64,000 nt of DNA from Vescimonas fastidiosa (GTDB lineage Bacteria; Bacillota; Clostridia; Oscillospirales; Oscillospiraceae). Every line of letters begins with the position of its first letter. Position 1 is the first letter of the stretch. This document shows, piece after piece, positions 1-64,000 of this stretch. The stretch covers positions 558,001 through 622,000 of the forward strand of contig NZ_AP023415.1 of the NCBI RefSeq assembly GCF_018326305.1. Reading direction: 5' to 3'. Made by a program: the position numbers and the translations under genes. The notes beneath the pieces are model-generated. The model made no database searches and was not told the DNA's origin. It was given only the letters and a program-made list of their open reading frames with translations.

Positions 1-212
1 GCCGGGCACAGAGGATCCTTCCCTTGCTCACGGAGGCGGAGCAGGAGGTTTTTCGCCGGGGCCGAAACGCCCATGTCCACTCCATTCCCCAGCATGCCAG
101 CCGGGCAGAATACCAGCAGGCCACTGCCCTGGAGGCGCTGTTTGGCTGGCTGTATCTGCGGGGACAGCGGGCACGGATCAACGAGCTATTTGTGTGCATG
201 ATGGAGGAGTGA
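1..212 (+). CDS. mrnC: Mini-ribonuclease III, C-terminal part
   Basis: Only the last ~70 residues are in the window; the frame is open back to base 3, so the gene is cut by the window edge. Mini-III is a dimeric RNase III-like nuclease without a double-strand RNA-binding domain that matures 23S rRNA ends in Gram-positive bacteria. The visible part has the family's RRGRNAH segment, the GRNAHVHSIP stretch, a YQQATALEALFGWLYL helix typical of the RNase III fold's second acidic helix, and a short polar C-terminus. It ends 3 bases before rqcH, so the two are probably cotranscribed. Identification is by motif recognition and is fairly secure despite the truncation. Confidence 0.85.
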   Translation, partial: RAQRILPLLTEAEQEVFRRGRNAHVHSIPQHASRAEYQQATALEALFGWLYLRGQRARINELFVCMMEE

Positions 213-215
213 GCT

Positions 216-1952
216 ATGGCACTGGACGCAATTTGCCTGCAAGCGGTGGTGGCAGAGGTCGCCCCGCAGGTGCAGGGCCTGAAAATTGAAAAAATCCAGC
301 AGCCTACCCGGGATCAGGTGATTCTTCTGCTTCGGGGCAACCGGAGACTGCTTCTGTGCGCCAGCCCCAGCCAGCCCAGGCTGAATCTTACGGCCCTGCT
401 GCGGGATAATCCCAGCCAGCCGCCCATGTTCTGTATGCTGCTGCGCAAGCACCTATCCGGCGGACGGATACTGTCCATGGAGCAGGCCCCCCTGGAGCGG
501 GTGGTGACGCTGCGTATAGAGGCTGTAAACGAGATGGGGGAGATGGGAACATTTTCCCTGATTTTGGAGGCCGTAGGCCGCCATTCCAATTTAATATTGT
601 GCGACAGCGAGGGCCGCATCCTCGACTGCCTGCGCCGGGTAGATTTTGAAATGAGCCGACAGCGACAGGTGCTGCCGGGCCTTTTCTACCACCTGCCGCC
701 CAGGCAGGAAAAGCAGTCGCCCGTGGATATGGAAGAGACGATGTTCCGTGCCCTTATGCAGAAGGCCGGTCCGGAGGTACAGGCGGATAAGTTCCTGCTG
801 GATACCTTCACGGCCCTGTCCCCCCTGTGGGCAAGGGAGCTTGCCTACCGGGCCGGAGGCAGCACCGATTGCCGCCTGGGTCGGGCACAGCGCCTGTGGG
901 AGGTGTTTTCCGCCTGGCAGGCCCGGGTGCGGCAGGGAGAATTCCGCCCCACTGTCATAGAGCGGGGCGGTAAGCCCGCTGACTTTACATTTGACTCGGT
1001 GCTGCAATATGAAAATGCCGGGAAGATGCGCGTCTGTGAGAGCTTTTCGGCCATGCTGGACGATTTTTTCCGGGAGCGGGAGCAGGCGGACCGGGTGCGG
1101 CAAAAAGGGCAGGATCTGCTGAAAACGGCTACCAACGCGCGAGACCGCCTGTGCCGGAAGCTGGCTATGCAGGGCCGGGAGTACGAAAAAACCCAGGATC
1201 GGGACCACCTGCGCATCTGCGGCGAGCTGATTACCGCCAACCTCTACCGCATGGGCCGGGGTATGCGTACCCTGGAGGCGGAGAACTACTATGAGGAGGG
1301 CTGCCCCCGGGTGACCATCCCCTTGGATGTGCGCCTGTCGCCTCAGGAGAATGCGGCGAAGTATTTTAAGCAGTATAATAAGGCCAAAACGGCGGAGAAG
1401 ATGCTCTCCCGGCTCATGGCTCAGGGCCGGGAGGAGCTTACCTATTTGGAGAGCGTGGTCCAGGAGATCGGTCAGGCGGAGTCGGAGCAAGATTTTGCGG
1501 ACATCCGATTGGAGCTGACCGAGGGCGGCTATATCCGGGGCCGGGGCAAAAAGCAACCGGGCTTTCAGCGCAAGTCAGAGCCCCGTCGCTTCCGCACGGA
1601 CAGCGGTCTGCTGGTCCTGGTGGGTCGCAGCAACCGGCAAAATGACAAGCTTACCGCTAAAACGGCAGAAAAAACCGACCTCTGGCTGCACACGCAGAAA
1701 ATACACGGCAGCCATGTGATCCTCTGTACCCGGGGGGCAGAGCCGGATGAGCAGAGCATTCTCCAGGCGGCGAAGCTGGCGGCCTACTTCTCCCAGGGCC
1801 GGGGCAGCGGTAAAGTAGCCGTGGATTATACGCCGGTGAAATATGTGAAAAAGCCTGCCGGTTCCCGGCCCGGCATGGTAGTCTACACCACCTATCGCAC
1901 CGTCCTGGTGGAGCCGGAGGAAGACCTCCCCCGCCGCCTGGCAATAAAATAA
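216..1952 (+). CDS. rqcH: NFACT family ribosome quality control protein RqcH
   Basis: RqcH (Rqc2/NEMF homologue, formerly FbpA-like fibronectin-binding protein) binds split 50S subunits carrying stalled peptidyl-tRNA and directs C-terminal poly-alanine tailing. The 578 residues match the family length (about 570). The N-terminal NFACT-N region contains PSQPPMFCMLLRKHL near residue 66 and the EAVGRHSNLIL segment; a helical middle follows; the NFACT-R (DUF814) domain carries DLWLHTQKIHGSHVIL from about residue 488. The Asp-Arg pair important for tRNA recognition in the Bacillus protein (D97-R98) aligns by eye with Glu94-Arg95 here, a conservative change. Start ATG follows a GGAGG-type site overlapping the end of mrnC. 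Family call is secure. Confidence 0.92.
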   Translation: MALDAICLQAVVAEVAPQVQGLKIEKIQQPTRDQVILLLRGNRRLLLCASPSQPRLNLTALLRDNPSQPPMFCMLLRKHLSGGRILSMEQAPLERVVTLRIEAVNEMGEMGTFSLILEAVGRHSNLILCDSEGRILDCLRRVDFEMSRQRQVLPGLFYHLPPRQEKQSPVDMEETMFRALMQKAGPEVQADKFLLDTFTALSPLWARELAYRAGGSTDCRLGRAQRLWEVFSAWQARVRQGEFRPTVIERGGKPADFTFDSVLQYENAGKMRVCESFSAMLDDFFREREQADRVRQKGQDLLKTATNARDRLCRKLAMQGREYEKTQDRDHLRICGELITANLYRMGRGMRTLEAENYYEEGCPRVTIPLDVRLSPQENAAKYFKQYNKAKTAEKMLSRLMAQGREELTYLESVVQEIGQAESEQDFADIRLELTEGGYIRGRGKKQPGFQRKSEPRRFRTDSGLLVLVGRSNRQNDKLTAKTAEKTDLWLHTQKIHGSHVILCTRGAEPDEQSILQAAKLAAYFSQGRGSGKVAVDYTPVKYVKKPAGSRPGMVVYTTYRTVLVEPEEDLPRRLAIK

Positions 1953-1964
1953 GCTAAAAAACTT

Positions 1965-2061
1965 GTCATTGCGAGACCGGCTCGCAAACTGGTCGTGGTA
2001 ATCCGTTTTCCCAAAAGGGAGAACGCGGATTCCCACGGTCGCAGCGTTCCCTCGGAATGAC
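1965..2061. repeat. Long nested palindromic repeat (REP/MITE-like)
   Basis: The outer ends GTCATTGCGAG (1965-1975) and CTCGGAATGAC (2051-2061) are inverted copies with one mismatch. A middle pair GTGGTAATCCG (1995-2005) and CGGATTCCCAC (2026-2036) and an inner hairpin (2005-2012 with 2017-2024, AAAA loop) nest inside. The whole 97 bp therefore folds as one long imperfect hairpin. A degenerate relative occurs at about 52541-52653. It resembles the dispersed GTCATTGCGAG...CGGAATGAC elements I recall from Oscillospiraceae genomes. Confidence 0.8.
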
Positions 2062-2079
2062 AGAAGTGTTCTCAAACTT

Positions 2080-2110
2080 AAAGCGGGCATCCTATTGGAC
2101 GCCCGCTTTT
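2080..2110. terminator. Bidirectional terminator between rqcH and DUF378 gene
   Basis: A perfect 9-bp stem AAAGCGGGC (2080-2088) and GCCCGCTTT (2101-2109) encloses a 12-base loop. A T-run follows on the plus strand, and the A-rich side gives TTTAAGTTT on the minus strand. It sits between two convergent genes. Confidence 0.75.
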
Positions 2111-2121
2111 CTTCAGCATAT

Positions 2122-2328
2122 TTAATTACTCTCCGAAGATTCACGGAACAGCATTGTGATACACCACAGACCGGCGATGCCTACCAGCGCATAGATGATG
2201 CGGCTGAGGGCGGCCAGCTGACCGCCGCAAATAAACGCAACGCAGTCAAAGGCAAACAGCCCTACGCCGCCCCAGTTCAGCGCGCCGATGATGACCAGAA
2301 TCAGAGCGATGCGGTCAACGATCTTCAC
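2122..2328 (-). CDS. DUF378 family small membrane protein
   Basis: This 68-residue protein has two predicted membrane helices (about residues 6-27 and 38-60) and the DUF378 hallmark IGALNWGGVGLF. DUF378 (YuzA-like) proteins are widespread in Firmicutes and have no established function. The start is GTG, preceded by AAAGGAGGAGGTCC on the minus strand, a strong ribosome site. The gene stands alone and converges on rqcH, with a shared terminator between them. Family recognition is confident; function is unknown. Confidence 0.85.
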   Translation of the reverse strand: MKIVDRIALILVIIGALNWGGVGLFAFDCVAFICGGQLAALSRIIYALVGIAGLWCITMLFRESSESN

Positions 2329-2452
2329 GATGGACCTCCTCCTTTTCCTAAAAAATACGCCGATATGTAGTCTGTCCCCGGCGGGCAGAATTATTCCGAA
2401 ACAAAAAAATTGAGAGAGGCAGAAATATTTTCAGACTTTTGGCGGAAAGTGA

Positions 2453-2481
2453 TTGAAATGGGCGGTGGACTTATGTATAAT
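2453..2481 (+). promoter_or_regulatory. Sigma-A promoter of the DUF1015 gene
   Basis: TTGAAA (2453-2458), a 17-bp spacer ending in TG, and TATAAT (2476-2481): an extended -10 promoter 55 bp before the start codon. Confidence 0.8.
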
Positions 2482-2535
2482 GCAGAATAGAAGCAAAACT
2501 GCTTGATGCAATGTATTTTGAATAGGAGGAAAAAC

Positions 2536-3819
2536 ATGAACAAGAAGTTTGAAAAGCTTGGCTTCTATCCTGCCGACATTCTTATGCCGAAGGATTGCGA
2601 CATGACCAAGTGGGCTGTGGTGGCCTGCGACCAATTCACTTCCGAGCCGGAGTACTGGGAAGCGGTGGAAAAGCAGGTGGGTGACGCCCCTTCCACCCTG
2701 CGCCTGATCCTGCCTGAGGCAAATTTGAAGGCTCCCAATGTAGACGAGCTCATCGAGGATATCAACGCCTCTATGAAGAAGTATCTCGCTGACGGCGTGT
2801 TCAAGACCCTGTCCGACTCCCTGATCTATGTTGAGCGCGAGCAGTCCGACGGCAAGATCCGCCACGGCCTGGTGGGCATGGTAGACTTGGACGCTTACGA
2901 CTTCACCCCCGGCTCCGGCGCCCTGATCCGCGCCACTGAGGCCACCGTTCAGGACCGTATTCCTCCCCGGGCCCGCGTGCGCCGCAACGCTCCCATTGAG
3001 TTGCCCCATGTGATGCTGCTCATCGACAACCCCGAAAAGACCGTCATTGAGCCTCTTACCGCTGCTGCTGACAGCATGGAGGTGGTCTATGACTTCGATC
3101 TGATGCAAAACGGCGGACATATCAAGGGCTATAAGCTCTCCGATGCGCAGATCAGCGCCGTGGCCGACGCCCTCACCGGTCTGTGCTCTGACGAGGCCCA
3201 GATGGCCAAGTACAACCTCTCCGGTGCGGCACCTTTGCTGTTCGCCGTGGGCGATGGCAACCATTCTCTGGCTACCGCTAAGGCCTGCTATGAGGAGCAG
3301 AAGAAGGGCAAGACCCCCGAGGAGTACCTGGCTCTGCCCGCTCGCTACGCTCTGGTGGAGGTGGTGAACAACCATGATGACGCCCTGCAGTTTGAGCCCA
3401 TCCACCGGGTGCTTTTTGGTGTGAAGCCCGAGCATCTTATGGCCGAGCTGAAGAAGTTCTATCCTGACTGCTATGAGGGACAGGGCGAGGGCCATGTGTT
3501 TGCCTACAACTATGCGGACAAGTCCGGCTTTATCACCATTCCCCATCCCGAAAAGCAGCTGTGTGTTGCCTCTGTGCAGACTTTCCTGGACAAGTATCTC
3601 AAGGAGTTTGGCGGCGAGGTGGACTATATCCACGGCGACGAGGTGGTGGATGAGCTGGGCAGCAAGCCCGGCAACTTCGGTATCAAGCTGCCTGCCATGG
3701 GTAAGGAACAGCTCTTTAAGACCGTTATGGCCGACGGTGTGCTGCCCCGCAAGACCTTCTCTATGGGGCACGCCCAGGATAAGCGCTACTATATCGAGGC
3801 TCGCAAAATCGTAAAATAA
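2536..3819 (+). CDS. DUF1015 family protein, ParB/sulfiredoxin-like
   Basis: The 427-residue protein matches DUF1015 proteins in length and in the segments DMTKWAVVACDQFTSEP near the N-terminus, RIPPRARVRRNAPIELPHVM in the middle and VGDGNHSLATAKACYEE around residue 240. The DGNHS motif corresponds to the DGHHR-type motif of the ParB/sulfiredoxin fold, in which nucleotide-dependent kinases of free serine have been described; I recall, without being able to check, that some DUF1015 members act as serine kinases. ATG 2536 is chosen because AGGAGGA lies 5 bases upstream, although the frame is open further. The gene has its own promoter and a stem-loop after it. Family is likely; activity is inference. 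Confidence 0.8.
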   Translation: MNKKFEKLGFYPADILMPKDCDMTKWAVVACDQFTSEPEYWEAVEKQVGDAPSTLRLILPEANLKAPNVDELIEDINASMKKYLADGVFKTLSDSLIYVEREQSDGKIRHGLVGMVDLDAYDFTPGSGALIRATEATVQDRIPPRARVRRNAPIELPHVMLLIDNPEKTVIEPLTAAADSMEVVYDFDLMQNGGHIKGYKLSDAQISAVADALTGLCSDEAQMAKYNLSGAAPLLFAVGDGNHSLATAKACYEEQKKGKTPEEYLALPARYALVEVVNNHDDALQFEPIHRVLFGVKPEHLMAELKKFYPDCYEGQGEGHVFAYNYADKSGFITIPHPEKQLCVASVQTFLDKYLKEFGGEVDYIHGDEVVDELGSKPGNFGIKLPAMGKEQLFKTVMADGVLPRKTFSMGHAQDKRYYIEARKIVK

Positions 3820-3845
3820 TCGTGGCATTTGCGCATAAACTGTGC

Positions 3846-3851
3846 TAAAAT
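3846..3851 (+). promoter_or_regulatory. Possible -10 box before the ispE pair
   Basis: TGTGCTAAAAT gives a reasonable extended -10 (TAAAAT 3846-3851), but the matching -35 17 bp upstream (TGGCAT) is weak. It lies ahead of the stem-loop at 3854, which would then be in the 5' leader. Confidence 0.3.
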
Positions 3852-3853
3852 AG

Positions 3854-3887
3854 AGCCGCTGGGAGAGAAGTCCTCCCGGCGGCTTTA
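3854..3887 (+). terminator. Stem-loop after the DUF1015 gene
   Basis: A 12-bp stem (3854-3865 with 3873-3884, one G-T pair) is followed by only TTTA. It may terminate the DUF1015 transcript weakly or be a leader structure for the next operon. Confidence 0.5.
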
Positions 3888-3907
3888 CTCGATGGGAGGG
3901 AGAAGGA

Positions 3908-4270
3908 GTGCTTTGGATCTGGTGGCCGGGCTTTGTAGTCCCGGCATGTATGGTGCTGGGCGGCCTGGGCTGGAGGTGCATTCGGCAGCTGCCCTACCGC
4001 CGAAAAGAGGCGCTGAACCCGGAGCAGCTTCTCTATGCTCGGGAGACTTTTTGCCGCACCCTGTGGCAGTTGGGCCTGGCCCTTGGAGCGCTGATTTTCA
4101 TGGTTATGCGCTCGGTGCGGCTGCTGGGTATTTTGCCTCAGGAGATTATGACAGGTGTGGCCATAGCGCTGGAGATTTTGTCCGCAAAACTGGTAGAGCC
4201 TGCGGTGCAGCGGGCTATGTGCGAAAAATTCGGCGATACATTGTTAAACGGAAAAGAGGATGAAAAATGA
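3908..4270 (+). CDS. Small membrane protein of unknown function
   Basis: I do not recognise this 120-residue protein. It has a tryptophan-rich first hydrophobic segment (residues 3-22), a basic stretch with RQLPYRRKEAL, and a second hydrophobic segment around residues 50-75, followed by a charged tail. The start is GTG 3908, with GGGAGG about 8 bases upstream; an overlapping frame starting earlier has no comparable site. The stop overlaps the ispE start in an ATGA junction, so translation is probably coupled to ispE. Coupling and codon use argue that it is real, but it offers no functional clue beyond membrane location. Confidence 0.65.
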   Translation: MLWIWWPGFVVPACMVLGGLGWRCIRQLPYRRKEALNPEQLLYARETFCRTLWQLGLALGALIFMVMRSVRLLGILPQEIMTGVAIALEILSAKLVEPAVQRAMCEKFGDTLLNGKEDEK

Positions 4271-5118
4271 AACTGACGGAATTGGCCCCTGCCAAGCTGA
4301 ATCTTACGCTGGAGGTAGGCGAAAAGCGCAGCGACGGATACCATGAGGTGCAGTCGGTGATGTCCTGCGCAGCCCTGTATGATGAGGTGACCCTGGAGAG
4401 CGGCACAAGCGGCGAGATCTCCATGACCTGCGATTGCCCGGGCCTGCCCTTGGACGACACAAATCTTTGTCTCCGGGCGGCAAAGCTGTTCTTCAAAAAG
4501 ACAGGTATACCCTGCGATGGTCTGCATATTGAGCTTTCCAAGCGTATTCCCATGCAGTCGGGTCTGGGCGGCGGCAGTGCCGATGCGGCGGCAGTTCTGC
4601 GAGGCCTGCGCAAGCTCTATCGCCCGGAGATGATGATAAAGGACCTAGAGCGTATGGCCGCGGAGCTGGGCAGCGATGTGCCCTTCTGTGTGCGCAGCGT
4701 AACGGCTATGGTCCGGGGTAGGGGGGAGCAGCTTCTGAAGCTGCCTAAGCTGCCCTTATGCTGGTTCGTTATCTGCAAGCCGGAGTTTTCCTTCTCCACG
4801 GCGGAGATGTATGCCAAGCTGGATGAAAAAGAGCTGGTTTCTTCCATTGACACCCTGGGCCTGATTAAGGCACTGGAGTATCAGGATATGCAGGAAATCA
4901 GCGATCGTCTGGGTAACTGCTTTGAAGGGGTTTTAGAGGCGAGCAGCGAGATTTTTGCTATCAAAAATAGGCTGCTGGCGCTGGGCGCCCGAAATGCCTG
5001 CATGAGCGGCTCCGGCTCGGCGGTCTACGGCTTGTTCACCCGGGAGGACAAAGCCAAGGCTGCGGCGGCAGAGCTGCAAAAGATCTATCCCCAAACCTGG
5101 TTTGCCGAAAGCGTTTAA
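4267..5118 (+). CDS. ispE: 4-diphosphocytidyl-2-C-methylerythritol kinase
   Basis: IspE phosphorylates CDP-methylerythritol at the 2-hydroxyl with ATP, a middle step of the MEP isoprenoid pathway; dxs and ispA of the same route lie elsewhere in the window. The GHMP-kinase signature is clear: PAKLNLTL with catalytic Lys10, KRSDGYHEVQS near residue 19, the ATP loop GLGGGSADAA from residue 99, and ELGSDVPF with catalytic Asp137. At 283 residues it has normal length. It overlaps the upstream small membrane gene by 4 bases and is followed directly by a terminator. Assignment is secure. Confidence 0.96.
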   Translation: MKLTELAPAKLNLTLEVGEKRSDGYHEVQSVMSCAALYDEVTLESGTSGEISMTCDCPGLPLDDTNLCLRAAKLFFKKTGIPCDGLHIELSKRIPMQSGLGGGSADAAAVLRGLRKLYRPEMMIKDLERMAAELGSDVPFCVRSVTAMVRGRGEQLLKLPKLPLCWFVICKPEFSFSTAEMYAKLDEKELVSSIDTLGLIKALEYQDMQEISDRLGNCFEGVLEASSEIFAIKNRLLALGARNACMSGSGSAVYGLFTREDKAKAAAAELQKIYPQTWFAESV

Positions 5119-5142
5119 AAATCAGAAACACCGTCCATACTG
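5113..5142 (+). promoter_or_regulatory. Candidate sigma-F promoter of spoIIR
   Basis: GTTTA (5113-5117), 15 bp, then GTCCATACTG (5133-5142) fits the sigma-F pattern GYWTA-N15-GgnrAnAnT at most conserved positions. In Bacillus, spoIIR is a sigma-F gene. The -10 box overlaps the 5' arm of the terminator at 5126, so a transcript from here would lack that arm. Confidence 0.45.
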
Positions 5143-5171
5143 TAAGAAATTCTACATAGGACGGTGTTTTT
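5126..5171 (+). terminator. Terminator after ispE, overlapping the spoIIR leader
   Basis: A perfect 11-bp stem AAACACCGTCC (5126-5136) and GGACGGTGTTT (5159-5169) is followed by a T-run ending 3 bases before the spoIIR start codon. It should stop transcripts coming from ispE. Confidence 0.8.
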
Positions 5172-5173
5172 CT

Positions 5174-5806
5174 ATGGGTAAAAAACAAAACAAAAGCAAG
5201 TGGAACGCACTGGAGTGCGCCCTGCTTATCATGCTGGCAGTATGCCTGCTGATGGGCGCAGCGGCTTTGGGTAGACAGGACCGACTTCAGCAAAAAATGA
5301 TTCGCCTTCATGTGGTGGCAAACTCAGACAGCCAACGAGACCAGGCGCTGAAGCTGCAAGTGCGCGACAAGGTACTTGCCTTTACAGAGAATACCATGCG
5401 CACTGCTGCGGACAGACAGGAGGCCAACCGCACCCTTCGAGCGGCCCTGCCCACTATTCAGGCCATGGCGGAGGAGACCCTGCGGGAAAATGGCTGCGCT
5501 GACAGAGTGGAGACCCGCCTGGAGCCGGTTGAGTTCCCACTGAAAACCTACAGCGGTTTCCGCTTACCGGCAGGGGAATACCTGGCGCTGCGCGTACTGA
5601 TCGGTGAGGCAGAGGGGCAGAACTGGTGGTGCGTAGTCTATCCGCCCCTGTGTATGACAGCAGCCGCGAATGTCCGGGAGACGGGTATAGCCTGCGGTAT
5701 GGAGAGGGAGGATCTTGATTTCATGCAAGAGGAGGGGGAGGAATACCAGGTGAAGTTCCGCTGCGTGGAGCTGTGGGAGCAATTGCGCCAGTGGCTGCAT
5801 AAGTAA
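5174..5806 (+). CDS. spoIIR: Stage II sporulation protein R
   Basis: SpoIIR is made in the forespore under sigma-F, is secreted into the intermembrane space, and triggers SpoIIGA to process pro-sigma-E in the mother cell. The 210-residue product has a basic N-terminus, one signal/membrane segment (ALLIMLAVCLLMGAAALG), and the family segments MIRLHVVANSDSQRDQALK, LPAGEYLALRVLIGEAEG and NWWCVVYPPLCM. ATG 5174 is chosen because it places the signal segment properly; the frame stays open upstream to a TTG inside ispE, which would encode the terminator hairpin as protein. The only ribosome site is a modest AGGA at 5158-5161, inside the hairpin's 3' arm. Family call is secure; the start is likely. 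Confidence 0.9.
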   Translation: MGKKQNKSKWNALECALLIMLAVCLLMGAAALGRQDRLQQKMIRLHVVANSDSQRDQALKLQVRDKVLAFTENTMRTAADRQEANRTLRAALPTIQAMAEETLRENGCADRVETRLEPVEFPLKTYSGFRLPAGEYLALRVLIGEAEGQNWWCVVYPPLCMTAAANVRETGIACGMEREDLDFMQEEGEEYQVKFRCVELWEQLRQWLHK

Positions 5807-5840
5807 TTACCACCTTCATCGAAAATTTGGGAAAGAAATA

Positions 5841-5869
5841 GTGACAAGCCATACCTTTTGTGTTATAAT
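5841..5869 (+). promoter_or_regulatory. Sigma-A promoter of the capD-like gene
   Basis: GTGACA (5841-5846), 17 bp, TATAAT (5864-5869), 76 bp before the start codon. Confidence 0.75.
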
Positions 5870-5944
5870 TATAAAACTTGCAGCGGAAACACTGCATTTT
5901 CAAGAGGGTAAATTCCTCTGGCAATACAAAGGATTGGATCTGTC

Positions 5945-7855
5945 ATGAAATTAAGTAAACGGAAAATTGAGCTGATGCTGGTAGACATTGCCATCATCAT
6001 CTGTGTGTACTATATGACTGCGTTGGTCGGCATTTTGCGCCTGCATTCCATCGTCCTTAACGGGGAGCTGAACCTCATCCGTTTGACTGCCCTGGTGATT
6101 ATGCTGATGACCGGGCGAATCCTCTGCGGTGTGTACCGAAATGTTTGGCGCTACGCCAATATCGAGACTTATTTGACCATTATGGTTTCGGATTTTATAT
6201 CCAATTTGATTCTGATGCTCATCGGTCGGGTGTGGTTTGCGGTGAATCTAGGCATTGGCGTGCACATGATCGTGGCCATGGCTATTTTACTGGTGACACT
6301 GCTGTCCAGGTACTGCTATCAGCTCCTCTACGCCTACCGCTGCAAAAACGCAGATAAGACCATCGAGGGTAACTCCATAAACCAAATTTATAAAGCGGAA
6401 GTGGCCATCGTAGGCGCAGGGAATGTAGGCGCCACCCTGGCAGATGAATTTTTCCGCAACCCCCGATCTCGCTATGTGCCGGTGTGCTTCATTGATACAG
6501 ACCCGGAGAAAATCGGTCAGACGGTCAACGGTGTGCCCATTTATTCCGAGGACGACAGCACAGCCAACCTTTTAAAGCGCATGAAGGTGCAGGAGATCAT
6601 TATTGCTCTGCCGGACCTGACTGTGGAGCGCAAGCAGCGGCTATATGAGCGTTATCGCCGCACCGGGTGCTCCGTGAAAATATACGACTATCCCTCCGGA
6701 ACGGAGGAAAAGTCTACGGCCAAGCGTACCCTGCGCGATTTTCGCATCGAGGACCTGCTGTTCCGGGATCCCATCGAGGTGGAGAATCCTGAGACGAAGG
6801 CTTTTTATGCCGGAAAAACCGTGCTGGTTACCGGCGGCGGTGGTTCTATCGGTTCGGAGCTTTGCCGTCAAATTGCGGCCCTGCAACCGAAGAAGCTGGT
6901 TATTTTAGATATTTATGAGAATAATGCCTACGATGTGCAGCAGGAGCTGATCCGTAAATACGGGGATAAGCTCAATCTGGAGGTCATCATCGCCTCTGTC
7001 CGGGATGTAGAGCGCTTGGAGCACATCTTCCGTGATCTGCGGCCCGAGATTGTGTTCCACGCCGCCGCTCACAAGCATGTGCCGCTGATGGAGCACTCCG
7101 GTGTGGAAGCACTGAAGAACAATGTGCTGGGTACATACAATGTGGCGGAGATGTCCGAAAAGTACGGCGTGGAAAAATTCCTGCTCATTTCCACCGACAA
7201 GGCTGTGAATCCCACCAATGTCATGGGTGCCAGTAAGCGTCTGTGTGAAATGGTCATCCAGTGCCGGGAAAACAGCAAAACGGAGTTTACGGCGGTGCGT
7301 TTTGGCAATGTATTGGGCAGTAACGGCTCGGTAATCCCCCTGTTTAAGCGCCAAATCGAAGCCGGCGGCCCGGTCACTCTTACGGATAAGCGTATCATCC
7401 GCTATTTTATGACCATTCCCGAGGCGGTGCAGTTGGTAATGGTCACCTGTGCCATGGCCCACAATGGGGAGCTGTTTGTGCTTGACATGGGTAAGCCTGT
7501 AAAAATTCTGGATCTGGCGGAAAATATGATCCGCCTGTCCGGCTTTACGCCCTATAAGGATATCGACATTGTGGAGATAGGCCTGCGTCCGGGCGAAAAG
7601 CTCTATGAGGAGCTGCTGATGAAGACAGAGGAGCTGGATAAGACCAGCAATGACATGATCTTCATTGAGCGGGATAAGGGCTTGCCCCGGGAGGAAGTAG
7701 AGCGCAAGCTGGACTTGGTGCGCCAGGCCATCGAGACGGAGGAGCAGTCCGCCGTGTTAGAGGTCATCCGCAAGACCGTGCCCACCTACCACGACCCGGC
7801 AGAAATTAACGGCAAGGCCGATCAGGCTCGGGAGACCGCTGCGGCTAACGAGTAA
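5945..7855 (+). CDS. Membrane nucleotide-sugar 4,6-dehydratase/epimerase (CapD/WbpM/PglF family)
   Basis: This 636-residue enzyme belongs to the long, membrane-anchored short-chain dehydrogenases that convert UDP-GlcNAc to a 4-keto-6-deoxy sugar for capsule, O-glycan or protein glycosylation. Four hydrophobic segments occupy residues 1-135, a first Rossmann-like (CoA-binding-type) domain starts with [17 protein letters not shown], and the catalytic SDR domain begins with [18 protein letters not shown] near residue 293. It contains [12 protein letters not shown] and [17 protein letters not shown], typical of the WbpM branch. The C-terminal tail is acidic and alanine-rich. It is transcribed alone from its own promoter; no other glycan genes are adjacent, so the sugar product cannot be named. 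Confidence 0.9.
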
Positions 7856-7865
7856 GTGTCCCTTT

Positions 7866-7903
7866 AGAAGCTCCTGCCCTCTGCACAGAAGGCAGGAGCT
7901 TCT
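7866..7903 (+). terminator. Stem-loop after the capD-like gene
   Basis: A perfect 13-bp stem AGAAGCTCCTGCC (7866-7878) with GGCAGGAGCTTCT (7891-7903). The T-run is short, then A-rich, so termination strength is uncertain. Confidence 0.55.
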
Positions 7904-7936
7904 TAAAAAAGAAGAGCTGAAACAATGAGTTTGTGG

Positions 7937-7965
7937 TTGACAAAGCAGCGACCCTATGATAAAAT
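7937..7965 (+). promoter_or_regulatory. Sigma-A promoter of the tRNA-Ser pair
   Basis: Perfect TTGACA (7937-7942), 17 bp, TAAAAT (7960-7965), 37 bp before the first tRNA. Confidence 0.85.
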
Positions 7966-8001
7966 AAATCTTGCGTTTGGGTTGAGCGCACTTTCACACA
8001 C

Positions 8002-8089
8002 GGAGAGATGGCTGAGTGGTCGAAAGCACCGGTCTTGAAAACCGGCGATGTGAAAGCATCCGTGGGTTCGAATCCCACTCTCTCCGCCA
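8002..8089 (+). tRNA. tRNA-Ser (UGA anticodon)
   Basis: Acceptor arms GGAGAGA (8002-8008) and TCTCTCC (8079-8085) are followed by discriminator G and an encoded CCA. The anticodon stem CCGGT/ACCGG encloses CTTGAAA with anticodon TGA at 8036-8038. A long variable arm (GATGTGAAAGCATC) and GGTTCGAATCC T-arm fit a class II serine tRNA. Confidence 0.97.
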
Positions 8090-8106
8090 AACCGTTTATA
8101 AGGAAT

Positions 8107-8200
8107 GCAGAAGTACCCAAGTGGCCGAAGGGGCTCCCCTGCTAAGGGAGTAGGCGGCTTAAAAACCCGCGCGAGGGTTCAAATCCCTCCTTCTGCGCCA
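8107..8200 (+). tRNA. tRNA-Ser (GCU anticodon)
   Basis: Acceptor arms GCAGAAG (8107-8113) and CTTCTGC (8190-8196) with G and CCA encoded. The stem CTCCC/GGGAG encloses CTGCTAA, anticodon GCT at 8141-8143. The long variable arm is class II. Only 17 bases separate it from the preceding tRNA-Ser, so both come from one transcript. Confidence 0.97.
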
Positions 8201-8230
8201 TCAAGAGACTACAAAAAAGTTGTAGCCTGC

Positions 8231-8257
8231 AAAAACCCCGATTTTATCGGGGTTTTT
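8231..8257 (+). terminator. Terminator of the tRNA-Ser transcript
   Basis: AAAAACCCCGAT (8231-8242) and ATCGGGGTTTTT (8246-8257) form a 12-bp stem with a 3-base loop; the T-run is in the 3' arm. Confidence 0.9.
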
Positions 8258-8290
8258 ACTTTTTTCCGATTCCGTCGATGCCAAATAGAC

Positions 8291-8319
8291 TTGACTTCCG
8301 TCGGAAGATACAGTAAAAT
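8291..8319 (+). promoter_or_regulatory. Sigma-A promoter of the T-box-valS unit
   Basis: TTGACT (8291-8296), 17 bp, TAAAAT (8314-8319); predicted transcript start about 8326. Confidence 0.8.
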
Positions 8320-8325
8320 AATCTC

Positions 8326-8585
8326 ATATTGAAAAAACAGTGATGAAGAGTAGTACTTCCGGACGCTATGCAAAGAGAGGGAGCGGTAGGTGTGAGCTTC
8401 CGTGAGGGCCGGGAGGAAGTCGCTTCGGAGTTCTGCCGCCCAGCGTAAGTAAGCGGCAGCGGCCGCCGCCGTTATCGGCTTTTGAGTGCGAGGGCTTGAC
8501 CCTCGAACACAGGTGGTACCACGGACTGTATTTATGGTTCGCCCTGTTTTGCTTTTGTGGCAAAACGGAGCGGGCCTTTTGTTTT
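8326..8585 (+). promoter_or_regulatory. T-box leader (valine) upstream of valS
   Basis: The leader contains the conserved T-box AGGTGGTACCACGG at 8511-8524, an AGTA motif in the 5' stem I region (near 8350), and a final terminator made of 8541-8552 with 8560-8575 followed by TTTTGTTTT. The likely specifier is GTC (valine) at 8419-8421 in the context GGAAGTCG. Uncharged tRNA-Val would pair with the specifier and T-box and permit read-through into valS. The T-box and terminator are directly visible; the exact specifier is inferred. Confidence 0.92.
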
Positions 8586-8613
8586 GCCAAATACCGTGAA
8601 GGAGATTTTTACC

Positions 8614-11247
8614 ATGCGAAAAGAATTGCCCAAGGTCTATGATCCCCGGGATGTGGAGCCGCGGATCTATAAAATGTGGATGGACGGTGGATGCTTCAAG
8701 GCCGAGCCCAATCCTGATAAAAAACCGTTTTCCATCGTAATGCCCCCTCCCAATGTTACGGGACAGCTTCACATGGGTCACGCGCTTGACTCCACGCTTC
8801 AGGACATCCTCACCCGCTTTAAGCGGATGCAGGGCTACGAGGCCCTGTGGCTTCCAGGCACCGACCATGCCGGCATTGCCACCCAAATCAAGGTGGAGGA
8901 GGCCCTGCGCAAGGAGGAAGGACTTACTCGCCACGATCTGGGCCGCGAAAAATTCCTGGAGCGGGTCTGGGACTGGAAGGAGAAATATGGCAATCGCATC
9001 GTGCAGCAGCAGATGAAAATGGGCGCCTCCTGCGACTGGGATCGCAGTCGCTTTACCATGGACGAGGGCTGTTCTCGGGCGGTGCGGGAGACCTTCTGCG
9101 AGTTGTATGATAAGGGCCTCATTTACAAGGGCAGCCGCATCATCAATTGGTGTCCTCACTGCTTGACGGCTCTGTCCGACGCCGAGGTGGAATACACCGA
9201 TAAGCCCGGCAACCTCTGGTATGTGCGTTATCCCCTTACCGACGGCAGCGGTGACATCGTCATTGCCACCACCCGTCCCGAGACCATGATGGGTGACACG
9301 GGTGTGGCTGTAAACCCGGAGGACGAGAAGTTTAAGCACCTTATCGGCAAGACCTGTATCCTGCCCATTATGAACCGAGAAATACCCATCATTGGCGACG
9401 AATACTGTGAGATCGGCTTCGGTACCGGCGCCGTAAAGATGACGCCTGCTCACGATCCCAATGACTTCGAGGTGGGCCTGCGCCACAATCTGGAAGTCAT
9501 CCGCGTTATCGCCGATGACGGCACCATCAACGAAAACGGCGGCCCCTACAACGGTATGGACCGGTACGAGTGCCGCAAGGCCATCGTGAAGGATCTGGAG
9601 GAGCAGGGTTACCTCATTAAGGCTGAGCCCTATTCGCACAATGTTGGCACCTGCTACCGCTGCCACAACGATGTGGAGCCCTTGATTTCCGCCCAGTGGT
9701 TCGTGAAGATGGCACCTCTGGCCAAGGAAGCCATTCGTGTGGTGGAGGACGGTACGATCAAGTTTGTGCCCGAGCGCTTCACCAAGACCTATATTAATTG
9801 GATGGAAAATGTCCATGACTGGTGCATTTCCCGTCAGCTTTGGTGGGGCCATCAGATCCCTGCCTGGTACTGTGATGACTGCGGTCACATCAATGTGAGC
9901 CGCCAGGATCCCACAAAGTGCGAGAAGTGCGGCAGCACACACCTGACCCGGGATGAGGATGTGCTGGACACCTGGTTCTCCTCGGCACTGTGGCCGTTTT
10001 CCACTTTAGGCTGGCCCGATACGGAGTCCGCTGACCTGAAATACTGGTATCCCACCTCCGTCATGGTTACCGGCTACGACATTATTTTCTTCTGGGTGGC
10101 CCGAATGATCTTCTCCGGCATGGAGCAGATGAAGAAAGAACCCTTCAAGACTGTGTTTATCCACGGCCTTGTTCGGGATGAAAAGGGCCGAAAGATGTCT
10201 AAGTCCCTGGGTAATGGCATCGATCCCCTGGATATGGCGGAGCAGTACGGTGCCGATGCTCTGCGCTTTAACCTGATTACCGGTAACAGCCCCGGCAACG
10301 ATATGCGCTTCTTTGTGGAAAAATGCGAAGCTATGCGTAACTTTGCCAATAAGATCTGGAACGCGTCCCGCTTTGTGATGATGAATCTGACCATCGAAAA
10401 GGTAGAGCTGCCCGATAAGCTGGAGCTGGAGGACAAGTGGATCCTCAGTAAGCTCAACACCCTTATCCGTGAGATCACGGACAATATGGACGCCTACGAG
10501 TTGGGTGTGGCTTCCGCCAAGATTTACGACTTCATTTGGGATACCTACTGTGACTGGTATATCGAGCTGACCAAGACCCGTATGAATGGCGACGACCCGG
10601 CTGCCAAGCTGGCAGCCGAGAATGTACTGTGCTATGTGTTGCTGCGTATTCTTGAGCTGCTGCACCCCTTCATGCCGTTTATTACGGAGGAAATCTGGCA
10701 GGCTCTGCCCCACGAGGGTAAATATCTCATTTCCGCGCCTTGGCCCGTGTACCGCCCGGAGTTTGACTTCCGAGCGGAGGAGCAGGCCATGGAAGCGGTG
10801 AAGGATGCTATTTCCGCTGTTCGTGCCCGTCGGGCTGAGATGAATGTGCCTCCCAGCAAGAAGGCCCAAATGATCATTGCCTCGGACCACGCAGAGGATT
10901 ACCGCATGGGGGAGCATTTCATTAAACGCATGGCTTACGCCAGTGACATCACCGTGACGGATACGGCGCCCACCGACCTGACGGGGCTTGTCACCGTGGT
11001 GACCCATGGGGCCAATGTCTATCTGCCCTTGGCGGAGCTGGTGGATTTCGAGAAAGAACTGGAGCGCATTGCCAAGGAGAGGGAGAAGGCTGCTGAAAAT
11101 CTGGCCCGTATCGAGCAGAAGCTCAGCAATGAAAAGTTTGTCTCCAAGGCTCCGGAGGCTATTGTAAATGCCGAGCGAGAGAAGGCGGAGAAGGCCCGGG
11201 CACTCATTGCCAAGCTGGATGAGTCTGCCGCAGCCATGAGAGGTTAA
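8614..11247 (+). CDS. valS: Valyl-tRNA synthetase
   Basis: ValRS charges tRNA-Val and edits mischarged threonine. The 877-residue class I enzyme has [15 protein letters not shown] with the HMGH motif at residues 53-56, the editing-domain segment [36 protein letters not shown] at 527-531, a DALRFNL anticodon-side boundary, and a C-terminal coiled coil rich in Glu/Lys (about residues 805-875). ATG 8614 follows AAGGAG; the frame is open upstream through the T-box terminator but that part is not protein. Regulation by the T-box leader is visible. Two hairpins follow. Assignment is secure. Confidence 0.98.
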
Positions 11248-11267
11248 TCAAACAAAGGCTGAAAATA

Positions 11268-11307
11268 AAAACAGAGAGCGGTACGAAATCGTGCCGCTCT
11301 CTGTTTT
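11268..11307 (+). terminator. Terminator of valS
   Basis: AAAACAGAGAGCGG (11268-11281) pairs with CCGCTCTCTGTTTT (11294-11307) with a TACGAAATCGTG apex; the T-run is in the 3' arm. Confidence 0.8.
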
Positions 11308-11326
11308 GCGCAGGGATAGGGGAAAG

Positions 11327-11363
11327 GGAAAGAGGTCGACACGAACCGTGCCGACCTCTTTCC
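11327..11363. terminator. Second hairpin after valS with a related core
   Basis: GGAAAGAGGTCG (11327-11338) pairs with CGACCTCTTTCC (11352-11363); the apex CACGAACCGTG resembles the apex of the preceding hairpin. There is no T-run on either side, so its role as terminator is uncertain. It lies before the 3' end of a convergent gene. Confidence 0.45.
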
Positions 11364-11401
11364 TGTATTGAATCTTGAGGAGAAAAAGAATGAAATCAAA
11401 A

Positions 11402-11626
11402 TCAGACTGCGTGGTGTGCGGAGCGCTTCACACGATGCTCTTCGTAATCCAACTCCAGCAGACCGGCTTTAGTGGCAGCCCAGGTGCCGATAGCACCGAA
11501 GAACAGGGGCAGATACATGCCGGCCTGACGGATGGGTTCGTCAGGGGCGGTCATCAAGAAAGCGGTAGCTATGAGCAAAATCAGGGATACGATTGCGGTT
11601 GCAATATAAAAATTCATGTTTCTCAT
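11402..11626 (-). CDS. Small two-helix membrane protein, unknown
   Basis: This 74-residue protein has two hydrophobic helices (about residues 5-27 and 34-55) separated by a short APDEPIRQAG loop and ends in a charged, histidine-rich tail (EEHRVKRSAHHAV). I do not recognise the family. TTAGGAGGAATACCGC precedes the ATG at 11624-11626 on the minus strand, a strong site with good spacing; an internal Met4 is an alternative. It is monocistronic and converges on valS. A real but uncharacterised inner-membrane protein is the best reading. Confidence 0.65.
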   Translation of the reverse strand: MRNMNFYIATAIVSLILLIATAFLMTAPDEPIRQAGMYLPLFFGAIGTWAATKAGLLELDYEEHRVKRSAHHAV

Positions 11627-11713
11627 GCGGTATTCCTCCTAATTCATGGATGAATATGAAATCATTTCCTTGTTGTGATTGCATAGTAGTATAATTAACA
11701 AGAAAAGTAAAGC

Positions 11714-11743
11714 GATGGAACATTACAGTAAATATTAGAATCA
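11714..11743 (+). promoter_or_regulatory. Weak sigma-H-like promoter upstream of spoIIA
   Basis: GATGGAACA (11714-11722), 12 bp, TTAGAATCA (11735-11743) partly fits RnAGGAwWW-N12-RnnGAATww. It is 150 bp from spoIIAA, with two mismatches in the -35, so it is only a candidate. Confidence 0.25.
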
Positions 11744-11806
11744 CTTACAGCGAGTTGGAGAAATAAGAATATTGAAAATTCGGATTTTTTAACAGAAGGA
11801 ACGAAA

Positions 11807-11840
11807 TTCGACAAAATATTACTACATAAAAAAGTATAAT
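11807..11840 (+). promoter_or_regulatory. Spo0A-box/sigma-A promoter of spoIIA (spoIIG-like)
   Basis: TTCGACA (11807-11813) is the complement of the Spo0A box TGTCGAA and contains TCGACA, 5 of 6 matches to a -35. A TATAAT at 11835-11840 lies 21 bp further on. The long spacer with a 0A box over the -35 is the arrangement known from the Bacillus spoIIG promoter. Start of transcription would be about 11847. Confidence 0.5.
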
Positions 11841-11871
11841 CACCGTAGAAGACAAGTCTGCGGTGATTTTT
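11838..11871 (+). terminator. Terminator-like hairpin in front of spoIIAA
   Basis: AATCACCG (11838-11845) pairs with CGGTGATT (11861-11868), then TTTAA. The 5' arm overlaps the predicted -10 box, so only transcripts from upstream would form it. It could insulate spoIIA from read-through. Confidence 0.45.
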
Positions 11872-11890
11872 AACAGGAAGTGGTGAAAAA

Positions 11891-12211
11891 ATGCAGGTCA
11901 AAGCAGAGAGTATCGATCGAAAACTGATCCTACACCTGCGGGGCGAGTTGGATCATCATGCGGCCAGACAACTTATGCAGCACATTGCCCGGGAGCTGGA
12001 GTACGCACTGCCGTTGGAGACAGAGCTGGATTTCTCCGGTGTAACATTTATGGACAGTTCCGGCATTGCCGTAGCATTGCACACGATGCAGCAGATGAAG
12101 CAACTAGGCGGAAAAATGCGCATAGGGTATCCATCGGCACAGGTGAAAAAAGTATTTACAGCCGCCGGATTGCAGCAACTCATTGAATTGGAGGAAGGAC
12201 ATGAAAAGTGA
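11891..12211 (+). CDS. spoIIAA: Anti-sigma-F factor antagonist SpoIIAA
   Basis: SpoIIAA is a STAS-domain protein that, when dephosphorylated by SpoIIE in the forespore, pulls SpoIIAB away from sigma-F. The 106 residues contain the STAS core ELDHHAARQL and the phosphorylation loop VTFMDSSGIAVAL, with DSSG at residues 55-58 holding the phospho-accepting serine. ATG 11891 follows GGAAGTGGTG. It overlaps spoIIAB by 11 bases, which suggests translational coupling that would hold the two proteins in proportion. Secure by motif and by gene order. Confidence 0.96.
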   Translation: MQVKAESIDRKLILHLRGELDHHAARQLMQHIARELEYALPLETELDFSGVTFMDSSGIAVALHTMQQMKQLGGKMRIGYPSAQVKKVFTAAGLQQLIELEEGHEK

Positions 12212-12644
12212 AAATCAGGTCGTACTGGAGTTCCCCAGCCGCAGCAGCAATGAATCCTTTGCGCGGGTGGCGGCGGCGGGGTTCGCTATGCAGCTGGACC
12301 CAACGCTGGAAGAACTGGGTGACATCAAGACCGCTGTCAGTGAAGCAGTAACCAACGCTATTATTCACGGTTATCCCGATTGTATCGGGCGCATCGTCAT
12401 GAAGCTGCGCATTCGAGAGGGAAATGTGATGGAAATCATTGTAAAGGATTGGGGCGTGGGCATTGCCGATGTAGAGCAAGCACGAAAACCTATGTTTACC
12501 ACCGGCAACGATGAGCGCAGCGGTATGGGCTTTACCATTATGGAAAGCTTCATGGACACCATAAGGGTGAAATCAGCTCCTCAAAAGGGCACTACGGTTA
12601 CACTGAAAAAACGAATTTCTACCCGCATGGGTGAGCGAAAATGA
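12201..12644 (+). CDS. spoIIAB: Anti-sigma-F factor and serine kinase SpoIIAB
   Basis: SpoIIAB binds and inhibits sigma-F and phosphorylates SpoIIAA. The 147-residue GHKL-fold protein shows the N box in SEAVTNAIIHGYPD, the G1 box in VKDWGVGIADVEQA and the ATP-lid/G2 region TTGNDERSGMGFTIMESFMD. ATG 12201 is chosen because AGGAAGGAC is just upstream; a TTG or ATG slightly earlier in frame is less well placed. It overlaps spoIIAA by 11 bases and sigF by 4 (ATGA). Secure. Confidence 0.96.
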   Translation: MKSENQVVLEFPSRSSNESFARVAAAGFAMQLDPTLEELGDIKTAVSEAVTNAIIHGYPDCIGRIVMKLRIREGNVMEIIVKDWGVGIADVEQARKPMFTTGNDERSGMGFTIMESFMDTIRVKSAPQKGTTVTLKKRISTRMGERK

Positions 12645-13348
12645 GTGAAAACAGGCTGGCGCTGCTGGATAAAGCACAGTCGGGAGACAGCGATGCCTGC
12701 GGAAAAATGGTGGAGGAGAACAGCGGCCTGATCTGGGCCGTAGTGAGGCGCTACTATGGCTGCGGAGCGGACCCGGAGGATCTATATCAGCTCGGATGTA
12801 TTGGATTCATAAAAGCTGTAAAGGGATTTGACATTACATATGGAACACAATTTTCCACCTATGCTGTGCCAAAAATTGCCGGAGAAATACGCCGGTTTCT
12901 GCGAGATGACGGGCCTGTGAAAGTGGGACGAACTCTACGAGAGAAGGGACAAAGCGTCTGGTCGGCCCGACAAAGATTGCGCGCTGCATTGGGAAGGGAG
13001 CCGAAGCTGTCAGAGCTGGCCGCAGAGACCGGCTGGAGCGCCGAGGAAATTGCCACGGCGGAGCTGGCCACCGCTGCACCGGAGTCGTTGCAGCAGGAGA
13101 CGGCAGAGGGGCTGACACTGGAATCCACCTTGGGTACAGATGCGCCGGAGGAGTCGCTGGTGGAAAAAATTGCGCTGCGGGAGGCCATCCGGGACTTACC
13201 GGAGCGGGAGAGGGAAACCATCTATCTGCGTTTTTTTAAGTGCATGACCCAGGAGCAGGCGGCACGAGTATTGGGGGTGTCGCAGGTGCAGGTATCGCGT
13301 CTGGAGCGAAAGGGGGTAGCGCATCTGCGGGAGATGCTTCGGGAGTGA
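12641..13348 (+). CDS. sigF: Forespore RNA polymerase sigma factor F
   Basis: Sigma-F is the first compartment-specific sigma factor of sporulation, held inactive by SpoIIAB. The 235-residue protein has region 2 (DPEDLYQLGCIGFIKAVKGF and TYGTQFSTYAVPKIAGEIRR), region 3 (SELAAETGWSAEEIATAE) and a region 4 helix-turn-helix (TQEQAARVLGVSQVQVSRLE). Its last 113 bases lie opposite the 3' end of the convergent TIGR03915-type gene, so the two coding regions overlap antisense. No terminator separates them. Secure from context with spoIIAA/AB. Confidence 0.96.
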   Translation: MSENRLALLDKAQSGDSDACGKMVEENSGLIWAVVRRYYGCGADPEDLYQLGCIGFIKAVKGFDITYGTQFSTYAVPKIAGEIRRFLRDDGPVKVGRTLREKGQSVWSARQRLRAALGREPKLSELAAETGWSAEEIATAELATAAPESLQQETAEGLTLESTLGTDAPEESLVEKIALREAIRDLPERERETIYLRFFKCMTQEQAARVLGVSQVQVSRLERKGVAHLREMLRE

Positions 13349-14102
13349 CAACTGTCTCGGATTGGAACTCCGTCATGGTGCTGCGATAGCGCTTAGGTAA
13401 AAAGGTGTTTTGGCAGCGCTCATTGTGCCGCTCCCGGATTGCAATGGTATCAAAAAAGGTTTTCCACAGCTTTCGGTATTCTGCTTCCCGGGGGCTGGGC
13501 GGTGCCAAGGTCAGGGAATCCACGAAGATGATGCGAGAGCGGCCGTCCTTGTAGAGAAGCAGCTCACCATGAGTGCGGTCATAAAGGAAGAAAGCCTCCC
13601 CGGCGTATCGGCTGCAAAAATACTGCCGTAGAAAGGGAAGCACTCGATTCTTGGGCGTAATCTCGGCACCCATGATGCCGTCGTAGTCTGAAAAACGGAC
13701 AAAACCCCGCAGCTTCTCCAACTCACCGGAGAGATGACGCACAGCCTTGTACAGAGGATAGCAGGCACTGTCCGATCGGCAGAGAAGAAACTGAGGGCCG
13801 TCGGCGTAGAGCTTTTTCACAAAAGCGTACAGGTATGCTTCTTTATTATCCATGCAGGTATAAAAAGCTCTGTAGAGCAGATGCGCAGCCTTAACGGAAA
13901 GGGACGATAGGCTGCGCTGAATACGGTCGCTGTGGTTCAAGTTCGTCTCCACGGCGCGAATAGAATAGAGGGAGAGAACAGGGAATTCCTCGTTGCTTAC
14001 AAAGGCAATGGGGAATTCTTTGTTTACATAACTCTCGAATATACAGCAGAGAAAGCCCTCGTAGGTGCCGTCGTATTCATAAATCATATCGTTCCAAGAC
14101 AT
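13236..14102 (-). CDS. Probable DNA metabolism protein (TIGR03915 type), partner of radical SAM protein
   Basis: This 288-residue protein matches the family that travels with the radical SAM protein next door (TIGR03915); in some species it is fused to a uracil-DNA-glycosylase-like domain. Recognisable segments are IYEYDGTYEGFLCCIFE at the N-terminus, FSDYDGIMGAEITPKNRVLP in the middle and ERHNERCQNTFLPKRY near residue 235. Homologues usually stop soon after the MTEF that follows; here a 42-residue Pro/Ala-rich tail is added by reading antisense into sigF. ATG 14102 has GGAG upstream and starts 4 bases after the radical SAM stop. The activity of the family is not known. Confidence 0.85.
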   Translation of the reverse strand: MSWNDMIYEYDGTYEGFLCCIFESYVNKEFPIAFVSNEEFPVLSLYSIRAVETNLNHSDRIQRSLSSLSVKAAHLLYRAFYTCMDNKEAYLYAFVKKLYADGPQFLLCRSDSACYPLYKAVRHLSGELEKLRGFVRFSDYDGIMGAEITPKNRVLPFLRQYFCSRYAGEAFFLYDRTHGELLLYKDGRSRIIFVDSLTLAPPSPREAEYRKLWKTFFDTIAIRERHNERCQNTFLPKRYRSTMTEFQSETVVTPEASPADALPPFAPDAIPAPATPPILVPPAPGSCT

Positions 14103-14106
14103 TCTG

Positions 14107-15375
14107 TTACTCCGTTGCGTCAAAAAGGGATAGCTGAGGGGCGGCAGAGACAGGCAGAGCATTTTGTTCTACGGCCTGTAATTGTCGAGTTAGCGTTTCG
14201 GCAGTGAAGTGCAGACCCGGGCGCATCTGCCCGCCGCATAGGATAAAAAACTGCGCCCGCTTGAGCACAACGCCCATTTTTTGCAGGTCCTCAGAGTGAA
14301 GACATCCCGTACGCCGAGCTGATAGGATACGCCGAGCTCCGGTAGGACCGATGCCGGGAACACGCAGGAGGCGGTCCAGATCCGCGGACATGATCTCCAC
14401 CGGAAACTGGTCCGGGTGAGTAATGGCCCAATAGCATTTAGGGTCCAGGGTAGGGTCGAAATTCGGATGTGCTTCATCCAGCAGTTCTTCGGCCCGGAAG
14501 CCATAAAAGCGCATAAGCCAATCCGCCTGATACAGTCGGTGCTCCCGTAGCAGAGGAGGCTTGGTGTGCAGGGCGGGGAGCAAAGAGTTCTCCACCACAG
14601 GCACATAGGCAGAATAGAATACACGCTTGAGTCGATAGCGCTGGTATAGGGATTGGGTCAAGTAGAGTATATGTCGATCGCTGTCTTGGGTTGCCCCCAC
14701 AATTAGCTGGGTACTCTGCCCGGCAGGAGCAAAGGCGGGGGCGTGGCGATACTTCACCAGCTCTTCTTTATTTTCTCGACCTCTGTCGCGGATCAGCCGC
14801 ATGGGGGAGAGAATAGCGGACTTGGTCTTATCCGGTGCCAGTGCAGCCAAACCCTCCTGAGAGGGCAGCTCAATATTTACGCTGAGACGGTCGGCCAGGT
14901 AGCCCAGCTGCTGCACCAGGGCCGGGTCCGTACCGGGAATGGCTTTGGCGTGGATATATCCGTTGAAGCCATAGTCCTGCCGCAAAAGACGCAGAGCTTC
15001 GATCATACGCTGGGTGGTGTAGTCCGGATTGCGCAGGACACCGCTGGAGAGGAAAAGCCCCTCAATATAATTGCGCCGGTAGAACTGAATCGTTAGCTCG
15101 GCCAGCTCCTTGGGCGTAAAGGCGGTGCGGCGGGTATCGTTGCTGCGGCGGTTGACGCAATACTTGCAGTCGTACACACAGCAGTTGGTCATGAGTACCT
15201 TTAGCAGCGAGATACATCGGCCGTCGGCGGAAAAGCTATGGCAGCAGCCGGCAATGGAAGAGGAAGTGTTTCCGATCTTCCCGGGTCTGGATTCACGCCG
15301 GACACCGCTGGAAGTGCAGGCGGCATCATACTTGGCCGCATCCGTGAGAACAGCCAGCTTATCCAGCAGGTCCAT
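14107..15375 (-). CDS. Putative DNA modification/repair radical SAM protein (TIGR03916 type)
   Basis: The 422-residue protein has the radical SAM cluster motif CVYDCKYC (Cys-x3-Cys-x2-Cys) near residue 67, SSGVLRNPDYT and GYIHAKAIPGTDP in the barrel, and near the C-terminus a helix-hairpin-helix DNA-binding motif, VPGIGPTGARRIL. That combination is characteristic of the UDG-linked radical SAM family, proposed to modify or repair DNA. It is second in a minus-strand operon whose promoter holds a LexA site, and pcrA is divergent, which supports a DNA-damage role. The reaction is unknown. The start follows directly on the upstream 37-codon gene (1-base gap). Confidence 0.9.
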   Translation of the reverse strand: MDLLDKLAVLTDAAKYDAACTSSGVRRESRPGKIGNTSSSIAGCCHSFSADGRCISLLKVLMTNCCVYDCKYCVNRRSNDTRRTAFTPKELAELTIQFYRRNYIEGLFLSSGVLRNPDYTTQRMIEALRLLRQDYGFNGYIHAKAIPGTDPALVQQLGYLADRLSVNIELPSQEGLAALAPDKTKSAILSPMRLIRDRGRENKEELVKYRHAPAFAPAGQSTQLIVGATQDSDRHILYLTQSLYQRYRLKRVFYSAYVPVVENSLLPALHTKPPLLREHRLYQADWLMRFYGFRAEELLDEAHPNFDPTLDPKCYWAITHPDQFPVEIMSADLDRLLRVPGIGPTGARRILSARRTGCLHSEDLQKMGVVLKRAQFFILCGGQMRPGLHFTAETLTRQLQAVEQNALPVSAAPQLSLFDATE

Positions 15376-15376
15376 A

Positions 15377-15490
15377 TCAAGCGGCTTTGCGTCTGCGTCG
15401 AGGCTGGTCGACCCGCTCTACCAAACGCATGAACTGCCCGGAAAGGGTAGCGATACCAATGAGAGTGATGATCCATCCGAAAGTAGTCAT
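15377..15490 (-). CDS. 37-residue membrane peptide at head of SOS operon
   Basis: I do not recognise this peptide. It begins MTTFGWIITLIGIATLSGQF, a single hydrophobic helix (residues 4-20), followed by an amphipathic stretch (MRLVERVDQP) and a basic RRRRKAA end, so it should insert with its C-terminus in the cytoplasm. TTGGAGGAAGCAACT precedes the ATG (15488-15490), an excellent ribosome site. The transcript from the LexA-controlled promoter starts about 30 bases upstream, making this the first gene. Its stop is 1 base from the radical SAM start. By analogy with small SOS membrane peptides it could inhibit division or protect the membrane, but that is speculation. Confidence 0.6.
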   Translation of the reverse strand: MTTFGWIITLIGIATLSGQFMRLVERVDQPRRRRKAA

Positions 15491-15508
15491 AGTTGCTTCC
15501 TCCAAGTA

Positions 15509-15520
15509 AAACTTTTGTTC
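15509..15520 (-). promoter_or_regulatory. Weak LexA-like half-matched site
   Basis: AAACTTTTGTTC on the plus strand (GAACAAAAGTTT on the minus) matches the GAAC-N4-GTTC operator at 7 of 8 positions. It lies just downstream of the predicted start of the minus-strand transcript, 29 bp from the perfect site. Confidence 0.4.
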
Positions 15521-15527
15521 TACTCGC

Positions 15528-15556
15528 ATTATAAATCGAACAATCGTTCTTGTCAA
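15528..15556 (-). promoter_or_regulatory. Consensus sigma-A promoter of the SOS operon
   Basis: On the minus strand TTGACA (15556-15551), a 17-bp spacer and TATAAT (15533-15528) are a perfect consensus promoter. The spacer contains the LexA operator. Confidence 0.9.
15537..15550. promoter_or_regulatory. LexA/DinR operator inside the promoter spacer
   Basis: CGAACAATCGTTCT contains a perfect GAAC-N4-GTTC, the Gram-positive LexA (DinR) box core (consensus CGAACATATGTTCG). It fills the spacer of the minus-strand promoter, so bound LexA would block polymerase. Confidence 0.85.
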
Positions 15557-15564
15557 TAGAAAAT

Positions 15565-15578
15565 CGAACAAATTTTCT
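15565..15578. promoter_or_regulatory. Second LexA-like site between the divergent promoters
   Basis: CGAACAAATTTTCT keeps the CGAAC half but has TTTC for GTTC. Its centre is 28 bp from the perfect site and it lies 19 bp before the pcrA -35 box. Confidence 0.4.
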
Positions 15579-15596
15579 AATTTTGCATTTCTCCGG

Positions 15597-15625
15597 TTGA
15601 CCAACGGATGCATTTGTTATAGAAT
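15597..15625 (+). promoter_or_regulatory. Sigma-A promoter of pcrA
   Basis: TTGACC (15597-15602), 17 bp, TAGAAT (15620-15625), 30 bp before the start codon. Confidence 0.65.
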
Positions 15626-15654
15626 AGGAGTGAAAAACAGAGAGCGAGGATAGC

Positions 15655-18108
15655 ATGAACGAATTAGAAAAACGATTTATAACCGCTCGGCGCGAGGCAA
15701 TTGCGCTGGATTACAAACGACTCAATCCTATGCAGCGGGAGGGCGTGCTGACCACAGAGGGGCCGCTGCTGCTGCTGGCAGGGGCGGGCTCCGGCAAGAC
15801 CACGGTGCTTATTAACCGGGTGGCAAACCTCCTGCGCTATGGCCGGGGCAGCGACACGGAAGAAATCACCATCCCCATTTCCGAGGACGAGGTGGCATTT
15901 CTGGAGCAATATATCCAGGATCCCCAGGAGGAGATGCGGCCTCTGATGCAGTACCTGTGTGCCGTGCAGCCGGCCCGGCCCTGGGAGGTGCTGGCTATCA
16001 CCTTCACCAATAAGGCTGCCGGTGAACTGAAGGAGCGCTTGGAGCGGATGCTGGGAGAAGAGGCGCTGGATGTGTGGGCGGCCACCTTCCATGCTGCCTG
16101 CGTGCGCATTCTGCGCCGGGATATTGACAAATTGGGTTACGACCGCAACTTTACCATCTATGATACCGATGACTCCAAGCGGGTTATCAAGGACATTCTC
16201 AAGGATTTAGGCCTGGAGGAAAAGCAATTTCCCACACGGGAGCTGCTGTCAGTGATCTCCAACGCCAAGGGAGATATGCAGTCTCCGGAGGAGTTCTGCC
16301 AACTGTGGGAGCAGCGAGGAGATTGGCGGAAAATCAGGGTTGGTAAAGTATATAAACTTTACAATCAGAAACTCCGGGAGGCCAATGCCCTGGACTTTGA
16401 CGACATCATTCTGCACACGGTTACGCTGCTGCAAAGCGACCGGGAGGTGCGTGCATACTATCAGAATAAGTTCCGCTACATACTCATTGACGAGTATCAG
16501 GATACCAACCACCTGCAGTTTCTCCTGGCGGGCCTGCTGACGGGCGGTCACGGGAATATCTGCGTGGTGGGTGATGATGACCAGAGCATCTATCGCTTCC
16601 GGGGAGCAGACATCACCAACATTCTCAGCTTCGAGCAGCGCTATAAGAACGCCCGGACCATCCGACTGGAGCAGAATTATCGCTCCACCCAGAATATTTT
16701 GGACGCAGCCAATGCGGTGATTCGCAACAATGAGGGACGCAAGGGCAAGACCCTGTGGACCCAAAACGGCGCCGGGGATCCGGTGACCATCAAGACCTGC
16801 TTCAATGAGAGCGATGAGGCAAACTTCGTGGTGGGCGACATTATGAACGGTTATAATCGGGGCGCCAACTGGAGGGATAATGCCATTCTTTACCGCATGA
16901 ACGCCCAGTCCAACGCTCTGGAATATGCCTTCAAGCGCAACGGCGTACCTTATAAAATCGTAGGAGGCGTAAAGTTCTTCGACCGAGCGGAAGTGAAGGA
17001 TATGCTGGCGTACCTATGCGTGGTGTGCAATCCGGCGGATGATCTGCGTCTGCGGCGGATCATCAATGTGCCCTCTCGGAAGATCGGCGGGACATCGGTG
17101 GAAAAGGCGCAGGCCATTGCGGCGGCAGAGGGGAAGTCTCTGTTTGAAGTCGTTTGCTCTGCCCGAAGCTACCCGGAGCTGAAGTCTGCCGCCGGGCGAA
17201 TGGAAGAGTTCGGTCAGATGATCTCGGAGCTGCGCAGCCTGTGCGATGAACTGGAGCTGGTAGAATTCTACAGCCAGGTTTGTCAAAGGAGCGGCTATAT
17301 GCAGATGCTCCGGGATAAGAATGACATGGAGAGCCGTGGCCGACTGGAAAATGTGCAGGAGCTGGCCTCCAGCATCAGCGCCTTTTTAGAAAATGACCCG
17401 GATGACCCGTCCCTGGCAGGATTTCTCAACGATGTGGCTCTGTATACCGATCTGGACGGCCAGTCCGACAGTGATAACTGTGTGACCCTGATGACCATGC
17501 ACAGTGCCAAGGGGCTGGAATTTGACCATGTATATGTCACCGGCATGGACGAGGGTGTGTTCCCCGGAAACCGAGCTATGGGCGAGCAGGAGGAGATGGA
17601 GGAGGAGCGGCGGCTGTGCTATGTGGCCATGACCCGGGCCCGCAAGACCCTGACCATGACCAATGTTCGCCAGCGGATGCTCTTCGGTCAGACGGAGCCG
17701 AAAATGCCGTCACGATTCCTGGAGGAGATTCCGGCAGAGAATATGCGCTGGATTGGAAAGCCGGAGCCCCGAAAGGCACTTCAGTGGGACGAGGGGTGGA
17801 ATGACAGCTGGTCCGGTGGCTGGGGAAGTACACCCCGCGGAACCTATAAAACACAGGAAATTAGGCAGCAGACAAGGCATGAGACTTTACAGCATTCTAC
17901 CACGAACCGGCGGGCACCGTCGGCGGGGTCTACTCAGCTTATGCAATTAAAAGCCGGAGATCAGGTACGCCATAGCGCCTTTGGTCAGGGAATGGTGCTC
18001 AGCGTTCGGCCCATGGGTGGTGACGCGCTTATTGAGGTGGCCTTCGACAAGGTGGGCACCAAGAAGCTGATGCTGAAAGCCGCCGGAGTTCATTTGACCA
18101 AGCTGTAA
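15655..18108 (+). CDS. pcrA: ATP-dependent DNA helicase PcrA/UvrD
   Basis: PcrA is the superfamily 1A 3'-5' helicase used in repair and in removing recombinase filaments. The 817-residue protein has the Q motif LNPMQREGVL, Walker A GAGSGKTT at residues 43-50, ITFTNKAAGELKERL, the DEYQDTN Walker B, VVGDDDQSIYRFRGADI, LEQNYRST and MTMHSAKGLEFDHVYV. Compared with well-known PcrA proteins, about 40 extra residues (roughly 64-103, acidic) sit between motifs I and Ia. The C-terminus ends in a Tudor-like QVRHSAFGQGMVLSV fold used for RNA polymerase contact in the family. It is divergent from the SOS operon. Secure. Confidence 0.96.
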   Translation: MNELEKRFITARREAIALDYKRLNPMQREGVLTTEGPLLLLAGAGSGKTTVLINRVANLLRYGRGSDTEEITIPISEDEVAFLEQYIQDPQEEMRPLMQYLCAVQPARPWEVLAITFTNKAAGELKERLERMLGEEALDVWAATFHAACVRILRRDIDKLGYDRNFTIYDTDDSKRVIKDILKDLGLEEKQFPTRELLSVISNAKGDMQSPEEFCQLWEQRGDWRKIRVGKVYKLYNQKLREANALDFDDIILHTVTLLQSDREVRAYYQNKFRYILIDEYQDTNHLQFLLAGLLTGGHGNICVVGDDDQSIYRFRGADITNILSFEQRYKNARTIRLEQNYRSTQNILDAANAVIRNNEGRKGKTLWTQNGAGDPVTIKTCFNESDEANFVVGDIMNGYNRGANWRDNAILYRMNAQSNALEYAFKRNGVPYKIVGGVKFFDRAEVKDMLAYLCVVCNPADDLRLRRIINVPSRKIGGTSVEKAQAIAAAEGKSLFEVVCSARSYPELKSAAGRMEEFGQMISELRSLCDELELVEFYSQVCQRSGYMQMLRDKNDMESRGRLENVQELASSISAFLENDPDDPSLAGFLNDVALYTDLDGQSDSDNCVTLMTMHSAKGLEFDHVYVTGMDEGVFPGNRAMGEQEEMEEERRLCYVAMTRARKTLTMTNVRQRMLFGQTEPKMPSRFLEEIPAENMRWIGKPEPRKALQWDEGWNDSWSGGWGSTPRGTYKTQEIRQQTRHETLQHSTTNRRAPSAGSTQLMQLKAGDQVRHSAFGQGMVLSVRPMGGDALIEVAFDKVGTKKLMLKAAGVHLTKL

Positions 18109-18121
18109 GAGGGAGGTAGCC

Positions 18122-18988
18122 ATGCAGATAGAAGGACTGTCCTGGTATCCGGGACACATGACGAAAACAAAGCGGATGATTGTGGCGGAAATGGGCCACA
18201 TGGATGCCGTGTGCGAGATTCTGGATGCACGGATCCCCATTTCCAGCCGCAATCCTGATGTGGATGAAATGACGGCTGGAAAGCCCAGACTGGTAGTGCT
18301 GAATCGAGTGGATCAGGCTGACCCCAAGGAGACAGCCCGCTGGGCGGCGTATTTCCGGGGAAAAGGCTACGCTGTCCTGGAGTCCAATGCCAAAAACGGT
18401 GTGGGAACAGCTCAGTTTGCCGCCGCCGTGCGCGAGTTACTGAAGGACAAGCTTCAGTCCTATGCCGATAAAGGTCAGGTGGGCCGTGTGGTGCGGGTGA
18501 TGGTGCTGGGCATCCCCAATGTAGGAAAATCTACCTTTATTAATAAGGTAGCCAAGCGCAAGACCGCCAAGGCCGAGGACCGCCCCGGCGTCACCCGCAG
18601 CAAGCAGTGGGTGCCGGTGGACAGCACCCTGGAGCTGCTGGACACGCCCGGTATGCTTTGGCCGAAATTCGAGGATGTGAATGTAGGGATGCATTTGGCT
18701 TACACCGGCGCCATCAAGGACGATGTGATGGACATTGAGGAGCTGGGTAGCTATCTCATGGAGTACCTGGGAAAGCACTACGCTGCGGTTATTCGGGAGC
18801 GATACAAGGTGGAGCCTCAGGAGGACGAAATGGGCTACGATTTGCTGACCCGAGCCGGGCGTAAACGGGGCTTTCTCATGCGGGGCGCCGAGGTTGACAC
18901 CGAGCGTATGAGCCGAGTTCTGCTGGATGAATTCCGGGGTGGCAAGTTAGGGCGCTTTACACTGGAAACAGTGGAGGATGTGAAATAA
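18122..18988 (+). CDS. rbgA: Ribosome biogenesis GTPase RbgA (YlqF)
   Basis: RbgA acts late in 50S subunit assembly. The 288-residue protein has a circularly permuted GTPase domain: G4 NRVDQAD precedes G5 SNAKNG, then G1 GIPNVGKS at residues 130-137 and G3 DTPG. The N-terminus WYPGHMTKTKRM is typical of the family. AGAGGGAGG precedes the ATG. It follows pcrA by 13 bases and touches rnhB without a gap, so it is part of the pcrA operon. Secure. Confidence 0.96.
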   Translation: MQIEGLSWYPGHMTKTKRMIVAEMGHMDAVCEILDARIPISSRNPDVDEMTAGKPRLVVLNRVDQADPKETARWAAYFRGKGYAVLESNAKNGVGTAQFAAAVRELLKDKLQSYADKGQVGRVVRVMVLGIPNVGKSTFINKVAKRKTAKAEDRPGVTRSKQWVPVDSTLELLDTPGMLWPKFEDVNVGMHLAYTGAIKDDVMDIEELGSYLMEYLGKHYAAVIRERYKVEPQEDEMGYDLLTRAGRKRGFLMRGAEVDTERMSRVLLDEFRGGKLGRFTLETVEDVK

Positions 18989-19624
18989 ATGACCGAAAAT
19001 ACAGATCTGTGGCAGATCGAGCGAGAGCTAACGGAGCAGGGGATGGGGATTATTTGCGGCTGTGATGAGGCAGGCGCCGGACCTTTGGCGGGGCCGGTGT
19101 ATGCTGCCGCGGTGATTTTGCCCCTCTGCTGCCGAATCGAGGGTCTTAACGACAGTAAAAAGCTCACGGAAAAAAAGCGGGAGGCCTTGTACCAGGTCAT
19201 CACCCAAAAGGCTGTCTGCTGGGCAGTTGCGCGGGTGGAGGCGTCGGAAATCGACGCCACGGACATTTTAAGCGCCCGAATGAAGGCGATGCAGCAGGCC
19301 ATTGATGCCCTGGACATTCGGCCCGAGGTAGCCCTGGTTGATGGCAACCGTGATAAGGGTCGTAGTGCGGCTATCACCACGCCTCATAAGCTGGTGGTAG
19401 GGGGCGACGGTAAGAGTGCCAGCATCGCCGCAGCCTCTATTTTGGCCAAGGTGAGTCGGGACCGCTTTGTGTCTCGGGAGCTGAATGCACGCTACCCGGA
19501 GTATCGGTTTGCCATGCATAAGGGCTATGGCACTAAGCTGCACTACCAAATGCTGGACGCTTACGGCCCCTGCCCGGAGCATAGGCGCAGTTTCCTGAAG
19601 AAGTGGGAGGAAAAGCGCGCATGA
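18989..19624 (+). CDS. rnhB: Ribonuclease HII
   Basis: RNase HII nicks the RNA side of RNA-DNA junctions, including single misincorporated ribonucleotides. The 211-residue protein has the GCDEAGAGPLAGPV active-site motif with Asp26 and Glu27, LNDSKKLTEKKR, and the LVDGN segment with the third acidic residue, followed by KGDGKSASIAAASILAKV-like sequence and HKGYGTKLH. It begins the base after rbgA ends and overlaps yraN by 4 bases (ATGA). The order rbgA-rnhB-yraN is conserved in Firmicutes. Secure. Confidence 0.96.
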   Translation: MTENTDLWQIERELTEQGMGIICGCDEAGAGPLAGPVYAAAVILPLCCRIEGLNDSKKLTEKKREALYQVITQKAVCWAVARVEASEIDATDILSARMKAMQQAIDALDIRPEVALVDGNRDKGRSAAITTPHKLVVGGDGKSASIAAASILAKVSRDRFVSRELNARYPEYRFAMHKGYGTKLHYQMLDAYGPCPEHRRSFLKKWEEKRA

Positions 19625-19986
19625 GCCGCAGCGTAGGGACCTGGGGCGAGGCGCAGGTGGCAAATTACCTGCGGCAGAAAAAATTTCGCCTGGTGGCGCA
19701 TAGCTACCGCTGCCGCTTTGGAGAGATCGATCTCATTGCCATGGACGGAAATACCCTCTGCTTCGTAGAGGTGAAAACCCGGAGCAATCTGTCCGTAGGT
19801 CTGCCCCGGGACTATGTTACTGCCGCCAAGCGGGAGCGCATTCGGAAAACGGCGCTGTTTTACCTCAGCGAGAAAAATCTGGACTGCCCGGTCCGCTTTG
19901 ATGTGGCGGAGGTCTATCGGGGTGCTGACGGCGGCGTGGCACGCATAACCTATATGAAAAACGCATTTGAGGTGGAAGCAAATTGA
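19621..19986 (+). CDS. yraN: YraN family (UPF0102) endonuclease-like protein
   Basis: YraN proteins are small, Holliday-junction-resolvase-like (PD-D/ExK) proteins of poorly known function, usually encoded next to rnhB. The 121-residue product has GTWGEAQVANYLRQKKF, the RCRFGEIDLIAMDG segment with the active-site Asp and FVEVKTRS with the ExK motif. ATG 19621 overlaps the rnhB stop and its own stop overlaps the next TTG start by 4 bases. Family secure, function uncertain. Confidence 0.93.
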   Translation: MSRSVGTWGEAQVANYLRQKKFRLVAHSYRCRFGEIDLIAMDGNTLCFVEVKTRSNLSVGLPRDYVTAAKRERIRKTALFYLSEKNLDCPVRFDVAEVYRGADGGVARITYMKNAFEVEAN

Positions 19987-20972
19987 AAATACCGTATTTT
20001 GACGCCCACTGTGACACCATTTATCGCTGCGAGGAGAATGGTGGAGTCGATACAGCTTTGGAGATGGATGCAGACCCGGCGAAGCAGCAGGCTTACTATG
20101 CCGCCTGCGGCTGTCTGCGGGAAAACGGTGGACACATTGACCTGGTGCGAGGACGGGATTTTGCCCGGTATGGGCAGTTTTTCGCCCTGTATTGGGATGC
20201 GAAAAACGCCCCGGCGGACGGGATGTTCGCCCAGTGCCAAAGACTGCACAAGCGCTTTCTGCGGGAAATGGATGAAAACCGGGACTGCATCACCCATTGC
20301 CGCACAGGCGCGGAGGTAGATGAAGCGGTACGCCGGGGAAAGATGGCGGCTCTTTTGAGCATTGAGGGAGCCGATCTGCTGGATTGCGAGGAGCGGAACC
20401 TGGAAACAGCCCGGTCTTGGGGTGTGCGGCTCCTGAACCCCGTTTGGAACCGGGCCAACAGCCTCTGCGGCACCAACTGTGAGGAGCCGGACCGGGGCCT
20501 GTCCCAAAAGGGAAAGCGTTTCGTGCGTCAAATGGAAGAAATGGATATTTACCCGGATATGTCCCACATCTCCGATGCCGGCTTTTGGGATGTGATAAAA
20601 ACAGCCCACGGTCCTGTGGTAGCCTCTCACTCCAATGCCCGGGCCCTCTGCCCCCATCCGCGGAACCTGACCGACGACCAGTTCCGGGCTATCCGGGATA
20701 GCGGCGGTATAGTGGGGCTGAACCTCTACCGGGATTTTGTGGGCCCACAGGGGACCATGGAGGAGCTTACGGCCCATGTGGAGCATTTTTTGAATTTGGG
20801 CGGAGAAAAGACTCTGTGCCTGGGCGGTGACCTGGACGGCTGCGAGGCTCTGGCCACTGGGATGCAAGGGGTACAGGATGTGCCGAAGCTCTACGCAGCC
20901 TTGCAGGCCCGCGGCTACGGTGAGACTCTGTTGGAGGATATTTTTTGGAACAACCTGCGGCGTATATTATAA
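19983..20972 (+). CDS. Membrane dipeptidase-type metallopeptidase (M19)
   Basis: M19 renal-dipeptidase-like enzymes hydrolyse dipeptides, including D-amino-acid ones, with a two-zinc site. The 329-residue protein starts with YFDAHCDTI carrying His9 and Asp11 as zinc ligands, has ALLSIEGADLL with the bridging Glu, DMSHISDAGFWDV, and VASHSNARALCPHPRN with further histidines, and LGGDLDG near the end. No signal peptide is seen, so it is cytoplasmic. The start is TTG at 19983 in a TTGA overlap with yraN. Substrate is not predictable. Confidence 0.92.
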   Translation: MKIPYFDAHCDTIYRCEENGGVDTALEMDADPAKQQAYYAACGCLRENGGHIDLVRGRDFARYGQFFALYWDAKNAPADGMFAQCQRLHKRFLREMDENRDCITHCRTGAEVDEAVRRGKMAALLSIEGADLLDCEERNLETARSWGVRLLNPVWNRANSLCGTNCEEPDRGLSQKGKRFVRQMEEMDIYPDMSHISDAGFWDVIKTAHGPVVASHSNARALCPHPRNLTDDQFRAIRDSGGIVGLNLYRDFVGPQGTMEELTAHVEHFLNLGGEKTLCLGGDLDGCEALATGMQGVQDVPKLYAALQARGYGETLLEDIFWNNLRRIL

Positions 20973-21009
20973 TAATAAGGTATTTTTGATAATTCATTAA
21001 GGAGTAAGT

Positions 21010-21702
21010 ATGGCGTTATATACCATAGGAGACCTGCACCTGTCGCTGGGCTCGGATAAGCCCATGGATATTTTCGGCGAGGGCTGGAGCAACTATGTAG
21101 AGCGGATCCGGGAGGGTTTTTCAGAGCTGGGCAGCGAGGATGTGACGGTACTGTGCGGAGACCTATCCTGGGGCATGAGCCTGGAGGAGTCCATGCAGGA
21201 CCTGACATTCATCCACGAGCTGCCGGGGAAAAAGATTCTCATGAAGGGCAACCACGACTACTGGTGGAACACGGCGGCGAAAATGCAGCGTTTTTTTGAC
21301 GAACACGGCTTGGACTCTCTGCAAATTCTCCACAACAACTGCATTTTCTACGGCGATATAGCCCTGTGCGGCACCAGGGGCTGGTTTTACGAGCTGGAGG
21401 AGCCTGGCGGCCACACGGAGAAAATGCGCAGCCGGGAAGCCGGACGGCTGGAGACCTCGCTGAAAGCAGCAGGGGAGAGGGAGAAGCTTTGCTTCTTACA
21501 TTATCCGCCCCTCTACACCGGTTATCGCTGTGAAGAAATGCTGCGGCTTTTGCAGCAGTACGGGGTGAAAAAGTGCTGCTACGGACACCTGCACGGAGGC
21601 ACAGCCCACGCCCGAGCGGTGCAGGGGGAGCGGGACGGAACAGACTTTTCCCTGGTTTCCGCCGACTATCTTCGGTTCAAACCGAAAAAAATTTTAGAAT
21701 AG
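21010..21702 (+). CDS. Calcineurin-like metallophosphoesterase
   Basis: The 230-residue protein has all the metal-binding blocks of the superfamily: YTIGDLHL (Asp8, His10), VLCGDLSWGM, MKGNHDYWW, FLHYPPLY and YGHLHGG. Its closest type is the YmdB-unrelated, serine/threonine-phosphatase-like cytoplasmic phosphoesterases common in Clostridia; the substrate is unknown. AAGGAG precedes the ATG. It lies 37 bases after the dipeptidase gene and probably ends that operon, although no convincing terminator follows. Confidence 0.9.
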   Translation: MALYTIGDLHLSLGSDKPMDIFGEGWSNYVERIREGFSELGSEDVTVLCGDLSWGMSLEESMQDLTFIHELPGKKILMKGNHDYWWNTAAKMQRFFDEHGLDSLQILHNNCIFYGDIALCGTRGWFYELEEPGGHTEKMRSREAGRLETSLKAAGEREKLCFLHYPPLYTGYRCEEMLRLLQQYGVKKCCYGHLHGGTAHARAVQGERDGTDFSLVSADYLRFKPKKILE

Positions 21703-21720
21703 TGCAAAAAAGTGTGGAAA

Positions 21721-21748
21721 TTGTAATTGTTTTCTGTTATCATATAAA
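21721..21748 (+). promoter_or_regulatory. Likely sigma-A promoter of tig
   Basis: TTGTAA (21721-21726), 16 bp, TATAAA (21743-21748), 45 bp before the start codon. Confidence 0.55.
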
Positions 21749-21793
21749 ATTGCATTGATTCAATTTATTAATGCTGAACGGAGGAAAAACAAA

Positions 21794-23119
21794 ATGAGTG
21801 TAAAATCCTGTGAAAAACTGGAAAAAAGCAAGGTCGCATTGACCATCGAGGTCAGCGCCGAGGATTTTGAGGTTGCCATCAACAAGGCATACCTGAAGAT
21901 GCGCGGCAAAATGAACATTCCCGGTTTCCGCCCCGGCAAGGCTCCCCGCAAGATCGTTGAGAGCATGTATGGCGCGGAGGTCTTTTATGAAGAGGCCGTG
22001 AATATCGTTCTGCCCGATGCCTATGAGAAGGCCGTCAGCGATGAGAAGCTGGAGGTCGTGGGCTATCCCGAGGTGGAGCTGGAGAACTGCGGCAAGGACG
22101 GCGTGACCTTTAAGGCTACCGTCGCTGTTTATCCCGAGGTGAAGCTGGGCCAGTACAAGGGCCTGGAGGCACCCAAGGCCAATGTGAAGGTCATGGCCGC
22201 CGATGTGAACGCCCGGCTGAAGGAAATGGCTGAGCGCAACAGCCGCATGGTGAGCGTGGAGCGCGCCGTAAAGAAGGGCGACATCGCCAACATTGACTTC
22301 GAGGGCTTCGACAACGGCGTGGCTTTCGACGGCGGCAAGGGTGAGAATTTTGACCTGGAGATCGGCTCCGGCAGCTTCGTACCCGGCTTTGAAGATCAGC
22401 TTATCGGCATGAAGGTAGGCCAGGAGAAGGACATCGATATCACCTTCCCCGAGGACTATACTCCGGAGCTTGCCGGCAAGCCCGTGGTGTTCCACGTGAA
22501 GGTCAACGAGGTCAAGGTGAAGGAAGTACCCGCCATTGACGACGAGTTTGCCAAGGATGTGTCCGAGTTTGACACCCTGAAGGATCTTAAGGCAGACCTG
22601 AAGAAGAAGATCACCGAGGATCGCAAGACCGCTGCCCAGCACGCCTTTGAGGATGCGCTGATGCAGAAGGTTGCCGACGGCATCGAGGCCGACATTCCCG
22701 AGGATATGGTGGTGCTGCAGTCCCAGAGAATGATGGAGAATTTCAAGCAGCAGCTGGCTGCCCAGGGCATCCCCTTCGACCAGTATGTGAAGATGACCGG
22801 CATGAGCGAGGACGCCATCCAGAAGGAGTCCATGGAGCCCGCTCTGAAGCAGGTGCGCATGGACCTGGCTGTGGCCGCCATTGTGAAGGCTGAAAACCTG
22901 GAGGCTTCCGACGAGGAAGTGGAGAATGAGATGAAGAACATCGCCGAGAAATACGGCATGGATCTGGAGTCCATTAAGAAGTATCTGCCCGCCTCCGAGG
23001 TGAAGGAGCAGGTCATCCGGGAGAAGGTCATCAAGACCGTAGCCGACAGCGCCGTGGCCGTGGAGCCCGAGGAAAAGGCTGAAGAGAAGGCCGAAGAGAA
23101 GAAAGAGGACAAAGAGTAA
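21794..23119 (+). CDS. tig: Trigger factor
   Basis: Trigger factor is the ribosome-bound chaperone with peptidyl-prolyl isomerase activity. The 441-residue protein has the ribosome-docking loop GFRPGKAPRK (from residue 44), a PPIase domain around residues 160-245 (KKGDIANIDFEGF to FHVKVNEVKVKE), and a helical chaperone domain. The C-terminus is an extreme Lys/Glu repeat (EEKAEEKAEEKKEDKE). ATG 21794 follows ACGGAGG; an earlier in-frame ATG lacks a site. It heads the tig-clpP-clpX-lon block, a classic Firmicute order. Secure. Confidence 0.97.
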   Translation: MSVKSCEKLEKSKVALTIEVSAEDFEVAINKAYLKMRGKMNIPGFRPGKAPRKIVESMYGAEVFYEEAVNIVLPDAYEKAVSDEKLEVVGYPEVELENCGKDGVTFKATVAVYPEVKLGQYKGLEAPKANVKVMAADVNARLKEMAERNSRMVSVERAVKKGDIANIDFEGFDNGVAFDGGKGENFDLEIGSGSFVPGFEDQLIGMKVGQEKDIDITFPEDYTPELAGKPVVFHVKVNEVKVKEVPAIDDEFAKDVSEFDTLKDLKADLKKKITEDRKTAAQHAFEDALMQKVADGIEADIPEDMVVLQSQRMMENFKQQLAAQGIPFDQYVKMTGMSEDAIQKESMEPALKQVRMDLAVAAIVKAENLEASDEEVENEMKNIAEKYGMDLESIKKYLPASEVKEQVIREKVIKTVADSAVAVEPEEKAEEKAEEKKEDKE

Positions 23120-23149
23120 TCAAGTCTGTTAAAATCACTTACGGGCGGG

Positions 23150-23155
23150 TATAAT
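23150..23155 (+). promoter_or_regulatory. -10 box of a possible clpP promoter
   Basis: TATAAT is present with poor -35 matches 16-18 bp upstream. No CtsR or HrcA operator was found nearby. Confidence 0.4.
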
Positions 23156-23207
23156 TTGTATTATGCCTTGCGATGCAGGGCCCCATTTGAACAGGAGGTA
23201 TATTTTT

Positions 23208-23789
23208 ATGAGTTTAGTCCCTTATGTTGTGGAACAGACCAATCGGGGGGAGCGTTCTTACGATATTTTTTCCCGTTTGCTCAACGACCGCATCGTCTTC
23301 CTGGGCGAAGAGGTGAACGATACAACTGCCAGCCTGGTGGTTGCCCAGCTTCTCTATCTGGAAGCGCAGGACCCCGACAAGGACATTCAGATGTACATTA
23401 ATAGCCCCGGCGGCTCCGTGACGGCCGGCATGGCTATTTATGACACCATGCAGTATATCAAGTGCGATGTTTCTACCATCTGCATCGGCATGGCTGCCAG
23501 TATGGGCGCATTCCTGCTGTCCTCCGGCGCTAAGGGTAAGCGTATCGCCCTGCCCAACGCAGAGGTGATGATCCATCAGCCCTCCGCCGGCACCCAGGGC
23601 AAGGTCACCGATATGGAGATCGATGTGGAGCATTTCCTCAAGATCAAGCAGCGGATGAATCGCATCTTGGCTGAGAATACCGGCAAGACTCCCGAGCAGG
23701 TGAAGCTGGATTCTGAGCGCGACAACTGGATGATCGCCGAGGAGGCCAAGGAATACGGCCTGGTGGACAAGGTCATTTATAAGAGGTAA
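23208..23789 (+). CDS. clpP: ATP-dependent Clp protease proteolytic subunit
   Basis: ClpP forms the tetradecameric serine protease chamber served by ClpX. The 193-residue product begins [20 protein letters not shown] and has the oxyanion strand [13 protein letters not shown], Ser98 in [11 protein letters not shown], His123 in MIHQPSAG and Asp172 in the SERDNW segment, so the triad is complete at canonical positions. ATG 23208 follows AGGAGGT. It precedes clpX by 2 bases. Secure. Confidence 0.98.
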
Positions 23790-23791
23790 CT

Positions 23792-25084
23792 ATGTCGGAA
23801 AATAACAAAGAGCTGCGCTGCTCTTTCTGCGGCAAAAGCGAAAAGCAGGTACACCGCATGATTCAGGGCCCCGGTGTTCGGATCTGCGACGAGTGTATCC
23901 AGCTTTGCAACTCTATTTTAGAGGATGACTACCATGCCGCAGAGGCACAAATAGAAGCACCGGACCATCTGCCCACTCCCCGGGAGATCAAGGCGGTGCT
24001 GGACGAGTATGTCGTGGGTCAGGAGACGGCGAAAATCGCTCTGTCCGTCTCTGTTTATAACCACTATAAGCGTATCTTTTACGGTGGCGGCGAGGATGTT
24101 GAGCTACAAAAGAGCAACATCCTTATGATCGGGCCCACCGGCAGCGGCAAGACCCTGTTTGCCCAGACCCTGGCCCGGGTTCTGGAGGTGCCCTTCGCCA
24201 TTGCTGATGCCACTACCCTCACCGAGGCCGGCTATGTGGGTGACGATGTAGAGAACATTCTCCTGCGTCTTTTGCAGGCGGCGGACTTCGATGTGGAGCT
24301 GGCGGAGCGGGGTATTATCTATGTGGATGAGATCGATAAAATCGCCCGCAAGAGCGAAAACACATCTATCACCCGCGATGTTTCCGGCGAGGGTGTACAG
24401 CAGGCTCTGCTGAAGATTCTGGAGGGTACCGTAGCCAATGTGCCCCCCCAGGGCGGGCGTAAGCATCCCCACCAGGAGTTCATCCAGTTGGATACGCACA
24501 ATATTCTCTTTATCTGCGGAGGCGCTTTCGACGGCCTGGAGAAGATCATCGAAAAGCGAACGGACCGCAAGGGCATCGGCTTCGATGCCGTTGTGGAGAG
24601 TAAGGCTGAGCGGCAGACCGGGGCCCTTCTCAAGGAAGTGCAGCCCCACGACCTGCTGAAGTTCGGTATCATTCCCGAGCTGGTGGGTCGTCTGCCAGTC
24701 ATCGCTGCGTTGGACGGTCTGACTCGGGCGGACCTGGTGCAGATCCTTACTAAGCCGAAAAACGCACTGGTCAAGCAGTATCAAAAGCTGTTCTCCTATG
24801 ACAATGTGGAACTGACCTTCACAGAGGATGCCCTGGAGGCCGTGGCCGACAAGGCCATCGCCCGTAATATCGGCGCCCGGGGTCTCAGAGCTGTCATGGA
24901 GGGTATCCTGACCAATGTAATGTTCGACATTCCCTCAGACCCCACCATCGAGCGAGTGACCATCACCGCCGACTGCGTGGAGGGTAAGTCCCAGCCGCAG
25001 ATACTACATGACGAGACCAATGTGCCTCGCAAGGCTAAACGAAAGACCGGCAAGGCAGACGACCTATCTGCACCGGCCTCTTAA
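23792..25084 (+). CDS. clpX: ATP-dependent Clp protease ATP-binding subunit ClpX
   Basis: ClpX unfolds substrates and feeds them into ClpP. The 430-residue AAA+ protein has the N-terminal zinc domain with Cys10, Cys13, Cys32 and Cys35, Walker A GPTGSGKT at 114-121, Walker [12 protein letters not shown], the [20 protein letters not shown] region, and sensor 2 in [13 protein letters not shown]. The ClpP-binding IGF-type loop is near [13 protein letters not shown] hairpin with a T-run separates it from lon. Secure. Confidence 0.98.
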
Positions 25085-25094
25085 ATGAGCGATA

Positions 25095-25129
25095 GGGGAG
25101 AGGCGAGGAATCGTCCCTCCCCTTTTTTT
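25095..25129 (+). terminator. Terminator-like hairpin between clpX and lon
   Basis: GGGGAG...CTCCCC arms (25095-25100 and 25117-25122, with additional imperfect pairing inside) are followed by seven T residues. It lies within the gene block and may reduce lon transcription relative to clpX. Confidence 0.65.
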
Positions 25130-25165
25130 CCATGCTGTCCCGTGCAGCCGAAAGGAGCGACCCCT

Positions 25166-27562
25166 ATGGAACAAACAACTATGAATATTCCCGTCCTGGC
25201 CCTGCGCGGGCTGACGGTTTTCCCCGGCCAGAACGCCGGGTTTGATGTAGAGCGCGAGATCTCCATGCTGGCGCTGAACAACGCTATGGAGGAGGGCAAG
25301 GAGATCCTCCTGGTGACCCAGCGGGAGCTGGCTGTGACCTACCCGGATGAAGAGGATCTTTACACCCTGGGCACCATTGGCCGTGTGCTGCAAATCATAA
25401 AAACCTCCGATTCCTCCGTGCGTGTGCTGGTACACGGTCAAGACAAGGGCCGCATTCGCCGTCTTTGGCAGACCAGGCCCTTTCTCCAGGCCAATGTGGT
25501 GAAGGTGGAGGACGATTTTCCCGGCAAGATGACCCGCCGCATAGAGGCTATTATGCGCCAGACCTACGCCATTTTCGGCGAGTATCGGGAGATGGTGCCG
25601 GATCTGCCGGATGAGGTCATCGCCAAAGTGCTGGACTGTCAGGACCCCGGTGAGCTGGCTAACTACATCGGTTACAGCGTCAACCTTCGCCCCCAGGACC
25701 GCCAGCGCATTCTGGAGGAGCTGAATCCTGTGAAGCGCCTGAAGCTGGTGAATGAAATTCTTACCCACGAGCTGGATGTGATCTCCTTGGAAGTGGAGAT
25801 GGAGAAAAAAGTCCGCGACCGTGTAGGCCGGGTGCAAAAGGACATGATTCTGCGGGAGCAGGTGAAGGTACTGCAGCATGAGCTGGGCGAGGACGGCGAT
25901 GATGAAATTCAGGAGTATTCTGAAAAAGTTCAGAAGCTGAATGTTTCCGAGGAAATCAGAAAAAAGCTGATGAAGGAGGTTTCGCGCCTGGCAAAGCAGC
26001 CCTACGGCAGCGCTGAGGCGTCGGTGATCCGCAATTACCTGGACACCTGCCTGGAAATGCCCTGGGGCAAGGAGACCAAGGAGCGGGCGGATGTGGAAAA
26101 GGCTCGGGCCATGCTGGATAAGGACCACTACGGCCTGACCAAGGTGAAGGAGCGTATCCTGGAGTACATAGCCGTGCGCCAGATCCATCCCCAGGCCAAG
26201 GGCAAGATCATTTGTCTGGTGGGCCCTCCGGGCGTGGGCAAGACCTCCATCGCCATCTCCGTGGCTAAGGCCATGAATCGCAAGCTTTACCGCATCAGCC
26301 TGGGCGGCGTGCGGGATGAGGCGGACATCCGCGGTCACCGCAAGACTTACATAGGCGCTATGCCCGGCCGTATCATTGACGGCCTGATCCACAGCGGATC
26401 CATGAACCCCCTGCTGGTGCTGGATGAGATCGACAAGCTGGCCAGCGATATGCGTGGCGATCCTGCCTCCGCTCTGCTGGAGGTGCTGGATAGTGAGCAA
26501 AACAGCAGCTTTCGAGATCATTTCCTGGAGATTCCGGTGGATCTGAGCCGGGTCATGTTCATCACCACTGCCAATACCACCGATACCATTCCCCGCCCGC
26601 TGCTGGACCGCATGGAGGTTATCGAGCTGGGCAGCTATACCGATGAGGAAAAGGTGGAGATCGCCCGGCAGCATCTTATCCCCAAGCAGCTTAAAGAGCA
26701 CGGCCTGCAAAAACGGCAGTTGAGCATTTCCGATGATGCTCTGCGCAGCATCATCAGCGGCTACACGAGGGAATCCGGTGTGCGCATTCTGGAGCGAAAA
26801 ATTGCCGCTATCTGCCGCAAGGCCGCCATGAAAATTGCTACAGAGGGTGTAAAGAAGATTGCCGTTACACCTGCTGATATAAAAGAATTTTTGGGCGTTG
26901 TACAGTATACGGATTCTGAGCATATGCACCAAAACGAGGTGGGTGTGGTCAATGGCCTGGCCTGGACTCAGGTGGGTGGCGAAATTTTGGAAGTAGAGGT
27001 CAATGTCATGGACGGCACCGGCAAGCTGGAGCTTACCGGCAACCTGGGAACCGTTATGCAGGAGTCAGCCAAAACCGCCCTCAGCTGCCTGCGCAGCCGG
27101 GCCGGAGAGTTAGGCATTGAAAAGGACTTTTATAAGACCAAGGATATTCACATTCACTTCCCCGAGGGTGCTGTGCCCAAGGACGGTCCCTCTGCCGGCA
27201 TTGCTATCACTACCGCCATGCTCTCGGCTCTCACCGGAAAAAAGGTGCGTAAGGATGTGGCCATGACCGGGGAAGTGACCCTCCGGGGGCGTGTGCTGCC
27301 CATCGGCGGTCTGAAGGAAAAAACCATGGCCGCCCTGCGTAACGGTATTGAAACGGTTATCATTCCCCGGGAAAATGAGAAGGACCTGGAGGAAATCGAC
27401 CAGACTGTACGCCGTAAGCTGCGTTTCGTGCCCGTGAGCCGGGTAGAGGAGGTATTTTCCGAGGCCTTGGTAAGTGAGGGTAAAAAAACAGCCGCCCAGC
27501 CGGAGGAGATGCCGCTGCTGGCGGTGCAGTCCTGCACTGCCAGGCCCGATTTACGAGTATAA
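25166..27562 (+). CDS. lon: ATP-dependent protease La (Lon)
   Basis: Lon degrades misfolded and regulatory proteins. The 798-residue protein has the N-terminal substrate domain (IPVLALRGLTVFPG), a coiled-coil linker around residues 200-290, the AAA+ module with Walker A GPPGVGKT at 353-360 and LLVLDEIDKL, and the protease domain with Ser676 in PKDGPSAG and Lys719 in GGLKEK, an intact dyad. ATG 25166 follows AAAGGAG; the open frame before it runs through the hairpin and is not coding. The C-terminal tail after SEALVSEG is longer than usual and uncharged. Secure. Confidence 0.97.
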   Translation: MEQTTMNIPVLALRGLTVFPGQNAGFDVEREISMLALNNAMEEGKEILLVTQRELAVTYPDEEDLYTLGTIGRVLQIIKTSDSSVRVLVHGQDKGRIRRLWQTRPFLQANVVKVEDDFPGKMTRRIEAIMRQTYAIFGEYREMVPDLPDEVIAKVLDCQDPGELANYIGYSVNLRPQDRQRILEELNPVKRLKLVNEILTHELDVISLEVEMEKKVRDRVGRVQKDMILREQVKVLQHELGEDGDDEIQEYSEKVQKLNVSEEIRKKLMKEVSRLAKQPYGSAEASVIRNYLDTCLEMPWGKETKERADVEKARAMLDKDHYGLTKVKERILEYIAVRQIHPQAKGKIICLVGPPGVGKTSIAISVAKAMNRKLYRISLGGVRDEADIRGHRKTYIGAMPGRIIDGLIHSGSMNPLLVLDEIDKLASDMRGDPASALLEVLDSEQNSSFRDHFLEIPVDLSRVMFITTANTTDTIPRPLLDRMEVIELGSYTDEEKVEIARQHLIPKQLKEHGLQKRQLSISDDALRSIISGYTRESGVRILERKIAAICRKAAMKIATEGVKKIAVTPADIKEFLGVVQYTDSEHMHQNEVGVVNGLAWTQVGGEILEVEVNVMDGTGKLELTGNLGTVMQESAKTALSCLRSRAGELGIEKDFYKTKDIHIHFPEGAVPKDGPSAGIAITTAMLSALTGKKVRKDVAMTGEVTLRGRVLPIGGLKEKTMAALRNGIETVIIPRENEKDLEEIDQTVRRKLRFVPVSRVEEVFSEALVSEGKKTAAQPEEMPLLAVQSCTARPDLRV

Positions 27563-27573
27563 GGAGCGGAATT

Positions 27574-28161
27574 ATGGGTATTAATTTCAATAAAGCGGAG
27601 TTTATTCTTTCCGCTGTGCAGCCCGGTGCATTTCTTCGGGACGGTCGTCCCCAGGTAGCTTTTGCCGGCCGCTCCAATGTAGGAAAGTCCTCTGTAATTA
27701 ACCGCTTGCTGAATCGGAAAAACTTTGCCCGCGTAGGCGCTACTCCCGGCAAAACCACGCAGGTCAATTACTTTCTTATCGACGGAAGGATTTATTTCAC
27801 CGACCTGCCCGGCTACGGCTATGCAAAGGTCTCTAAGGAGGAGCGGGATCGCTGGGGCCGTCTCATGGAGAATTATTTTCAAGAGCAGGGGCTTATCACC
27901 CTGGGCGTCCTCATTGTAGACGCCCGCCACAAGCCTACGGCGGATGATGTGACCATGTGTACCTGGTTCAAGGAGAGCGGCTGTCCGCTGATTGTGGTGG
28001 CCAACAAACTGGATAAGCTGAAAAAAAATGAAATTGAGCCCAATCTCCAGCGCATTTGGGACACCCTGGAGCTGCCTGATACGGCAGCGCTGATTCCCTT
28101 TTCTGCCGAAAAGGGAATCGGAAAAACGGAGCTTTTGTCCGCTATTGAGCAGCTTTGCTGA
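27574..28161 (+). CDS. engB: Ribosome biogenesis GTP-binding protein EngB (YsxC)
   Basis: EngB/YsxC is an essential GTPase for 50S assembly. The 195-residue protein has G1 GRSNVGKSS (from residue 32), G2 in KTTQVNYFL, G3 DLPGYGYAKVS, G4 ANKLDKL and G5 FSAEKG. AAGGAGCGG precedes the ATG. It follows lon by 11 bases, the usual Firmicute arrangement lon-ysxC, and is followed by a strong terminator. Secure. Confidence 0.97.
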   Translation: MGINFNKAEFILSAVQPGAFLRDGRPQVAFAGRSNVGKSSVINRLLNRKNFARVGATPGKTTQVNYFLIDGRIYFTDLPGYGYAKVSKEERDRWGRLMENYFQEQGLITLGVLIVDARHKPTADDVTMCTWFKESGCPLIVVANKLDKLKKNEIEPNLQRIWDTLELPDTAALIPFSAEKGIGKTELLSAIEQLC

Positions 28162-28181
28162 AAGATGAAAATAGGCAAAAT

Positions 28182-28213
28182 GGTGTGAAGTGACTTCGCT
28201 TCACACCTTTTTT
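28182..28213 (+). terminator. Terminator of the lon-engB unit
   Basis: GGTGTGAAG (28182-28190) and CTTCACACC (28199-28207) form a 9-bp stem followed by six T residues. Confidence 0.9.
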
Positions 28214-28256
28214 CGCGTATATCATAAAAAAGAAGAATGAAAAGTACTGCTTTTTC

Positions 28257-28285
28257 TTGCGAATATGGAAAGAATAAAGTATAAT
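28257..28285 (+). promoter_or_regulatory. Sigma-A promoter of the xdh-like gene
   Basis: TTGCGA (28257-28262), 17 bp, TATAAT (28280-28285), 74 bp before the start codon. Confidence 0.75.
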
Positions 28286-28359
28286 AATGATGGATAAATG
28301 GATGGACACAGACAGAATGTGTCCTTTACGAATCCTATAAACCGAAGGAGAACACAAAA

Positions 28360-31050
28360 ATGGCTTCTTTTTTTGTCAACGGCCAGGCGGTCACAGCGGA
28401 AAAAAACCAAAAACTGCTTCGCTTTCTGCGCGATGAGCTGCGCCTCACCTCCGTAAAGGATGGCTGCAGTGAGGGCGCCTGCGGCACCTGCCATGTCTTG
28501 ATCGACGGCAAGCCTACCAAGGCCTGCGTCCCTTCCACGGATAAGCTGGAGGGTCGCCATATTCTCACCATAGAGGGCCTGAGCGACACGGAAAAGGAGG
28601 TCTATACCTGGGCCTTTGCCAAGGCAGGGGCCGTGCAGTGCGGCTTTTGCATTCCGGGCATGGTCATTTCCGCCAAGGCTCTGTTGGATGTGAACCCGGA
28701 CCCCACCCGGGAGGAGGCTGCTTTTGCCATCCGCAATAACATCTGCCGCTGCACGGGCTATAAGAAGATTATTGATGCCATTTTGCTGGCGGGCGAGATT
28801 TTCCGCAATGGCGGGGAGATTCCCCAGGAAAAGGATTGCGCCCGTGTGGGCCAGTCCATGCCCCGGGTGGACGCTCAGGAGAAGGTCTTGGGCACCGGCA
28901 AATATCCCGATGATATTTATCTGGACGGCATGATTTATGGCAGCGCCGTCCGCAGCAAATACCCCCGGGCCCGAGTCCTGGCCATCCACAAGGAAAAGGC
29001 TGAGGCTTTGCCGGGAGTGGTGGGTGTGTTTACCGCCGACGATATCCCCGGCAAGGTGAAGGTGGGCCACCTGATGCAGGACTGGGACACCATGATCCCC
29101 GTGGGCAAGATTACCCATTACCTGGGCGATGCCATCTGCCTGGTGGCAGCGGAGACCCCGGAAATTTTGGCAGAAGCCAAAAAGCTGGTGGAAGTGGAGT
29201 ACGAGCCGCTGAAGCCGGTGTTCAGCCCCACCTACGCCGCGCAGCCCTTTGCACCCCAGGTGCATGAGTCCGGCAATCTTCTGTGCGAAAAGCATGTGTC
29301 CCGGGGTAACGCCGACCAGGCTATCCGTGATGCGGACTATGTGCTGATGTACCACTACGAAACCCCCTACACCGAGCACGCCTTTTTGGAGCCGGAGTGC
29401 GCCGTGGCCTATCGGGACGGGGACGGCGTTTCCATCCTGTCCACAGATCAGGGGACCTATGACACCGCCCGGGAAACCTCCATTATGCTGGGCATCCCCA
29501 AGGAAAAGGTCCATGTCACCAATATGCTGGTAGGCGGCGGCTTCGGCGGCAAGGAAGACATGACCGTTCAGCATCACGCAGCGCTTATTGCCTATCTTAC
29601 GGGCCGTCCCGTGAAGGTGAAACTCACCCGCCAGGAGAGCATCCTCGTCCATCCCAAGCGTCACCCCATGAAGGTGACTATCACCATGGGCTGCAACCGC
29701 GATGGTCTTATCCAGGGCGTGAAAGCCGAGGTTATCGCCGACACCGGTGCCTATGCTTCCCTGGGTGGTCCGGTCTTGGAGCGGGCCTGCACCCATGCCG
29801 CCGGGCCCTATCACTATGAAAATTTCGAAATTACCGGTCGGGCATATTACACCAATAACCCACCCGCCGGTGCCTTCCGTGGCTTTGGCGTGACCCAGAC
29901 CTGCTACGCTATGGAGATGACCCTGACGAAAATGGCCCATGAGCTGGGCATTTCGCCTTGGGAGATCCGCTATCGCAATGCCATTCGTCCCGGCCAGACC
30001 CTGCCCAACGGTCAAATTGCCCCGCCCTCCACAGGCCTGGTGGAGACGCTGGAGGCAGTAAAGGACATTTGTGAAAATAACAAATATGTAGGTATTGCCT
30101 GCGCTATGAAAAACGCAGGTGTGGGTGTTGGCATTCCCGACACGGGCCGCTGCATTGTGGCTGTAAAGGGGGGAAAGCTCCACATCCGCAGCGGAGCCTC
30201 CTGCATCGGCCAGGGCCTGGGCACCGTGCTGACGCAAATCGTCGGCACCATGCTCCACTGCGATAGGGAGGACATCGTCTACCAGGCGGCCAACACAGTG
30301 GATTCACCGGATTCCGGCACCACTTCCGGCTCCCGCCAAACCCTTGTTACCGGCGAAGCTTGCCGCCGCGCCTGTCAAAAGCTGCTGGCTGCTGCCGGGG
30401 CAGATGTAAAGGTATCTGACTATACAGGTATTGCTAATGCAGCAGATTTGAGAGATTTGCCCGGTGAAAATTGCGGCAATGGCCTCGTGGGTACGGAGCT
30501 GGCCGAGAATGAGCAGGTAGACTGGAAAAGGCTGGAGGGTCAGGAGTTTTACGGCGAGTATTTGGCAAAGACGGACCCTCTGGGCACCCAGGAAGTCGAG
30601 AATCCTGTCAGCCATGTTGCTTACGGCTATGCCACACAGGTCTGTGTGCTGAATGAGGATGGCACCATAAAGGAGATCGATGCCGCCCATTTCGTAGGCA
30701 AGGCCATTAACCCGCTGAATTGTGAGGGACAGATCGAGGGCGGCGTAGCCATGGCCTTGGGCTTCACCCTGACGGAACACTACCCTCTCTACGACTGTAT
30801 CCCCAGTGCAAGGTTTGGCACCCTGGGCCTGTTCCGGGCGCATCAAATGCCGCAGATCAACAGCATTTTGGTGGAGAAGAGAGGCCAGGACATGGCCTGC
30901 GGCGCCATCGGTATTGGCGAGATCACCACCATTCCCACGGCTCCTGCCGTGGCCGGCGCCTATTTTGCGCTGGATGGCGAGATGCGCTGCAGCCTGCCGC
31001 TGATGAAAACCCCCTATGAGCGGCCTAAGATGCCCCGGTATTGGTGGTAA
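28360..31050 (+). CDS. Molybdenum hydroxylase, selenium-dependent xanthine dehydrogenase-like
   Basis: The 896-residue protein fuses two [2Fe-2S] domains (residues 1-150: plant-type DGCSEGACGTC with Cys36, Cys41, Cys44 and Cys57, then VQCGFCIPGM and NICRCTGYKK) to a molybdopterin catalytic domain that begins at about residue 165. The catalytic Glu in GIGEITTIPT is about residue 854. Among xanthine oxidase-family proteins it most resembles the Clostridial fused form called selenium-dependent xanthine dehydrogenase, which uses a labile selenium ligand rather than selenocysteine; no in-frame TGA is present. There is no FAD-domain gene beside it, so the electron acceptor is open. Purine or related heterocycle hydroxylation is likely, with substrate not proven. 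Confidence 0.85.
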   Translation: MASFFVNGQAVTAEKNQKLLRFLRDELRLTSVKDGCSEGACGTCHVLIDGKPTKACVPSTDKLEGRHILTIEGLSDTEKEVYTWAFAKAGAVQCGFCIPGMVISAKALLDVNPDPTREEAAFAIRNNICRCTGYKKIIDAILLAGEIFRNGGEIPQEKDCARVGQSMPRVDAQEKVLGTGKYPDDIYLDGMIYGSAVRSKYPRARVLAIHKEKAEALPGVVGVFTADDIPGKVKVGHLMQDWDTMIPVGKITHYLGDAICLVAAETPEILAEAKKLVEVEYEPLKPVFSPTYAAQPFAPQVHESGNLLCEKHVSRGNADQAIRDADYVLMYHYETPYTEHAFLEPECAVAYRDGDGVSILSTDQGTYDTARETSIMLGIPKEKVHVTNMLVGGGFGGKEDMTVQHHAALIAYLTGRPVKVKLTRQESILVHPKRHPMKVTITMGCNRDGLIQGVKAEVIADTGAYASLGGPVLERACTHAAGPYHYENFEITGRAYYTNNPPAGAFRGFGVTQTCYAMEMTLTKMAHELGISPWEIRYRNAIRPGQTLPNGQIAPPSTGLVETLEAVKDICENNKYVGIACAMKNAGVGVGIPDTGRCIVAVKGGKLHIRSGASCIGQGLGTVLTQIVGTMLHCDREDIVYQAANTVDSPDSGTTSGSRQTLVTGEACRRACQKLLAAAGADVKVSDYTGIANAADLRDLPGENCGNGLVGTELAENEQVDWKRLEGQEFYGEYLAKTDPLGTQEVENPVSHVAYGYATQVCVLNEDGTIKEIDAAHFVGKAINPLNCEGQIEGGVAMALGFTLTEHYPLYDCIPSARFGTLGLFRAHQMPQINSILVEKRGQDMACGAIGIGEITTIPTAPAVAGAYFALDGEMRCSLPLMKTPYERPKMPRYWW

Positions 31051-31064
31051 AAAAGAAGAGCGCT

Positions 31065-31601
31065 ATGAAAAAACACATTTTGCTTCGAGGCGAACGCGGC
31101 GTAGGCAAGTCCACGCTGATCCGTCGCCTGCTGGAAGCGTCTGACCTGCAGCCGGGCGGATTTTATACAAAAATGGACAAAAACCCCGGGGAGCTTATGC
31201 ATCCTATTTATATCTATCCAGCGACGCTGCCTGAAGCGGCGCGCAAGAGGGGAGAGGAGAACCTGGTGGGCCGCTGCGGTGAGCAGGGCCGCTTCAAGGA
31301 GATTTTCCCCCATGTGTTCGATACCCTGGGGAGCGCCTATCTGAAGGACACAGCCGCCTGCCGAGTGATCGTCATGGATGAGCTTGGCTTCCTGGAGTCG
31401 GAGGCCCAGGCCTTCCGGGCAGCGGTGCTGGGGGTTTTGGACGGAGAGGTGCCGGTCCTGGCTGCTGTAAAAGACCGCATGGATGTGCCCTTTCTGCACC
31501 AGGTATGCGCCCATCCCCGGGCGGAGGTGGTGCCGATCGACACGCAGAACCGCGATGCGCTGTTCCATAGGCTGCTGCCCATTGTGAAAAGCTGGAAATA
31601 A
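31065..31601 (+). CDS. Nucleoside-triphosphatase, THEP1-like P-loop protein
   Basis: The 178-residue protein opens with a Walker A GERGVGKSTLIRRLL and has a Walker B-like VIVMDELGFLESEAQAF and CAHPRAEVV near the end, the pattern of the THEP1/NTPase-1 family that hydrolyses NTPs in vitro. It follows the molybdenum hydroxylase by 14 bases and is likely cotranscribed. I recall relatives beside molybdenum hydroxylases in Clostridia, so a role in cofactor handling is plausible but unproven. ATG 31065 is chosen; a GTG at 31041 overlapping the previous stop is an alternative. Confidence 0.8.
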   Translation: MKKHILLRGERGVGKSTLIRRLLEASDLQPGGFYTKMDKNPGELMHPIYIYPATLPEAARKRGEENLVGRCGEQGRFKEIFPHVFDTLGSAYLKDTAACRVIVMDELGFLESEAQAFRAAVLGVLDGEVPVLAAVKDRMDVPFLHQVCAHPRAEVVPIDTQNRDALFHRLLPIVKSWK

Positions 31602-31652
31602 GCGGCGTAATACTCAGCAGCCATTGACGCGTGGCTATCAGGCATTTTGAAA

Positions 31653-31688
31653 TGAAAAAAAGACCCCGCTCGCATTGAGCGGGGTCTT
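31653..31688 (-). terminator. Terminator of rpmB
   Basis: AAGACCCCGCTC (31660-31671) and GAGCGGGGTCTT (31677-31688) form a perfect 12-bp stem; the A-run at 31653-31661 gives a T-tract on the minus strand. It also faces the end of the NTPase gene. Confidence 0.9.
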
Positions 31689-31703
31689 ATGCTTGTCCTG
31701 AAA

Positions 31704-31892
31704 TTAGATCGCTCTGGTTACTTTACCGGAACGCAGGCACCGGGTACAAACATATACATGGCGAGGCGTGCCGTTGATGATCGCCTTAACACGCTTAACA
31801 TTGGGCTTCCAGGGACGATTGGAACGCCGGTGAGAGTGAGAAACCTTAATACCAAAAGTCACGCCCTTGTCGCAAAATTCGCACTTAGCCAT
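31704..31892 (-). CDS. rpmB: 50S ribosomal protein L28 (zinc-ribbon form)
   Basis: bL28 is a component of the large ribosomal subunit. The 62-residue protein starts MAKCEFCDKG and has SHSHRRSNRPWKPNV and a C-terminal YVCTRCLRSGKV. The two CxxC pairs (Cys4/Cys7 and the later CTRC) mark the zinc-binding form rather than the cysteine-free paralogue. AAGGAGGTG precedes ATG 31892 on the minus strand; an in-frame ATG 3 codons upstream lacks spacing. It is monocistronic with its own promoter and terminator. Secure. Confidence 0.97.
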   Translation of the reverse strand: MAKCEFCDKGVTFGIKVSHSHRRSNRPWKPNVKRVKAIINGTPRHVYVCTRCLRSGKVTRAI

Positions 31893-31948
31893 CCGTTGCA
31901 CCTCCTTGCTGTGTGTGACTTACTGCGTTGCTTTCGCAAGCATTTGAT

Positions 31949-31977
31949 AGTTTAACAGATGTCACAGAAAAAAGCAA
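31949..31977 (-). promoter_or_regulatory. Sigma-A promoter of rpmB
   Basis: On the minus strand TTGCTT (31977-31972), 17 bp, TAAACT (31954-31949), about 57 bp before the start codon. Confidence 0.6.
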
Positions 31978-32023
31978 GTACTTTTGACAAAAAAATGAAA
32001 AAATTTCAAATCGAAGGAAACTG

Positions 32024-32052
32024 TTGCGAAAAAAGGGGCTTTGAGCTATAAT
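32024..32052 (+). promoter_or_regulatory. Sigma-A promoter of the hprK-dnaE block
   Basis: TTGCGA (32024-32029), 17 bp, TATAAT (32047-32052), 79 bp before hprK. No other strong promoter or terminator is evident before 41749, so it may serve eight genes. Confidence 0.75.
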
Positions 32053-32130
32053 ATGTTATTAATATTAGTGAACCAGGGCAAAATTTTTGTGACCGCTGCA
32101 CGACGCCGTTGCGGTCGGAAAGGATCAACC

Positions 32131-33093
32131 ATGGAAAAGGTTAAGCGCACCCCGGCCAAGCTCCCGGAGCTGGTGGCGGAGTTTAACATGGAGGTGCTGA
32201 ATAAGGCCCCTAATTTTAATATTCAAACCGTGACCATCTCCGATGTCAATCGTCCGGCGCTGCAGTTGGTGGGGTTTTATGAGTACTTCGAGCCCATCCG
32301 CCTGCAAATTTTGGGCAAGGCTGAGATGGTGTTCCTCCAGGGTATGACCACCGAGCGTCGCCGAAAAGTGCTGGAGGATCTGCTGCGCTGCGAGATACCT
32401 GCCCTCATCATCGCCAGGAATATGGAGGTGCCGCCGGAGCTGCTGGAGCTGGCGGAAAAGCATGGTCGTACCCTGCTGCGCATCGACCGCAAGACCGTGG
32501 ATGCCACCAGCGAGATTATAGACTATCTCAATAAAAAGCTGGCTCCCCAGATTACCCGCCACGGCGTTCTTATGAATATCAATGGCCAGGGTGTTCTTCT
32601 GCTGGGTGACTCCGGTATCGGCAAAAGCGAAACGGCCATTGAGCTGCTCAAGCGCGGGCATCGCTTGGTGGCGGACGACGCCGTGGATATACGACGCATT
32701 TCCACCTCGCTTTACGGCACTGCCCCGGAGCTAATTCGCCACTACATTGAGATTCGCGGCGTGGGTGTCATCGATGTGCAGCAGCTCTTCGGTATGGGTG
32801 CGGTGCAGTTTGACACGGAGATCGACCTGGTGGTGCAGCTGGAGCAGTGGCAGGACGGCAAGTTCTACGACCGCCTGGGCCTGGGGGAGGAGACCTATGA
32901 AATACTGGGTGTGAAGCTGCCCTACATGACCGTCCCCGTTCGTCCGGGCCGAAACCTGGCCGGTATCGTGGAAATCGCCACTATGAAAAACCGCCAAATG
33001 AAATACGGCTACAACCCCGCCCGGGACTTTGTGACCCGGCTGGATCAGCACTATGACGCACTGAATGAGGCAAATCGGAGAAAGAGTAAATGA
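32131..33093 (+). CDS. hprK: HPr kinase/phosphorylase
   Basis: HprK/P phosphorylates Ser46 of HPr, the signal for carbon catabolite repression in Firmicutes, and reverses it. The 320-residue protein has an N-terminal MurF-like domain, the P-loop GDSGIGKS at residues 159-166, LVADDAVDIRR, the family signature EIRGVGVIDVQQLFG and PVRPGRNLAGIVE. ATG 32131 follows AAAGGATC; the open frame before it covers the promoter. It overlaps the glucokinase gene by 4 bases. Secure. Confidence 0.96.
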   Translation: MEKVKRTPAKLPELVAEFNMEVLNKAPNFNIQTVTISDVNRPALQLVGFYEYFEPIRLQILGKAEMVFLQGMTTERRRKVLEDLLRCEIPALIIARNMEVPPELLELAEKHGRTLLRIDRKTVDATSEIIDYLNKKLAPQITRHGVLMNINGQGVLLLGDSGIGKSETAIELLKRGHRLVADDAVDIRRISTSLYGTAPELIRHYIEIRGVGVIDVQQLFGMGAVQFDTEIDLVVQLEQWQDGKFYDRLGLGEETYEILGVKLPYMTVPVRPGRNLAGIVEIATMKNRQMKYGYNPARDFVTRLDQHYDALNEANRRKSK

Positions 33094-34052
33094 ATTACAT
33101 TGGCATTGACATTGGCGCAACAAACCTGAAGGCCGGACTGGTGGATGACCGGGGCCGCATCCTGGCCACTCAAAAGATGAAGATAGTGCAGATTGAGTCT
33201 CCGGATGCCCTGGCCCGGAACCTGGCCCGCATGACGCAGGAGCTGGCGGAGGAAGTGGGTGTTCCCATGGAGGAAATTTTCTCCATCGGTGTAGGCGTGC
33301 CCGGCGTGGTGGAAATACGCTCCGGCTCCCTGCAATATAGCTGCAACCTGCCCTTTCGCAGGGTTCCGCTGCGGCGGCTTTTCCACAAGTATCTTAATAA
33401 GCCGCTCTATCTGGAAAACGATGGTAACTGTGCCGCTGTTGGCGAGTATTATGCCGGAGCCGGCCGCAGCAGTAAGCGCTTTGTGACTATCACCCTGGGT
33501 ACGGGCATCGGCGGCGGTATCATACACAACGGGAAAATTTACCATGGCTCTAACGGTATGGCCGGCGAGGTGGGGCACATGAGCATTGAGTATAACGGCC
33601 AAAGCTGCCCCTGTGGCCGGAAAGGGTGCTGGGAGCAGTATGCCTCTGCCTCGGCCCTGAAGCGCCTGACGAAGCGGATTATGGACGAGAATCCCGAGAG
33701 TGTCCTGCGTCAGGTGGTGGACGAAAATGACGGTCATGTCAGCGGTCAGTCCGCGTTCATCGCCGCCCGCCGGGGTGACCCCATCGGGCAATATGTCTGC
33801 AATGCCTACATAGACTATCTATGCGCCGGGATCGTAAACCTGGTGAATATCTTTCAGCCCGATACCCTGGCTATCGGCGGCGGCGTCAGTAACGAACAGG
33901 ACGAGCAGCTTTTGTTCCCCGTGCGCCGCATCGTAGCGCAGCAGAGCATTCCCTGCGAGCCGGATAAGCGCACCCGCATCGTCAAGGCGGAGCTGGGCTC
34001 CAATGCGGGCATCATCGGCGCTGCATTGCTGGGAAAGAAGAAGCGTATTTAA
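33090..34052 (+). CDS. glk: ROK family glucokinase
   Basis: ROK glucokinase phosphorylates glucose with ATP. The 320-residue protein has the phosphate-binding GIDIGATNLKAGLVDD, GNDGNCAA-like LENDGNCAAVGEYY, TLGTGIGGGII, GEVGHMSIEYNG and the zinc motif CPCGRKGCWEQYASASAL characteristic of ROK kinases. ATG overlaps the hprK stop (ATGA). Coupling to hprK links sugar phosphorylation and catabolite signalling. The ROK assignment is secure; glucose as substrate is likely from the sequence type. Confidence 0.92.
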   Translation: MNYIGIDIGATNLKAGLVDDRGRILATQKMKIVQIESPDALARNLARMTQELAEEVGVPMEEIFSIGVGVPGVVEIRSGSLQYSCNLPFRRVPLRRLFHKYLNKPLYLENDGNCAAVGEYYAGAGRSSKRFVTITLGTGIGGGIIHNGKIYHGSNGMAGEVGHMSIEYNGQSCPCGRKGCWEQYASASALKRLTKRIMDENPESVLRQVVDENDGHVSGQSAFIAARRGDPIGQYVCNAYIDYLCAGIVNLVNIFQPDTLAIGGGVSNEQDEQLLFPVRRIVAQQSIPCEPDKRTRIVKAELGSNAGIIGAALLGKKKRI

Positions 34053-34062
34053 GGAGCGGACT

Positions 34063-34977
34063 ATGACTTGGTTTGAAAAGCTGGACGAAGTGATCGAAAA
34101 ATATCTGCCGGATCTCCCAATGGAGCAGGATGTGCCCATGAGCCGTCTCACCTCCTTTCACATCGGCGGCCCGGCCCGACGGGTGGCCTATCCTAAAAAC
34201 CGGGAGCAGCTGGTGATTTTACTTGGCCTGGCCGACGAGTGCGGCGCCCGCCCCTTTGTTATGGGAAACGGGACCAATCTCCTGGCTCCGGACAAGGGCC
34301 TGGAGCGTCTGGTGGTGCGCACGGCCGGAGAGATGAACGCCCTGCAGCTCGTAGACGAGACTACTATTGAGGCGGATGCAGGTGTTTCCCTGGCCCGGCT
34401 GGCTCTGTTTGCCAAGAATGCCGGCCTCTCGGGCCTGGAGTTTGCCCACGGCATCCCCGGGAGTCTGGGCGGCGCTGTGTATATGAACGCCGGAGCCTAC
34501 GGCGGTGAGATGAAGCAGGTGGTTGAGGAGGTCACAGCCCTCACCGAGAGCGACATCCGCCGCATTCCCGCGCAAGAGTGTGATTTCGGTTACCGACACA
34601 GTGCCTTTTCTGACGGAAAGAGTGTAATTTTGGGTGCAAAGCTGCATCTTTCCAAGGGGAGCAGCTCGGAGATCGATGCAAAAATGGCCGAGCTTATGAA
34701 TAGGCGGAAGAGCTCCCAGCCCTTGGAATATCCCAGTGCCGGCAGTACCTTTAAGCGTCCTACAGGCTATTTTGCCGGAACACTGATTCAGGAAACAGGC
34801 CTGAAGGGACTCACCGTGGGCGGCGCCCAGGTATCGGAGAAGCACGCGGGCTTCATTATCAACATCGGCGGGGCCACCTGCCGGGATGTTTGCACACTGA
34901 TACAGCAGGTGCAGGAAAAAGTGCGGCAGGCCCACGGCGTCACGCTGGAGCCTGAGGTGAGGATTATAGAAAACTGA
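34063..34977 (+). CDS. murB: UDP-N-acetylenolpyruvoylglucosamine reductase
   Basis: MurB reduces UDP-GlcNAc-enolpyruvate to UDP-MurNAc with NADPH and FAD, the second committed step of peptidoglycan synthesis. The 304-residue protein has LTSFHIGGPARRVAYP, the FAD-binding FVMGNGTNLL, GIPGSLGGAVYMNAGAYGGE, the catalytic serine region YPSAGSTFKRP, and a conserved HAGFIINIGGAT. AAGGAG lies 8 bases before ATG 34063. It is of the short, type II form. Secure. Confidence 0.97.
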   Translation: MTWFEKLDEVIEKYLPDLPMEQDVPMSRLTSFHIGGPARRVAYPKNREQLVILLGLADECGARPFVMGNGTNLLAPDKGLERLVVRTAGEMNALQLVDETTIEADAGVSLARLALFAKNAGLSGLEFAHGIPGSLGGAVYMNAGAYGGEMKQVVEEVTALTESDIRRIPAQECDFGYRHSAFSDGKSVILGAKLHLSKGSSSEIDAKMAELMNRRKSSQPLEYPSAGSTFKRPTGYFAGTLIQETGLKGLTVGGAQVSEKHAGFIINIGGATCRDVCTLIQQVQEKVRQAHGVTLEPEVRIIEN

Positions 34978-34989
34978 AAGGAGCAGGGC

Positions 34990-35847
34990 ATGGAGATATT
35001 GGTCATTTCCGGCTTGTCCGGCAGCGGAAAAAGTAAGGCCGCGTCCTTTTTAGAGGACATCGGCTACTATATCGTGGATAATCTTCCGGCTGAGATGATG
35101 GTGGTGTTTGCGGAGTTTTGTGCGGCATCCAAGGGCCGATATGACCGGGTAGCGCTGGTGTATGATGTGCGTACCGGGGAGCCGGCTCAAAAGCTTATAG
35201 ATGCCCTGGAGCAGATGAAGACCGCCGGCATCCACTGCCGTATGCTCTTTTTGGAGGCGGATAATCAGTCCATTATCAACCGTTATAAGGAGACCCGCCG
35301 TACTCACCCTTTGGCAGGGGGCGGTGTGAGCGTGGCCCAGGCTCTGCAAAAAGAGCGAGCTCTGCTGCAGCCTGTCCGAGACCATGCAGACTTTGTGCTC
35401 AATACCTCGGGCTTTTCCGCCTCTAAGCTCCACTCGGAGATTTTGAATCTCTTCAGTGACGCTTCTTTGGAGGACGGGATGCATGTAAATGTTCTGTCCT
35501 TCGGCTTTAAAAACGGCATCCCGGTGGAGGCCGACCTGGTGATGGATGTGCGTTTCATGCCTAATCCCTACTACATTGAAGAGCTCAAGCACAAAACCGG
35601 CCTGGACGACGGTGTCCGTGACTATGTATTCAGCTTCAGCCAGACCAGTGATTTTATGCGCCGTATGGAGGAAATGTTGTCCTTCCTCCTGCCCCTGTAT
35701 AGCGAGGAGGGCAAGACCGTCTTGGTCTTGGCCATCGGCTGCACCGGCGGACACCACCGCTCCGTAGCTGTGGCCCACGCCCTGGCGGAATATATCCAAA
35801 ATGCCGGCTATCCCGTCACCGAGACCCATCGAGACATCACCCGGTAA
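34990..35847 (+). CDS. rapZ: RNase adapter/nucleotide-binding protein RapZ (YvcJ)
   Basis: RapZ/YvcJ binds NTPs and, in enterobacteria, an amino-sugar signal; in Bacillus YvcJ affects competence. The 285-residue protein has the P-loop GLSGSGKS at residues 8-15, VDNLPAEMM, a FLEADN segment with RYKETRRTHPL, and the C-terminal GCTGGHHRSVAVAHAL. It heads the conserved rapZ-yvcK-whiA cluster, with 12-base gaps. Family secure; the role in Clostridia is not settled. Confidence 0.96.
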   Translation: MEILVISGLSGSGKSKAASFLEDIGYYIVDNLPAEMMVVFAEFCAASKGRYDRVALVYDVRTGEPAQKLIDALEQMKTAGIHCRMLFLEADNQSIINRYKETRRTHPLAGGGVSVAQALQKERALLQPVRDHADFVLNTSGFSASKLHSEILNLFSDASLEDGMHVNVLSFGFKNGIPVEADLVMDVRFMPNPYYIEELKHKTGLDDGVRDYVFSFSQTSDFMRRMEEMLSFLLPLYSEEGKTVLVLAIGCTGGHHRSVAVAHALAEYIQNAGYPVTETHRDITR

Positions 35848-35859
35848 AAGGAGCGAACT

Positions 35860-36906
35860 ATGGAAAGCGGCTATTATCATGTCGCCCCGGAAAAAGGCCC
35901 GAAGATTGTGGTCATTGGCGGCGGACACGGGCAGTCTACGCTTCTGCGCGGACTGAAGCTGTACAGTAAGAATCTCACCGCTATCGTAGCTGTCACAGAC
36001 GATGGCGGCGGCTCCGGTGCCCTGCGGCGAGACCTGGATATGCCCCCACCCGGGGACATTCGCAACTGCATGGAGGCTCTGGCTAGTGCTGAGCCCATTA
36101 TGACGCAGCTTATGAGCTATCGTTTCACCGAGGGCGTCCTGGCCGGGCAGAGCTTTGGCAATCTGCTTTTGGCTGCCCTCAACGGCATCATGCCCAGCTT
36201 TGACCAAGCCGTGGCGGGTCTGAGCCAAGTGCTGGCCATTACGGGCCGGGTTTTGCCTGTGACCAATGCCAATATCCGCCTGGAGGCCGAATTTGAAAAC
36301 GGCAGCCGGGTAGCAGGGGAGTCCAGCATCTGTCGGCAGATGCAGCAGGAAAACTGTCGCCTGCGGTGCGTAAAGCTCCGCCCGGCGCACCCAAAGGCCC
36401 TGCCCGATGCGCTGCAGGCCATCCGGGAGGCGGACCTGATCGTCCTGGCCCCCGGCAGTCTCTACACCAGCATTATCCCGAATCTTTTGGTGGACGGCAT
36501 TGTGGATGCCATCAAGGCCAGCGAAGCCATGAAGGTCTATATTTGTAATGTGATGACCGAGAGCGGCGAGACAGAGGGATATACCGTCAGCGACCATATC
36601 CGCGCCCTGTTCAGCCACGGCTGCTACGGGCTTTTTGGTCTGTGCATGGTGAACTCGGCGCCGCTCCCCCGCATCATTGCCCAGCGCTATGCCAAGGAGG
36701 GCAGCGCCCCGGTTTTCTGCGATGAAAAGGAATGTGCGCGTCTGGGCGTAGAGATCATTTCACGCCCCATCTGCGCCGTAGAAAACCAAGTCATTCGCCA
36801 TAATCCCGGCCACCTGGCTGCGGAGCTGATAGCCCTTTACCGCCAGCGCACCATCCGGGTGGTGGAGGATAAGACCGGCCATGCACGAAACCGCATGGAA
36901 AAATAG
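35860..36906 (+). CDS. yvcK: Gluconeogenesis factor YvcK (CofD-like)
   Basis: YvcK binds UDP-GlcNAc and is needed for cell-wall homeostasis during growth on gluconeogenic carbon. The 348-residue protein has VVIGGGHGQSTLLRGLK near the N-terminus, VTDDGGGSGALRRDLDMPPP, ALNGIMPSFDQAV and LAPGSLYTSIIPNLLVDGI, all matching the CofD/YvcK fold. AAAGGAGCG precedes the ATG. It lies between rapZ and whiA, the standard Gram-positive order. Secure. Confidence 0.96.
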   Translation: MESGYYHVAPEKGPKIVVIGGGHGQSTLLRGLKLYSKNLTAIVAVTDDGGGSGALRRDLDMPPPGDIRNCMEALASAEPIMTQLMSYRFTEGVLAGQSFGNLLLAALNGIMPSFDQAVAGLSQVLAITGRVLPVTNANIRLEAEFENGSRVAGESSICRQMQQENCRLRCVKLRPAHPKALPDALQAIREADLIVLAPGSLYTSIIPNLLVDGIVDAIKASEAMKVYICNVMTESGETEGYTVSDHIRALFSHGCYGLFGLCMVNSAPLPRIIAQRYAKEGSAPVFCDEKECARLGVEIISRPICAVENQVIRHNPGHLAAELIALYRQRTIRVVEDKTGHARNRMEK

Positions 36907-36914
36907 GAGGAAGT

Positions 36915-37823
36915 ATGCAGTCCTTTGCCTATCAGGTGAAAAGTGAATTGTGCCGGGTACCGGTGCAGCGTATTTGCTGCGCCCGGGCGGAGGCCTACGG
37001 CGTTTTGCTCTACTGCAACACCTTTAACGCCCGGGAGATCCGAATTATCACCGAAAATCCCGAGTTTGCAAAGCGCCTGCCCAAGCTGTTTCACCGGGCC
37101 TTTAGCCTCCGCTTTGACCGGCTGCCCCGGGAGCAGGAGGGCCGGGAAAAGCTCATTTTCCAAATCACCGACCCGGAGAAGCTGGAGCGGATCATCAGCC
37201 AGTTTGGCTATGAGGCCAAGCAGACCTTGGCCCTGCACATCAATTTCGGAGTGCTGGAGGAGGACTGTTGCCGCACCTCCTTCCTGCGGGGGGCTTTTCT
37301 CTCCGGCGGCAGTGTCACCGATCCGGAAAAGCGCTACCACCTGGAGCTCTCCGGCAACCACCGCCAGGCCAGCCGGGAGCTTTGCGCCCTGCTGACGGAG
37401 ATGGGCTTTCTGCCTCGCATGGTGACCCGGGGGGCGGCCACGGTGATTTACTTTAAGCAGAGCGAGCACATCGAGGACCTGCTGACTAAGCTGGGCGCCC
37501 CGGTGGCCGCCATGGACATCATGACCACAAAAGTGGACAAGGCCATCCGCAACGGCGCCAACCGTGCCATGAATTGCGACATTGCCAATGTGAATAAGAT
37601 TTTGGAGGCTGCCACGGAGCAGCAGTCCGCCATTGAAGCTTTGGCCAAAAGCGGTCAATTAGACCGTCTGCCGGAAAAGCTTCGGCAAACGGCCCAGCTT
37701 CGTCTGGAGCATCCGGAGCTGTCCCTTTCCCAGCTTGCGGAGCTGTGCGACCCGCCGGTCTCCAAATCCTGTATGAACCACCGCATGAGAAAGCTCAACG
37801 AGGAGGCAAAGAAACTGCTATGA
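36915..37823 (+). CDS. whiA: DNA-binding protein WhiA
   Basis: WhiA combines a degenerate LAGLIDADG homing-endonuclease domain with a C-terminal helix-turn-helix; it controls sporulation division in actinomycetes and affects division and chromosome segregation in Bacillus. The 302-residue protein has SFAYQVKSELCRV, RGAFLSGGSVTDPEKRYHLE, ANVNKILEAATEQ and the HTH region LSLSQLAELCDPPVSKSCMN followed by HRMRKLNE. TAGGAGG precedes the ATG. It overlaps the next gene by 4 bases. Secure. Confidence 0.96.
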   Translation: MQSFAYQVKSELCRVPVQRICCARAEAYGVLLYCNTFNAREIRIITENPEFAKRLPKLFHRAFSLRFDRLPREQEGREKLIFQITDPEKLERIISQFGYEAKQTLALHINFGVLEEDCCRTSFLRGAFLSGGSVTDPEKRYHLELSGNHRQASRELCALLTEMGFLPRMVTRGAATVIYFKQSEHIEDLLTKLGAPVAAMDIMTTKVDKAIRNGANRAMNCDIANVNKILEAATEQQSAIEALAKSGQLDRLPEKLRQTAQLRLEHPELSLSQLAELCDPPVSKSCMNHRMRKLNEEAKKLL

Positions 37824-38269
37824 ACAAGATTGATAAATGCAAGGCAGCCCGGGACTATCACACCCACGGCTGCAACTGCGCCCAGAGTATCCTGGCGGCC
37901 TTCCACCAGGAAACGGGCCTCACCGAGGACCAGTGCATGGCCCTGGCCGGAGGCATGGGTGGAGGAATGCGCTGCGGCAGCATCTGCGGCGCCATCAGCG
38001 GAGGCATTCTGGTGCTGGGAATGCTCTTTCCCGCGAGGCCCGACGAGGGCCCCGATGCCAAGCGCCGCATTACCCGGCAGACCCAGGAGTATATCCGCCG
38101 CTTCCGGGCATGCTTCACGGACCGCGACTGCGCCGACCTGCTTAAACGCAAAGATTTGGTGCCCTCCCCGCAGGCCCAAGCCCTGGGCGTAGCGGACCAT
38201 TGCGGCATTCTCATCGTCTCCGCCGTGGAGATCCTGTGCGACTATATTGCAGAGCTTAAAGGGGAATAA
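37820..38269 (+). CDS. C_GCAxxG_C_C family redox protein
   Basis: The 149-residue protein shows the family pattern: HGCNCAQSILAAF near the N-terminus, GGGMRCGSICGAISGGILV in the middle, and later cysteines in RACFTDRDCADLL and ADHCGILI. The family is thought to bind a redox centre or act in electron transfer or disulfide chemistry, but has no defined role. ATG 37820 overlaps the whiA stop, and the stop is just before the dnaE start, so it is embedded between two core genes and cotranslated. Family recognition is good; why it sits here is unclear. Confidence 0.85.
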   Translation: MNKIDKCKAARDYHTHGCNCAQSILAAFHQETGLTEDQCMALAGGMGGGMRCGSICGAISGGILVLGMLFPARPDEGPDAKRRITRQTQEYIRRFRACFTDRDCADLLKRKDLVPSPQAQALGVADHCGILIVSAVEILCDYIAELKGE

Positions 38270-38270
38270 T

Positions 38271-41200
38271 ATGTCATTCGTACATCTTCATGTACATACA
38301 GAGTATAGCCTTTTGGACGGTGCCTGCCGCATCCGCGACCTGCCGGGGCGGCTCAAGGAGTTGGGCCAAACCGCCTGCGCCATCACCGACCACGGCGTCA
38401 TGTACGGTGCCATTGATTTTTATCGGGCCTGCAAGGCAGAGGGCATTCATCCCATCATCGGCTGCGAGGTCTATGTGGCCGCCCGTACGCGGTTCGATAA
38501 GATCCACGAGTACGATGCCGAGTCCCGCCACCTGGTGCTTTTATGTAAAAATGAGACCGGCTACCGTAACCTCTCCTACATGGTCAGCCAGGCTTTTGTG
38601 GAGGGCTTTTATATAAAGCCCCGCATCGACCTGGATCTGCTGCGCACACATTCCGAGGGCCTCATTGCTCTCTCTGCGTGCCTAGCCGGCGAAATCCCCA
38701 AGCGCATCCTCCACCGCAACTATGACGGTGCCAAGGAATATGCCCTGCAAATGCAGGAAATATTCGGTCAGGATAATTTCTATCTGGAGCTTCAGGACCA
38801 CGGTATTCCCGAGCAGACGGAGGTCAACCGCAGTCTGCTGAAAATACACCAGGAGACGGGCATCCCCCTGGTTTGCACCAACGACGCCCACTATCTCCGC
38901 CCGGAGGACGCCGAGAGCCACGACATCCTCCTGTGCATCCAAACCGGTAAGACCGTGGACGATGAAAACCGTATGCGCTATGAGCCCCGGAATTTCTATA
39001 TTCGCTCCACTGAGGAGATGGAGGCTCTGTTTTCTGCCTATCCCGAGGCCGTGGAAAACACCCAGCGCATTGCCGATCGCTGCCAGCTGGACTTTACCTT
39101 CGGTAAGTATCACCTGCCGGAGTTCAAGCTGCCCCCGGGCTTCGATTCTCCCACCTACCTGCGCAAGCTCTGCGACGAGGGCTTTGCCCAGCGGTATGGG
39201 GTGGAGAAGGAGAGCTATCGCAAGCAGCTTATTTACGAGCTGGATATGATCGAGAAAATGGGCTTTACGGACTATTTTCTTATCGTCTCCGACTTTGTCC
39301 GCTATGCTAAGAGTGTGGGCATCCCCGTGGGTCCCGGCCGCGGCTCCGCCGCCGGAAGCATGGTGTCCTACTGCCTGCATATCACGGACATTGACCCCAT
39401 GGAATATAACCTCTATTTTGAGCGTTTCCTGAACCCCGAGCGTGTGTCCATGCCCGATATTGACATGGACTTCGGAGACACCCGCCGCGAGGAAGTGGTG
39501 GACTATGTCCGCCGCAAGTATGGCGATGACCATGTGGCACAAATCGTTACCTTCGGCACCATGGCCGCCCGGGGCGCCATCCGTGATGTAGGCCGGGTGA
39601 TGAAAATACCCTATAACGAGGTGGATGCGGTAGCTAAGCTTGTTCCCACCACTCTGCACATCACCCTGGATGATGCCCTGCGCCTATCCAAACAGCTTTC
39701 GGACCTCTATGCGTCCAATGAGCAGATACACCGCCTGATCGACACCGCCAAGGCCCTGGAGGGTATGCCCCGCCACGCCTCTACCCACGCCGCCGGTGTG
39801 GTCATTACCAAGCGCCCGGTATATGAATATGTTCCCCTGGCCCGAAACGATGAGTCTGTCGTCTGCCAGTACACCATGGTCACCTTAGAGGAGCTGGGTC
39901 TGCTGAAAATGGACTTTTTGGGCTTGAGAAACCTGACGGTGCTGGACGACGCCATTAAGATGCTGCCGGATAAAAACTTCGATCTGCAGAAGATACCTAT
40001 GGATGATCCGGAGGTTTTTGGTATGCTAACCCAGGGCAAGACCTCCGGTGTGTTCCAGATGGAGTCCACGGGCATGACCGGCGTTTGCCTGGGCCTCAAG
40101 CCCCAGAGCATCGAGGATATCACCGCCATCATAGCCCTTTACCGCCCCGGCCCCATGGAGTCTATCCCCCGTTTTATCGCCTGTAAGCAGGACCCCTCGC
40201 TCATTTCCTATAAACATCCGTCTCTGGAACCGATTTTGTCCGTCACCTACGGCTGCATCGTATACCAGGAGCAAGTTATTCAGATTTTCCAGCAGTTAGG
40301 CGGCTATTCTCTGGGGCAGGCGGATATGGTGCGCCGGGCCATCTCTAAGAAAAAGGCCAAGGAGATCGAAAAGGAGCGGTATTCCTTCGTCCACGGCGAT
40401 CCGGAGCGGCACATCAAGGGCTGCATCGCCGGCGGTATCCCCGAAGCCACCGCCGAAGCCATCTACGATGAAATTTACGACTTCGCCAACTATGCCTTCA
40501 ATAAGGCCCACGCCGTCAGCTATGCGGTGGTTGCTTACCAAACGGCCTATTTCAAGTGCCATTATCCCAAGGAATATATGGCGGCCCTTCTGACCTCCGT
40601 GCTGAATAACTCAGATAAGGTAGCTGAGTATATCACCGAGTGCCGGGAGTGCAGCATCCCCGTTCTACCCCCGGACATCAACCACTCTTATGACGGCTTT
40701 ACGGTAGAGGGGGAGAACATCCGCTTCGGCCTGGTGGCCATCAAGAATATTGGCCGCGGCTTTATCCAGACGCTTATTAAGCGCCGTGACAAGGACGGTC
40801 CCTTTACATCCTTCCAGGATTTCTGCCAGCGTATGAATGACGCGGCGGACATGAATAAGCGGGCCGTGGAGAACCTGATCCGCAGCGGCGCCTTTGATTC
40901 CCTGGGTGCCAAGCGCTCCCAGCTCATCAAGGTTTTCGAGTCCGTGATGGACAGTGTGGCCCTTTCCTACAGGCAGAACCTGGAGGGGCAAATAGATATG
41001 TTCAGCATGGGCCCGGCGATGTCCCAAAAGCTCCAGCATATCCACCTGCCGGACATCCCGGAGTTTTCCGCCATGGAGCTGATGACCATGGAAAAGGAGA
41101 CCACGGGTCTTTTCCTCTCCGGCCACCCCATGCGTGACTATCGGGAGTTGGCCAAAGCTTCCGGCGCCGTGCCCATTCAAAAGATTTTGGCGGATTTTGA

Positions 41201-41750
41201 GCAGGAGCAGGGCCCTACCCGCTTTGCCGACGGTCAATCCATCTGCATAGCCGGGGTCGTCACCTCCAGCAAAACCCGCCCCACGAAAAATAATTCCATC
41301 ATGGCCTATGTGACGGTGGAGGACGAAACCGGCTCCATTGAACTGCTGTGCTTCCAGCGCTCCATCGACCAGTTCGGCTCCTATATGCAGGTAAATCTTC
41401 CGGTTATCGTCACGGGCCGCCTGAGCGTGCGGGATGAAAAGCCGCCGCAGATTTTGTGCGATACCATCCAGCCTCTGGAGGGTCAAAAGAGCATCCTCTA
41501 TCTGCAAGGCAAACGCGTTCCCGAGAAGCAGACCCAAGAGCTTATTCTCAAGGTCCCGGGCCTTGATAGCCGCGAGTTCCGGCATTTGCAGTTGGTTTTC
41601 ACCATGTTCGAGGGGGATATGCCCGTAAAAATTCGTATGGCGGACACCGGCAAGCTCTTCGGCGCCACCTGCCTGAACCATCCCGCCCTCCTGGAGGAGT
41701 GCCAGGAGTGGCTGGGCAAGGAGAATGTGGTGCTTCGTGCCAAAAAATAA
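38271..41750 (+). CDS. dnaE: DNA polymerase III alpha subunit (DnaE type)
   Basis: The 1159-residue protein is the DnaE-type replicative polymerase, which in Firmicutes extends primers alongside PolC. The PHP domain starts FVHLHVHTEYSLLDGACRI; the polymerase active site has PGRGSAAGSMVSY and MPDIDMDF with Asp396 and Asp398; KMDFLGLRNLTVLDDA follows; the finger and beta-binding regions include YRPGPMESIPRFIACK and NKAHAVSYAVVAYQTAY; a C-terminal OB fold begins near VTSSKTRPTKNNSIMAYVT. ATG 38271 follows AAAGGGGAA. It ends at a bidirectional terminator. Secure. Confidence 0.97.
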   Translation: MSFVHLHVHTEYSLLDGACRIRDLPGRLKELGQTACAITDHGVMYGAIDFYRACKAEGIHPIIGCEVYVAARTRFDKIHEYDAESRHLVLLCKNETGYRNLSYMVSQAFVEGFYIKPRIDLDLLRTHSEGLIALSACLAGEIPKRILHRNYDGAKEYALQMQEIFGQDNFYLELQDHGIPEQTEVNRSLLKIHQETGIPLVCTNDAHYLRPEDAESHDILLCIQTGKTVDDENRMRYEPRNFYIRSTEEMEALFSAYPEAVENTQRIADRCQLDFTFGKYHLPEFKLPPGFDSPTYLRKLCDEGFAQRYGVEKESYRKQLIYELDMIEKMGFTDYFLIVSDFVRYAKSVGIPVGPGRGSAAGSMVSYCLHITDIDPMEYNLYFERFLNPERVSMPDIDMDFGDTRREEVVDYVRRKYGDDHVAQIVTFGTMAARGAIRDVGRVMKIPYNEVDAVAKLVPTTLHITLDDALRLSKQLSDLYASNEQIHRLIDTAKALEGMPRHASTHAAGVVITKRPVYEYVPLARNDESVVCQYTMVTLEELGLLKMDFLGLRNLTVLDDAIKMLPDKNFDLQKIPMDDPEVFGMLTQGKTSGVFQMESTGMTGVCLGLKPQSIEDITAIIALYRPGPMESIPRFIACKQDPSLISYKHPSLEPILSVTYGCIVYQEQVIQIFQQLGGYSLGQADMVRRAISKKKAKEIEKERYSFVHGDPERHIKGCIAGGIPEATAEAIYDEIYDFANYAFNKAHAVSYAVVAYQTAYFKCHYPKEYMAALLTSVLNNSDKVAEYITECRECSIPVLPPDINHSYDGFTVEGENIRFGLVAIKNIGRGFIQTLIKRRDKDGPFTSFQDFCQRMNDAADMNKRAVENLIRSGAFDSLGAKRSQLIKVFESVMDSVALSYRQNLEGQIDMFSMGPAMSQKLQHIHLPDIPEFSAMELMTMEKETTGLFLSGHPMRDYRELAKASGAVPIQKILADFEQEQGPTRFADGQSICIAGVVTSSKTRPTKNNSIMAYVTVEDETGSIELLCFQRSIDQFGSYMQVNLPVIVTGRLSVRDEKPPQILCDTIQPLEGQKSILYLQGKRVPEKQTQELILKVPGLDSREFRHLQLVFTMFEGDMPVKIRMADTGKLFGATCLNHPALLEECQEWLGKENVVLRAKK

Positions 41751-41799
41751 AAAAACTGCGGAGGCACACCCCAAAAATGTGTCTCCGCAGCTCTTTTTT
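41749..41799. terminator. Bidirectional terminator between dnaE and ferredoxin gene
   Basis: A 13-bp stem (41756-41768 with 41778-41790, one mismatch) is flanked by an A-run upstream and CTCTTTTTT downstream, serving the convergent genes on both sides. Confidence 0.9.
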
Positions 41800-41812
41800 C
41801 TGCTCCGAGCCG

Positions 41813-42001
41813 TCAATCCTCCGCCGAAATGGCCTGCACCGGGCAGGCATCTATGGCCTCCTGCACAGCGGCGCGGTTTTCGTCGGTGGTATGGCCGCAG
41901 GCCTCCGCTTTGCCGTCTGCGTTCACTTCAAATACCTCCGGCACCGTGCTGATGCACAGCCCGCAGCCGATGCAGGTGTCCTGGTTCACAATAGCTTTCA
42001 T
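41813..42001 (-). CDS. Single-cluster [4Fe-4S] ferredoxin
   Basis: The 62-residue protein has CIGCGLC (Cys10, Cys13, Cys16) and a distant CPVQAI with Cys53, the ligand set of a monocluster [4Fe-4S] ferredoxin of the Thermotoga/Bacillus Fer type. The middle VPEVFEVNADGKAEAC fits. It is a soluble low-potential electron carrier. TAGGAGGATAGACC precedes the ATG on the minus strand. It follows the cupin gene by 11 bases and is likely cotranscribed. Its partner enzyme is not identifiable here. Confidence 0.93.
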   Translation of the reverse strand: MKAIVNQDTCIGCGLCISTVPEVFEVNADGKAEACGHTTDENRAAVQEAIDACPVQAISAED

Positions 42002-42012
42002 GGTCTATCCTC

Positions 42013-42336
42013 CTAAAAAATTACTACCAGCAGCATTTTAAACTGCTCCTTCCCATAAACGGCATGGGGATGCCGTGCGGGCATTACAATGGACTCCCCT
42101 TGGTGCAGCTCATACTCCACACCGTCAATGGTGATGCGGCCAACGCCGTCCAGACAGGTGACGAAGGCATCTCCGCCGGATTCATGGGTGCTGATTTCCT
42201 CATCCTTATCAAAGGAGAAAAGCGTCACGCTCACCGACTCGTTCTGCACCAGCGTGCGGCTCACCACCTGCCCCGGCTGGTATGCAATCTGTTCCCGCAG
42301 TGTCAGCACCTGGGAAAAAGGAATATTTTTCATCAT
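42013..42336 (-). CDS. Cupin domain protein
   Basis: The 107-residue protein is a single small cupin barrel: FSFDKDEEISTHESGGDAFV (motif 1 with the metal-site histidine and glutamate) and PARHPHAVYGKEQFKMLLVV (motif 2). Such proteins are often small-molecule-binding or isomerase-type and cannot be assigned without structure. AGGAGGACAAGACG precedes an ATG-ATG pair; the first, 42334-42336, is used. The frame is open upstream but without a ribosome site. It is in a two-gene unit with the ferredoxin. Confidence 0.85.
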   Translation of the reverse strand: MMKNIPFSQVLTLREQIAYQPGQVVSRTLVQNESVSVTLFSFDKDEEISTHESGGDAFVTCLDGVGRITIDGVEYELHQGESIVMPARHPHAVYGKEQFKMLLVVIF

Positions 42337-42452
42337 CGTCTTGTCCTCCTGTCCGCATCCATCGGTTTCAGTATCTGCGTTTTTATAGATTTTCATTCCT
42401 ATCATAAGGCAAAAAGCGATGGATTTATATGGCTTATGCAACAAATCAACAG

Positions 42453-42484
42453 AAAAAACCGATGGAAAGCTCCATCGGTTTTTC
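42453..42484 (-). terminator. Terminator of the cysteine-rich gene
   Basis: AAAAACCGATGGA (42454-42466) and TCCATCGGTTTTT (42471-42483) form a 13-bp stem with an AAGC loop; T-runs are present on both strands. It lies 13 bases past the end of the minus-strand gene. Confidence 0.88.
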
Positions 42485-42496
42485 TGCTATATGAGC

Positions 42497-43324
42497 TCAG
42501 TGGCAGGCGCAGTAGTTGCGTGTGCCGTTATAATCGCTGGGCATTTCCACCGTGTTGGGCGGGAAGAATTCATTCACGGGAAAGCTTACATTTTTGAACA
42601 GCCCGCAGGGATCCTCCGGGTCGCCGCCGCTGCAGTCCGATTGGGGGATGCAATAGTCGTAGGCCGGGATAAGCAACTGCGTATCTCGCTCCAGCCGCAC
42701 CAAGGAGAACTGTCCCAGGGTCACAAAATATCGGCGCGTGCCCACAGGCTCCAGCACAATGGGGCTTGCAAAGACCGCCTCGATAGCCGCCGGGATTTCC
42801 GATACATTGCCCTCGCATACCCCCGCTGCCGTGCAGTCCTCCACAATTCGGGTGTCCAGAACGATGGGGTCCACGGCCTCAACCACAGCGGTGGGCAATC
42901 CGGTCTGGGGTACGATGCTCTCCGGGGTAGTGTCAGAGGAGAAGCTCTTGGCGCTCCCCTCGCTGCCAAAGAGAATACAGCGTTTGTCAAACACGCACAG
43001 TCCCTCCACCTCGGTAGACCGGGGCGTGCCCGTGGCCACCTGCAGGGTCACGCGGTAGAAATACCGCATATCGATGGAGTAAAAACCCCGGTTAAAGGTG
43101 ATCGGCTCCACATCGGTGTATACATACAGCAGCTCCGCGCAGCCACCTTTGATGATCTGCGTGCCGCTCAGCACCTCCTGTGCCGCCTGTGTGGGGTAGA
43201 ATCGCAGGTCTTCCACGCAATCTTTGTCCCTACACCCGTCCAGGATCTTCTTCGTGTGGATACATACGGACTCTTTTACGCTGCTTAAATCGCAGACCGG
43301 GCCCGGCATTCCGTTTTCAGGCAT
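42497..43324 (-). CDS. Conserved cysteine-rich protein, probably spore-associated
   Basis: The 275-residue protein has no signal peptide and many cysteines: SVCIHTKKILDGCRDKDCVED near the N-terminus, ECTAAGVC-like and PQSDCSGGDPEDPCGLF later, and an NYCACH C-terminus. Segments VYTDVEPITFNRGFYSIDM and TAVVEAVDPIVLDT recall a conserved hypothetical family of Clostridial spore-formers whose function is unknown to me. The minus-strand upstream region has CATACACT (43377-43370), which fits a sigma-E -10 box, about 45 bases before the ATG, and a GGAGGTTATCTGG ribosome site. A mother-cell-expressed spore-coat or exosporium-type role is inference. Confidence 0.75.
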   Translation of the reverse strand: MPENGMPGPVCDLSSVKESVCIHTKKILDGCRDKDCVEDLRFYPTQAAQEVLSGTQIIKGGCAELLYVYTDVEPITFNRGFYSIDMRYFYRVTLQVATGTPRSTEVEGLCVFDKRCILFGSEGSAKSFSSDTTPESIVPQTGLPTAVVEAVDPIVLDTRIVEDCTAAGVCEGNVSEIPAAIEAVFASPIVLEPVGTRRYFVTLGQFSLVRLERDTQLLIPAYDYCIPQSDCSGGDPEDPCGLFKNVSFPVNEFFPPNTVEMPSDYNGTRNYCACH

Positions 43325-43369
43325 CCAGATAACCTCCTATTAAGTACTGAAAGAAGCCTCTTTCACTCC

Positions 43370-43377
43370 AGTGTATG
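43370..43377 (-). promoter_or_regulatory. Sigma-E-like -10 box before the cysteine-rich gene
   Basis: CATACACT on the minus strand matches the sigma-E -10 consensus CATACANT. The -35 region about 13 bp upstream (GCACACC) is only a partial match. Confidence 0.4.
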
Positions 43378-43427
43378 CAAAACCGCCGCCGGTGTGCGTC
43401 CTCCGCCGAACTGCCGCCAAATTTCGC

Positions 43428-43456
43428 TGTACAAATGTTTCTTTTTGCGGTATAAT
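43428..43456 (+). promoter_or_regulatory. Sigma-A promoter of the DUF4364 gene
   Basis: TGTACA (43428-43433), 17 bp, TATAAT (43451-43456), 23 bp before the start codon. Confidence 0.6.
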
Positions 43457-43478
43457 AATATAGAGGAGGCGATGGTAT

Positions 43479-44003
43479 ATGGACGCAGCATTTATCCATG
43501 ATAATTTGGAGATCAAATTCCTTATTTTGTATATTGCCGCCCGGGTGTCCCGGCCCATCCCCGTAGAGGGGATGCAGGAGCTGACCCTGTGTGACAGCGG
43601 CATTGACTATTTCTCTTTCTCCCAGTGCCTCAATGACTTGGTGCGCACGGAGCATTTGACCCTTTCCGACGACGGCCTCTATGCAATCACGCCCAAGGGC
43701 CTGCGCAACAGCGAGATCTGCGAGAGCAGTTTACCTATGTCCGTCCGGCTTTTAACGGACCGCAATGTGGCCGCCTATAACCAAATGCTCCTGCGTAAGG
43801 AGCAGGTCCGTGCCCAGGTCACTCCCCGGAAAAACGGCACCTACACCGTCACCCTCCACTTCAGCGACGATGTGGACGAGCTGCTGCACCTGGAGCTTAT
43901 GGCTGCCACCCGGGACCTGGCTCAGGGCCTGGCCGATCGGTTCCAAAAGAACCCGGAGCAGTTCTACACCCGACTTATGGACACACTGTTTCCCAAGGAA
44001 TAA
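43479..44003 (+). CDS. DUF4364 family protein
   Basis: The 174-residue protein has an N-terminal winged-helix-like region (LEIKFLILYIAARVSRPIP, then LTLCDSGIDYFSFSQCLNDL) and an acidic C-terminal half, matching the DUF4364 family of Clostridia, sometimes annotated as putative transcriptional regulators. No function is established. AGAGGAGGCG precedes the ATG. It has its own promoter and a strong terminator and lies just before the spoIIIA operon, but nothing shows a connection with sporulation. Confidence 0.8.
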   Translation: MDAAFIHDNLEIKFLILYIAARVSRPIPVEGMQELTLCDSGIDYFSFSQCLNDLVRTEHLTLSDDGLYAITPKGLRNSEICESSLPMSVRLLTDRNVAAYNQMLLRKEQVRAQVTPRKNGTYTVTLHFSDDVDELLHLELMAATRDLAQGLADRFQKNPEQFYTRLMDTLFPKE

Positions 44004-44025
44004 TTCTATACCTTATTTGTGTGAC

Positions 44026-44058
44026 TCCCACGCCGATCCATCGGCGTGGGATTTTTTT
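44026..44058 (+). terminator. Terminator after the DUF4364 gene
   Basis: TCCCACGCCGA (44026-44036) and TCGGCGTGGGA (44041-44051) form a perfect 11-bp stem with a CCA-type loop, followed by seven T residues. Confidence 0.93.
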
Positions 44059-44087
44059 GCATAAAAGCGGACAGCCCCTCATACAGT
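44059..44087 (+). promoter_or_regulatory. Sigma-E promoter of the spoIIIA operon
   Basis: GCATAAA (44059-44065), 14 bp, CATACAGT (44080-44087) matches the sigma-E pattern with a CATACANT -10 box. spoIIIA is a known sigma-E operon in Bacillus. It begins directly after the preceding terminator's T-run. Confidence 0.7.
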
Positions 44088-44118
44088 AGACCAACAAAGA
44101 GAAGGAGGCGTGATCGCA

Positions 44119-45033
44119 TTGGCAGAGTGCTACTCGATCAATCAATATGAGCAGGCGGCACACCTGCTGCCCATCCGTTTTCAGCGCATAGCCCTGCATC
44201 TACCCGACTGGCAGAAGGAGCAGGCAGAGGAGCTGCGTCTGCGGGCCGGCCACCCCATGACCGTTCTGCTGCCCCGGGGAGAGCAGAGCTTAGGGCCTGA
44301 AGCTCTTGTCACCCAGGGAGACCTGGAGCAGCTGTGCGACACCGTCACCGGCTACTCCCGCTATACAGCGGCGGAGACCATGTCCCGGGGCTACATAACC
44401 GCCAAGGGCGGATTTCGCATCGGGCTGTGCGGTACCGTGGTGCTGCAAGAGGGGAGAAGCATCAACCTCCGCAGTCTTTCCTCTGCCTGTATCCGTATCG
44501 CCCGGGAGATACCGGGTCTGGCGGATGGCTTGGTGGACCGGCTCTTTCAAAACGGCCGCTATTGCAGCACTCTCATCATCGCTCCGCCGGGCCTTGGCAA
44601 GACCACTCTCCTGCGTGACCTGGTGCGCTGCCTATCCGATGGCACCGACGCTCTTCCGGCCCACCGGGTCTCCTTGGTGGACGAGCGGGGGGAGGTGGCG
44701 GTGATGCTGGAGGGCCAGCCCCAAATGGAAGTGGGCTGCCACACGGATGTAATGGATTCCTGTCCCAAGTCGGTGGCTATCCCCATGCTCCTGCGCTCTG
44801 CCAATCCGCAGATCATTGCCGTTGACGAGATCACCCAGGCCCGGGACCTGGCCGCCATGGAGGAGGCCGCTTACTGCGGCGTCCGCTTTTTGGCCACCCT
44901 CCATGCTGACTCCGCCGATGACCTGCATAGGCGGCCCCTGCTGCAAAAGCTGCAAAAAATGCACTTGTTTGAAAAGGCGATCACCATACATATGGCGGAT
45001 ACACTCCGCCGCTATACAATCCGCGACCTATGA
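44119..45033 (+). CDS. spoIIIAA: Stage III sporulation protein AA (secretion-type ATPase)
   Basis: SpoIIIAA is the type II/IV secretion-like ATPase on the mother-cell face of the SpoIIIA-SpoIIQ channel. The protein of about 304 residues has Walker A APPGLGKT at 155-162, the ASP-like SLVDERGEVA and Walker B-type QIIAVDEITQ. The start is a choice: GTG 44110 is in frame but only 1 base from the AAGGAGG site, so TTG 44119, with 10-base spacing, is preferred. It overlaps spoIIIAB by 4 bases. Secure family call; the start is inferred from spacing. Confidence 0.94.
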   Translation: MAECYSINQYEQAAHLLPIRFQRIALHLPDWQKEQAEELRLRAGHPMTVLLPRGEQSLGPEALVTQGDLEQLCDTVTGYSRYTAAETMSRGYITAKGGFRIGLCGTVVLQEGRSINLRSLSSACIRIAREIPGLADGLVDRLFQNGRYCSTLIIAPPGLGKTTLLRDLVRCLSDGTDALPAHRVSLVDERGEVAVMLEGQPQMEVGCHTDVMDSCPKSVAIPMLLRSANPQIIAVDEITQARDLAAMEEAAYCGVRFLATLHADSADDLHRRPLLQKLQKMHLFEKAITIHMADTLRRYTIRDL

Positions 45034-45515
45034 TGGGAAAATTTCTGGGTGCGCTGCTGATTTGCGGCGCAGGAGCCTGGAGCCTTGGGCAGAAATGGCG
45101 GCAGGGTAGGGAGGAGGAGCGCTTTTATGCAGACATGGCGGCCTCCTTAGAGCAGGCGGAATCCTCCATCCGCTTCCGCCGTCTCCCCGTGCCGGACATC
45201 CTGCGGGAGCAAGCCCAAAGAGCCACTTGTGGATGGATATATTCCCAAGTAATACAGCGCATGAAAAGGGGAATACCTTTACAGGAGTCTTGGACAAGAT
45301 CAGTAACCGATGTCCCCTATAAGTCCCCCAAAACCATCCTCCAGACCCTGGAATGGAGCGGCGATGAGGACCGTATCTGCCTAAACCTCCGCCGCACTGC
45401 CGCCCAGCTTCGGGAGACCCTGAGTCAACTCACCTCCCAGCGCAAGCAGACCCAAAAGCTGTCCCTGGCCCTCACGGCCTCCGCCTGCGGCCTGCTGGTG
45501 ATTCTTTTACTATGA
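45030..45515 (+). CDS. spoIIIAB: Stage III sporulation protein AB
   Basis: The 161-residue protein is a membrane component like GspF/TadB halves: an N-terminal helix (LGALLICGAGAW), a cytoplasmic helical region (EEERFYADMAASLEQAESSI, LQTLEWSGDEDRICLNL) and a hydrophobic C-terminus (LALTASACGLLVILLL). Two ATG codons in a row begin the frame, overlapping the spoIIIAA stop. The order AA-AB is diagnostic. The family call is confident from position and overall layout. Confidence 0.92.
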   Translation: MMGKFLGALLICGAGAWSLGQKWRQGREEERFYADMAASLEQAESSIRFRRLPVPDILREQAQRATCGWIYSQVIQRMKRGIPLQESWTRSVTDVPYKSPKTILQTLEWSGDEDRICLNLRRTAAQLRETLSQLTSQRKQTQKLSLALTASACGLLVILLL

Positions 45516-45524
45516 GGAGTACAC

Positions 45525-45719
45525 ATGGATGTTGATCTGATTTTCAAGATAGCTGCCGTAGGAATTTTGGTGGCAGTACTGAACCTGGTCCTGGCTCGCA
45601 GCGGACGAGAGGAGCAGGCCATGATGACTACCCTGGCGGGCCTGGTGGTGGTACTGATGATGCTGGTGCGGCAGATCAGCGATCTGTTCGACCTGATCAA
45701 GTCGCTTTTTTCCCTGTGA
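45525..45719 (+). CDS. spoIIIAC: Stage III sporulation protein AC
   Basis: The 64-residue hydrophobic protein has two membrane helices (IFKIAAVGILVAVLNLVL and MMTTLAGLVVVLMMLV) with a conserved SGREEQA linker. It is the short inner-membrane channel component next to SpoIIIAD. ATGAGGAG upstream gives a ribosome site 5 bases before the ATG. Its stop lies within a GTGA junction with spoIIIAD. Secure by sequence and operon order. Confidence 0.94.
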   Translation: MDVDLIFKIAAVGILVAVLNLVLARSGREEQAMMTTLAGLVVVLMMLVRQISDLFDLIKSLFSL

Positions 45720-46108
45720 TTATGAGTGAAGTGGGAAAGATTGTGGCCCTGTGCCTTATTGGCATCGTGCTGATCCTGCTGCTGCAAAAAAGTCACCCGG
45801 AGATTGCCATTCTCCTGGCGCTGTCCATATGCGGTGGAGTTCTGCTGTACAGTCTCAGCGGAATGAAAGCCATTTTGGCCCTGCTGGAGCAGATGTCCCT
45901 GGCCGGAGGTCTGTCGGAGGACCTGCTGCGTCCCTTGGTAAAGACCGTGGGCATCGCCCTCGTCAGCCGTGTCGGAGCCGAGCTATGTCGGGACGCAAAC
46001 CAAGGAGCCTTGGCCACTGTGGTGGAAACCGCCGGGGCTTTCAGCGCCATCGTCGTGGCCATACCGCTTTTCACAGCGGTATGGGAGCTGCTGCGGGGGA
46101 TGCTGTGA
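45716..46108 (+). CDS. spoIIIAD: Stage III sporulation protein AD
   Basis: This protein of 128-130 residues has four hydrophobic segments (VGKIVALCLIGIVLILLL, IAILLALSICGGVLLYSL and two later) and the AELCRDANQGALATVVETAG segment typical of SpoIIIAD. The start may be GTG 45716, in a GTGA overlap with spoIIIAC, or ATG 45722; the first is used because the same junction type occurs through the operon. No separate ribosome site is present, so coupling is likely. Confidence 0.93.
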   Translation: MIMSEVGKIVALCLIGIVLILLLQKSHPEIAILLALSICGGVLLYSLSGMKAILALLEQMSLAGGLSEDLLRPLVKTVGIALVSRVGAELCRDANQGALATVVETAGAFSAIVVAIPLFTAVWELLRGML

Positions 46109-47187
46109 TGCGGAAAATTTTCCTTCTGCTTGTGCTGCTCTGGTGCATCGTCCCCGCCTGCGCCAGTCAAATTCCCCGGGAGATTACCGACGCCATCCCC
46201 GACAGTGCCCGTCCATTCCTGGAGGATACTGACGAGGCTGATAACTTTACATCCTGGAATAGCGGTCTTTCCACTCTTTGGACTCGTACCTGCAAGCTCC
46301 TGGCCAGCACCGTGCAGGAAAGTCTGGGCGGTGTGATCCTGGTAATGTCAGCGGTTCTGCTCTGCTCCGTGGCGGAGGACTGCTTTCATCCCCTGGGCGA
46401 CGGTAAGCTTCTGGACCCGGTTCCTCTGGTGGGAACTCTGGTCATTCTTCTGGCCGTGGGCAGCAACATGAAAAACCTCATGGGCCTGGGGGAGGAGACT
46501 ATCCGGGAGCTGAATGTATTCTCCAAGGCTCTGCTGCCCACTCTCTCCGCCGCCACCGCCGCCGGAGGGGGCGCGGTGTCCGCCAGTGTACGCCAGGTAG
46601 CTACGGTGTTTTTCTCAGACCTCCTGATGAGCCTTATTCACGGTCTGCTTTTTCCCATGGTTTGGGTATTCGTGGCCTTGTCGGCGGCGGATGCCATCTT
46701 GCCGGCCGGTCGTCTGGGCGGCATTGCCCGAGGTTTGCAAAAAGCCGTCACCTGGCTCCTCTCCGGCGGTTTGCTCCTCTTTACCGGGTATCTGTCCCTT
46801 TCCGGGGCCTTTGCCACCTCCGCCGACGGCCTGGCTCTGCGTATGGCCCGCTCGGCTATCGGCACCGCCATTCCCGTGGTGGGCGGTATCATCTCCGATG
46901 CAGCCGACACCATCCTGGCCGGAGCCGGTGTGCTTCGCCAATCTGTGGGCGTGGTGGGTACTCTTACGGTGCTGGCCATCTGCGTGCTTCCCTTTTTGAA
47001 GCTGGGCATTCAATATCTTCTGCTGAAGCTGGCGGCCTTTTTCGCCGCCACCGTGGCCCCGGAGCCGTTGGTGCGGCTGGTCTCCTCCCTGAGTACCGCC
47101 TTTGGCCTGGTATTGGGCATGACCGGTGCCGCCGCGCTTTTGCTGCTCATTTCCGTGGCCTCGTCTGTGATGATGGTAAGTGTATGA
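46108..47187 (+). CDS. spoIIIAE: Stage III sporulation protein AE
   Basis: The 359-residue protein starts with a signal peptide (MRKIFLLLVLLWCIVPACAS), then has a short soluble region and about six to seven membrane helices. Segments ALLPTLSAATAAGGGAVSAS and TAIPVVGGIISDAADTILAG match SpoIIIAE, the main polytopic export-gate-like protein of the feeding-tube channel. The ATG overlaps the spoIIIAD stop by one base (TGATG). Secure. Confidence 0.95.
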   Translation: MRKIFLLLVLLWCIVPACASQIPREITDAIPDSARPFLEDTDEADNFTSWNSGLSTLWTRTCKLLASTVQESLGGVILVMSAVLLCSVAEDCFHPLGDGKLLDPVPLVGTLVILLAVGSNMKNLMGLGEETIRELNVFSKALLPTLSAATAAGGGAVSASVRQVATVFFSDLLMSLIHGLLFPMVWVFVALSAADAILPAGRLGGIARGLQKAVTWLLSGGLLLFTGYLSLSGAFATSADGLALRMARSAIGTAIPVVGGIISDAADTILAGAGVLRQSVGVVGTLTVLAICVLPFLKLGIQYLLLKLAAFFAATVAPEPLVRLVSSLSTAFGLVLGMTGAAALLLLISVASSVMMVSV

Positions 47188-47663
47188 TAGAATCCTTTCG
47201 TGTATGGCTCATAGGCCTCCTATCCGTCTCCCTGATCCTTACGGTGCTATCCACACTCCTGCCGGAGGGAAGTGTGAAGAAGATCGCCGGGGTCACCGGT
47301 GGCCTGGTGCTTCTTTTGGTGGTCCTGCGCGGTATCGTGAGACTGGACCTGAGCAATATCCGGCTCTCCTACGACAGCTGCGCCCGGGAGATATCGCGTC
47401 AAATGGAGCGCTACCGGGAGAAAAACAGATCCCAACTGGAAGAACTCATAGCTCACCGCACCGCTGCATATATATCGGAACAGGCACAGTCCCTGGGTCT
47501 GTCCTGCACACCCCAGGTGCAAACGGCGTGGACGGAGGAGGATATTCCCGTCCCCACCGGCGTCATCCTGGACATTCCCTATCATGCAGAGCTGGGAGAG
47601 ATCATAGAAAGGAACTTAGGAATCAAGGCCGAAAAACAGGTCTGGTCAACATCGGAAGGGTAA
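47184..47663 (+). CDS. spoIIIAF: Stage III sporulation protein AF
   Basis: The 159-residue protein has two N-terminal membrane helices (FRVWLIGLLSVSLILTVL and IAGVTGGLVLLLVVLRGIV) and a soluble C-terminal ring-building-motif-type domain (EIIERNLGIKAEKQ near the end). This is the layout of SpoIIIAF, which forms a ring in the intermembrane space. ATG 47184 overlaps the spoIIIAE stop (ATGA). Sequence conservation in the family is low, so operon position carries much of the evidence. Confidence 0.92.
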   Translation: MIESFRVWLIGLLSVSLILTVLSTLLPEGSVKKIAGVTGGLVLLLVVLRGIVRLDLSNIRLSYDSCAREISRQMERYREKNRSQLEELIAHRTAAYISEQAQSLGLSCTPQVQTAWTEEDIPVPTGVILDIPYHAELGEIIERNLGIKAEKQVWSTSEG

Positions 47664-47668
47664 AAAAG

Positions 47669-48163
47669 ATGGGAAAGGTAAGATGGAGCGAGCTATGGAA
47701 AAAGTACAAATTTGTTCTGCTGGTGGTGCTGGTGGGCGTATTACTGATGGTGCTGCCGGTATCCTCGGAGTCGAAAGAGACGGAGACAAGCGACCTGCAG
47801 ACACCCCGGGAAACCTTCGACCTGGCGGAGACGGAGCAGCGTATGGAGGCGATATTAGGCAAGATCGATGGAGTTGGGAAGCTCCAACTGATGCTGACGC
47901 TGCAAAGCGGGACCCGCCTGACCCTGGCCGAGGACACCCAAAGCGACTCCGGCCGGACGACCCGGGAAACACTCACCCTGAACCGCGGCAGCGGCAGTCA
48001 GGAGGTGGTGGTTACAAATCGCTATTATCCCGTCTATCAGGGCGCGGTGGTGGTGTGTCAGGGCGCCGACAGCAGCGCCGTCCGTCTGGCCATCACCGAA
48101 ACAGTGCAGGCCCTGACAGGTCTGGCCTCAGATCGGATCCAAGTGGTAAAATGGACATCGTAA
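47669..48163 (+). CDS. spoIIIAG: Stage III sporulation protein AG
   Basis: The 164-residue protein has one N-terminal helix (KYKFVLLVVLVGVLLMVL) and a periplasm-facing ring-building domain: EQRMEAILGKIDGVGKLQLM, then RYYPVYQGAVVVCQGADSS and a final ASDRIQVVKW. SpoIIIAG assembles the large ring of the mother cell-forespore channel. GGAAGGG precedes the ATG. Secure by motif GVG...LTL and position. Confidence 0.94.
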   Translation: MGKVRWSELWKKYKFVLLVVLVGVLLMVLPVSSESKETETSDLQTPRETFDLAETEQRMEAILGKIDGVGKLQLMLTLQSGTRLTLAEDTQSDSGRTTRETLTLNRGSGSQEVVVTNRYYPVYQGAVVVCQGADSSAVRLAITETVQALTGLASDRIQVVKWTS

Positions 48164-48177
48164 CGGGAGGACATGGA

Positions 48178-48723
48178 ATGAAAAAAGTATGGAAAAAGCG
48201 AGCCGTGGTGGGAGCGGTGCTCCTGTTTGTCTGCGCTGCGGTCTATATGAACTGGCGCTACGCCGGATCTCTGGAGAATACCTCCAAGGTTCTGGGCGAG
48301 TCCACCCTGGTCAGCGGTGAAAATCAGCCGGGCGGCCAAACGGACGCCGCCCCCACCCAGGCCACCGCCGCCGAGGATGATTACTTCGCCACCGCCCGCC
48401 TCAGCCGCAAGCAGGCCCGGGACAATGCCATCAGTATGCTTAAGGATGCCTCCGTGGACGAAAACGCAGACCAGTCCGTGCTCAACGAGGCCTCCCAGAC
48501 CCTTCAGGTCCTGGCGGCCTACACCGTGGCCGAGTCTCAAATTGAGAATCTGGTCACAGCCAAGGGCTATGCCGATTGCGTAGCCTTCATGGGCGCCGAG
48601 AGCATCAGCGTTGTGGTGGACGATGCCGACGGTCTGGACGCCAAGGATGTGGCCCGGATCGTTGACATCGTGGTCCAGGAGACCGGTTATACCCCCGATC
48701 AAATCAAGGTCATGGAGTCCTGA
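48178..48723 (+). CDS. spoIIIAH: Stage III sporulation protein AH
   Basis: SpoIIIAH binds SpoIIQ across the intermembrane space, joining the mother-cell and forespore halves of the channel. The 181-residue protein has one N-terminal helix (AVVGAVLLFVCAAVYMNW), a low-complexity Ala/Thr linker, then the YscJ-like domain (DYFATARLSRKQARDNAISM, and DVARIVDIVVQETGYTPDQI). GGGAGG lies 8 bases before ATG 48178. No terminator follows before the next promoter. Secure. Confidence 0.95.
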   Translation: MKKVWKKRAVVGAVLLFVCAAVYMNWRYAGSLENTSKVLGESTLVSGENQPGGQTDAAPTQATAAEDDYFATARLSRKQARDNAISMLKDASVDENADQSVLNEASQTLQVLAAYTVAESQIENLVTAKGYADCVAFMGAESISVVVDDADGLDAKDVARIVDIVVQETGYTPDQIKVMES

Positions 48724-48744
48724 CTGCCCCCTCATAAAAAAAGG

Positions 48745-48773
48745 TTGTATTTTCCCGCGGAGGATGGTATACT
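48745..48773 (+). promoter_or_regulatory. Sigma-A promoter of the asp23-nusB unit
   Basis: TTGTAT (48745-48750), 17 bp, TATACT (48768-48773), 46 bp before the start codon. Confidence 0.7.
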
Positions 48774-48819
48774 TCTATAGAATAGGAAAAAACCATACTT
48801 TGCAAGGAGCATAGATCTT

Positions 48820-49179
48820 ATGGCTGAGAATAAAGAATATATCACCCAACAGGAAAATACCGGCTCCATTCTCATTTCCGAGGATGTAGTCGCCTCCATC
48901 GCCACAGCGGCCGCCCTGGAGACCGAGGGCGTCAGCGCCATGCTCAGCGCCGCCGGCGGCGACCTTAAGCCCTCCCGCAAGATGTCGGCCAAGGGCGTGG
49001 TTATCGAGCCGGAGGACGACGGCCTGCGCATCACGCTTTATGTGATGATCCGCTATGGCTATGTTTTGGCCGAGGTGGCCGGCAAGGTCCAAAAGACCGT
49101 CCTGGCCGCCCTGCAGGATATGACGGGCTTTACCATCCGCAGCGTCAATGTTATGATTGGCGGCATCTGCTTCGACTGA
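48820..49179 (+). CDS. Asp23/Gls24 family envelope protein
   Basis: The 119-residue protein matches the Asp23/Gls24 family: GSILISEDVVASIATAAALE, KGVVIEPEDDGLRITLYVMI and a final SVNVMIGGICFD. Members are membrane-associated envelope-stress proteins, and the YqhY type is commonly found just before nusB, as here. It has its own sigma-A promoter and CAAGGAG site. No membrane helix is present in the protein itself. Confidence 0.93.
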   Translation: MAENKEYITQQENTGSILISEDVVASIATAAALETEGVSAMLSAAGGDLKPSRKMSAKGVVIEPEDDGLRITLYVMIRYGYVLAEVAGKVQKTVLAALQDMTGFTIRSVNVMIGGICFD

Positions 49180-49204
49180 GTTCACAAAAGAGAGGAATAT
49201 CCGT

Positions 49205-49654
49205 ATGACACGAAACACAGCGAGAGAGATAGCCGTACATCTGGCCTACGAGTGGAGCTTTTCAGACCTCCCCGTGGAGGAGTTTCTGGATCAGCAGCTC
49301 AGCGCAGAAACTTTTTCCGATCTTGCACCGGAATATGAGCTCTATAACGAGATGCCCAATGAGAAGCAGCTGCTTTACATCCGCCGCCTTGTAAGCGGGG
49401 TCAGCGAACATGCTGCCGAGCTGGACTCTTACATTGAGAAATACGCCCAGGGCTGGCGTTTCGAGCGAATCAGTCTGGTGGCCTCGGCCATTATGCGTGT
49501 AGCCATGTTCGAGATGCTCTATATGCCCGATATTCCCCACGGCGTAGCCATCAACGAGGCCGTGATCATCGCCAAAAAATACGATACGCCTCAGGTGGCG
49601 AAATTCGTTAATGGCATTCTGGGCAGCTTCCTTCGCGAAGAGATCAAGGAATAA
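49205..49654 (+). CDS. nusB: Transcription antitermination factor NusB
   Basis: NusB works with NusE in rRNA antitermination. The 149-residue protein has the family helices: MTRNTAREIAVHLAYEW, a central YIRRLVSGVSEHAAELDSYI, RISLVASAIMRVAMFEMLYM and GVAINEAVIIAKKYDTPQVA with FVNGILGSF. AGAGAGG precedes ATG 49205. A strong terminator begins 11 bases after its stop. Secure. Confidence 0.96.
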   Translation: MTRNTAREIAVHLAYEWSFSDLPVEEFLDQQLSAETFSDLAPEYELYNEMPNEKQLLYIRRLVSGVSEHAAELDSYIEKYAQGWRFERISLVASAIMRVAMFEMLYMPDIPHGVAINEAVIIAKKYDTPQVAKFVNGILGSFLREEIKE

Positions 49655-49664
49655 GCGTTTATGG

Positions 49665-49695
49665 CAGGCAGAGCAAATGCGCTCTGCCTGTTTTT
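49665..49695 (+). terminator. Terminator between nusB and xseA
   Basis: CAGGCAGAGC (49665-49674) and GCTCTGCCTG (49681-49690) form a perfect 10-bp stem followed by five T residues. xseA begins 17 bases later with no new promoter seen, so its expression may depend on read-through. Confidence 0.85.
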
Positions 49696-49711
49696 GAGCA
49701 GAGGTGATGAT

Positions 49712-50920
49712 TTGCAGCAGCATATATACCGCGTCAGCGAGGTCAACCAGCATATTAAGCAGCTTATCGATGCTGACCCCGGCCTAAATGCACTTTTGGT
49801 CCGTGGTGAGATTTCCAATTATAAGGTTTACCCCTCCGGCCACCACTATTTCACCCTCAAGGACGGAGAGAGTGCCCTGCGCTGCGTCATGTTTGCAGGT
49901 ATGGCCAAATACCTCCGTTTCCGCCCTCAAAACGGCATGAAGGTGGTGGCCTCCGGCAAGATCAGCGTCTATCCTCGAGACGGCGGCTATCAGCTTTACT
50001 GTTCCCGATTGGTCTCTGACGGCCTGGGCGACCTGCACATCGCCTTCGAGCAGCTTAAGGAGCGCCTGTATGCCCAGGGTCTTTTTGATTCCGAGCATAA
50101 AAAGCCCCTTCCGGCCTACCCATGGCGCATCGGCGTGGTCACCAGTCCCGCAGGAGCGGCCGTTCATGATATGATCCGCATTCTCCGCCGCCGTTTTCCC
50201 CTGGCCAAGGTCCTGCTTCTTCCGGTCCGTGTGCAGGGGGAGGAGGCCGCCGGGGAAATTGCCGATGCCATTGCCTATGCAAACCGCTATCACCTGGCCG
50301 ATGTCCTCATCGTGGGCCGGGGCGGCGGCTCTGTGGAGGACCTGTGGGCTTTTAATGAAGAAGTGGTCGCCCGTGCCATTTTCGATTCCCGCATCCCGGT
50401 CGTTTCCGCCGTAGGCCATGAACCGGATGTGACCATTTCCGACTATGTAGCAGACTGTCGGGCCGCCACGCCCTCCCATGCCGCGGAGATCGTCGTGCCG
50501 GATCAAATGGAGCTGCGCCGCAAGCTCCGCACCCTCTCTGTCCGCCTGGCCCAGAGCCAGCAGCACGCCATAGATATATGCACCCGTCAGCTCCGGCAAA
50601 TGCAAGAAAAGCGTGTTCTTACAGACCCTATGGCCTTTTTGCAGGACCGGGCCGTGCAGCTCGACTATACCCGGGAGCGGCTTGCCTCCGCCCTGGAGCG
50701 CATTTTGGAAAAGCACACCCGCCGCTTCACCCATGCCGCCGCGTCCTTGGATGCCATGAGCCCTCTGCGGGTCCTGTCCCGGGGCTACTGCGTGGCTCAA
50801 AAGCAAGGGGGCACCGTTCTGCGCAGCAGCGACCAGGTGGAAATAGGGGAGGCCATCACGCTGCGCCTGGCCCGGGGCGGCCTGGAGTGTACCGTAACGA
50901 AAAGGGGAGAAGAGCCATGA
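49712..50920 (+). CDS. xseA: Exodeoxyribonuclease VII large subunit
   Basis: Exo VII degrades single-stranded DNA from both ends. The 402-residue protein has the N-terminal OB fold (VNQHIKQLIDADPGLNALLV, SGHHYFTLKDG), the catalytic core with GVVTSPAGAAVHDMI and VGRGGGSVEDLW, then PVVSAVGHEPDVTISDYVAD and a long C-terminal coiled coil. TTG 49712 is selected: GAGGTG lies 6 bases upstream and no ATG fits; the open frame before it covers the terminator. It overlaps xseB by 4 bases. Secure. Confidence 0.95.
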   Translation: MQQHIYRVSEVNQHIKQLIDADPGLNALLVRGEISNYKVYPSGHHYFTLKDGESALRCVMFAGMAKYLRFRPQNGMKVVASGKISVYPRDGGYQLYCSRLVSDGLGDLHIAFEQLKERLYAQGLFDSEHKKPLPAYPWRIGVVTSPAGAAVHDMIRILRRRFPLAKVLLLPVRVQGEEAAGEIADAIAYANRYHLADVLIVGRGGGSVEDLWAFNEEVVARAIFDSRIPVVSAVGHEPDVTISDYVADCRAATPSHAAEIVVPDQMELRRKLRTLSVRLAQSQQHAIDICTRQLRQMQEKRVLTDPMAFLQDRAVQLDYTRERLASALERILEKHTRRFTHAAASLDAMSPLRVLSRGYCVAQKQGGTVLRSSDQVEIGEAITLRLARGGLECTVTKRGEEP

Positions 50921-51150
50921 AAAAACAGAGCTTTGAGGAAAATATGGATCGCCTGGAGGAGATCGTCTCTCTCCTGGAGCAGGGGGATGCTACCCTGGGC
51001 GAGTCCCTGACGCTATTTACCGAGGGCAGCAAGCTCCTGGCCGCCTGCCAAAAGGAGCTGGAAACCGCCCGGCAAAAGGTGGTCAAGCTCACCAAGGGTC
51101 CCGATGGCGCCCCTGTGGAAGAAAATTTCGTAATGGAGGACGAGGAATAA
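50917..51150 (+). CDS. xseB: Exodeoxyribonuclease VII small subunit
   Basis: The 77-residue protein has the typical SFEENMDRLEEIVSLLEQGD and LGESLTLFTEGSKLLAACQK helices that wrap the XseA coiled coil. The ATG overlaps the xseA stop (ATGA) and the stop overlaps the ispA start by one base. Together with xseA it forms the Exo VII complex. Secure. Confidence 0.96.
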   Translation: MKKQSFEENMDRLEEIVSLLEQGDATLGESLTLFTEGSKLLAACQKELETARQKVVKLTKGPDGAPVEENFVMEDEE

Positions 51151-52022
51151 TGGACTATCAGCAGCAATACAGCGCCTATCAGCAGGCTATTGAGACCTAT
51201 TTAGACGGCATTTTTACCGCCGAGGGAAAGCCCTATGGACGGCTTCAGGAGTCTATCCGCTACAGCCTCCTGGCCGGCGGAAAGCGCATCCGCCCGGTGC
51301 TGACGCTGGAGTTTGCCCGTCTGGGCGGCATTGACTGGCATTTGGCCTTGCCCTATGCCTGCGCCCTGGAGCTTGTGCATAATTATTCGCTGATCCACGA
51401 TGACCTGCCCTGCATGGACGACGACGATCTGCGCCGCGGAAAGCCCACCAACCATAAGGTCTACGGCGAAACCCTGGCTGTCCTGGCCGGGGATGCCATG
51501 CAGCCGGAGGCTTTCCGTCTCATTCTCCAGGCCCGTGGTCTTTCTGCCGACAACCGCATTGAGGCGGCCCTGCTTCTCGCCAAGGCCTGCGGCGCTGACG
51601 GCATGGTGGCCGGTCAGGTGCTGGACACTCTGTGCCATGTGGAGGACGAGGAGGGCCTCACCGGTTTGAACCGTCTCAAAACCGGTGTTATGATCTCCGC
51701 CGCCGCAGAGCTGGGCTGCGTTGCCTCCAATATGCCCGCCTATTGGCGCCAGCAGGCGGTAAAATATGCTGACCAGCTGGGCCTTGCCTTCCAAATTCGA
51801 GATGATATGCTGGATGTCATGGGTGATGAAGCCGTGTTTGGCAAGCCCATCGGCTCCGATAAGGACGAGGGAAAAATCACCTATGTAAATCTCAAGGGCC
51901 TGGACGGCTGTGCCCAAGAGGTTGAAAAGTGTACCGTCGCTGCCAAGGAAGCCATCCGCGACATCCCCGATCACGACTTCCTTTGGGAGCTGGCTGACCG
52001 TATGGTAGGCCGCAATAAATAA
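51150..52022 (+). CDS. ispA: Polyprenyl (farnesyl/geranyl) diphosphate synthase
   Basis: IspA condenses isopentenyl and allylic diphosphates to short-chain prenyl diphosphates. The 290-residue protein has GGKRIRPVLTLE, the first Asp-rich motif DDLPCMDDDDLRRGKPT from residue 84, and the second DDMLDVMGDEAVFGK. These place it in the FPP-type family common beside xseB and dxs. It ends with a terminator. The one-base overlap with xseB suggests cotranslation. Chain length (C15) is inferred from the family. Confidence 0.95.
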   Translation: MDYQQQYSAYQQAIETYLDGIFTAEGKPYGRLQESIRYSLLAGGKRIRPVLTLEFARLGGIDWHLALPYACALELVHNYSLIHDDLPCMDDDDLRRGKPTNHKVYGETLAVLAGDAMQPEAFRLILQARGLSADNRIEAALLLAKACGADGMVAGQVLDTLCHVEDEEGLTGLNRLKTGVMISAAAELGCVASNMPAYWRQQAVKYADQLGLAFQIRDDMLDVMGDEAVFGKPIGSDKDEGKITYVNLKGLDGCAQEVEKCTVAAKEAIRDIPDHDFLWELADRMVGRNK

Positions 52023-52038
52023 AGAAAGCCTTTTGAAC

Positions 52039-52073
52039 GGACCCCCTGCTTCACACGCAGGGAGTCCATTTTT
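52039..52073 (+). terminator. Terminator of the nusB-ispA operon
   Basis: A stem made of GGAC/GTCC (52039-52042 with 52064-52067) and CCCTGC/GCAGGG (52044-52049 with 52057-52062) with one mismatch is followed by ATTTTT. Confidence 0.75.
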
Positions 52074-52170
52074 ATACCCCACCGTAGGGGCCGGCGGTTG
52101 CCCACCGTCGCGCCAGCCGACTGACGGCCACTGTTGTGGCCGCCAATCGGGGCACTTCCTCGAAACCGGC

Positions 52171-52196
52171 TCGCTTCCTCTGCCACTGGCAGCGCT
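52171..52196 (+). repeat. 26-bp exact direct repeat, copy 1
   Basis: The 26 bases beginning TCGCTTCCTCTGCCACTGGC and ending AGCGCT recur exactly at 52770-52795. The copies are 599 bp apart within the repeat block; each contains the hairpin TGCCActgGGCA-like core. Confidence 0.9.
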
Positions 52197-52540
52197 TCGC
52201 CGATTTCCCCGACGGCCCGTAAGCACTCCTTGCAAATTCCGTAGGGGGCGATGCCTACATCGCCCCGCACCCTGTACTACTTGTAACCCTCCGTAGGGGC
52301 GACCCTTGCGGTCGCCCGAGGGAGGGGCAGAGCCCTTCCCCTACGCACGCCACATGGAACCGACCACACTGGGCTGACAGAATCGTCCGCCCCTACAAGC
52401 CGTTCCGTAGGTGCCGATGCCTACATCGGCCCGAACCGGATTTTTCCCGCACCTGCGGCAGGGCACGCGGGCCCTGCCCTACAAAAAACTTGTAGGGCGG
52501 CACCCATGTGTGCCACCGACCACCGCACTTCTTGTAATAT

Positions 52541-52662
52541 GTCATTGTGAAACCAGCGCGCACGCTGGTTGTGGCAATCCGCATCCCCCGTCCCCAAAGG
52601 CCCCCTCGCCTAAAGGGCCCTGGTACGGCGAAGCCGTGACTGGGGGATTCCACGCAGGCACT
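52541..52662. repeat. Degenerate copy of the 1965-2061 palindromic element
   Basis: GTCATTGTGA (52541-52550), GTGGCAATCCGC (52571-52582) and GGGGATTCCAC (52643-52653) match, in order, the outer and middle arms of the element at 1965. The middle has a GCCCC-rich insert, and the distal GGAATGAC end is missing. Confidence 0.65.
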
Positions 52663-52769
52663 TTCTTGTCAAACCTCCGTAGGGGCCGATGATCCTGTTG
52701 CGGTGCCCAAAATTTTTGCGCTGCCTTACGGCGAACGCTTAAAATTTTGACCGCGGCCACTCGCTCACT

Positions 52770-52795
52770 TCGCTTCCTCTGCCACTGGCAGCGCT
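52770..52795 (+). repeat. 26-bp exact direct repeat, copy 2
   Basis: Identical to 52171-52196 for 26 bases. It lies in a segment that ends the repeat block. Confidence 0.9.
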
Positions 52796-52933
52796 CAGTT
52801 CGCTCCCCACATCGGCCCGCCCATCGCACTACCAATAATCTCTCCGCAGGGCGTGGTGCCCTCCCTCCGTCTCCTACGCCCGCCTTTCCACTTGTCCTCT
52901 CCGTTCCGTTTCTGTTCAATTTGTATATTTCTA

Positions 52934-52962
52934 TTGAAAACATGAATAAAGTGTGGTAAAAT
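52934..52962 (+). promoter_or_regulatory. Sigma-A promoter of the OLE-type RNA
   Basis: TTGAAA (52934-52939), 17 bp, TAAAAT (52957-52962). The predicted start, about 52969-52971, coincides with the first base of the terminal helix of the RNA. Confidence 0.8.
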
Positions 52963-52969
52963 AATAAAT

Positions 52970-53629
52970 CACTGAATGACGGTGCAGTATCCTAGTCAGA
53001 TCTGCCGCCTTGTAAGAGGGGCCTAAAAATCCCTTTAAGGGCACAACTGTGAAGTCTCTGGTGCTTGCTTCTTACGCCCAGTTTGGGGTGGGTGCTGGAG
53101 GGAGGTGTGGCCAAATACCACACCTGCGGATTCAGGGCGCCTTCCAATGGCATGGAAGTCCCGACCCTGCTTTCGTGGAGACCTGCTCTTGTGCATAGGC
53201 GTACTCCCCTGGTGGTAAGCGACCTGTGTACGAAGCAGATTGAGAACCTGCAATGCGGTGCTACCCAGCCCTCGTGCTGTGAACGCTGTGTGCAGAGTAG
53301 CCTGCCTTGCGTGGAGTGGGTGAATGAGGGAGCCAAGCGGAAGCGTCCCCGGCCAGGGATGCTGTCCGATATTCCTCTGAAACCCCCTCTGCAAAAGAGG
53401 CTAAGAGACGGTTTGACTGCAGTGGAAATCACCTAGGCTGTCCCATAAAGGGCACCAGTGGGGTTGCAGTGCGGACTAAGTGGCAGTCGGGTCCTGCGGA
53501 GGGTAACACCGCAGCGCGGAGTTTAATGGGAAACCGCCTGATCGGCAACGAGAGGTAAGCCGCGGGGAAATCCAACCCGTACCTAAGCCGTAAGATTTAC
53601 CATTGGTGCTACCGTCATTCAGCTTTTTA
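52970..53629 (+). ncRNA. Large structured RNA, probable OLE RNA
   Basis: This segment between ispA and an OapA-like gene has no credible protein gene but dense pairing potential. Its ends form a perfect 12-bp helix: CTGAATGACGGT (52972-52983) with ACCGTCATTCAG (53611-53622), followed by CTTTTTATT. Internal helices include AGGTGTGG/CCACACCT (53103-53125), CTTCCA/TGGAAG (53142-53159) and a CCTCT/AGAGG hairpin near 53387. The last 150 bases contain GGAAACC- and GGTAAGCC-type unpaired purine motifs. Length (~650 nt), position between ispA and oapA-dxs, and its own promoter match OLE RNA, which in Bacillus halodurans forms a membrane ribonucleoprotein with OapA and affects stress and growth control. 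The sequence was not aligned to the family model; identity rests mainly on locus and architecture. Confidence 0.85.
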
Positions 53630-53652
53630 TTCTTAATAAGTGAGGGATATTT

Positions 53653-54198
53653 TTGGCTGACCCAAATAAAAACAAAAAGTCCAAGGACCGGTGGCCCCTG
53701 CGCGTTTTTCTGATCGCGGTGGCCCTTTCTGCCGTTATGAGCTTTTGCTCCTCGGCGGTATTGGAGGACAGCGGCCTCTGGATTCCCATTCTGGTTCTTG
53801 TCATTTTCATTCTTCTCGGTATTGTTTTTGATATGATCGGCGTAGCCGTCACGGCGGCGGATCCCAAGCCCTTCCACTCCATGGCAGCCCACGGGGAGAA
53901 GGGTGGACGGGAGGCCATCCGCCTGCTGAATATGTCCAACCGTGTCTCCTCCCTCTGTAACGATGTGGTGGGTGATATCTGCGGCATCGTCAGCGGTTCT
54001 ACGGCGGCGGTGATCGTGGTGGAGCTGCAGCAGAGCTTTAACCTCCGCAGCATTCTCGTCTCCATCGCTGTCACGGCACTGATTTCGGGCCTCACCATCG
54101 GCGGCAAGGCCGCCTGCAAGCCCATCGCCATCAACGACAGTACCAAGGTCGTATACCGTGTGGCGCGCATTATGAATGCGCTGCATCTGTTCCGTTAA
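53653..54198 (+). CDS. oapA: OLE-associated membrane protein OapA
   Basis: The 181-residue protein has a Lys-rich N-terminus (residues 1-15), membrane helices at about 17-36, 42-68, 112-125 and 130-150, and the segment AADPKPFHSMAA followed by GREAIRLLNMSNRVSSLCND. Asp104 and Asp108 in NDVVGDICGI form the Asp-x3-Asp pair that, as I recall, is required for OapA function in Bacillus halodurans. The start is TTG 53653 behind GAGGG. It begins 24 bases after the RNA's T-run and is followed closely by dxs. OapA recruits OLE RNA to the membrane; it was earlier known only as a hypothetical membrane protein. Confidence 0.88.
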   Translation: MADPNKNKKSKDRWPLRVFLIAVALSAVMSFCSSAVLEDSGLWIPILVLVIFILLGIVFDMIGVAVTAADPKPFHSMAAHGEKGGREAIRLLNMSNRVSSLCNDVVGDICGIVSGSTAAVIVVELQQSFNLRSILVSIAVTALISGLTIGGKAACKPIAINDSTKVVYRVARIMNALHLFR

Positions 54199-54213
54199 CG
54201 GGGGTAATTAGCC

Positions 54214-56073
54214 TTGATTTTAGAAAAGATCCGTGATCCGGAAGACATAAAACTATTGAATAGTGCCCAGGTGGACCGGCTTTGCCGGGAGCTTCGGGAC
54301 TTTCTGGTGGAAAATGTGTCGAAAACCGGTGGTCATTTGGCCTCCAACCTGGGTGTTGTGGAGCTGACGGTGGCTATCCATCGGGTGTTTGACACCTCCA
54401 AGGACCGTCTGGTTTTTGATGTGGGACACCAGTGCTACTGCCATAAGATTTTGACCGGGCGACAGTCGCTGTTTCATACATTGCGGCAGTTGGGCGGTCT
54501 TTCGGGTTTTCCCAAGCCCTATGAGAGCGAGCATGATGCTTTCGTCGCAGGCCACGCTTCCAACTCCGTTTCTGTAGCCTTGGGTATGGCCCACGCCCGA
54601 ACCTTGCTCCACGAGGATTACAGCGTTATCGCCCTGATCGGTGACGGTGCCATGACCGGCGGCCTCAGCTTCGAGGGGCTTAACGATGCCGGCGCCTCCG
54701 GGGAGCCCATGATCGTTATTCTCAATGACAACGGTATGTCTATCGACGCCAATGTGGGCGGTCTCAGCCGCCACCTGTCCCGCCTCCGCTCTGAGGAGGG
54801 ATACAATAATTTCAAACGATGGTATAAGGATAAGCTTCAGGGAGACTCACCCGCCAAAAAGCATCTGTACAATGCCAGCTCCCATGTGAAGCACTGGCTC
54901 AAGAGCAATCTCCTGCCTGAAAGCACTATGTTTGAAAAAATGGGCTTTTCCTACATGGGCCCTGTAAACGGTCACGATGTGCAGAAGCTGACCCAGATGC
55001 TCACCTGGGCCAAGGAGAAAAACGGGCCCGTGCTGCTCCATGTGCTTACAGAGAAGGGTCGTGGCTACTCCTACGCCCGGCAGGACCCGGAGCGGTTCCA
55101 CGGCACGCCGCCCTTTGACCCGGCAACCGGCAAGCCGCTGCGTCAGAGCAAGCCCTCTTTTTCCTCGGTTTTCGGCGAAGCCCTTGTGGAGCTGGCCCGG
55201 GAGGATAACCGCATTTGCGCTATTACCGCAGCCATGACCTCCGGCACGGGTCTGTCCCGATTTGCCAAGGAATTTCCCGATCGTTTTTTCGATGTGGGTA
55301 TCGCAGAGGGACATGCGGTGGCTATGGCGGGCGGCATGGCCAAGCAGGGTCTGATCCCGGTTTTTGCTGTGTATTCCAGCTTTTTGCAGCGGGGCTTCGA
55401 TATGCTCATTCACGATATTTCCCTGGATAATCTCCACGCGGTTTTCTGCGTGGACCGGGCCGGTTTGGTCGGTGCAGACGGGCAAACACACCATGGCTGC
55501 TTTGACCCGGCGTTCCTCTCCCAGGTACCGGGAATGACGGTTTTATGCCCCTCAAGCTTTAGCGAGCTAAAGGAAATGCTGCATTTTGCCCTATTTTCGG
55601 TGACAGGACCGGTGACAATTAGGTACCCTCGCGGTGCAGAATCGGTGTACAAAGGGTGCAGTTTGCCGGTGCAATTTACACCGCTCCGGGAGGGTTCGGA
55701 TTTTACCGTTTTAACCTATGGCATTTTGGTAAATGAGGCACTGAAGGCGGCGGATATTTTGGAAAAATCCGGAATCTTCATACGGGTACTGAAGCTCAAC
55801 CGCATTGCGCCCCTTTCGGCGGATGAAGTTTCCGCTATGCTGAAGGGGACCACCCGGCTTTTGGTGCTGGAGGACTGCCTTGACGCCGGGTGCGTTGGGC
55901 AGCGAGTTGCGGCTCTGGCTCTGGAGGCCGGGGTAAAGCTGGACAAGCTGATTTTGAGAAACTGCGGCTCGACTCTGCCCACCGAGGGCAGCGTAGAGCA
56001 GCTGTACAGCTCACGGAAGCTGGACGGGGTCGGTGTGGCCGCGTCTATTGAGGAGGCGCTGCATGAGCAATAA
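54214..56073 (+). CDS. dxs: 1-deoxy-D-xylulose-5-phosphate synthase
   Basis: DXS condenses pyruvate and glyceraldehyde 3-phosphate with thiamine diphosphate, the first step of the MEP pathway. The 619-residue protein has FDVGHQCYCHKILTGR, the thiamine motif GDGAMTGGLSFEGLNDAG ending in ILNDN, FFDVGIAEGHAVAMAGG in the transketolase domain and DRAGLVGADGQTHHG. The start is TTG 54214 after GGGGGT, 15 bases from oapA. The last third is lower in G+C in places but intact. It overlaps tlyA by 11 bases. Secure. Confidence 0.96.
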   Translation: MILEKIRDPEDIKLLNSAQVDRLCRELRDFLVENVSKTGGHLASNLGVVELTVAIHRVFDTSKDRLVFDVGHQCYCHKILTGRQSLFHTLRQLGGLSGFPKPYESEHDAFVAGHASNSVSVALGMAHARTLLHEDYSVIALIGDGAMTGGLSFEGLNDAGASGEPMIVILNDNGMSIDANVGGLSRHLSRLRSEEGYNNFKRWYKDKLQGDSPAKKHLYNASSHVKHWLKSNLLPESTMFEKMGFSYMGPVNGHDVQKLTQMLTWAKEKNGPVLLHVLTEKGRGYSYARQDPERFHGTPPFDPATGKPLRQSKPSFSSVFGEALVELAREDNRICAITAAMTSGTGLSRFAKEFPDRFFDVGIAEGHAVAMAGGMAKQGLIPVFAVYSSFLQRGFDMLIHDISLDNLHAVFCVDRAGLVGADGQTHHGCFDPAFLSQVPGMTVLCPSSFSELKEMLHFALFSVTGPVTIRYPRGAESVYKGCSLPVQFTPLREGSDFTVLTYGILVNEALKAADILEKSGIFIRVLKLNRIAPLSADEVSAMLKGTTRLLVLEDCLDAGCVGQRVAALALEAGVKLDKLILRNCGSTLPTEGSVEQLYSSRKLDGVGVAASIEEALHEQ

Positions 56074-56866
56074 GACTCGGCTGGATGTTTTGCTGACGGA
56101 GAGGGGACTTCTGGATTCCCGGCAGAAGGCTCAGGCCACCATCATGAGCGGCATCGTGTTCGTGAATGGACAGAGAGTGGACAAGGTAGGTACGGCGGTT
56201 TCCAATGACGCCCTGATCGAGATTCGCGGCACCACCTTACCCTATGTGAGCCGGGGCGGTCTGAAGCTGGAAAAGGCTATGCAGACCTTTCCGCTGACTC
56301 TTACAGGCAAGATCTGCGCCGACATCGGTGCTTCCACCGGCGGCTTTACGGATTGTATGCTGCAAAACGGCGCAAAGAAGGTATATGCCGTGGATGTGGG
56401 CTACGGGCAGCTGGATTGGAAGCTGCGCAATGATGCGCGGGTGGTATGCATGGAGCGGACCAACGCCCGATACCTGACCCACGAGGAGATTCCGGAGGAA
56501 CTGGACTTTGCCTCCGTTGATGTATCCTTTATCTCCCTGAAGCTGATTTTTCCCGCGCTGTATGGGCTTTTGCGGGAGGGGGGCGAAATCGCCTGCCTGA
56601 TAAAGCCGCAGTTTGAGGCCGGCCGGGAAAAGGTGGGAAAAAAGGGTGTTGTCCGAGACCCCGCCGTGCATTTGGATGTGCTGGAGCACTTTCTGATCCA
56701 TGCAAAGGAAAATCACTTTACAGTGCTTGGAATTACTTATTCTCCCATACGAGGGCCCGAGGGAAACATCGAATACCTGGGCTTTTTGCGCAAGAGTGAG
56801 GAGCCGGATGCGGCGGTGGATCTGCAGGCTATCGTGGAGGCATCTCACACAGCCCTGAAGGAGTAA
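56063..56866 (+). CDS. tlyA: TlyA family rRNA 2'-O-methyltransferase
   Basis: The 267-residue protein has an N-terminal S4 RNA-binding domain (LDVLLTERGLLDSRQKAQAT) and an FtsJ-type methyltransferase domain with SAM motif CADIGASTGGFTDCML and later DFASVDVSFISLKLI. TlyA (YqxC) methylates rRNA and in some species is called haemolysin A. AGGAGGCG lies 7 bases before the ATG 56063, inside the end of dxs. The order dxs-tlyA-nadK-argR-recN is conserved in Firmicutes. Confidence 0.95.
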   Translation: MSNKTRLDVLLTERGLLDSRQKAQATIMSGIVFVNGQRVDKVGTAVSNDALIEIRGTTLPYVSRGGLKLEKAMQTFPLTLTGKICADIGASTGGFTDCMLQNGAKKVYAVDVGYGQLDWKLRNDARVVCMERTNARYLTHEEIPEELDFASVDVSFISLKLIFPALYGLLREGGEIACLIKPQFEAGREKVGKKGVVRDPAVHLDVLEHFLIHAKENHFTVLGITYSPIRGPEGNIEYLGFLRKSEEPDAAVDLQAIVEASHTALKE

Positions 56867-56872
56867 ACGAAT

Positions 56873-57760
56873 ATGAGTAAGCCGAAGAAAATCATCCTGT
56901 GCCCCAATCCTTACAGGGACAAGGATATGACGGTGGCCGCCCGGTCTAAGGAAATTCTGGACCAGGAGGGCTTTGAGACCGTGGTGTGCCTGCCCTTTCA
57001 AAAGGAGGGGTATGGCGCGGAGCTGGGTGTTCCCATCCAGCAGCTGGACCGGGAAATTAAGAGGGCAGACCTGCTCATTGCCTTCGGCGGCGACGGGACC
57101 ATTCTGCACCTGGCCAAAACGCTGGCCATGAACCGGGTGCCGGTGCTGGGCATCAACCTGGGAAGCCTGGGCTTTATGTCTGAGCTGGAGCCGGACGAAT
57201 TGGAGCGGCTAAGAGACCTGAAAAACTGGGATCTCTCCATTGAGAACCGCATGATGCTGGATGTATCCGTGGTGCGGGACGGTCGTACGGTGTATAATAC
57301 CATTGCCCTGAACGACGCGGTCATCTCTAAGGGCTCCATCGCCCGGGTGGTGCGGCTGGAAATTTACACGGAGGAGGGCTTTCTGACCTGGGTGGGAGGC
57401 GACGGCGTCGTGATCTCTACGCCTACCGGCTCCACCGGCTACTCTATGGCCACCGGCGGCCCCATTGTGGAGCCTACGGCCCGGAACATTCTCATCAGCC
57501 CCATTTGCCCGCATTCCACCCGTTCCAGCAGCTATGTGCTGGATCCGTCCCATGTGATTCATGTGAAGGCCCCGGATGCCAACAGGAAATTCGTATACCT
57601 TTCCTCCGATGGCAGCAAGGCCTTTTCCCTGAAAAACAACGACACGGTGCAGGCAAAGCTCTCCAGCCACTCTATGAAGCTGGTGCGCCTGTCAAAAAAG
57701 AGCTTCTGCGAGATCCTGGATAAAAAAATGGCTATGGAGGCTGCAAAATATGAAAAATGA
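56873..57760 (+). CDS. nadK: NAD kinase
   Basis: NAD kinase makes NADP from NAD and ATP. The 295-residue protein has the LLIAFGGDGTILHLAKTL motif, NLGSLGFMSELEPDE, the NDAVISKGSIARVV region and GDGVVISTPTGSTGYSMA, which bind NAD and phosphate. GGAG precedes ATG 56873. It overlaps argR by 11 bases. Secure. Confidence 0.96.
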   Translation: MSKPKKIILCPNPYRDKDMTVAARSKEILDQEGFETVVCLPFQKEGYGAELGVPIQQLDREIKRADLLIAFGGDGTILHLAKTLAMNRVPVLGINLGSLGFMSELEPDELERLRDLKNWDLSIENRMMLDVSVVRDGRTVYNTIALNDAVISKGSIARVVRLEIYTEEGFLTWVGGDGVVISTPTGSTGYSMATGGPIVEPTARNILISPICPHSTRSSSYVLDPSHVIHVKAPDANRKFVYLSSDGSKAFSLKNNDTVQAKLSSHSMKLVRLSKKSFCEILDKKMAMEAAKYEK

Positions 57761-58202
57761 CCGTCAAAAAACGATTCTTTCCATCATTGCCGAGGAAACG
57801 GTGGAGACCCAGGAGCAGCTTCTGTCGCTGCTGCTGGAACGGGGCATTGTGGCAACCCAGGCAACGATTTCCCGGGATATTAAGCAGCTCCACCTTGTCA
57901 AGGCTCCGGCAGGGCAGGGGAAGTACCGCTATGCGGTATCCGACCATGGGTCAAAAATCCATGTGGCGGATAAATTGCAGACCATTTTCCGAGAGAGCAT
58001 TGTAAATGTGGATTACGCGCAAAACCTGGTGGTCATCCACACCATGTCGGGTCTGGCTAACGGGGCGGCGGCTGCCCTGGACGGCATGGAGATCGACCAG
58101 CTTATCGGCACCCTGGCCGGAGACGACACGGTGCTGATCATTATGCGTGACAATGAGAGCGCCGCGGAGCTGGCCACCAGCATCCGAACGATGCTGCACT
58201 GA
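57750..58202 (+). CDS. argR: Arginine repressor ArgR/AhrC
   Basis: ArgR is the arginine-sensing hexameric repressor/activator of arginine metabolism. The 150-residue protein has the winged-helix N-terminus (TQEQLLSLLLERGIVATQAT, then ISRDIKQLHLVK) and the hexamer/arginine-binding C-terminus (NGAAAALDGMEIDQLIGTLA with GDDTVLIIMRD). The DNA-binding and arginine-binding (GDD) residues are present. It sits in the dxs-recN cluster, away from arginine genes, as usual for Firmicutes. Secure. Confidence 0.96.
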   Translation: MKNDRQKTILSIIAEETVETQEQLLSLLLERGIVATQATISRDIKQLHLVKAPAGQGKYRYAVSDHGSKIHVADKLQTIFRESIVNVDYAQNLVVIHTMSGLANGAAAALDGMEIDQLIGTLAGDDTVLIIMRDNESAAELATSIRTMLH

Positions 58203-58219
58203 GACGAAGGGAGCACAAT

Positions 58220-59890
58220 ATGCTTGATCTGCTGCATATTGAGAATATTGCCATCATTGAGCAGGCGGACATCGCCTTTCGGCCCGGATTCAACGCCCTG
58301 ACGGGTGAGACGGGCGCGGGCAAGTCCATTGTCATTGACGCCCTCAGCGCTGTTTTGGGGCAGAGAGCATCCCGGGAGCTGATCCGCACCGGGGCGGATC
58401 ATGCCTTTGTGAGCGCAGTGTTTTCCCATATCCCCGAGGGGTTGGGAGAGGACCTGGGCGTAGCGGACGCCCAGGAGTGGCTATTGCAGCGGGAGATCTA
58501 CACAGACGGGAAAAATGTCTGCCGCTGCAACGGGCGGCCCATGACCGTGACCCAACTGCGCACCCTGGGCAGCCGCTTGCTGAACATCCACGGTCAGCAC
58601 GACGGGCAGCAGCTTCTGGACGAAACGCAGCATATTGTATACCTGGATCAATACGGAAGGTATGAGCCTTTACAGTCGGCTTACTCTGCGCAGTTTTCTG
58701 TGCTGCAGGATATCCGAAGGAAGATATCCGACCTGGAGATGAATGAGGCGGAGAAGGAGCGGCGGATGGACTCGCTGCGGTTTCAAATTGCCGAGCTGGA
58801 GCGGGCTAAATTGCAGCCGGGTGAGGACGAGGAGCTCAGTGAGCGGCGAAATCTGCTGCGCAACAGCGAGAAATTCATCTCTGCCTTACAGGGGGCTGAC
58901 TTTTGCCTGAATGGCGGAGACAACGATGCAGGAGCTCTGTCGCTGCTGCGACAGGCGCAGGAGCATCTGGCCTCGGTGCGGAACCTGAGTGATAGCTTTT
59001 CGGAGCTTCACGACCGCCTGGAGGGAATTTACAGTGACCTGTATGACATTGCCTACACGGTACAGGACAAAAAGGAAGAATTTGAGTTCACGCCCGGAGA
59101 GCTGGATGCCGTGGAGGGCCGATGCGACCTGCTGTACCGGCTGAAAAAGAAATACGGCGCTACAGTGGAGCAGATGCTGGAATACTTGGATAAGTGCCGG
59201 CAGGAGCTGGACGAGATGACCTGCGCCGACGACACCCTGGCGCACCTTAAAAAGCAGGAGGAAAAGGCCCGGAGGGAGGTCATGGCGGCGGCCGGTGAGC
59301 TGTCCCGACAGCGAAAGGCCGTAGCTAAGGAGCTGGAGCAGCGGATCTTAACGGAGCTGCGGGAGCTGAACATGGGCTCCATCCGGTTTGAGGTGGCCTT
59401 TGAGGAAAAGAAGCCGGATGCCAGCGGCATAGACGAGGTGCGGTTTTTGATGTCGGCCAATGTGGGCGAGGACCTGCGGCCCATTCAGAAGATCGCCTCC
59501 GGCGGCGAACTGGCCCGGATCATGCTGGCTATGAAGAATGTTTTTTCCAGTCAGGAGCGCATCGGAACCATGGTATTCGACGAGGTGGACACCGGCGTTT
59601 CCGGCCGGGCGGCCCAAAAGGTGGCGGAGAAAATGGCGCGCATCTCCCGGGAAAAGCAAGTGCTGTGCGTGACCCATCTGCCTCAGATCGCGGCCATGGC
59701 CGACACCCATTTCTCCGTGGAGAAGGGGGTAAGCGATGGGCGTACCTTTACAAAGGTGCAGGAGCTTTCCCGGCAGCAGCGCCGGGAGGAGCTGGCAAGG
59801 CTCACCGGCGGCGAGCAGCTCTCCCAGACCATGCTGGACGGGGCCGAGGAGCTGCTGGCAGCGGCGGAGAAGTTCAAAAAAACCGTGTGA
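58220..59890 (+). CDS. recN: DNA repair protein RecN
   Basis: RecN is an SMC-like ATPase that gathers DNA ends early in double-strand-break repair. The 556-residue protein has the Walker A GETGAGKS at residues 29-36, a long coiled-coil middle (about residues 150-370), and the C-terminal ABC signature and Walker B region KIASGGELARIMLA and TMVFDEVDTGVSGRAA. AAGGGAG precedes ATG 58220. It ends the OLE-linked operon. No LexA box was seen close upstream. Secure. Confidence 0.96.
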   Translation: MLDLLHIENIAIIEQADIAFRPGFNALTGETGAGKSIVIDALSAVLGQRASRELIRTGADHAFVSAVFSHIPEGLGEDLGVADAQEWLLQREIYTDGKNVCRCNGRPMTVTQLRTLGSRLLNIHGQHDGQQLLDETQHIVYLDQYGRYEPLQSAYSAQFSVLQDIRRKISDLEMNEAEKERRMDSLRFQIAELERAKLQPGEDEELSERRNLLRNSEKFISALQGADFCLNGGDNDAGALSLLRQAQEHLASVRNLSDSFSELHDRLEGIYSDLYDIAYTVQDKKEEFEFTPGELDAVEGRCDLLYRLKKKYGATVEQMLEYLDKCRQELDEMTCADDTLAHLKKQEEKARREVMAAAGELSRQRKAVAKELEQRILTELRELNMGSIRFEVAFEEKKPDASGIDEVRFLMSANVGEDLRPIQKIASGGELARIMLAMKNVFSSQERIGTMVFDEVDTGVSGRAAQKVAEKMARISREKQVLCVTHLPQIAAMADTHFSVEKGVSDGRTFTKVQELSRQQRREELARLTGGEQLSQTMLDGAEELLAAAEKFKKTV

Positions 59891-59897
59891 GAAACGG

Positions 59898-59926
59898 TTG
59901 ACAAATGCGAAACCGTTTAATATAAT
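59898..59926 (+). promoter_or_regulatory. Consensus sigma-A promoter of the T-box-tyrS unit
   Basis: Perfect TTGACA (59898-59903), 17 bp, TATAAT (59921-59926). A hairpin AAACGGTT/AACCGTTT (59892-59899 with 59911-59918) overlaps its upstream half; its T-tract is poor. Confidence 0.9.
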
Positions 59927-59932
59927 GGTAAA

Positions 59933-60216
59933 TAATTTCATATACCACAGTGCTGATGGGAAGAAGTAGCGCTTTTTGACCCCTGCCAAGAGAGACTCCG
60001 GGCGGTGCGAGGAGGAGAGGGGAGAAGCGGTGAATACATCCCGGAGCTGCCTTCCAAACGGACAAAGATCTCAGTAGGAATGTGTCGGGTGCGCCCGTTA
60101 CAGCGTTTGGGTGTCTGACACCCAGTGAGGCCGCTGACCGTGAGGCTGCGGCGAATATGAGGTGGTACCGCGATTTTTACATCGCCCTCTGTCTATGGAG
60201 ACAGGGGGCGTTTTTT
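59933..60216 (+). promoter_or_regulatory. T-box leader (tyrosine) upstream of tyrS
   Basis: A T-box TGAGGTGGTACCGCG (60158-60172), an AAGTAG motif in the 5' region, and a terminator of 12 bp (60183-60194 with 60199-60210) followed by six T residues. The specifier TAC (tyrosine) at 60035-60037 stands in GGTGAATACATC, the same GAA-codon context as in the valS leader. Uncharged tRNA-Tyr would favour the antiterminator. Confidence 0.93.
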
Positions 60217-60259
60217 CTCCTGTCGGAACAAAATTCACAGAAGAAAGGAACAAAGAGAC

Positions 60260-61483
60260 ATGGGTATTTATGAGGAATTGGTTGGCCGGGGGCTCATCGC
60301 TCAAGTGACCAACGAGGACGAGATCCGTGAAATGGTGAACAACGGAAAGGCAACCTTCTACATTGGATTTGACTGCACAGCGGATTCGCTGCATGTGGGG
60401 CATTTTATGGCCCTGTGCCTGATGAAGCGGCTGCAGATGGCCGGAAACAAGCCCATCGCCTTGATCGGCGACGGCACCACCATGATCGGTGACCCCTCCG
60501 GGCGGACGGATATGCGCAAGATGCTGACGAGAGAGGACATTGTTCACAACGCTGAGTGCTTTAAGCGGCAGATGGAGAAGTTTATCGATTTCTCCGATGA
60601 CAAGGCACTGATGCTGTATAACTCCGAGTGGCTGATGCCGCTGAACTACATTGAGCTGCTGCGGGAGGTAGGCGCGTGCTTCTCTGTGAACAATATGCTG
60701 CGGGCGGAGTGCTACAAGCAGCGCATGGAGAAGGGCTTGAGCTTCCTGGAGTTCAACTACATGATCATGCAAAGCTACGACTTCTACTACATGTTCCAGC
60801 ACTATGGGTGCAATATGCAGTTCGGCGGAAACGACCAGTGGTCTAATATGCTGGGCGGCACAGAGCTGATTCGCCGTAAGCTGGGTAAGGACGCCCACGC
60901 CATGACCATTAACCTCTTGCTGAACTCCGAGGGCAAGAAGATGGGCAAGACCGCCTCCGGCGCCGTGTGGCTGGATCCTAACAAGACCAGCCCCTTTGAG
61001 TTCTATCAGTACTGGCGGAATGTGGATGACGCGGATGTTATTAAGTGCCTGCGGATGCTGACCTTCCTGCCGCTGGAGGAGATTGACGCTATGGCCGACT
61101 GGAAGGATGCCAAGCTCAACGAGGCCAAGGATATTCTGGCCTACGAGCTGACGAAGCTGGTACACAGCCAGGAGGAGGCAGACAAGGCCCGAGAGGCGTC
61201 TCGGGCACTGTTCTCCGGCAAGGGGGACGCCACGCATATGCCGGCTACCCAAATTGCGGCAGAGAAGCTGGCAGACGGCAAGATCGGCATTATGGCACTG
61301 CTGGTGGAGTGCGGACTGTGCGCGTCCAACAGCGAGGCCCGGCGCTTGGTGCAGCAGGGAGGAATCAGCGTGGACGAGACAAAGGTGGAGTCCATCGATG
61401 CAACCTTTGACGCAGAAGCTCTCAGCGGTGACGGCGTTATCATCAAAAAGGGAAAGAAAGTGTTCCACAGAGCATTTATCTGA
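60260..61483 (+). CDS. tyrS: Tyrosyl-tRNA synthetase
   Basis: TyrRS is a class I synthetase. The 407-residue protein has YIGFDCTADSLHVGHFMAL with the HIGH-type HVGH at residues 45-48, NMLRAECYKQRMEKGLSF, QFGGNDQWSNML, and KMGKT at 227-231, followed by a C-terminal S4 domain (LLVECGLCASNSEARRLVQQ). AGAAAGGA precedes ATG 60260. It is regulated by the T-box. Secure. Confidence 0.98.
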   Translation: MGIYEELVGRGLIAQVTNEDEIREMVNNGKATFYIGFDCTADSLHVGHFMALCLMKRLQMAGNKPIALIGDGTTMIGDPSGRTDMRKMLTREDIVHNAECFKRQMEKFIDFSDDKALMLYNSEWLMPLNYIELLREVGACFSVNNMLRAECYKQRMEKGLSFLEFNYMIMQSYDFYYMFQHYGCNMQFGGNDQWSNMLGGTELIRRKLGKDAHAMTINLLLNSEGKKMGKTASGAVWLDPNKTSPFEFYQYWRNVDDADVIKCLRMLTFLPLEEIDAMADWKDAKLNEAKDILAYELTKLVHSQEEADKAREASRALFSGKGDATHMPATQIAAEKLADGKIGIMALLVECGLCASNSEARRLVQQGGISVDETKVESIDATFDAEALSGDGVIIKKGKKVFHRAFI

Positions 61484-61497
61484 GATTTGACTAAATC

Positions 61498-61528
61498 GGG
61501 CTCTTCGCCGCGGCGGGGAGCCCTTTTT
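61498..61528 (+). terminator. Terminator of tyrS
   Basis: GGGCTC (61498-61503) and GAGCCC (61518-61523) flank a CGCC/GGCG inner stem, followed by TTTTT. Confidence 0.88.
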
Positions 61529-61530
61529 CC

Positions 61531-61559
61531 TTGAAATTGAACACGGGATATAGTATAAT
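61531..61559 (+). promoter_or_regulatory. Sigma-A promoter of queA-tgt
   Basis: TTGAAA (61531-61536), 17 bp, TATAAT (61554-61559), 42 bp before the start codon. No preQ1 riboswitch is visible in the short leader. Confidence 0.85.
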
Positions 61560-61601
61560 GGCATGGAATAAATTCCATATGAGGAACCGGGATGAAACAA
61601 T

Positions 61602-62627
61602 ATGAAAACAAGTGATTTTAATTTTGAACTGCCCCAGGAGTTGATTGCACAGACGCCTATTGAAAAGCGGGATGCATCTCGTCTACTGGTGCTGGATAAA
61701 AACAGCGGTGCTTGGGAGCATCGGCATTTTTATGATCTGCCGGATTATCTGCACAAGGGAGACTGCCTGATTTTGAACGACTCCCGTGTGCTGCCGGCAC
61801 GGCTTCTCGGGCAGCGGCTGCCGGGAGGCGGCGCCTGCGAGGTGCTGCTGCTTATTGACCGAGGTGATAAGACCTGGGAATGCTTGGTTCGGCCCGGGAA
61901 GCATCTGCGCCGGGGAGCCAGGCTCAGCTTCGGTGACGGAGAACTGACAGCGGAAGTGACCGAGGTTTTGGAGGGCGGAAACCGGCTGGTAAAGTTTAAC
62001 TATGAGGGGATCTTTCTGGAGGTGCTGGACCGGCTGGGGAAAATGCCCTTGCCGCCTTACATCAAGGAAGAGCTCCAGGACCGGGAGCGGTATCAGACGG
62101 TATACTCTAAGGTAGTCGGCTCGGCGGCGGCACCTACGGCGGGGCTGCACTTTACGGAGGAACTGCTGCAAAAGGTGCAGAAGATGGGCGTGAAGGTAGG
62201 TTATGTAACGCTCCATGTGGGGCTGGGTACCTTTCGGCCTGTAAAGGAAGATGACATTACAGACCACCTGATGCATAGCGAATACTGCGTGATCCCCCAG
62301 GAAACTGCGGATCTGATCAATGAGACGAAGAAAAATGGGGGCAGGGTTATCTGCGTAGGAACCACCTCCTGCCGAACGGTGGAATCCTGGGCCGGAGAGG
62401 ACGGTACCATGCGTGCCTCGGCAGGATGGACCAACATTTTCATCTATCCGGGATATAAGTTCAAGGTCTTGGATGCACTTATTACCAATTTTCATTTGCC
62501 GGAATCTACACTTATTATGCTGGTATCGGCTCTGGCGGGCCGCGAAAATGTATTGCGTGCTTATGAAGAGGCCGTACGGGAGAGGTATCGGTTTTTCTCC
62601 TTCGGCGATGCGATGTTTATTCACTGA
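61602..62627 (+). CDS. queA: S-adenosylmethionine:tRNA ribosyltransferase-isomerase
   Basis: QueA transfers the ribosyl group of SAM to preQ1-modified tRNA to make epoxyqueuosine. The 341-residue protein has [62 protein letters not shown] and the late [19 protein letters not shown], all family hallmarks. It is followed by tgt at 24 bases. The start is the first ATG after AACAAT with a weak site. Secure. Confidence 0.96.
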
Positions 62628-62651
62628 ATTCTGAATCAAGGAGTTTATTCC

Positions 62652-63785
62652 ATGTTTAAGGTCATTAAAAAAGAGGGAAGTGCCCGGCGGGGCGAGTTTC
62701 AGTGCGCCCACGGGGGTGTAGTACAGACGCCGGTTTTTATGAATGTAGGCACCCAGGCGGCTATCAAGGGAGGGCTCAGTGCCTTTGATCTCAAGGACAT
62801 CGGCTGCCAAATCGAGCTGTCCAACACCTATCATCTGCACCTGCGGCCCGGGGACGATGTGGTGCGACAGATGGGCGGACTGCACCGGTTTATGCGGTGG
62901 GACGGACCCATCCTGACAGATTCCGGCGGGTTTCAGGTGTTTTCCCTGGCCAGCCTGCGCAAAATCAAGGAGGAGGGCGTGACCTTTGCCTCCCATCTGG
63001 ACGGACATCGCATTTTTATGGGACCGGAGGAGAGTATGCAGATCCAGTCCAACCTGGGCTCGGATATCGCTATGGCTTTTGATGAGTGCGTGGAAAATCC
63101 GGCGACCTACGAGTACGCCAAGGCCAGCTGTGAGCGGACGCTGCGGTGGCTGGAGCGGTGCAAAAAAGAGCATGACCGTCTCAACGGGCTGCCGGGCACC
63201 GTGAATCCGGGGCAGATGCTATTCGGCATTAACCAGGGGGCTACCTTCCCGGACCTGCGCATTTGGCATATGCAGGAGATCGCAAAGCTGGACTGCGACG
63301 GCTATGCAATCGGGGGTCTGGCTGTTGGTGAGCCTACGGAGACTATGTACGAGATCATTGAGGCGGTGGAGCCATATATGCCCGCAGACAAGCCCCGGTA
63401 TCTTATGGGTGTGGGCACGCCCAGCAACATCATTGAGGGTGTGGCAAGGGGAGTAGATTTCTTTGACTGCGTGATGCCGGCTCGAAACGCTCGACACGGA
63501 AAGCTCTTTACCTGGCAGGGGACGCTGAACATCAAAAACGCCAAGTACAAGCTGGACGACGGCCCCATTGACCCGCAGTGCGACTGCCCGGTGTGCAGGC
63601 AGTTTAGCCGGGCTTATGTTCGGCATCTGTTTGCAGCGGAGGAGATACTGGCCATGCGTCTGGCGGTAATGCATAACCTGTATTTTTATAACAAGCTGAC
63701 CCAAAAAATCCGGGATGCACTGGATGAGGGACGGTTTGCGGCATTCCGAGCGGAGTACAGCGAAAAGCTTTCACAAAAGATATGA
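62652..63785 (+). CDS. tgt: tRNA-guanine transglycosylase
   Basis: Tgt replaces guanine-34 with preQ1 in tRNAs for Asn, Asp, His and Tyr. The 377-residue protein has LTDSGGFQVFSLASLRKI, FDECVENPAT, YAIGGLAVGEPTETMY, the catalytic FDCVMPARNARHGKLFTW and the zinc site CDCPVCRQFSRAYVRHL. AAGGAG precedes the ATG. Together with queA it completes late queuosine synthesis; genes for preQ1 production are not in the window. Secure. Confidence 0.96.
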   Translation: MFKVIKKEGSARRGEFQCAHGGVVQTPVFMNVGTQAAIKGGLSAFDLKDIGCQIELSNTYHLHLRPGDDVVRQMGGLHRFMRWDGPILTDSGGFQVFSLASLRKIKEEGVTFASHLDGHRIFMGPEESMQIQSNLGSDIAMAFDECVENPATYEYAKASCERTLRWLERCKKEHDRLNGLPGTVNPGQMLFGINQGATFPDLRIWHMQEIAKLDCDGYAIGGLAVGEPTETMYEIIEAVEPYMPADKPRYLMGVGTPSNIIEGVARGVDFFDCVMPARNARHGKLFTWQGTLNIKNAKYKLDDGPIDPQCDCPVCRQFSRAYVRHLFAAEEILAMRLAVMHNLYFYNKLTQKIRDALDEGRFAAFRAEYSEKLSQKI

Positions 63786-63814
63786 AAAGAATCCGTGAAC
63801 AGACCGAAAAGGTC

Positions 63815-63843
63815 TTGCAAAATTCCCGGTGATTCTGTATAAT
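63815..63843 (+). promoter_or_regulatory. Sigma-A promoter of yajC
   Basis: TTGCAA (63815-63820), 17 bp, TATAAT (63838-63843), 43 bp before the start codon. Confidence 0.85.
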
Positions 63844-63886
63844 ACAGTCATATTGTAAAAAAGGAGATTATGTCCCATGTTTGAAA

Positions 63887-64000
63887 TCGCATATGCGTCC
63901 AGTTCCGGTACCGCCGCCGGTGGTAGCGGAATGACTTCCATCCTGATGATCGTTGTCATGCTGGCCATTTTCTATTTCCTGCTGATCCGTCCCGAGAATA
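63887..64000 (+). CDS. yajC: Preprotein translocase subunit YajC, N-terminal part
   Basis: Only the first 38 residues are in the window. They give a short glycine-rich start and one membrane helix, ILMIVVMLAIFYFLLIRP, ending in the LLIRPE(N) motif of YajC, an accessory of SecDF. AAGGAG lies 11 bases before ATG 63887; an ATG 7 bases earlier meets a stop after four codons. queA-tgt-yajC is the usual order. The gene continues past the window end. Confidence 0.88.

Follow-up and report, generated by a model that had tools for sequence, protein, structure and literature searches.

Among the structured RNAs of bacteria that lack a known biochemical function, OLE RNA is one of the largest. Full-length OLE RNAs have been described in H. 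halodurans, C. acetobutylicum and others. According to the text of one survey, OLE occurs in 2,822 Bacillota genomes, with gut clades named, and about 45% of OLE bearers have the partner protein OapC (PMC11332333). The same text describes two variants among gut Bacillota, variant 1 (TANB77) and variant 2 (RF39), which shorten or lose P7-P9 or P7-P8, and variant 1 often loses the OapB site too; OapC is also described as missing in RF39 and TANB77 (PMC11332333). Two k-turns are under discussion at the protein-binding junction of OLE RNA (PMC12054373, PMC12286853). In H. halodurans, J5/6 is reported to supply one (3') strand of k-turn 1a, a fold induced by OapC (PMC9723947). Cryo-EM is reported to show k-turn 1b instead, formed by J4a/5 with J6/7 (PMC12286853), and the two k-turns are described as mutually exclusive (PMC12286853, PMC12054373).

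The locus studied here lies in a window of 64,000 nucleotides, which is the whole stretch of DNA that was analyzed. It is very probably an ole-oapA locus from an Oscillospiraceae-type host, with a full-length OLE RNA, most likely its own promoter, a terminal helix and, in J5/6, an additional covarying hairpin that marks a family-specific variant. The RNA resembles the known full-length OLE RNAs in its full model match, the adjoining oapA, the dxs-tlyA-nadK-argR-recN genes and the sequences of the dimer-contact loops. It differs from them in the J5/6 hairpin, in A84/UGU for U84/GAU, in longer P7 and P8 loops, in a P6 without the CCUCC anti-Shine-Dalgarno mimic and in its Oscillospiraceae-type host. 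Unlike variants 1 and 2, the RNA matches the whole length of the model and carries an added hairpin. Both variants were ruled out, because the model aligned end to end and P7 and P8 have gained sequence instead of losing it.

The OLE RNA, its neighbors and its host

An Rfam scan of the whole window placed OLE RNA at 52963-53631 on the forward strand (RF01071, 410.6 bits, E 3.6e-117). The alignment was not truncated and covered model positions 1-616 of 616; the gathering score of the model is 50 bits. The features of the locus are as follows.

51150..52022, + strand: ispA, farnesyl diphosphate synthase, upstream neighbor (NCBIfam NF045485 over cut-off)
52934..52962, + strand: probable ole promoter, TTGAAA-17-TAAAAT (10/12 matches)
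52963..53631, + strand: OLE RNA gene (RF01071 match)
52972..52984, + strand: 5' arm of the terminal helix (P1-like), pairing with 53610-53622
53610..53622, + strand: 3' arm of the terminal helix, followed by CTTTTT
53653..54198, + strand: oapA, a CNNM-like membrane protein of 181 aa (Pfam CNNM, DxxxD at residues 104-108, structural matches)
54214..56073, + strand: dxs (TIGR00204, 653.6 bits)
56057..56866, + strand: tlyA (TIGR00478 over cut-off)
56873..57760, + strand: nadK (Pfam NAD_kinase and NAD_kinase_C over cut-offs)
57750..58202, + strand: argR (TIGR01529 over cut-off)
58220..59890, + strand: recN (TIGR00634 over cut-off)

The identity of the segment as OLE RNA is near certain. The initial annotation had proposed OLE from context and size, with coordinates of 52970-53629, and the covariance model bore this out over its full length. 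That annotation had named RNase P and a group II intron as competitors and had called the segment free of genes. It is vanishingly improbable that the segment is such a large RNA or hides a protein gene, and nothing was found in support of either. OLE was the sole Rfam family here at gathering scores, which ruled out RNase P, group II introns and the other Rfam families. Three ORFs in overlapping frames within the segment (118, 123 and 145 aa as scanned) gave zero Pfam matches above cut-off, ruling out a coding gene; two weak Pfam matches (E 0.22 and 0.41) came from one of them. The ole gene was single copy in the genome by RF01071 search, and 0/14 control genomes gave a match.

The promoter, terminal helix and protein partner of the initial annotation were also recovered, as were the neighbors it had listed, namely ispA upstream and dxs-tlyA-nadK-argR-recN downstream. 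To that gene order we add a gap of ~940 bases between ispA and ole. Repeats in this gap (52020-52960) comprise CGTAGGGGC three times, a 35-nt repeat twice at 89% identity and an exact 26-nt repeat twice. The ole gene therefore stands apart from ispA, with its own promoter-like site. This candidate was the only sigma-70-like site in 52850-53700, where 0.4 were expected, and from the predicted promoter the transcript probably starts near 52969. The terminal helix has 13 pairs, one of them G-U, and its positions are unpaired in the Rfam structure line. Closing stems of other sequence were found in relatives. For 119 distinct flanks of the bacterial family, the weighted mean of the best stem was 8.8 pairs, versus 6.8 with arms swapped (maximum of 30 swaps, 7.2); for 68 distinct flanks outside the family, it was 8.5 versus 6.2 (maximum 6.5). 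We take the terminal helix to be P1 of the published OLE models.

The dimer-contact loops (A-rich L4, L5.1/L6.1 and palindromic L9) read CCUAAAAAU, GCCCAG, AAUGGCA and GGCC in this RNA. The P7 loop (53207-53220) and P8 loop (53263-53281) carry inserts of 14 nt and 19 nt relative to Rfam. By analogy with H. halodurans and with cryo-EM of other OLE RNAs, the RNA would dimerize, OapA would anchor it in the membrane, and OapB and OapC would bind it. A role in stress and metal-ion adaptation would likewise be expected from H. halodurans.

As expected for OLE loci, oapA lies directly 3' of ole. The protein scored 26.2 bits against Pfam CNNM (E 7.1e-6), below the cut-off of 28.4, and a PDB sequence search gave zero matches. 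OapA is described as the cluster next closest to the CNNM model after MpfA (PMC11332333). Its motif DVVGD (DxxxD) was invariant in 24/24 aligned sequences. For an AlphaFold2 model of mean pLDDT 77, each of the top five Foldseek matches was a CNNM/CorC structure with a probability of 1.00; the best E was 8.5e-3 and none fell below 1e-3. Among these five was 7m1u, a structure entry named in PMC11332333. The best matches of the model are the transmembrane domains of the MpfA/CorB/CorC CNNM transporters. OapA differs from those transporters in its DxxxD motif and in its 181 aa, without a CBS or CorC_HlyC match.

OapA, OapB, OapC and bS21 are all encoded in the window's genome. For OapB, a PDB sequence search to E 10 matched OLE-associated protein B alone (7k9b, E 1.8e-7), and a Pfam KOW search was negative; its gene sits between map and infA, both named by eye from their ORFs. 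OapC matched YbxF best in the PDB (4lck and 3v7e, E ~9e-13) and scored 61 bits with NF010125, under the cut-off of 113. Its gene is just upstream of rpsL, and it is YbxF rather than YlxQ; a separate YlxQ-like protein is present in the same genome. Elsewhere in the genome, bS21 and one CorC_HlyC protein were found. The P6 GGG/CCC pairs on which bS21 binding depends in H. halodurans (PMC12054373) are kept here, by alignment, without the CCUCC mimic. Mutants M1-M3, with an altered mimic, are reported to have still bound bS21 (PMC12054373), and so, by analogy, bS21 binding by this OLE RNA may persist despite the absent CCUCC.

The window also holds two T-box leaders, with the genes downstream named by eye. 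One (8331-8549) is upstream of a valyl-tRNA synthetase gene and is preceded by two tRNA-Ser genes at 8002 and 8107. The other (59944-60192) is upstream of a tyrosyl-tRNA synthetase gene.

The initial annotation had assigned the DNA to a gut Clostridium, which held only roughly. Among the best 80 of 576 confirmed oapA loci, the nearest named relatives were mostly Oscillospiraceae, Oscillibacter or unresolved Clostridia; many titles in this set gave gut or rumen samples and others left the source unstated. The host is probably an Oscillospiraceae-type bacterium from the gut. The further proposal, that the locus extends OLE to a mesophilic spore-former, did not survive: the RNA is already on record from 2,822 Bacillota genomes, gut clades among them (PMC11332333). 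Our own counts also stand against it. OLE was present in 27/32 genomes of the window's genus (14/14 of good quality), in 56/200 searched genomes of the family (39/129 of good quality) and in 151/391 searched genomes of the class (133/318 of good quality). OLE in a gut anaerobe is already known.

Two side observations concern individual relatives. A contig labelled Candidatus Cacconaster stercorequi (L064) bears an Oscillospiraceae-type OLE-oapA locus while NCBI puts that genus in Bacteroidales, which is a conflict of label or binning. In another genome (G213, contig 20, 11220-11778), the OLE match fell into three pieces (model positions 278-595, 88-139 and 144-190), possibly a decayed or rearranged ole gene.

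An extra hairpin in J5/6

The most unusual feature of this OLE RNA, absent from the initial annotation, is a hairpin between P5 and P6.

53103..53125, + strand: extra J5/6 hairpin, 8-bp stem and 7-nt loop (Rfam insert, fold, locus comparison)

In the Rfam alignment it appears as a 22-nt insert at 53104-53125, and the fold of 53044-53190, which contains it, had a z-score of -2.2. What this analysis adds is this family-specific form of OLE, which has gained a covarying hairpin at the k-turn 1a junction. The text passages of the OLE literature that were searched do not mention the hairpin, and we do not claim that it is unpublished. None of the papers searched named OLE RNA together with Oscillibacter.

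To compare loci, we used the stretch between the P5 and P6 loops, that is, the 3' strand of P5, J5/6 and the 5' strand of P6. It was parsed in 205 loci from 227 sequences, window included; 14 sequences lacked recognized OLE ends and eight lacked recognized P5/P6 anchors. The stretch was 41-43 nt in every parsed locus from outside the family (65/65) and in 16 family loci, and all 81 of these hairpin-free loci had UUAAGG or a near form at J5/6. In the other 124 family loci, the window included, it was 55-77 nt with a hairpin; some genomes are counted more than once among these loci, as with the window and L001. When the eight loci without anchors were read by eye, four from the family had the hairpin and four from outside did not. 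A subgroup of five loci (L092, L104, L107, L109 and L121) has a longer insert, with a stretch of 71-75 nt by a separate measure, and in one locus (L237, genome G141) the J5/6 insert exceeds 100 nt.

The outer stem was assessed on 78 distinct inserts; 10/124 inserts failed the delimiter. It averaged 6.4 perfect pairs, compared to 4.1 when halves were swapped between species (maximum of 200 swaps, 4.5) and 0.7 when inserts were shuffled. At stem positions 4-8, the distinct inserts have GC, AU, UA, CG and GU pairs plus mismatches. Only 0-2 bp could be formed in 10/78 distinct inserts. A scan of the 391 class genomes with a strict motif hit OLE in the window's genome alone; this pattern is strict and missed the hairpin-bearing G051, and the comparison of parsed loci is the better test. 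The motif had four further matches, all in genomes that lack an OLE match.

In both OLE RNA trees, of 85 and of 130 sequences, the hairpin is one state change, nested in canonical lineages. In the 130-row tree, J5/6 was cut from all rows and outsiders without OapC were included. In the 85-RNA tree, five rows still held J5/6, the 11 outgroup genomes all had OapC, and the support of the hairpin branch was an SH-aLRT of 87, under the 95 mark. A hairpin with a single origin, in an RNA whose P7 and P8 loops also carry inserts (14 and 19 nt), could simply be a neutral peripheral expansion of an ordinary OLE RNA, like those longer loops, and the OapC loss of its relatives could be unrelated. We consider this explanation slightly better than even, although the P5-P6 stretch is fixed at 41-43 nt elsewhere and the hairpin overlaps the k-turn 1a strand, both of which count against it.

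K-turn strands and OapC

The other strands of the junction are listed below, with H. halodurans numbering by alignment.

53046..53053, + strand: J4a/5, with A84, C85, the bulge UGU and GAA; strand common to k-turns 1a and 1b
53175..53182, + strand: J6/7, GUGGAGAC, 3' strand of k-turn 1b, kept (locus comparison)

The window departs from the k-turn 1a consensus (U84-C85, GAU, GA, UUAAGG), having A84, UGU and a hairpin for UUAAGG, and keeps C85 and GA. Both strands of k-turn 1b are present, J4a/5 with C85...GA and J6/7 with GGAGA, where the pairing follows our reading of the published text. Across the loci, C85 was fixed in 124/124 with the hairpin and in 80/80 parsed canonical ones. U84 was found in 38/124 hairpin loci versus 77/80 canonical loci, and the GAU bulge in 38/124 versus 78/80; these, like the C85 counts, are counts of related loci and not of independent events. 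The J6/7 motif G-Y-GGAG-R-C was found in 124/124 hairpin loci, and a close form in 79/81 canonical loci. The drift of U84 and the bulge, being nearly confined to hairpin loci, argues against a purely neutral expansion.

In 121/124 loci, the hairpin's 5' arm has A(A/G)...G at its start, and a k-turn-1a-like contact with C85 could, therefore, still form. This weakened the notion that the hairpin simply abolishes k-turn 1a. Another possible explanation is that this arm, with the invariant C85, still forms k-turn 1a when OapC binds, and that the hairpin is a competing switch partner, partly replacing P6. Retention of OapC in the window's genus would agree with such a switch. Position 84 is not U in 86/124 hairpin loci (A in 62), and this speaks against it. 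In H. halodurans, U84A is reported to have weakened OapC binding, with OapC bound only at higher protein concentration, and C85A to have given no binding (PMC9723947). We regard the switch as distinctly unlikely.

The distribution of OapC was determined by search with NF010125, a model that did not match the YlxQ of the window's genome and gave weak second matches in some outside genomes. OapC was found in 15/16 canonical genomes of the family, the one lacking it (G190) being 87% complete. It was present in 20/46 hairpin genomes, comprising 12/14 searched genomes of the window's genus and 8/32 others. Outside the family it was present in 53/58 genomes, a non-random set of one per family plus the 18 highest OLE scores. 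For outside genomes with the junction read, the count was 51/57, missing in six, with the weak YlxQ-like match of G545 discounted. A match in G200 (E 9e-4, two stops) was likewise counted as absent. Two genomes (G039 and G135) were searched for OapC with the junction unread, and two (G018 and G111) were excluded from the OapC trees since rpsL was not found. Eight OapC-negative genomes, in seven of which the hairpin was read, had no OapC-like frame in the interval from the rpoC end (recognized by eye) to rpsL, and eight OapC-positive genomes had the OapC frame there. This check left out G051 and G147, where the rpsL start was unrecognized, and G110, G142, G135 and G200, with no rpoC beside rpsL.

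For genomes of at least 90% completeness in which rpsL was found, the 130-row tree gave three OapC losses in the hairpin clade and one outside, the latter in one clade of three long-branched genomes. The hairpin clade has a length of 6.9 out of 36.5 overall, and by length share alone the probability of these losses was ~0.02. Within the family, 3/3 losses were in the hairpin clade, with a length of 6.9 out of 12.1, giving 0.19. Adding less complete genomes gave seven losses in the hairpin clade and five outside. The 85-RNA tree gave three losses, all in the hairpin clade (~0.05), where the 11 OapC-bearing outgroups favor linkage. A test of independent pairs for hairpin versus OapC loss was null because the hairpin has only one origin, and for the same reason the link rests on few events. 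It is no more than suggestive. OapC is kept in 12/14 genomes of the window's genus and, thus, the hairpin does not force its loss. This retention, a within-family count of losses that is not beyond chance, and the absence of OapC from many OLE bearers (~45% have it in the survey text of PMC11332333) all fit a neutral expansion.

Possible role of the hairpin

A function for the hairpin is a hypothesis. The one we propose is that the hairpin captures the strand of k-turn 1a and so stands in for OapC as a folding aid, with OapC then dispensable and lost several times while k-turn 1b is fixed. We put this forward tentatively and regard it as rather unlikely. Under this proposal, the hairpin would pair with or displace the 3' strand of k-turn 1a in J5/6. 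The junction would become less dependent on the k-turn 1a induced by OapC and would rely on P5/P6 or on the k-turn 1b form. With less dependence on k-turn 1a, U84 and the GAU bulge would have come under weaker selection, and several lineages could have lost OapC.

In this clade the k-turn 1a strand is altered, the k-turn 1b strand is intact and some members have OapC while others lack it; the clade would, therefore, provide natural sequences for the k-turn question. If the proposed takeover by the hairpin is true, the family would be a natural experiment on which of the disputed k-turns works and on what OapC is for.
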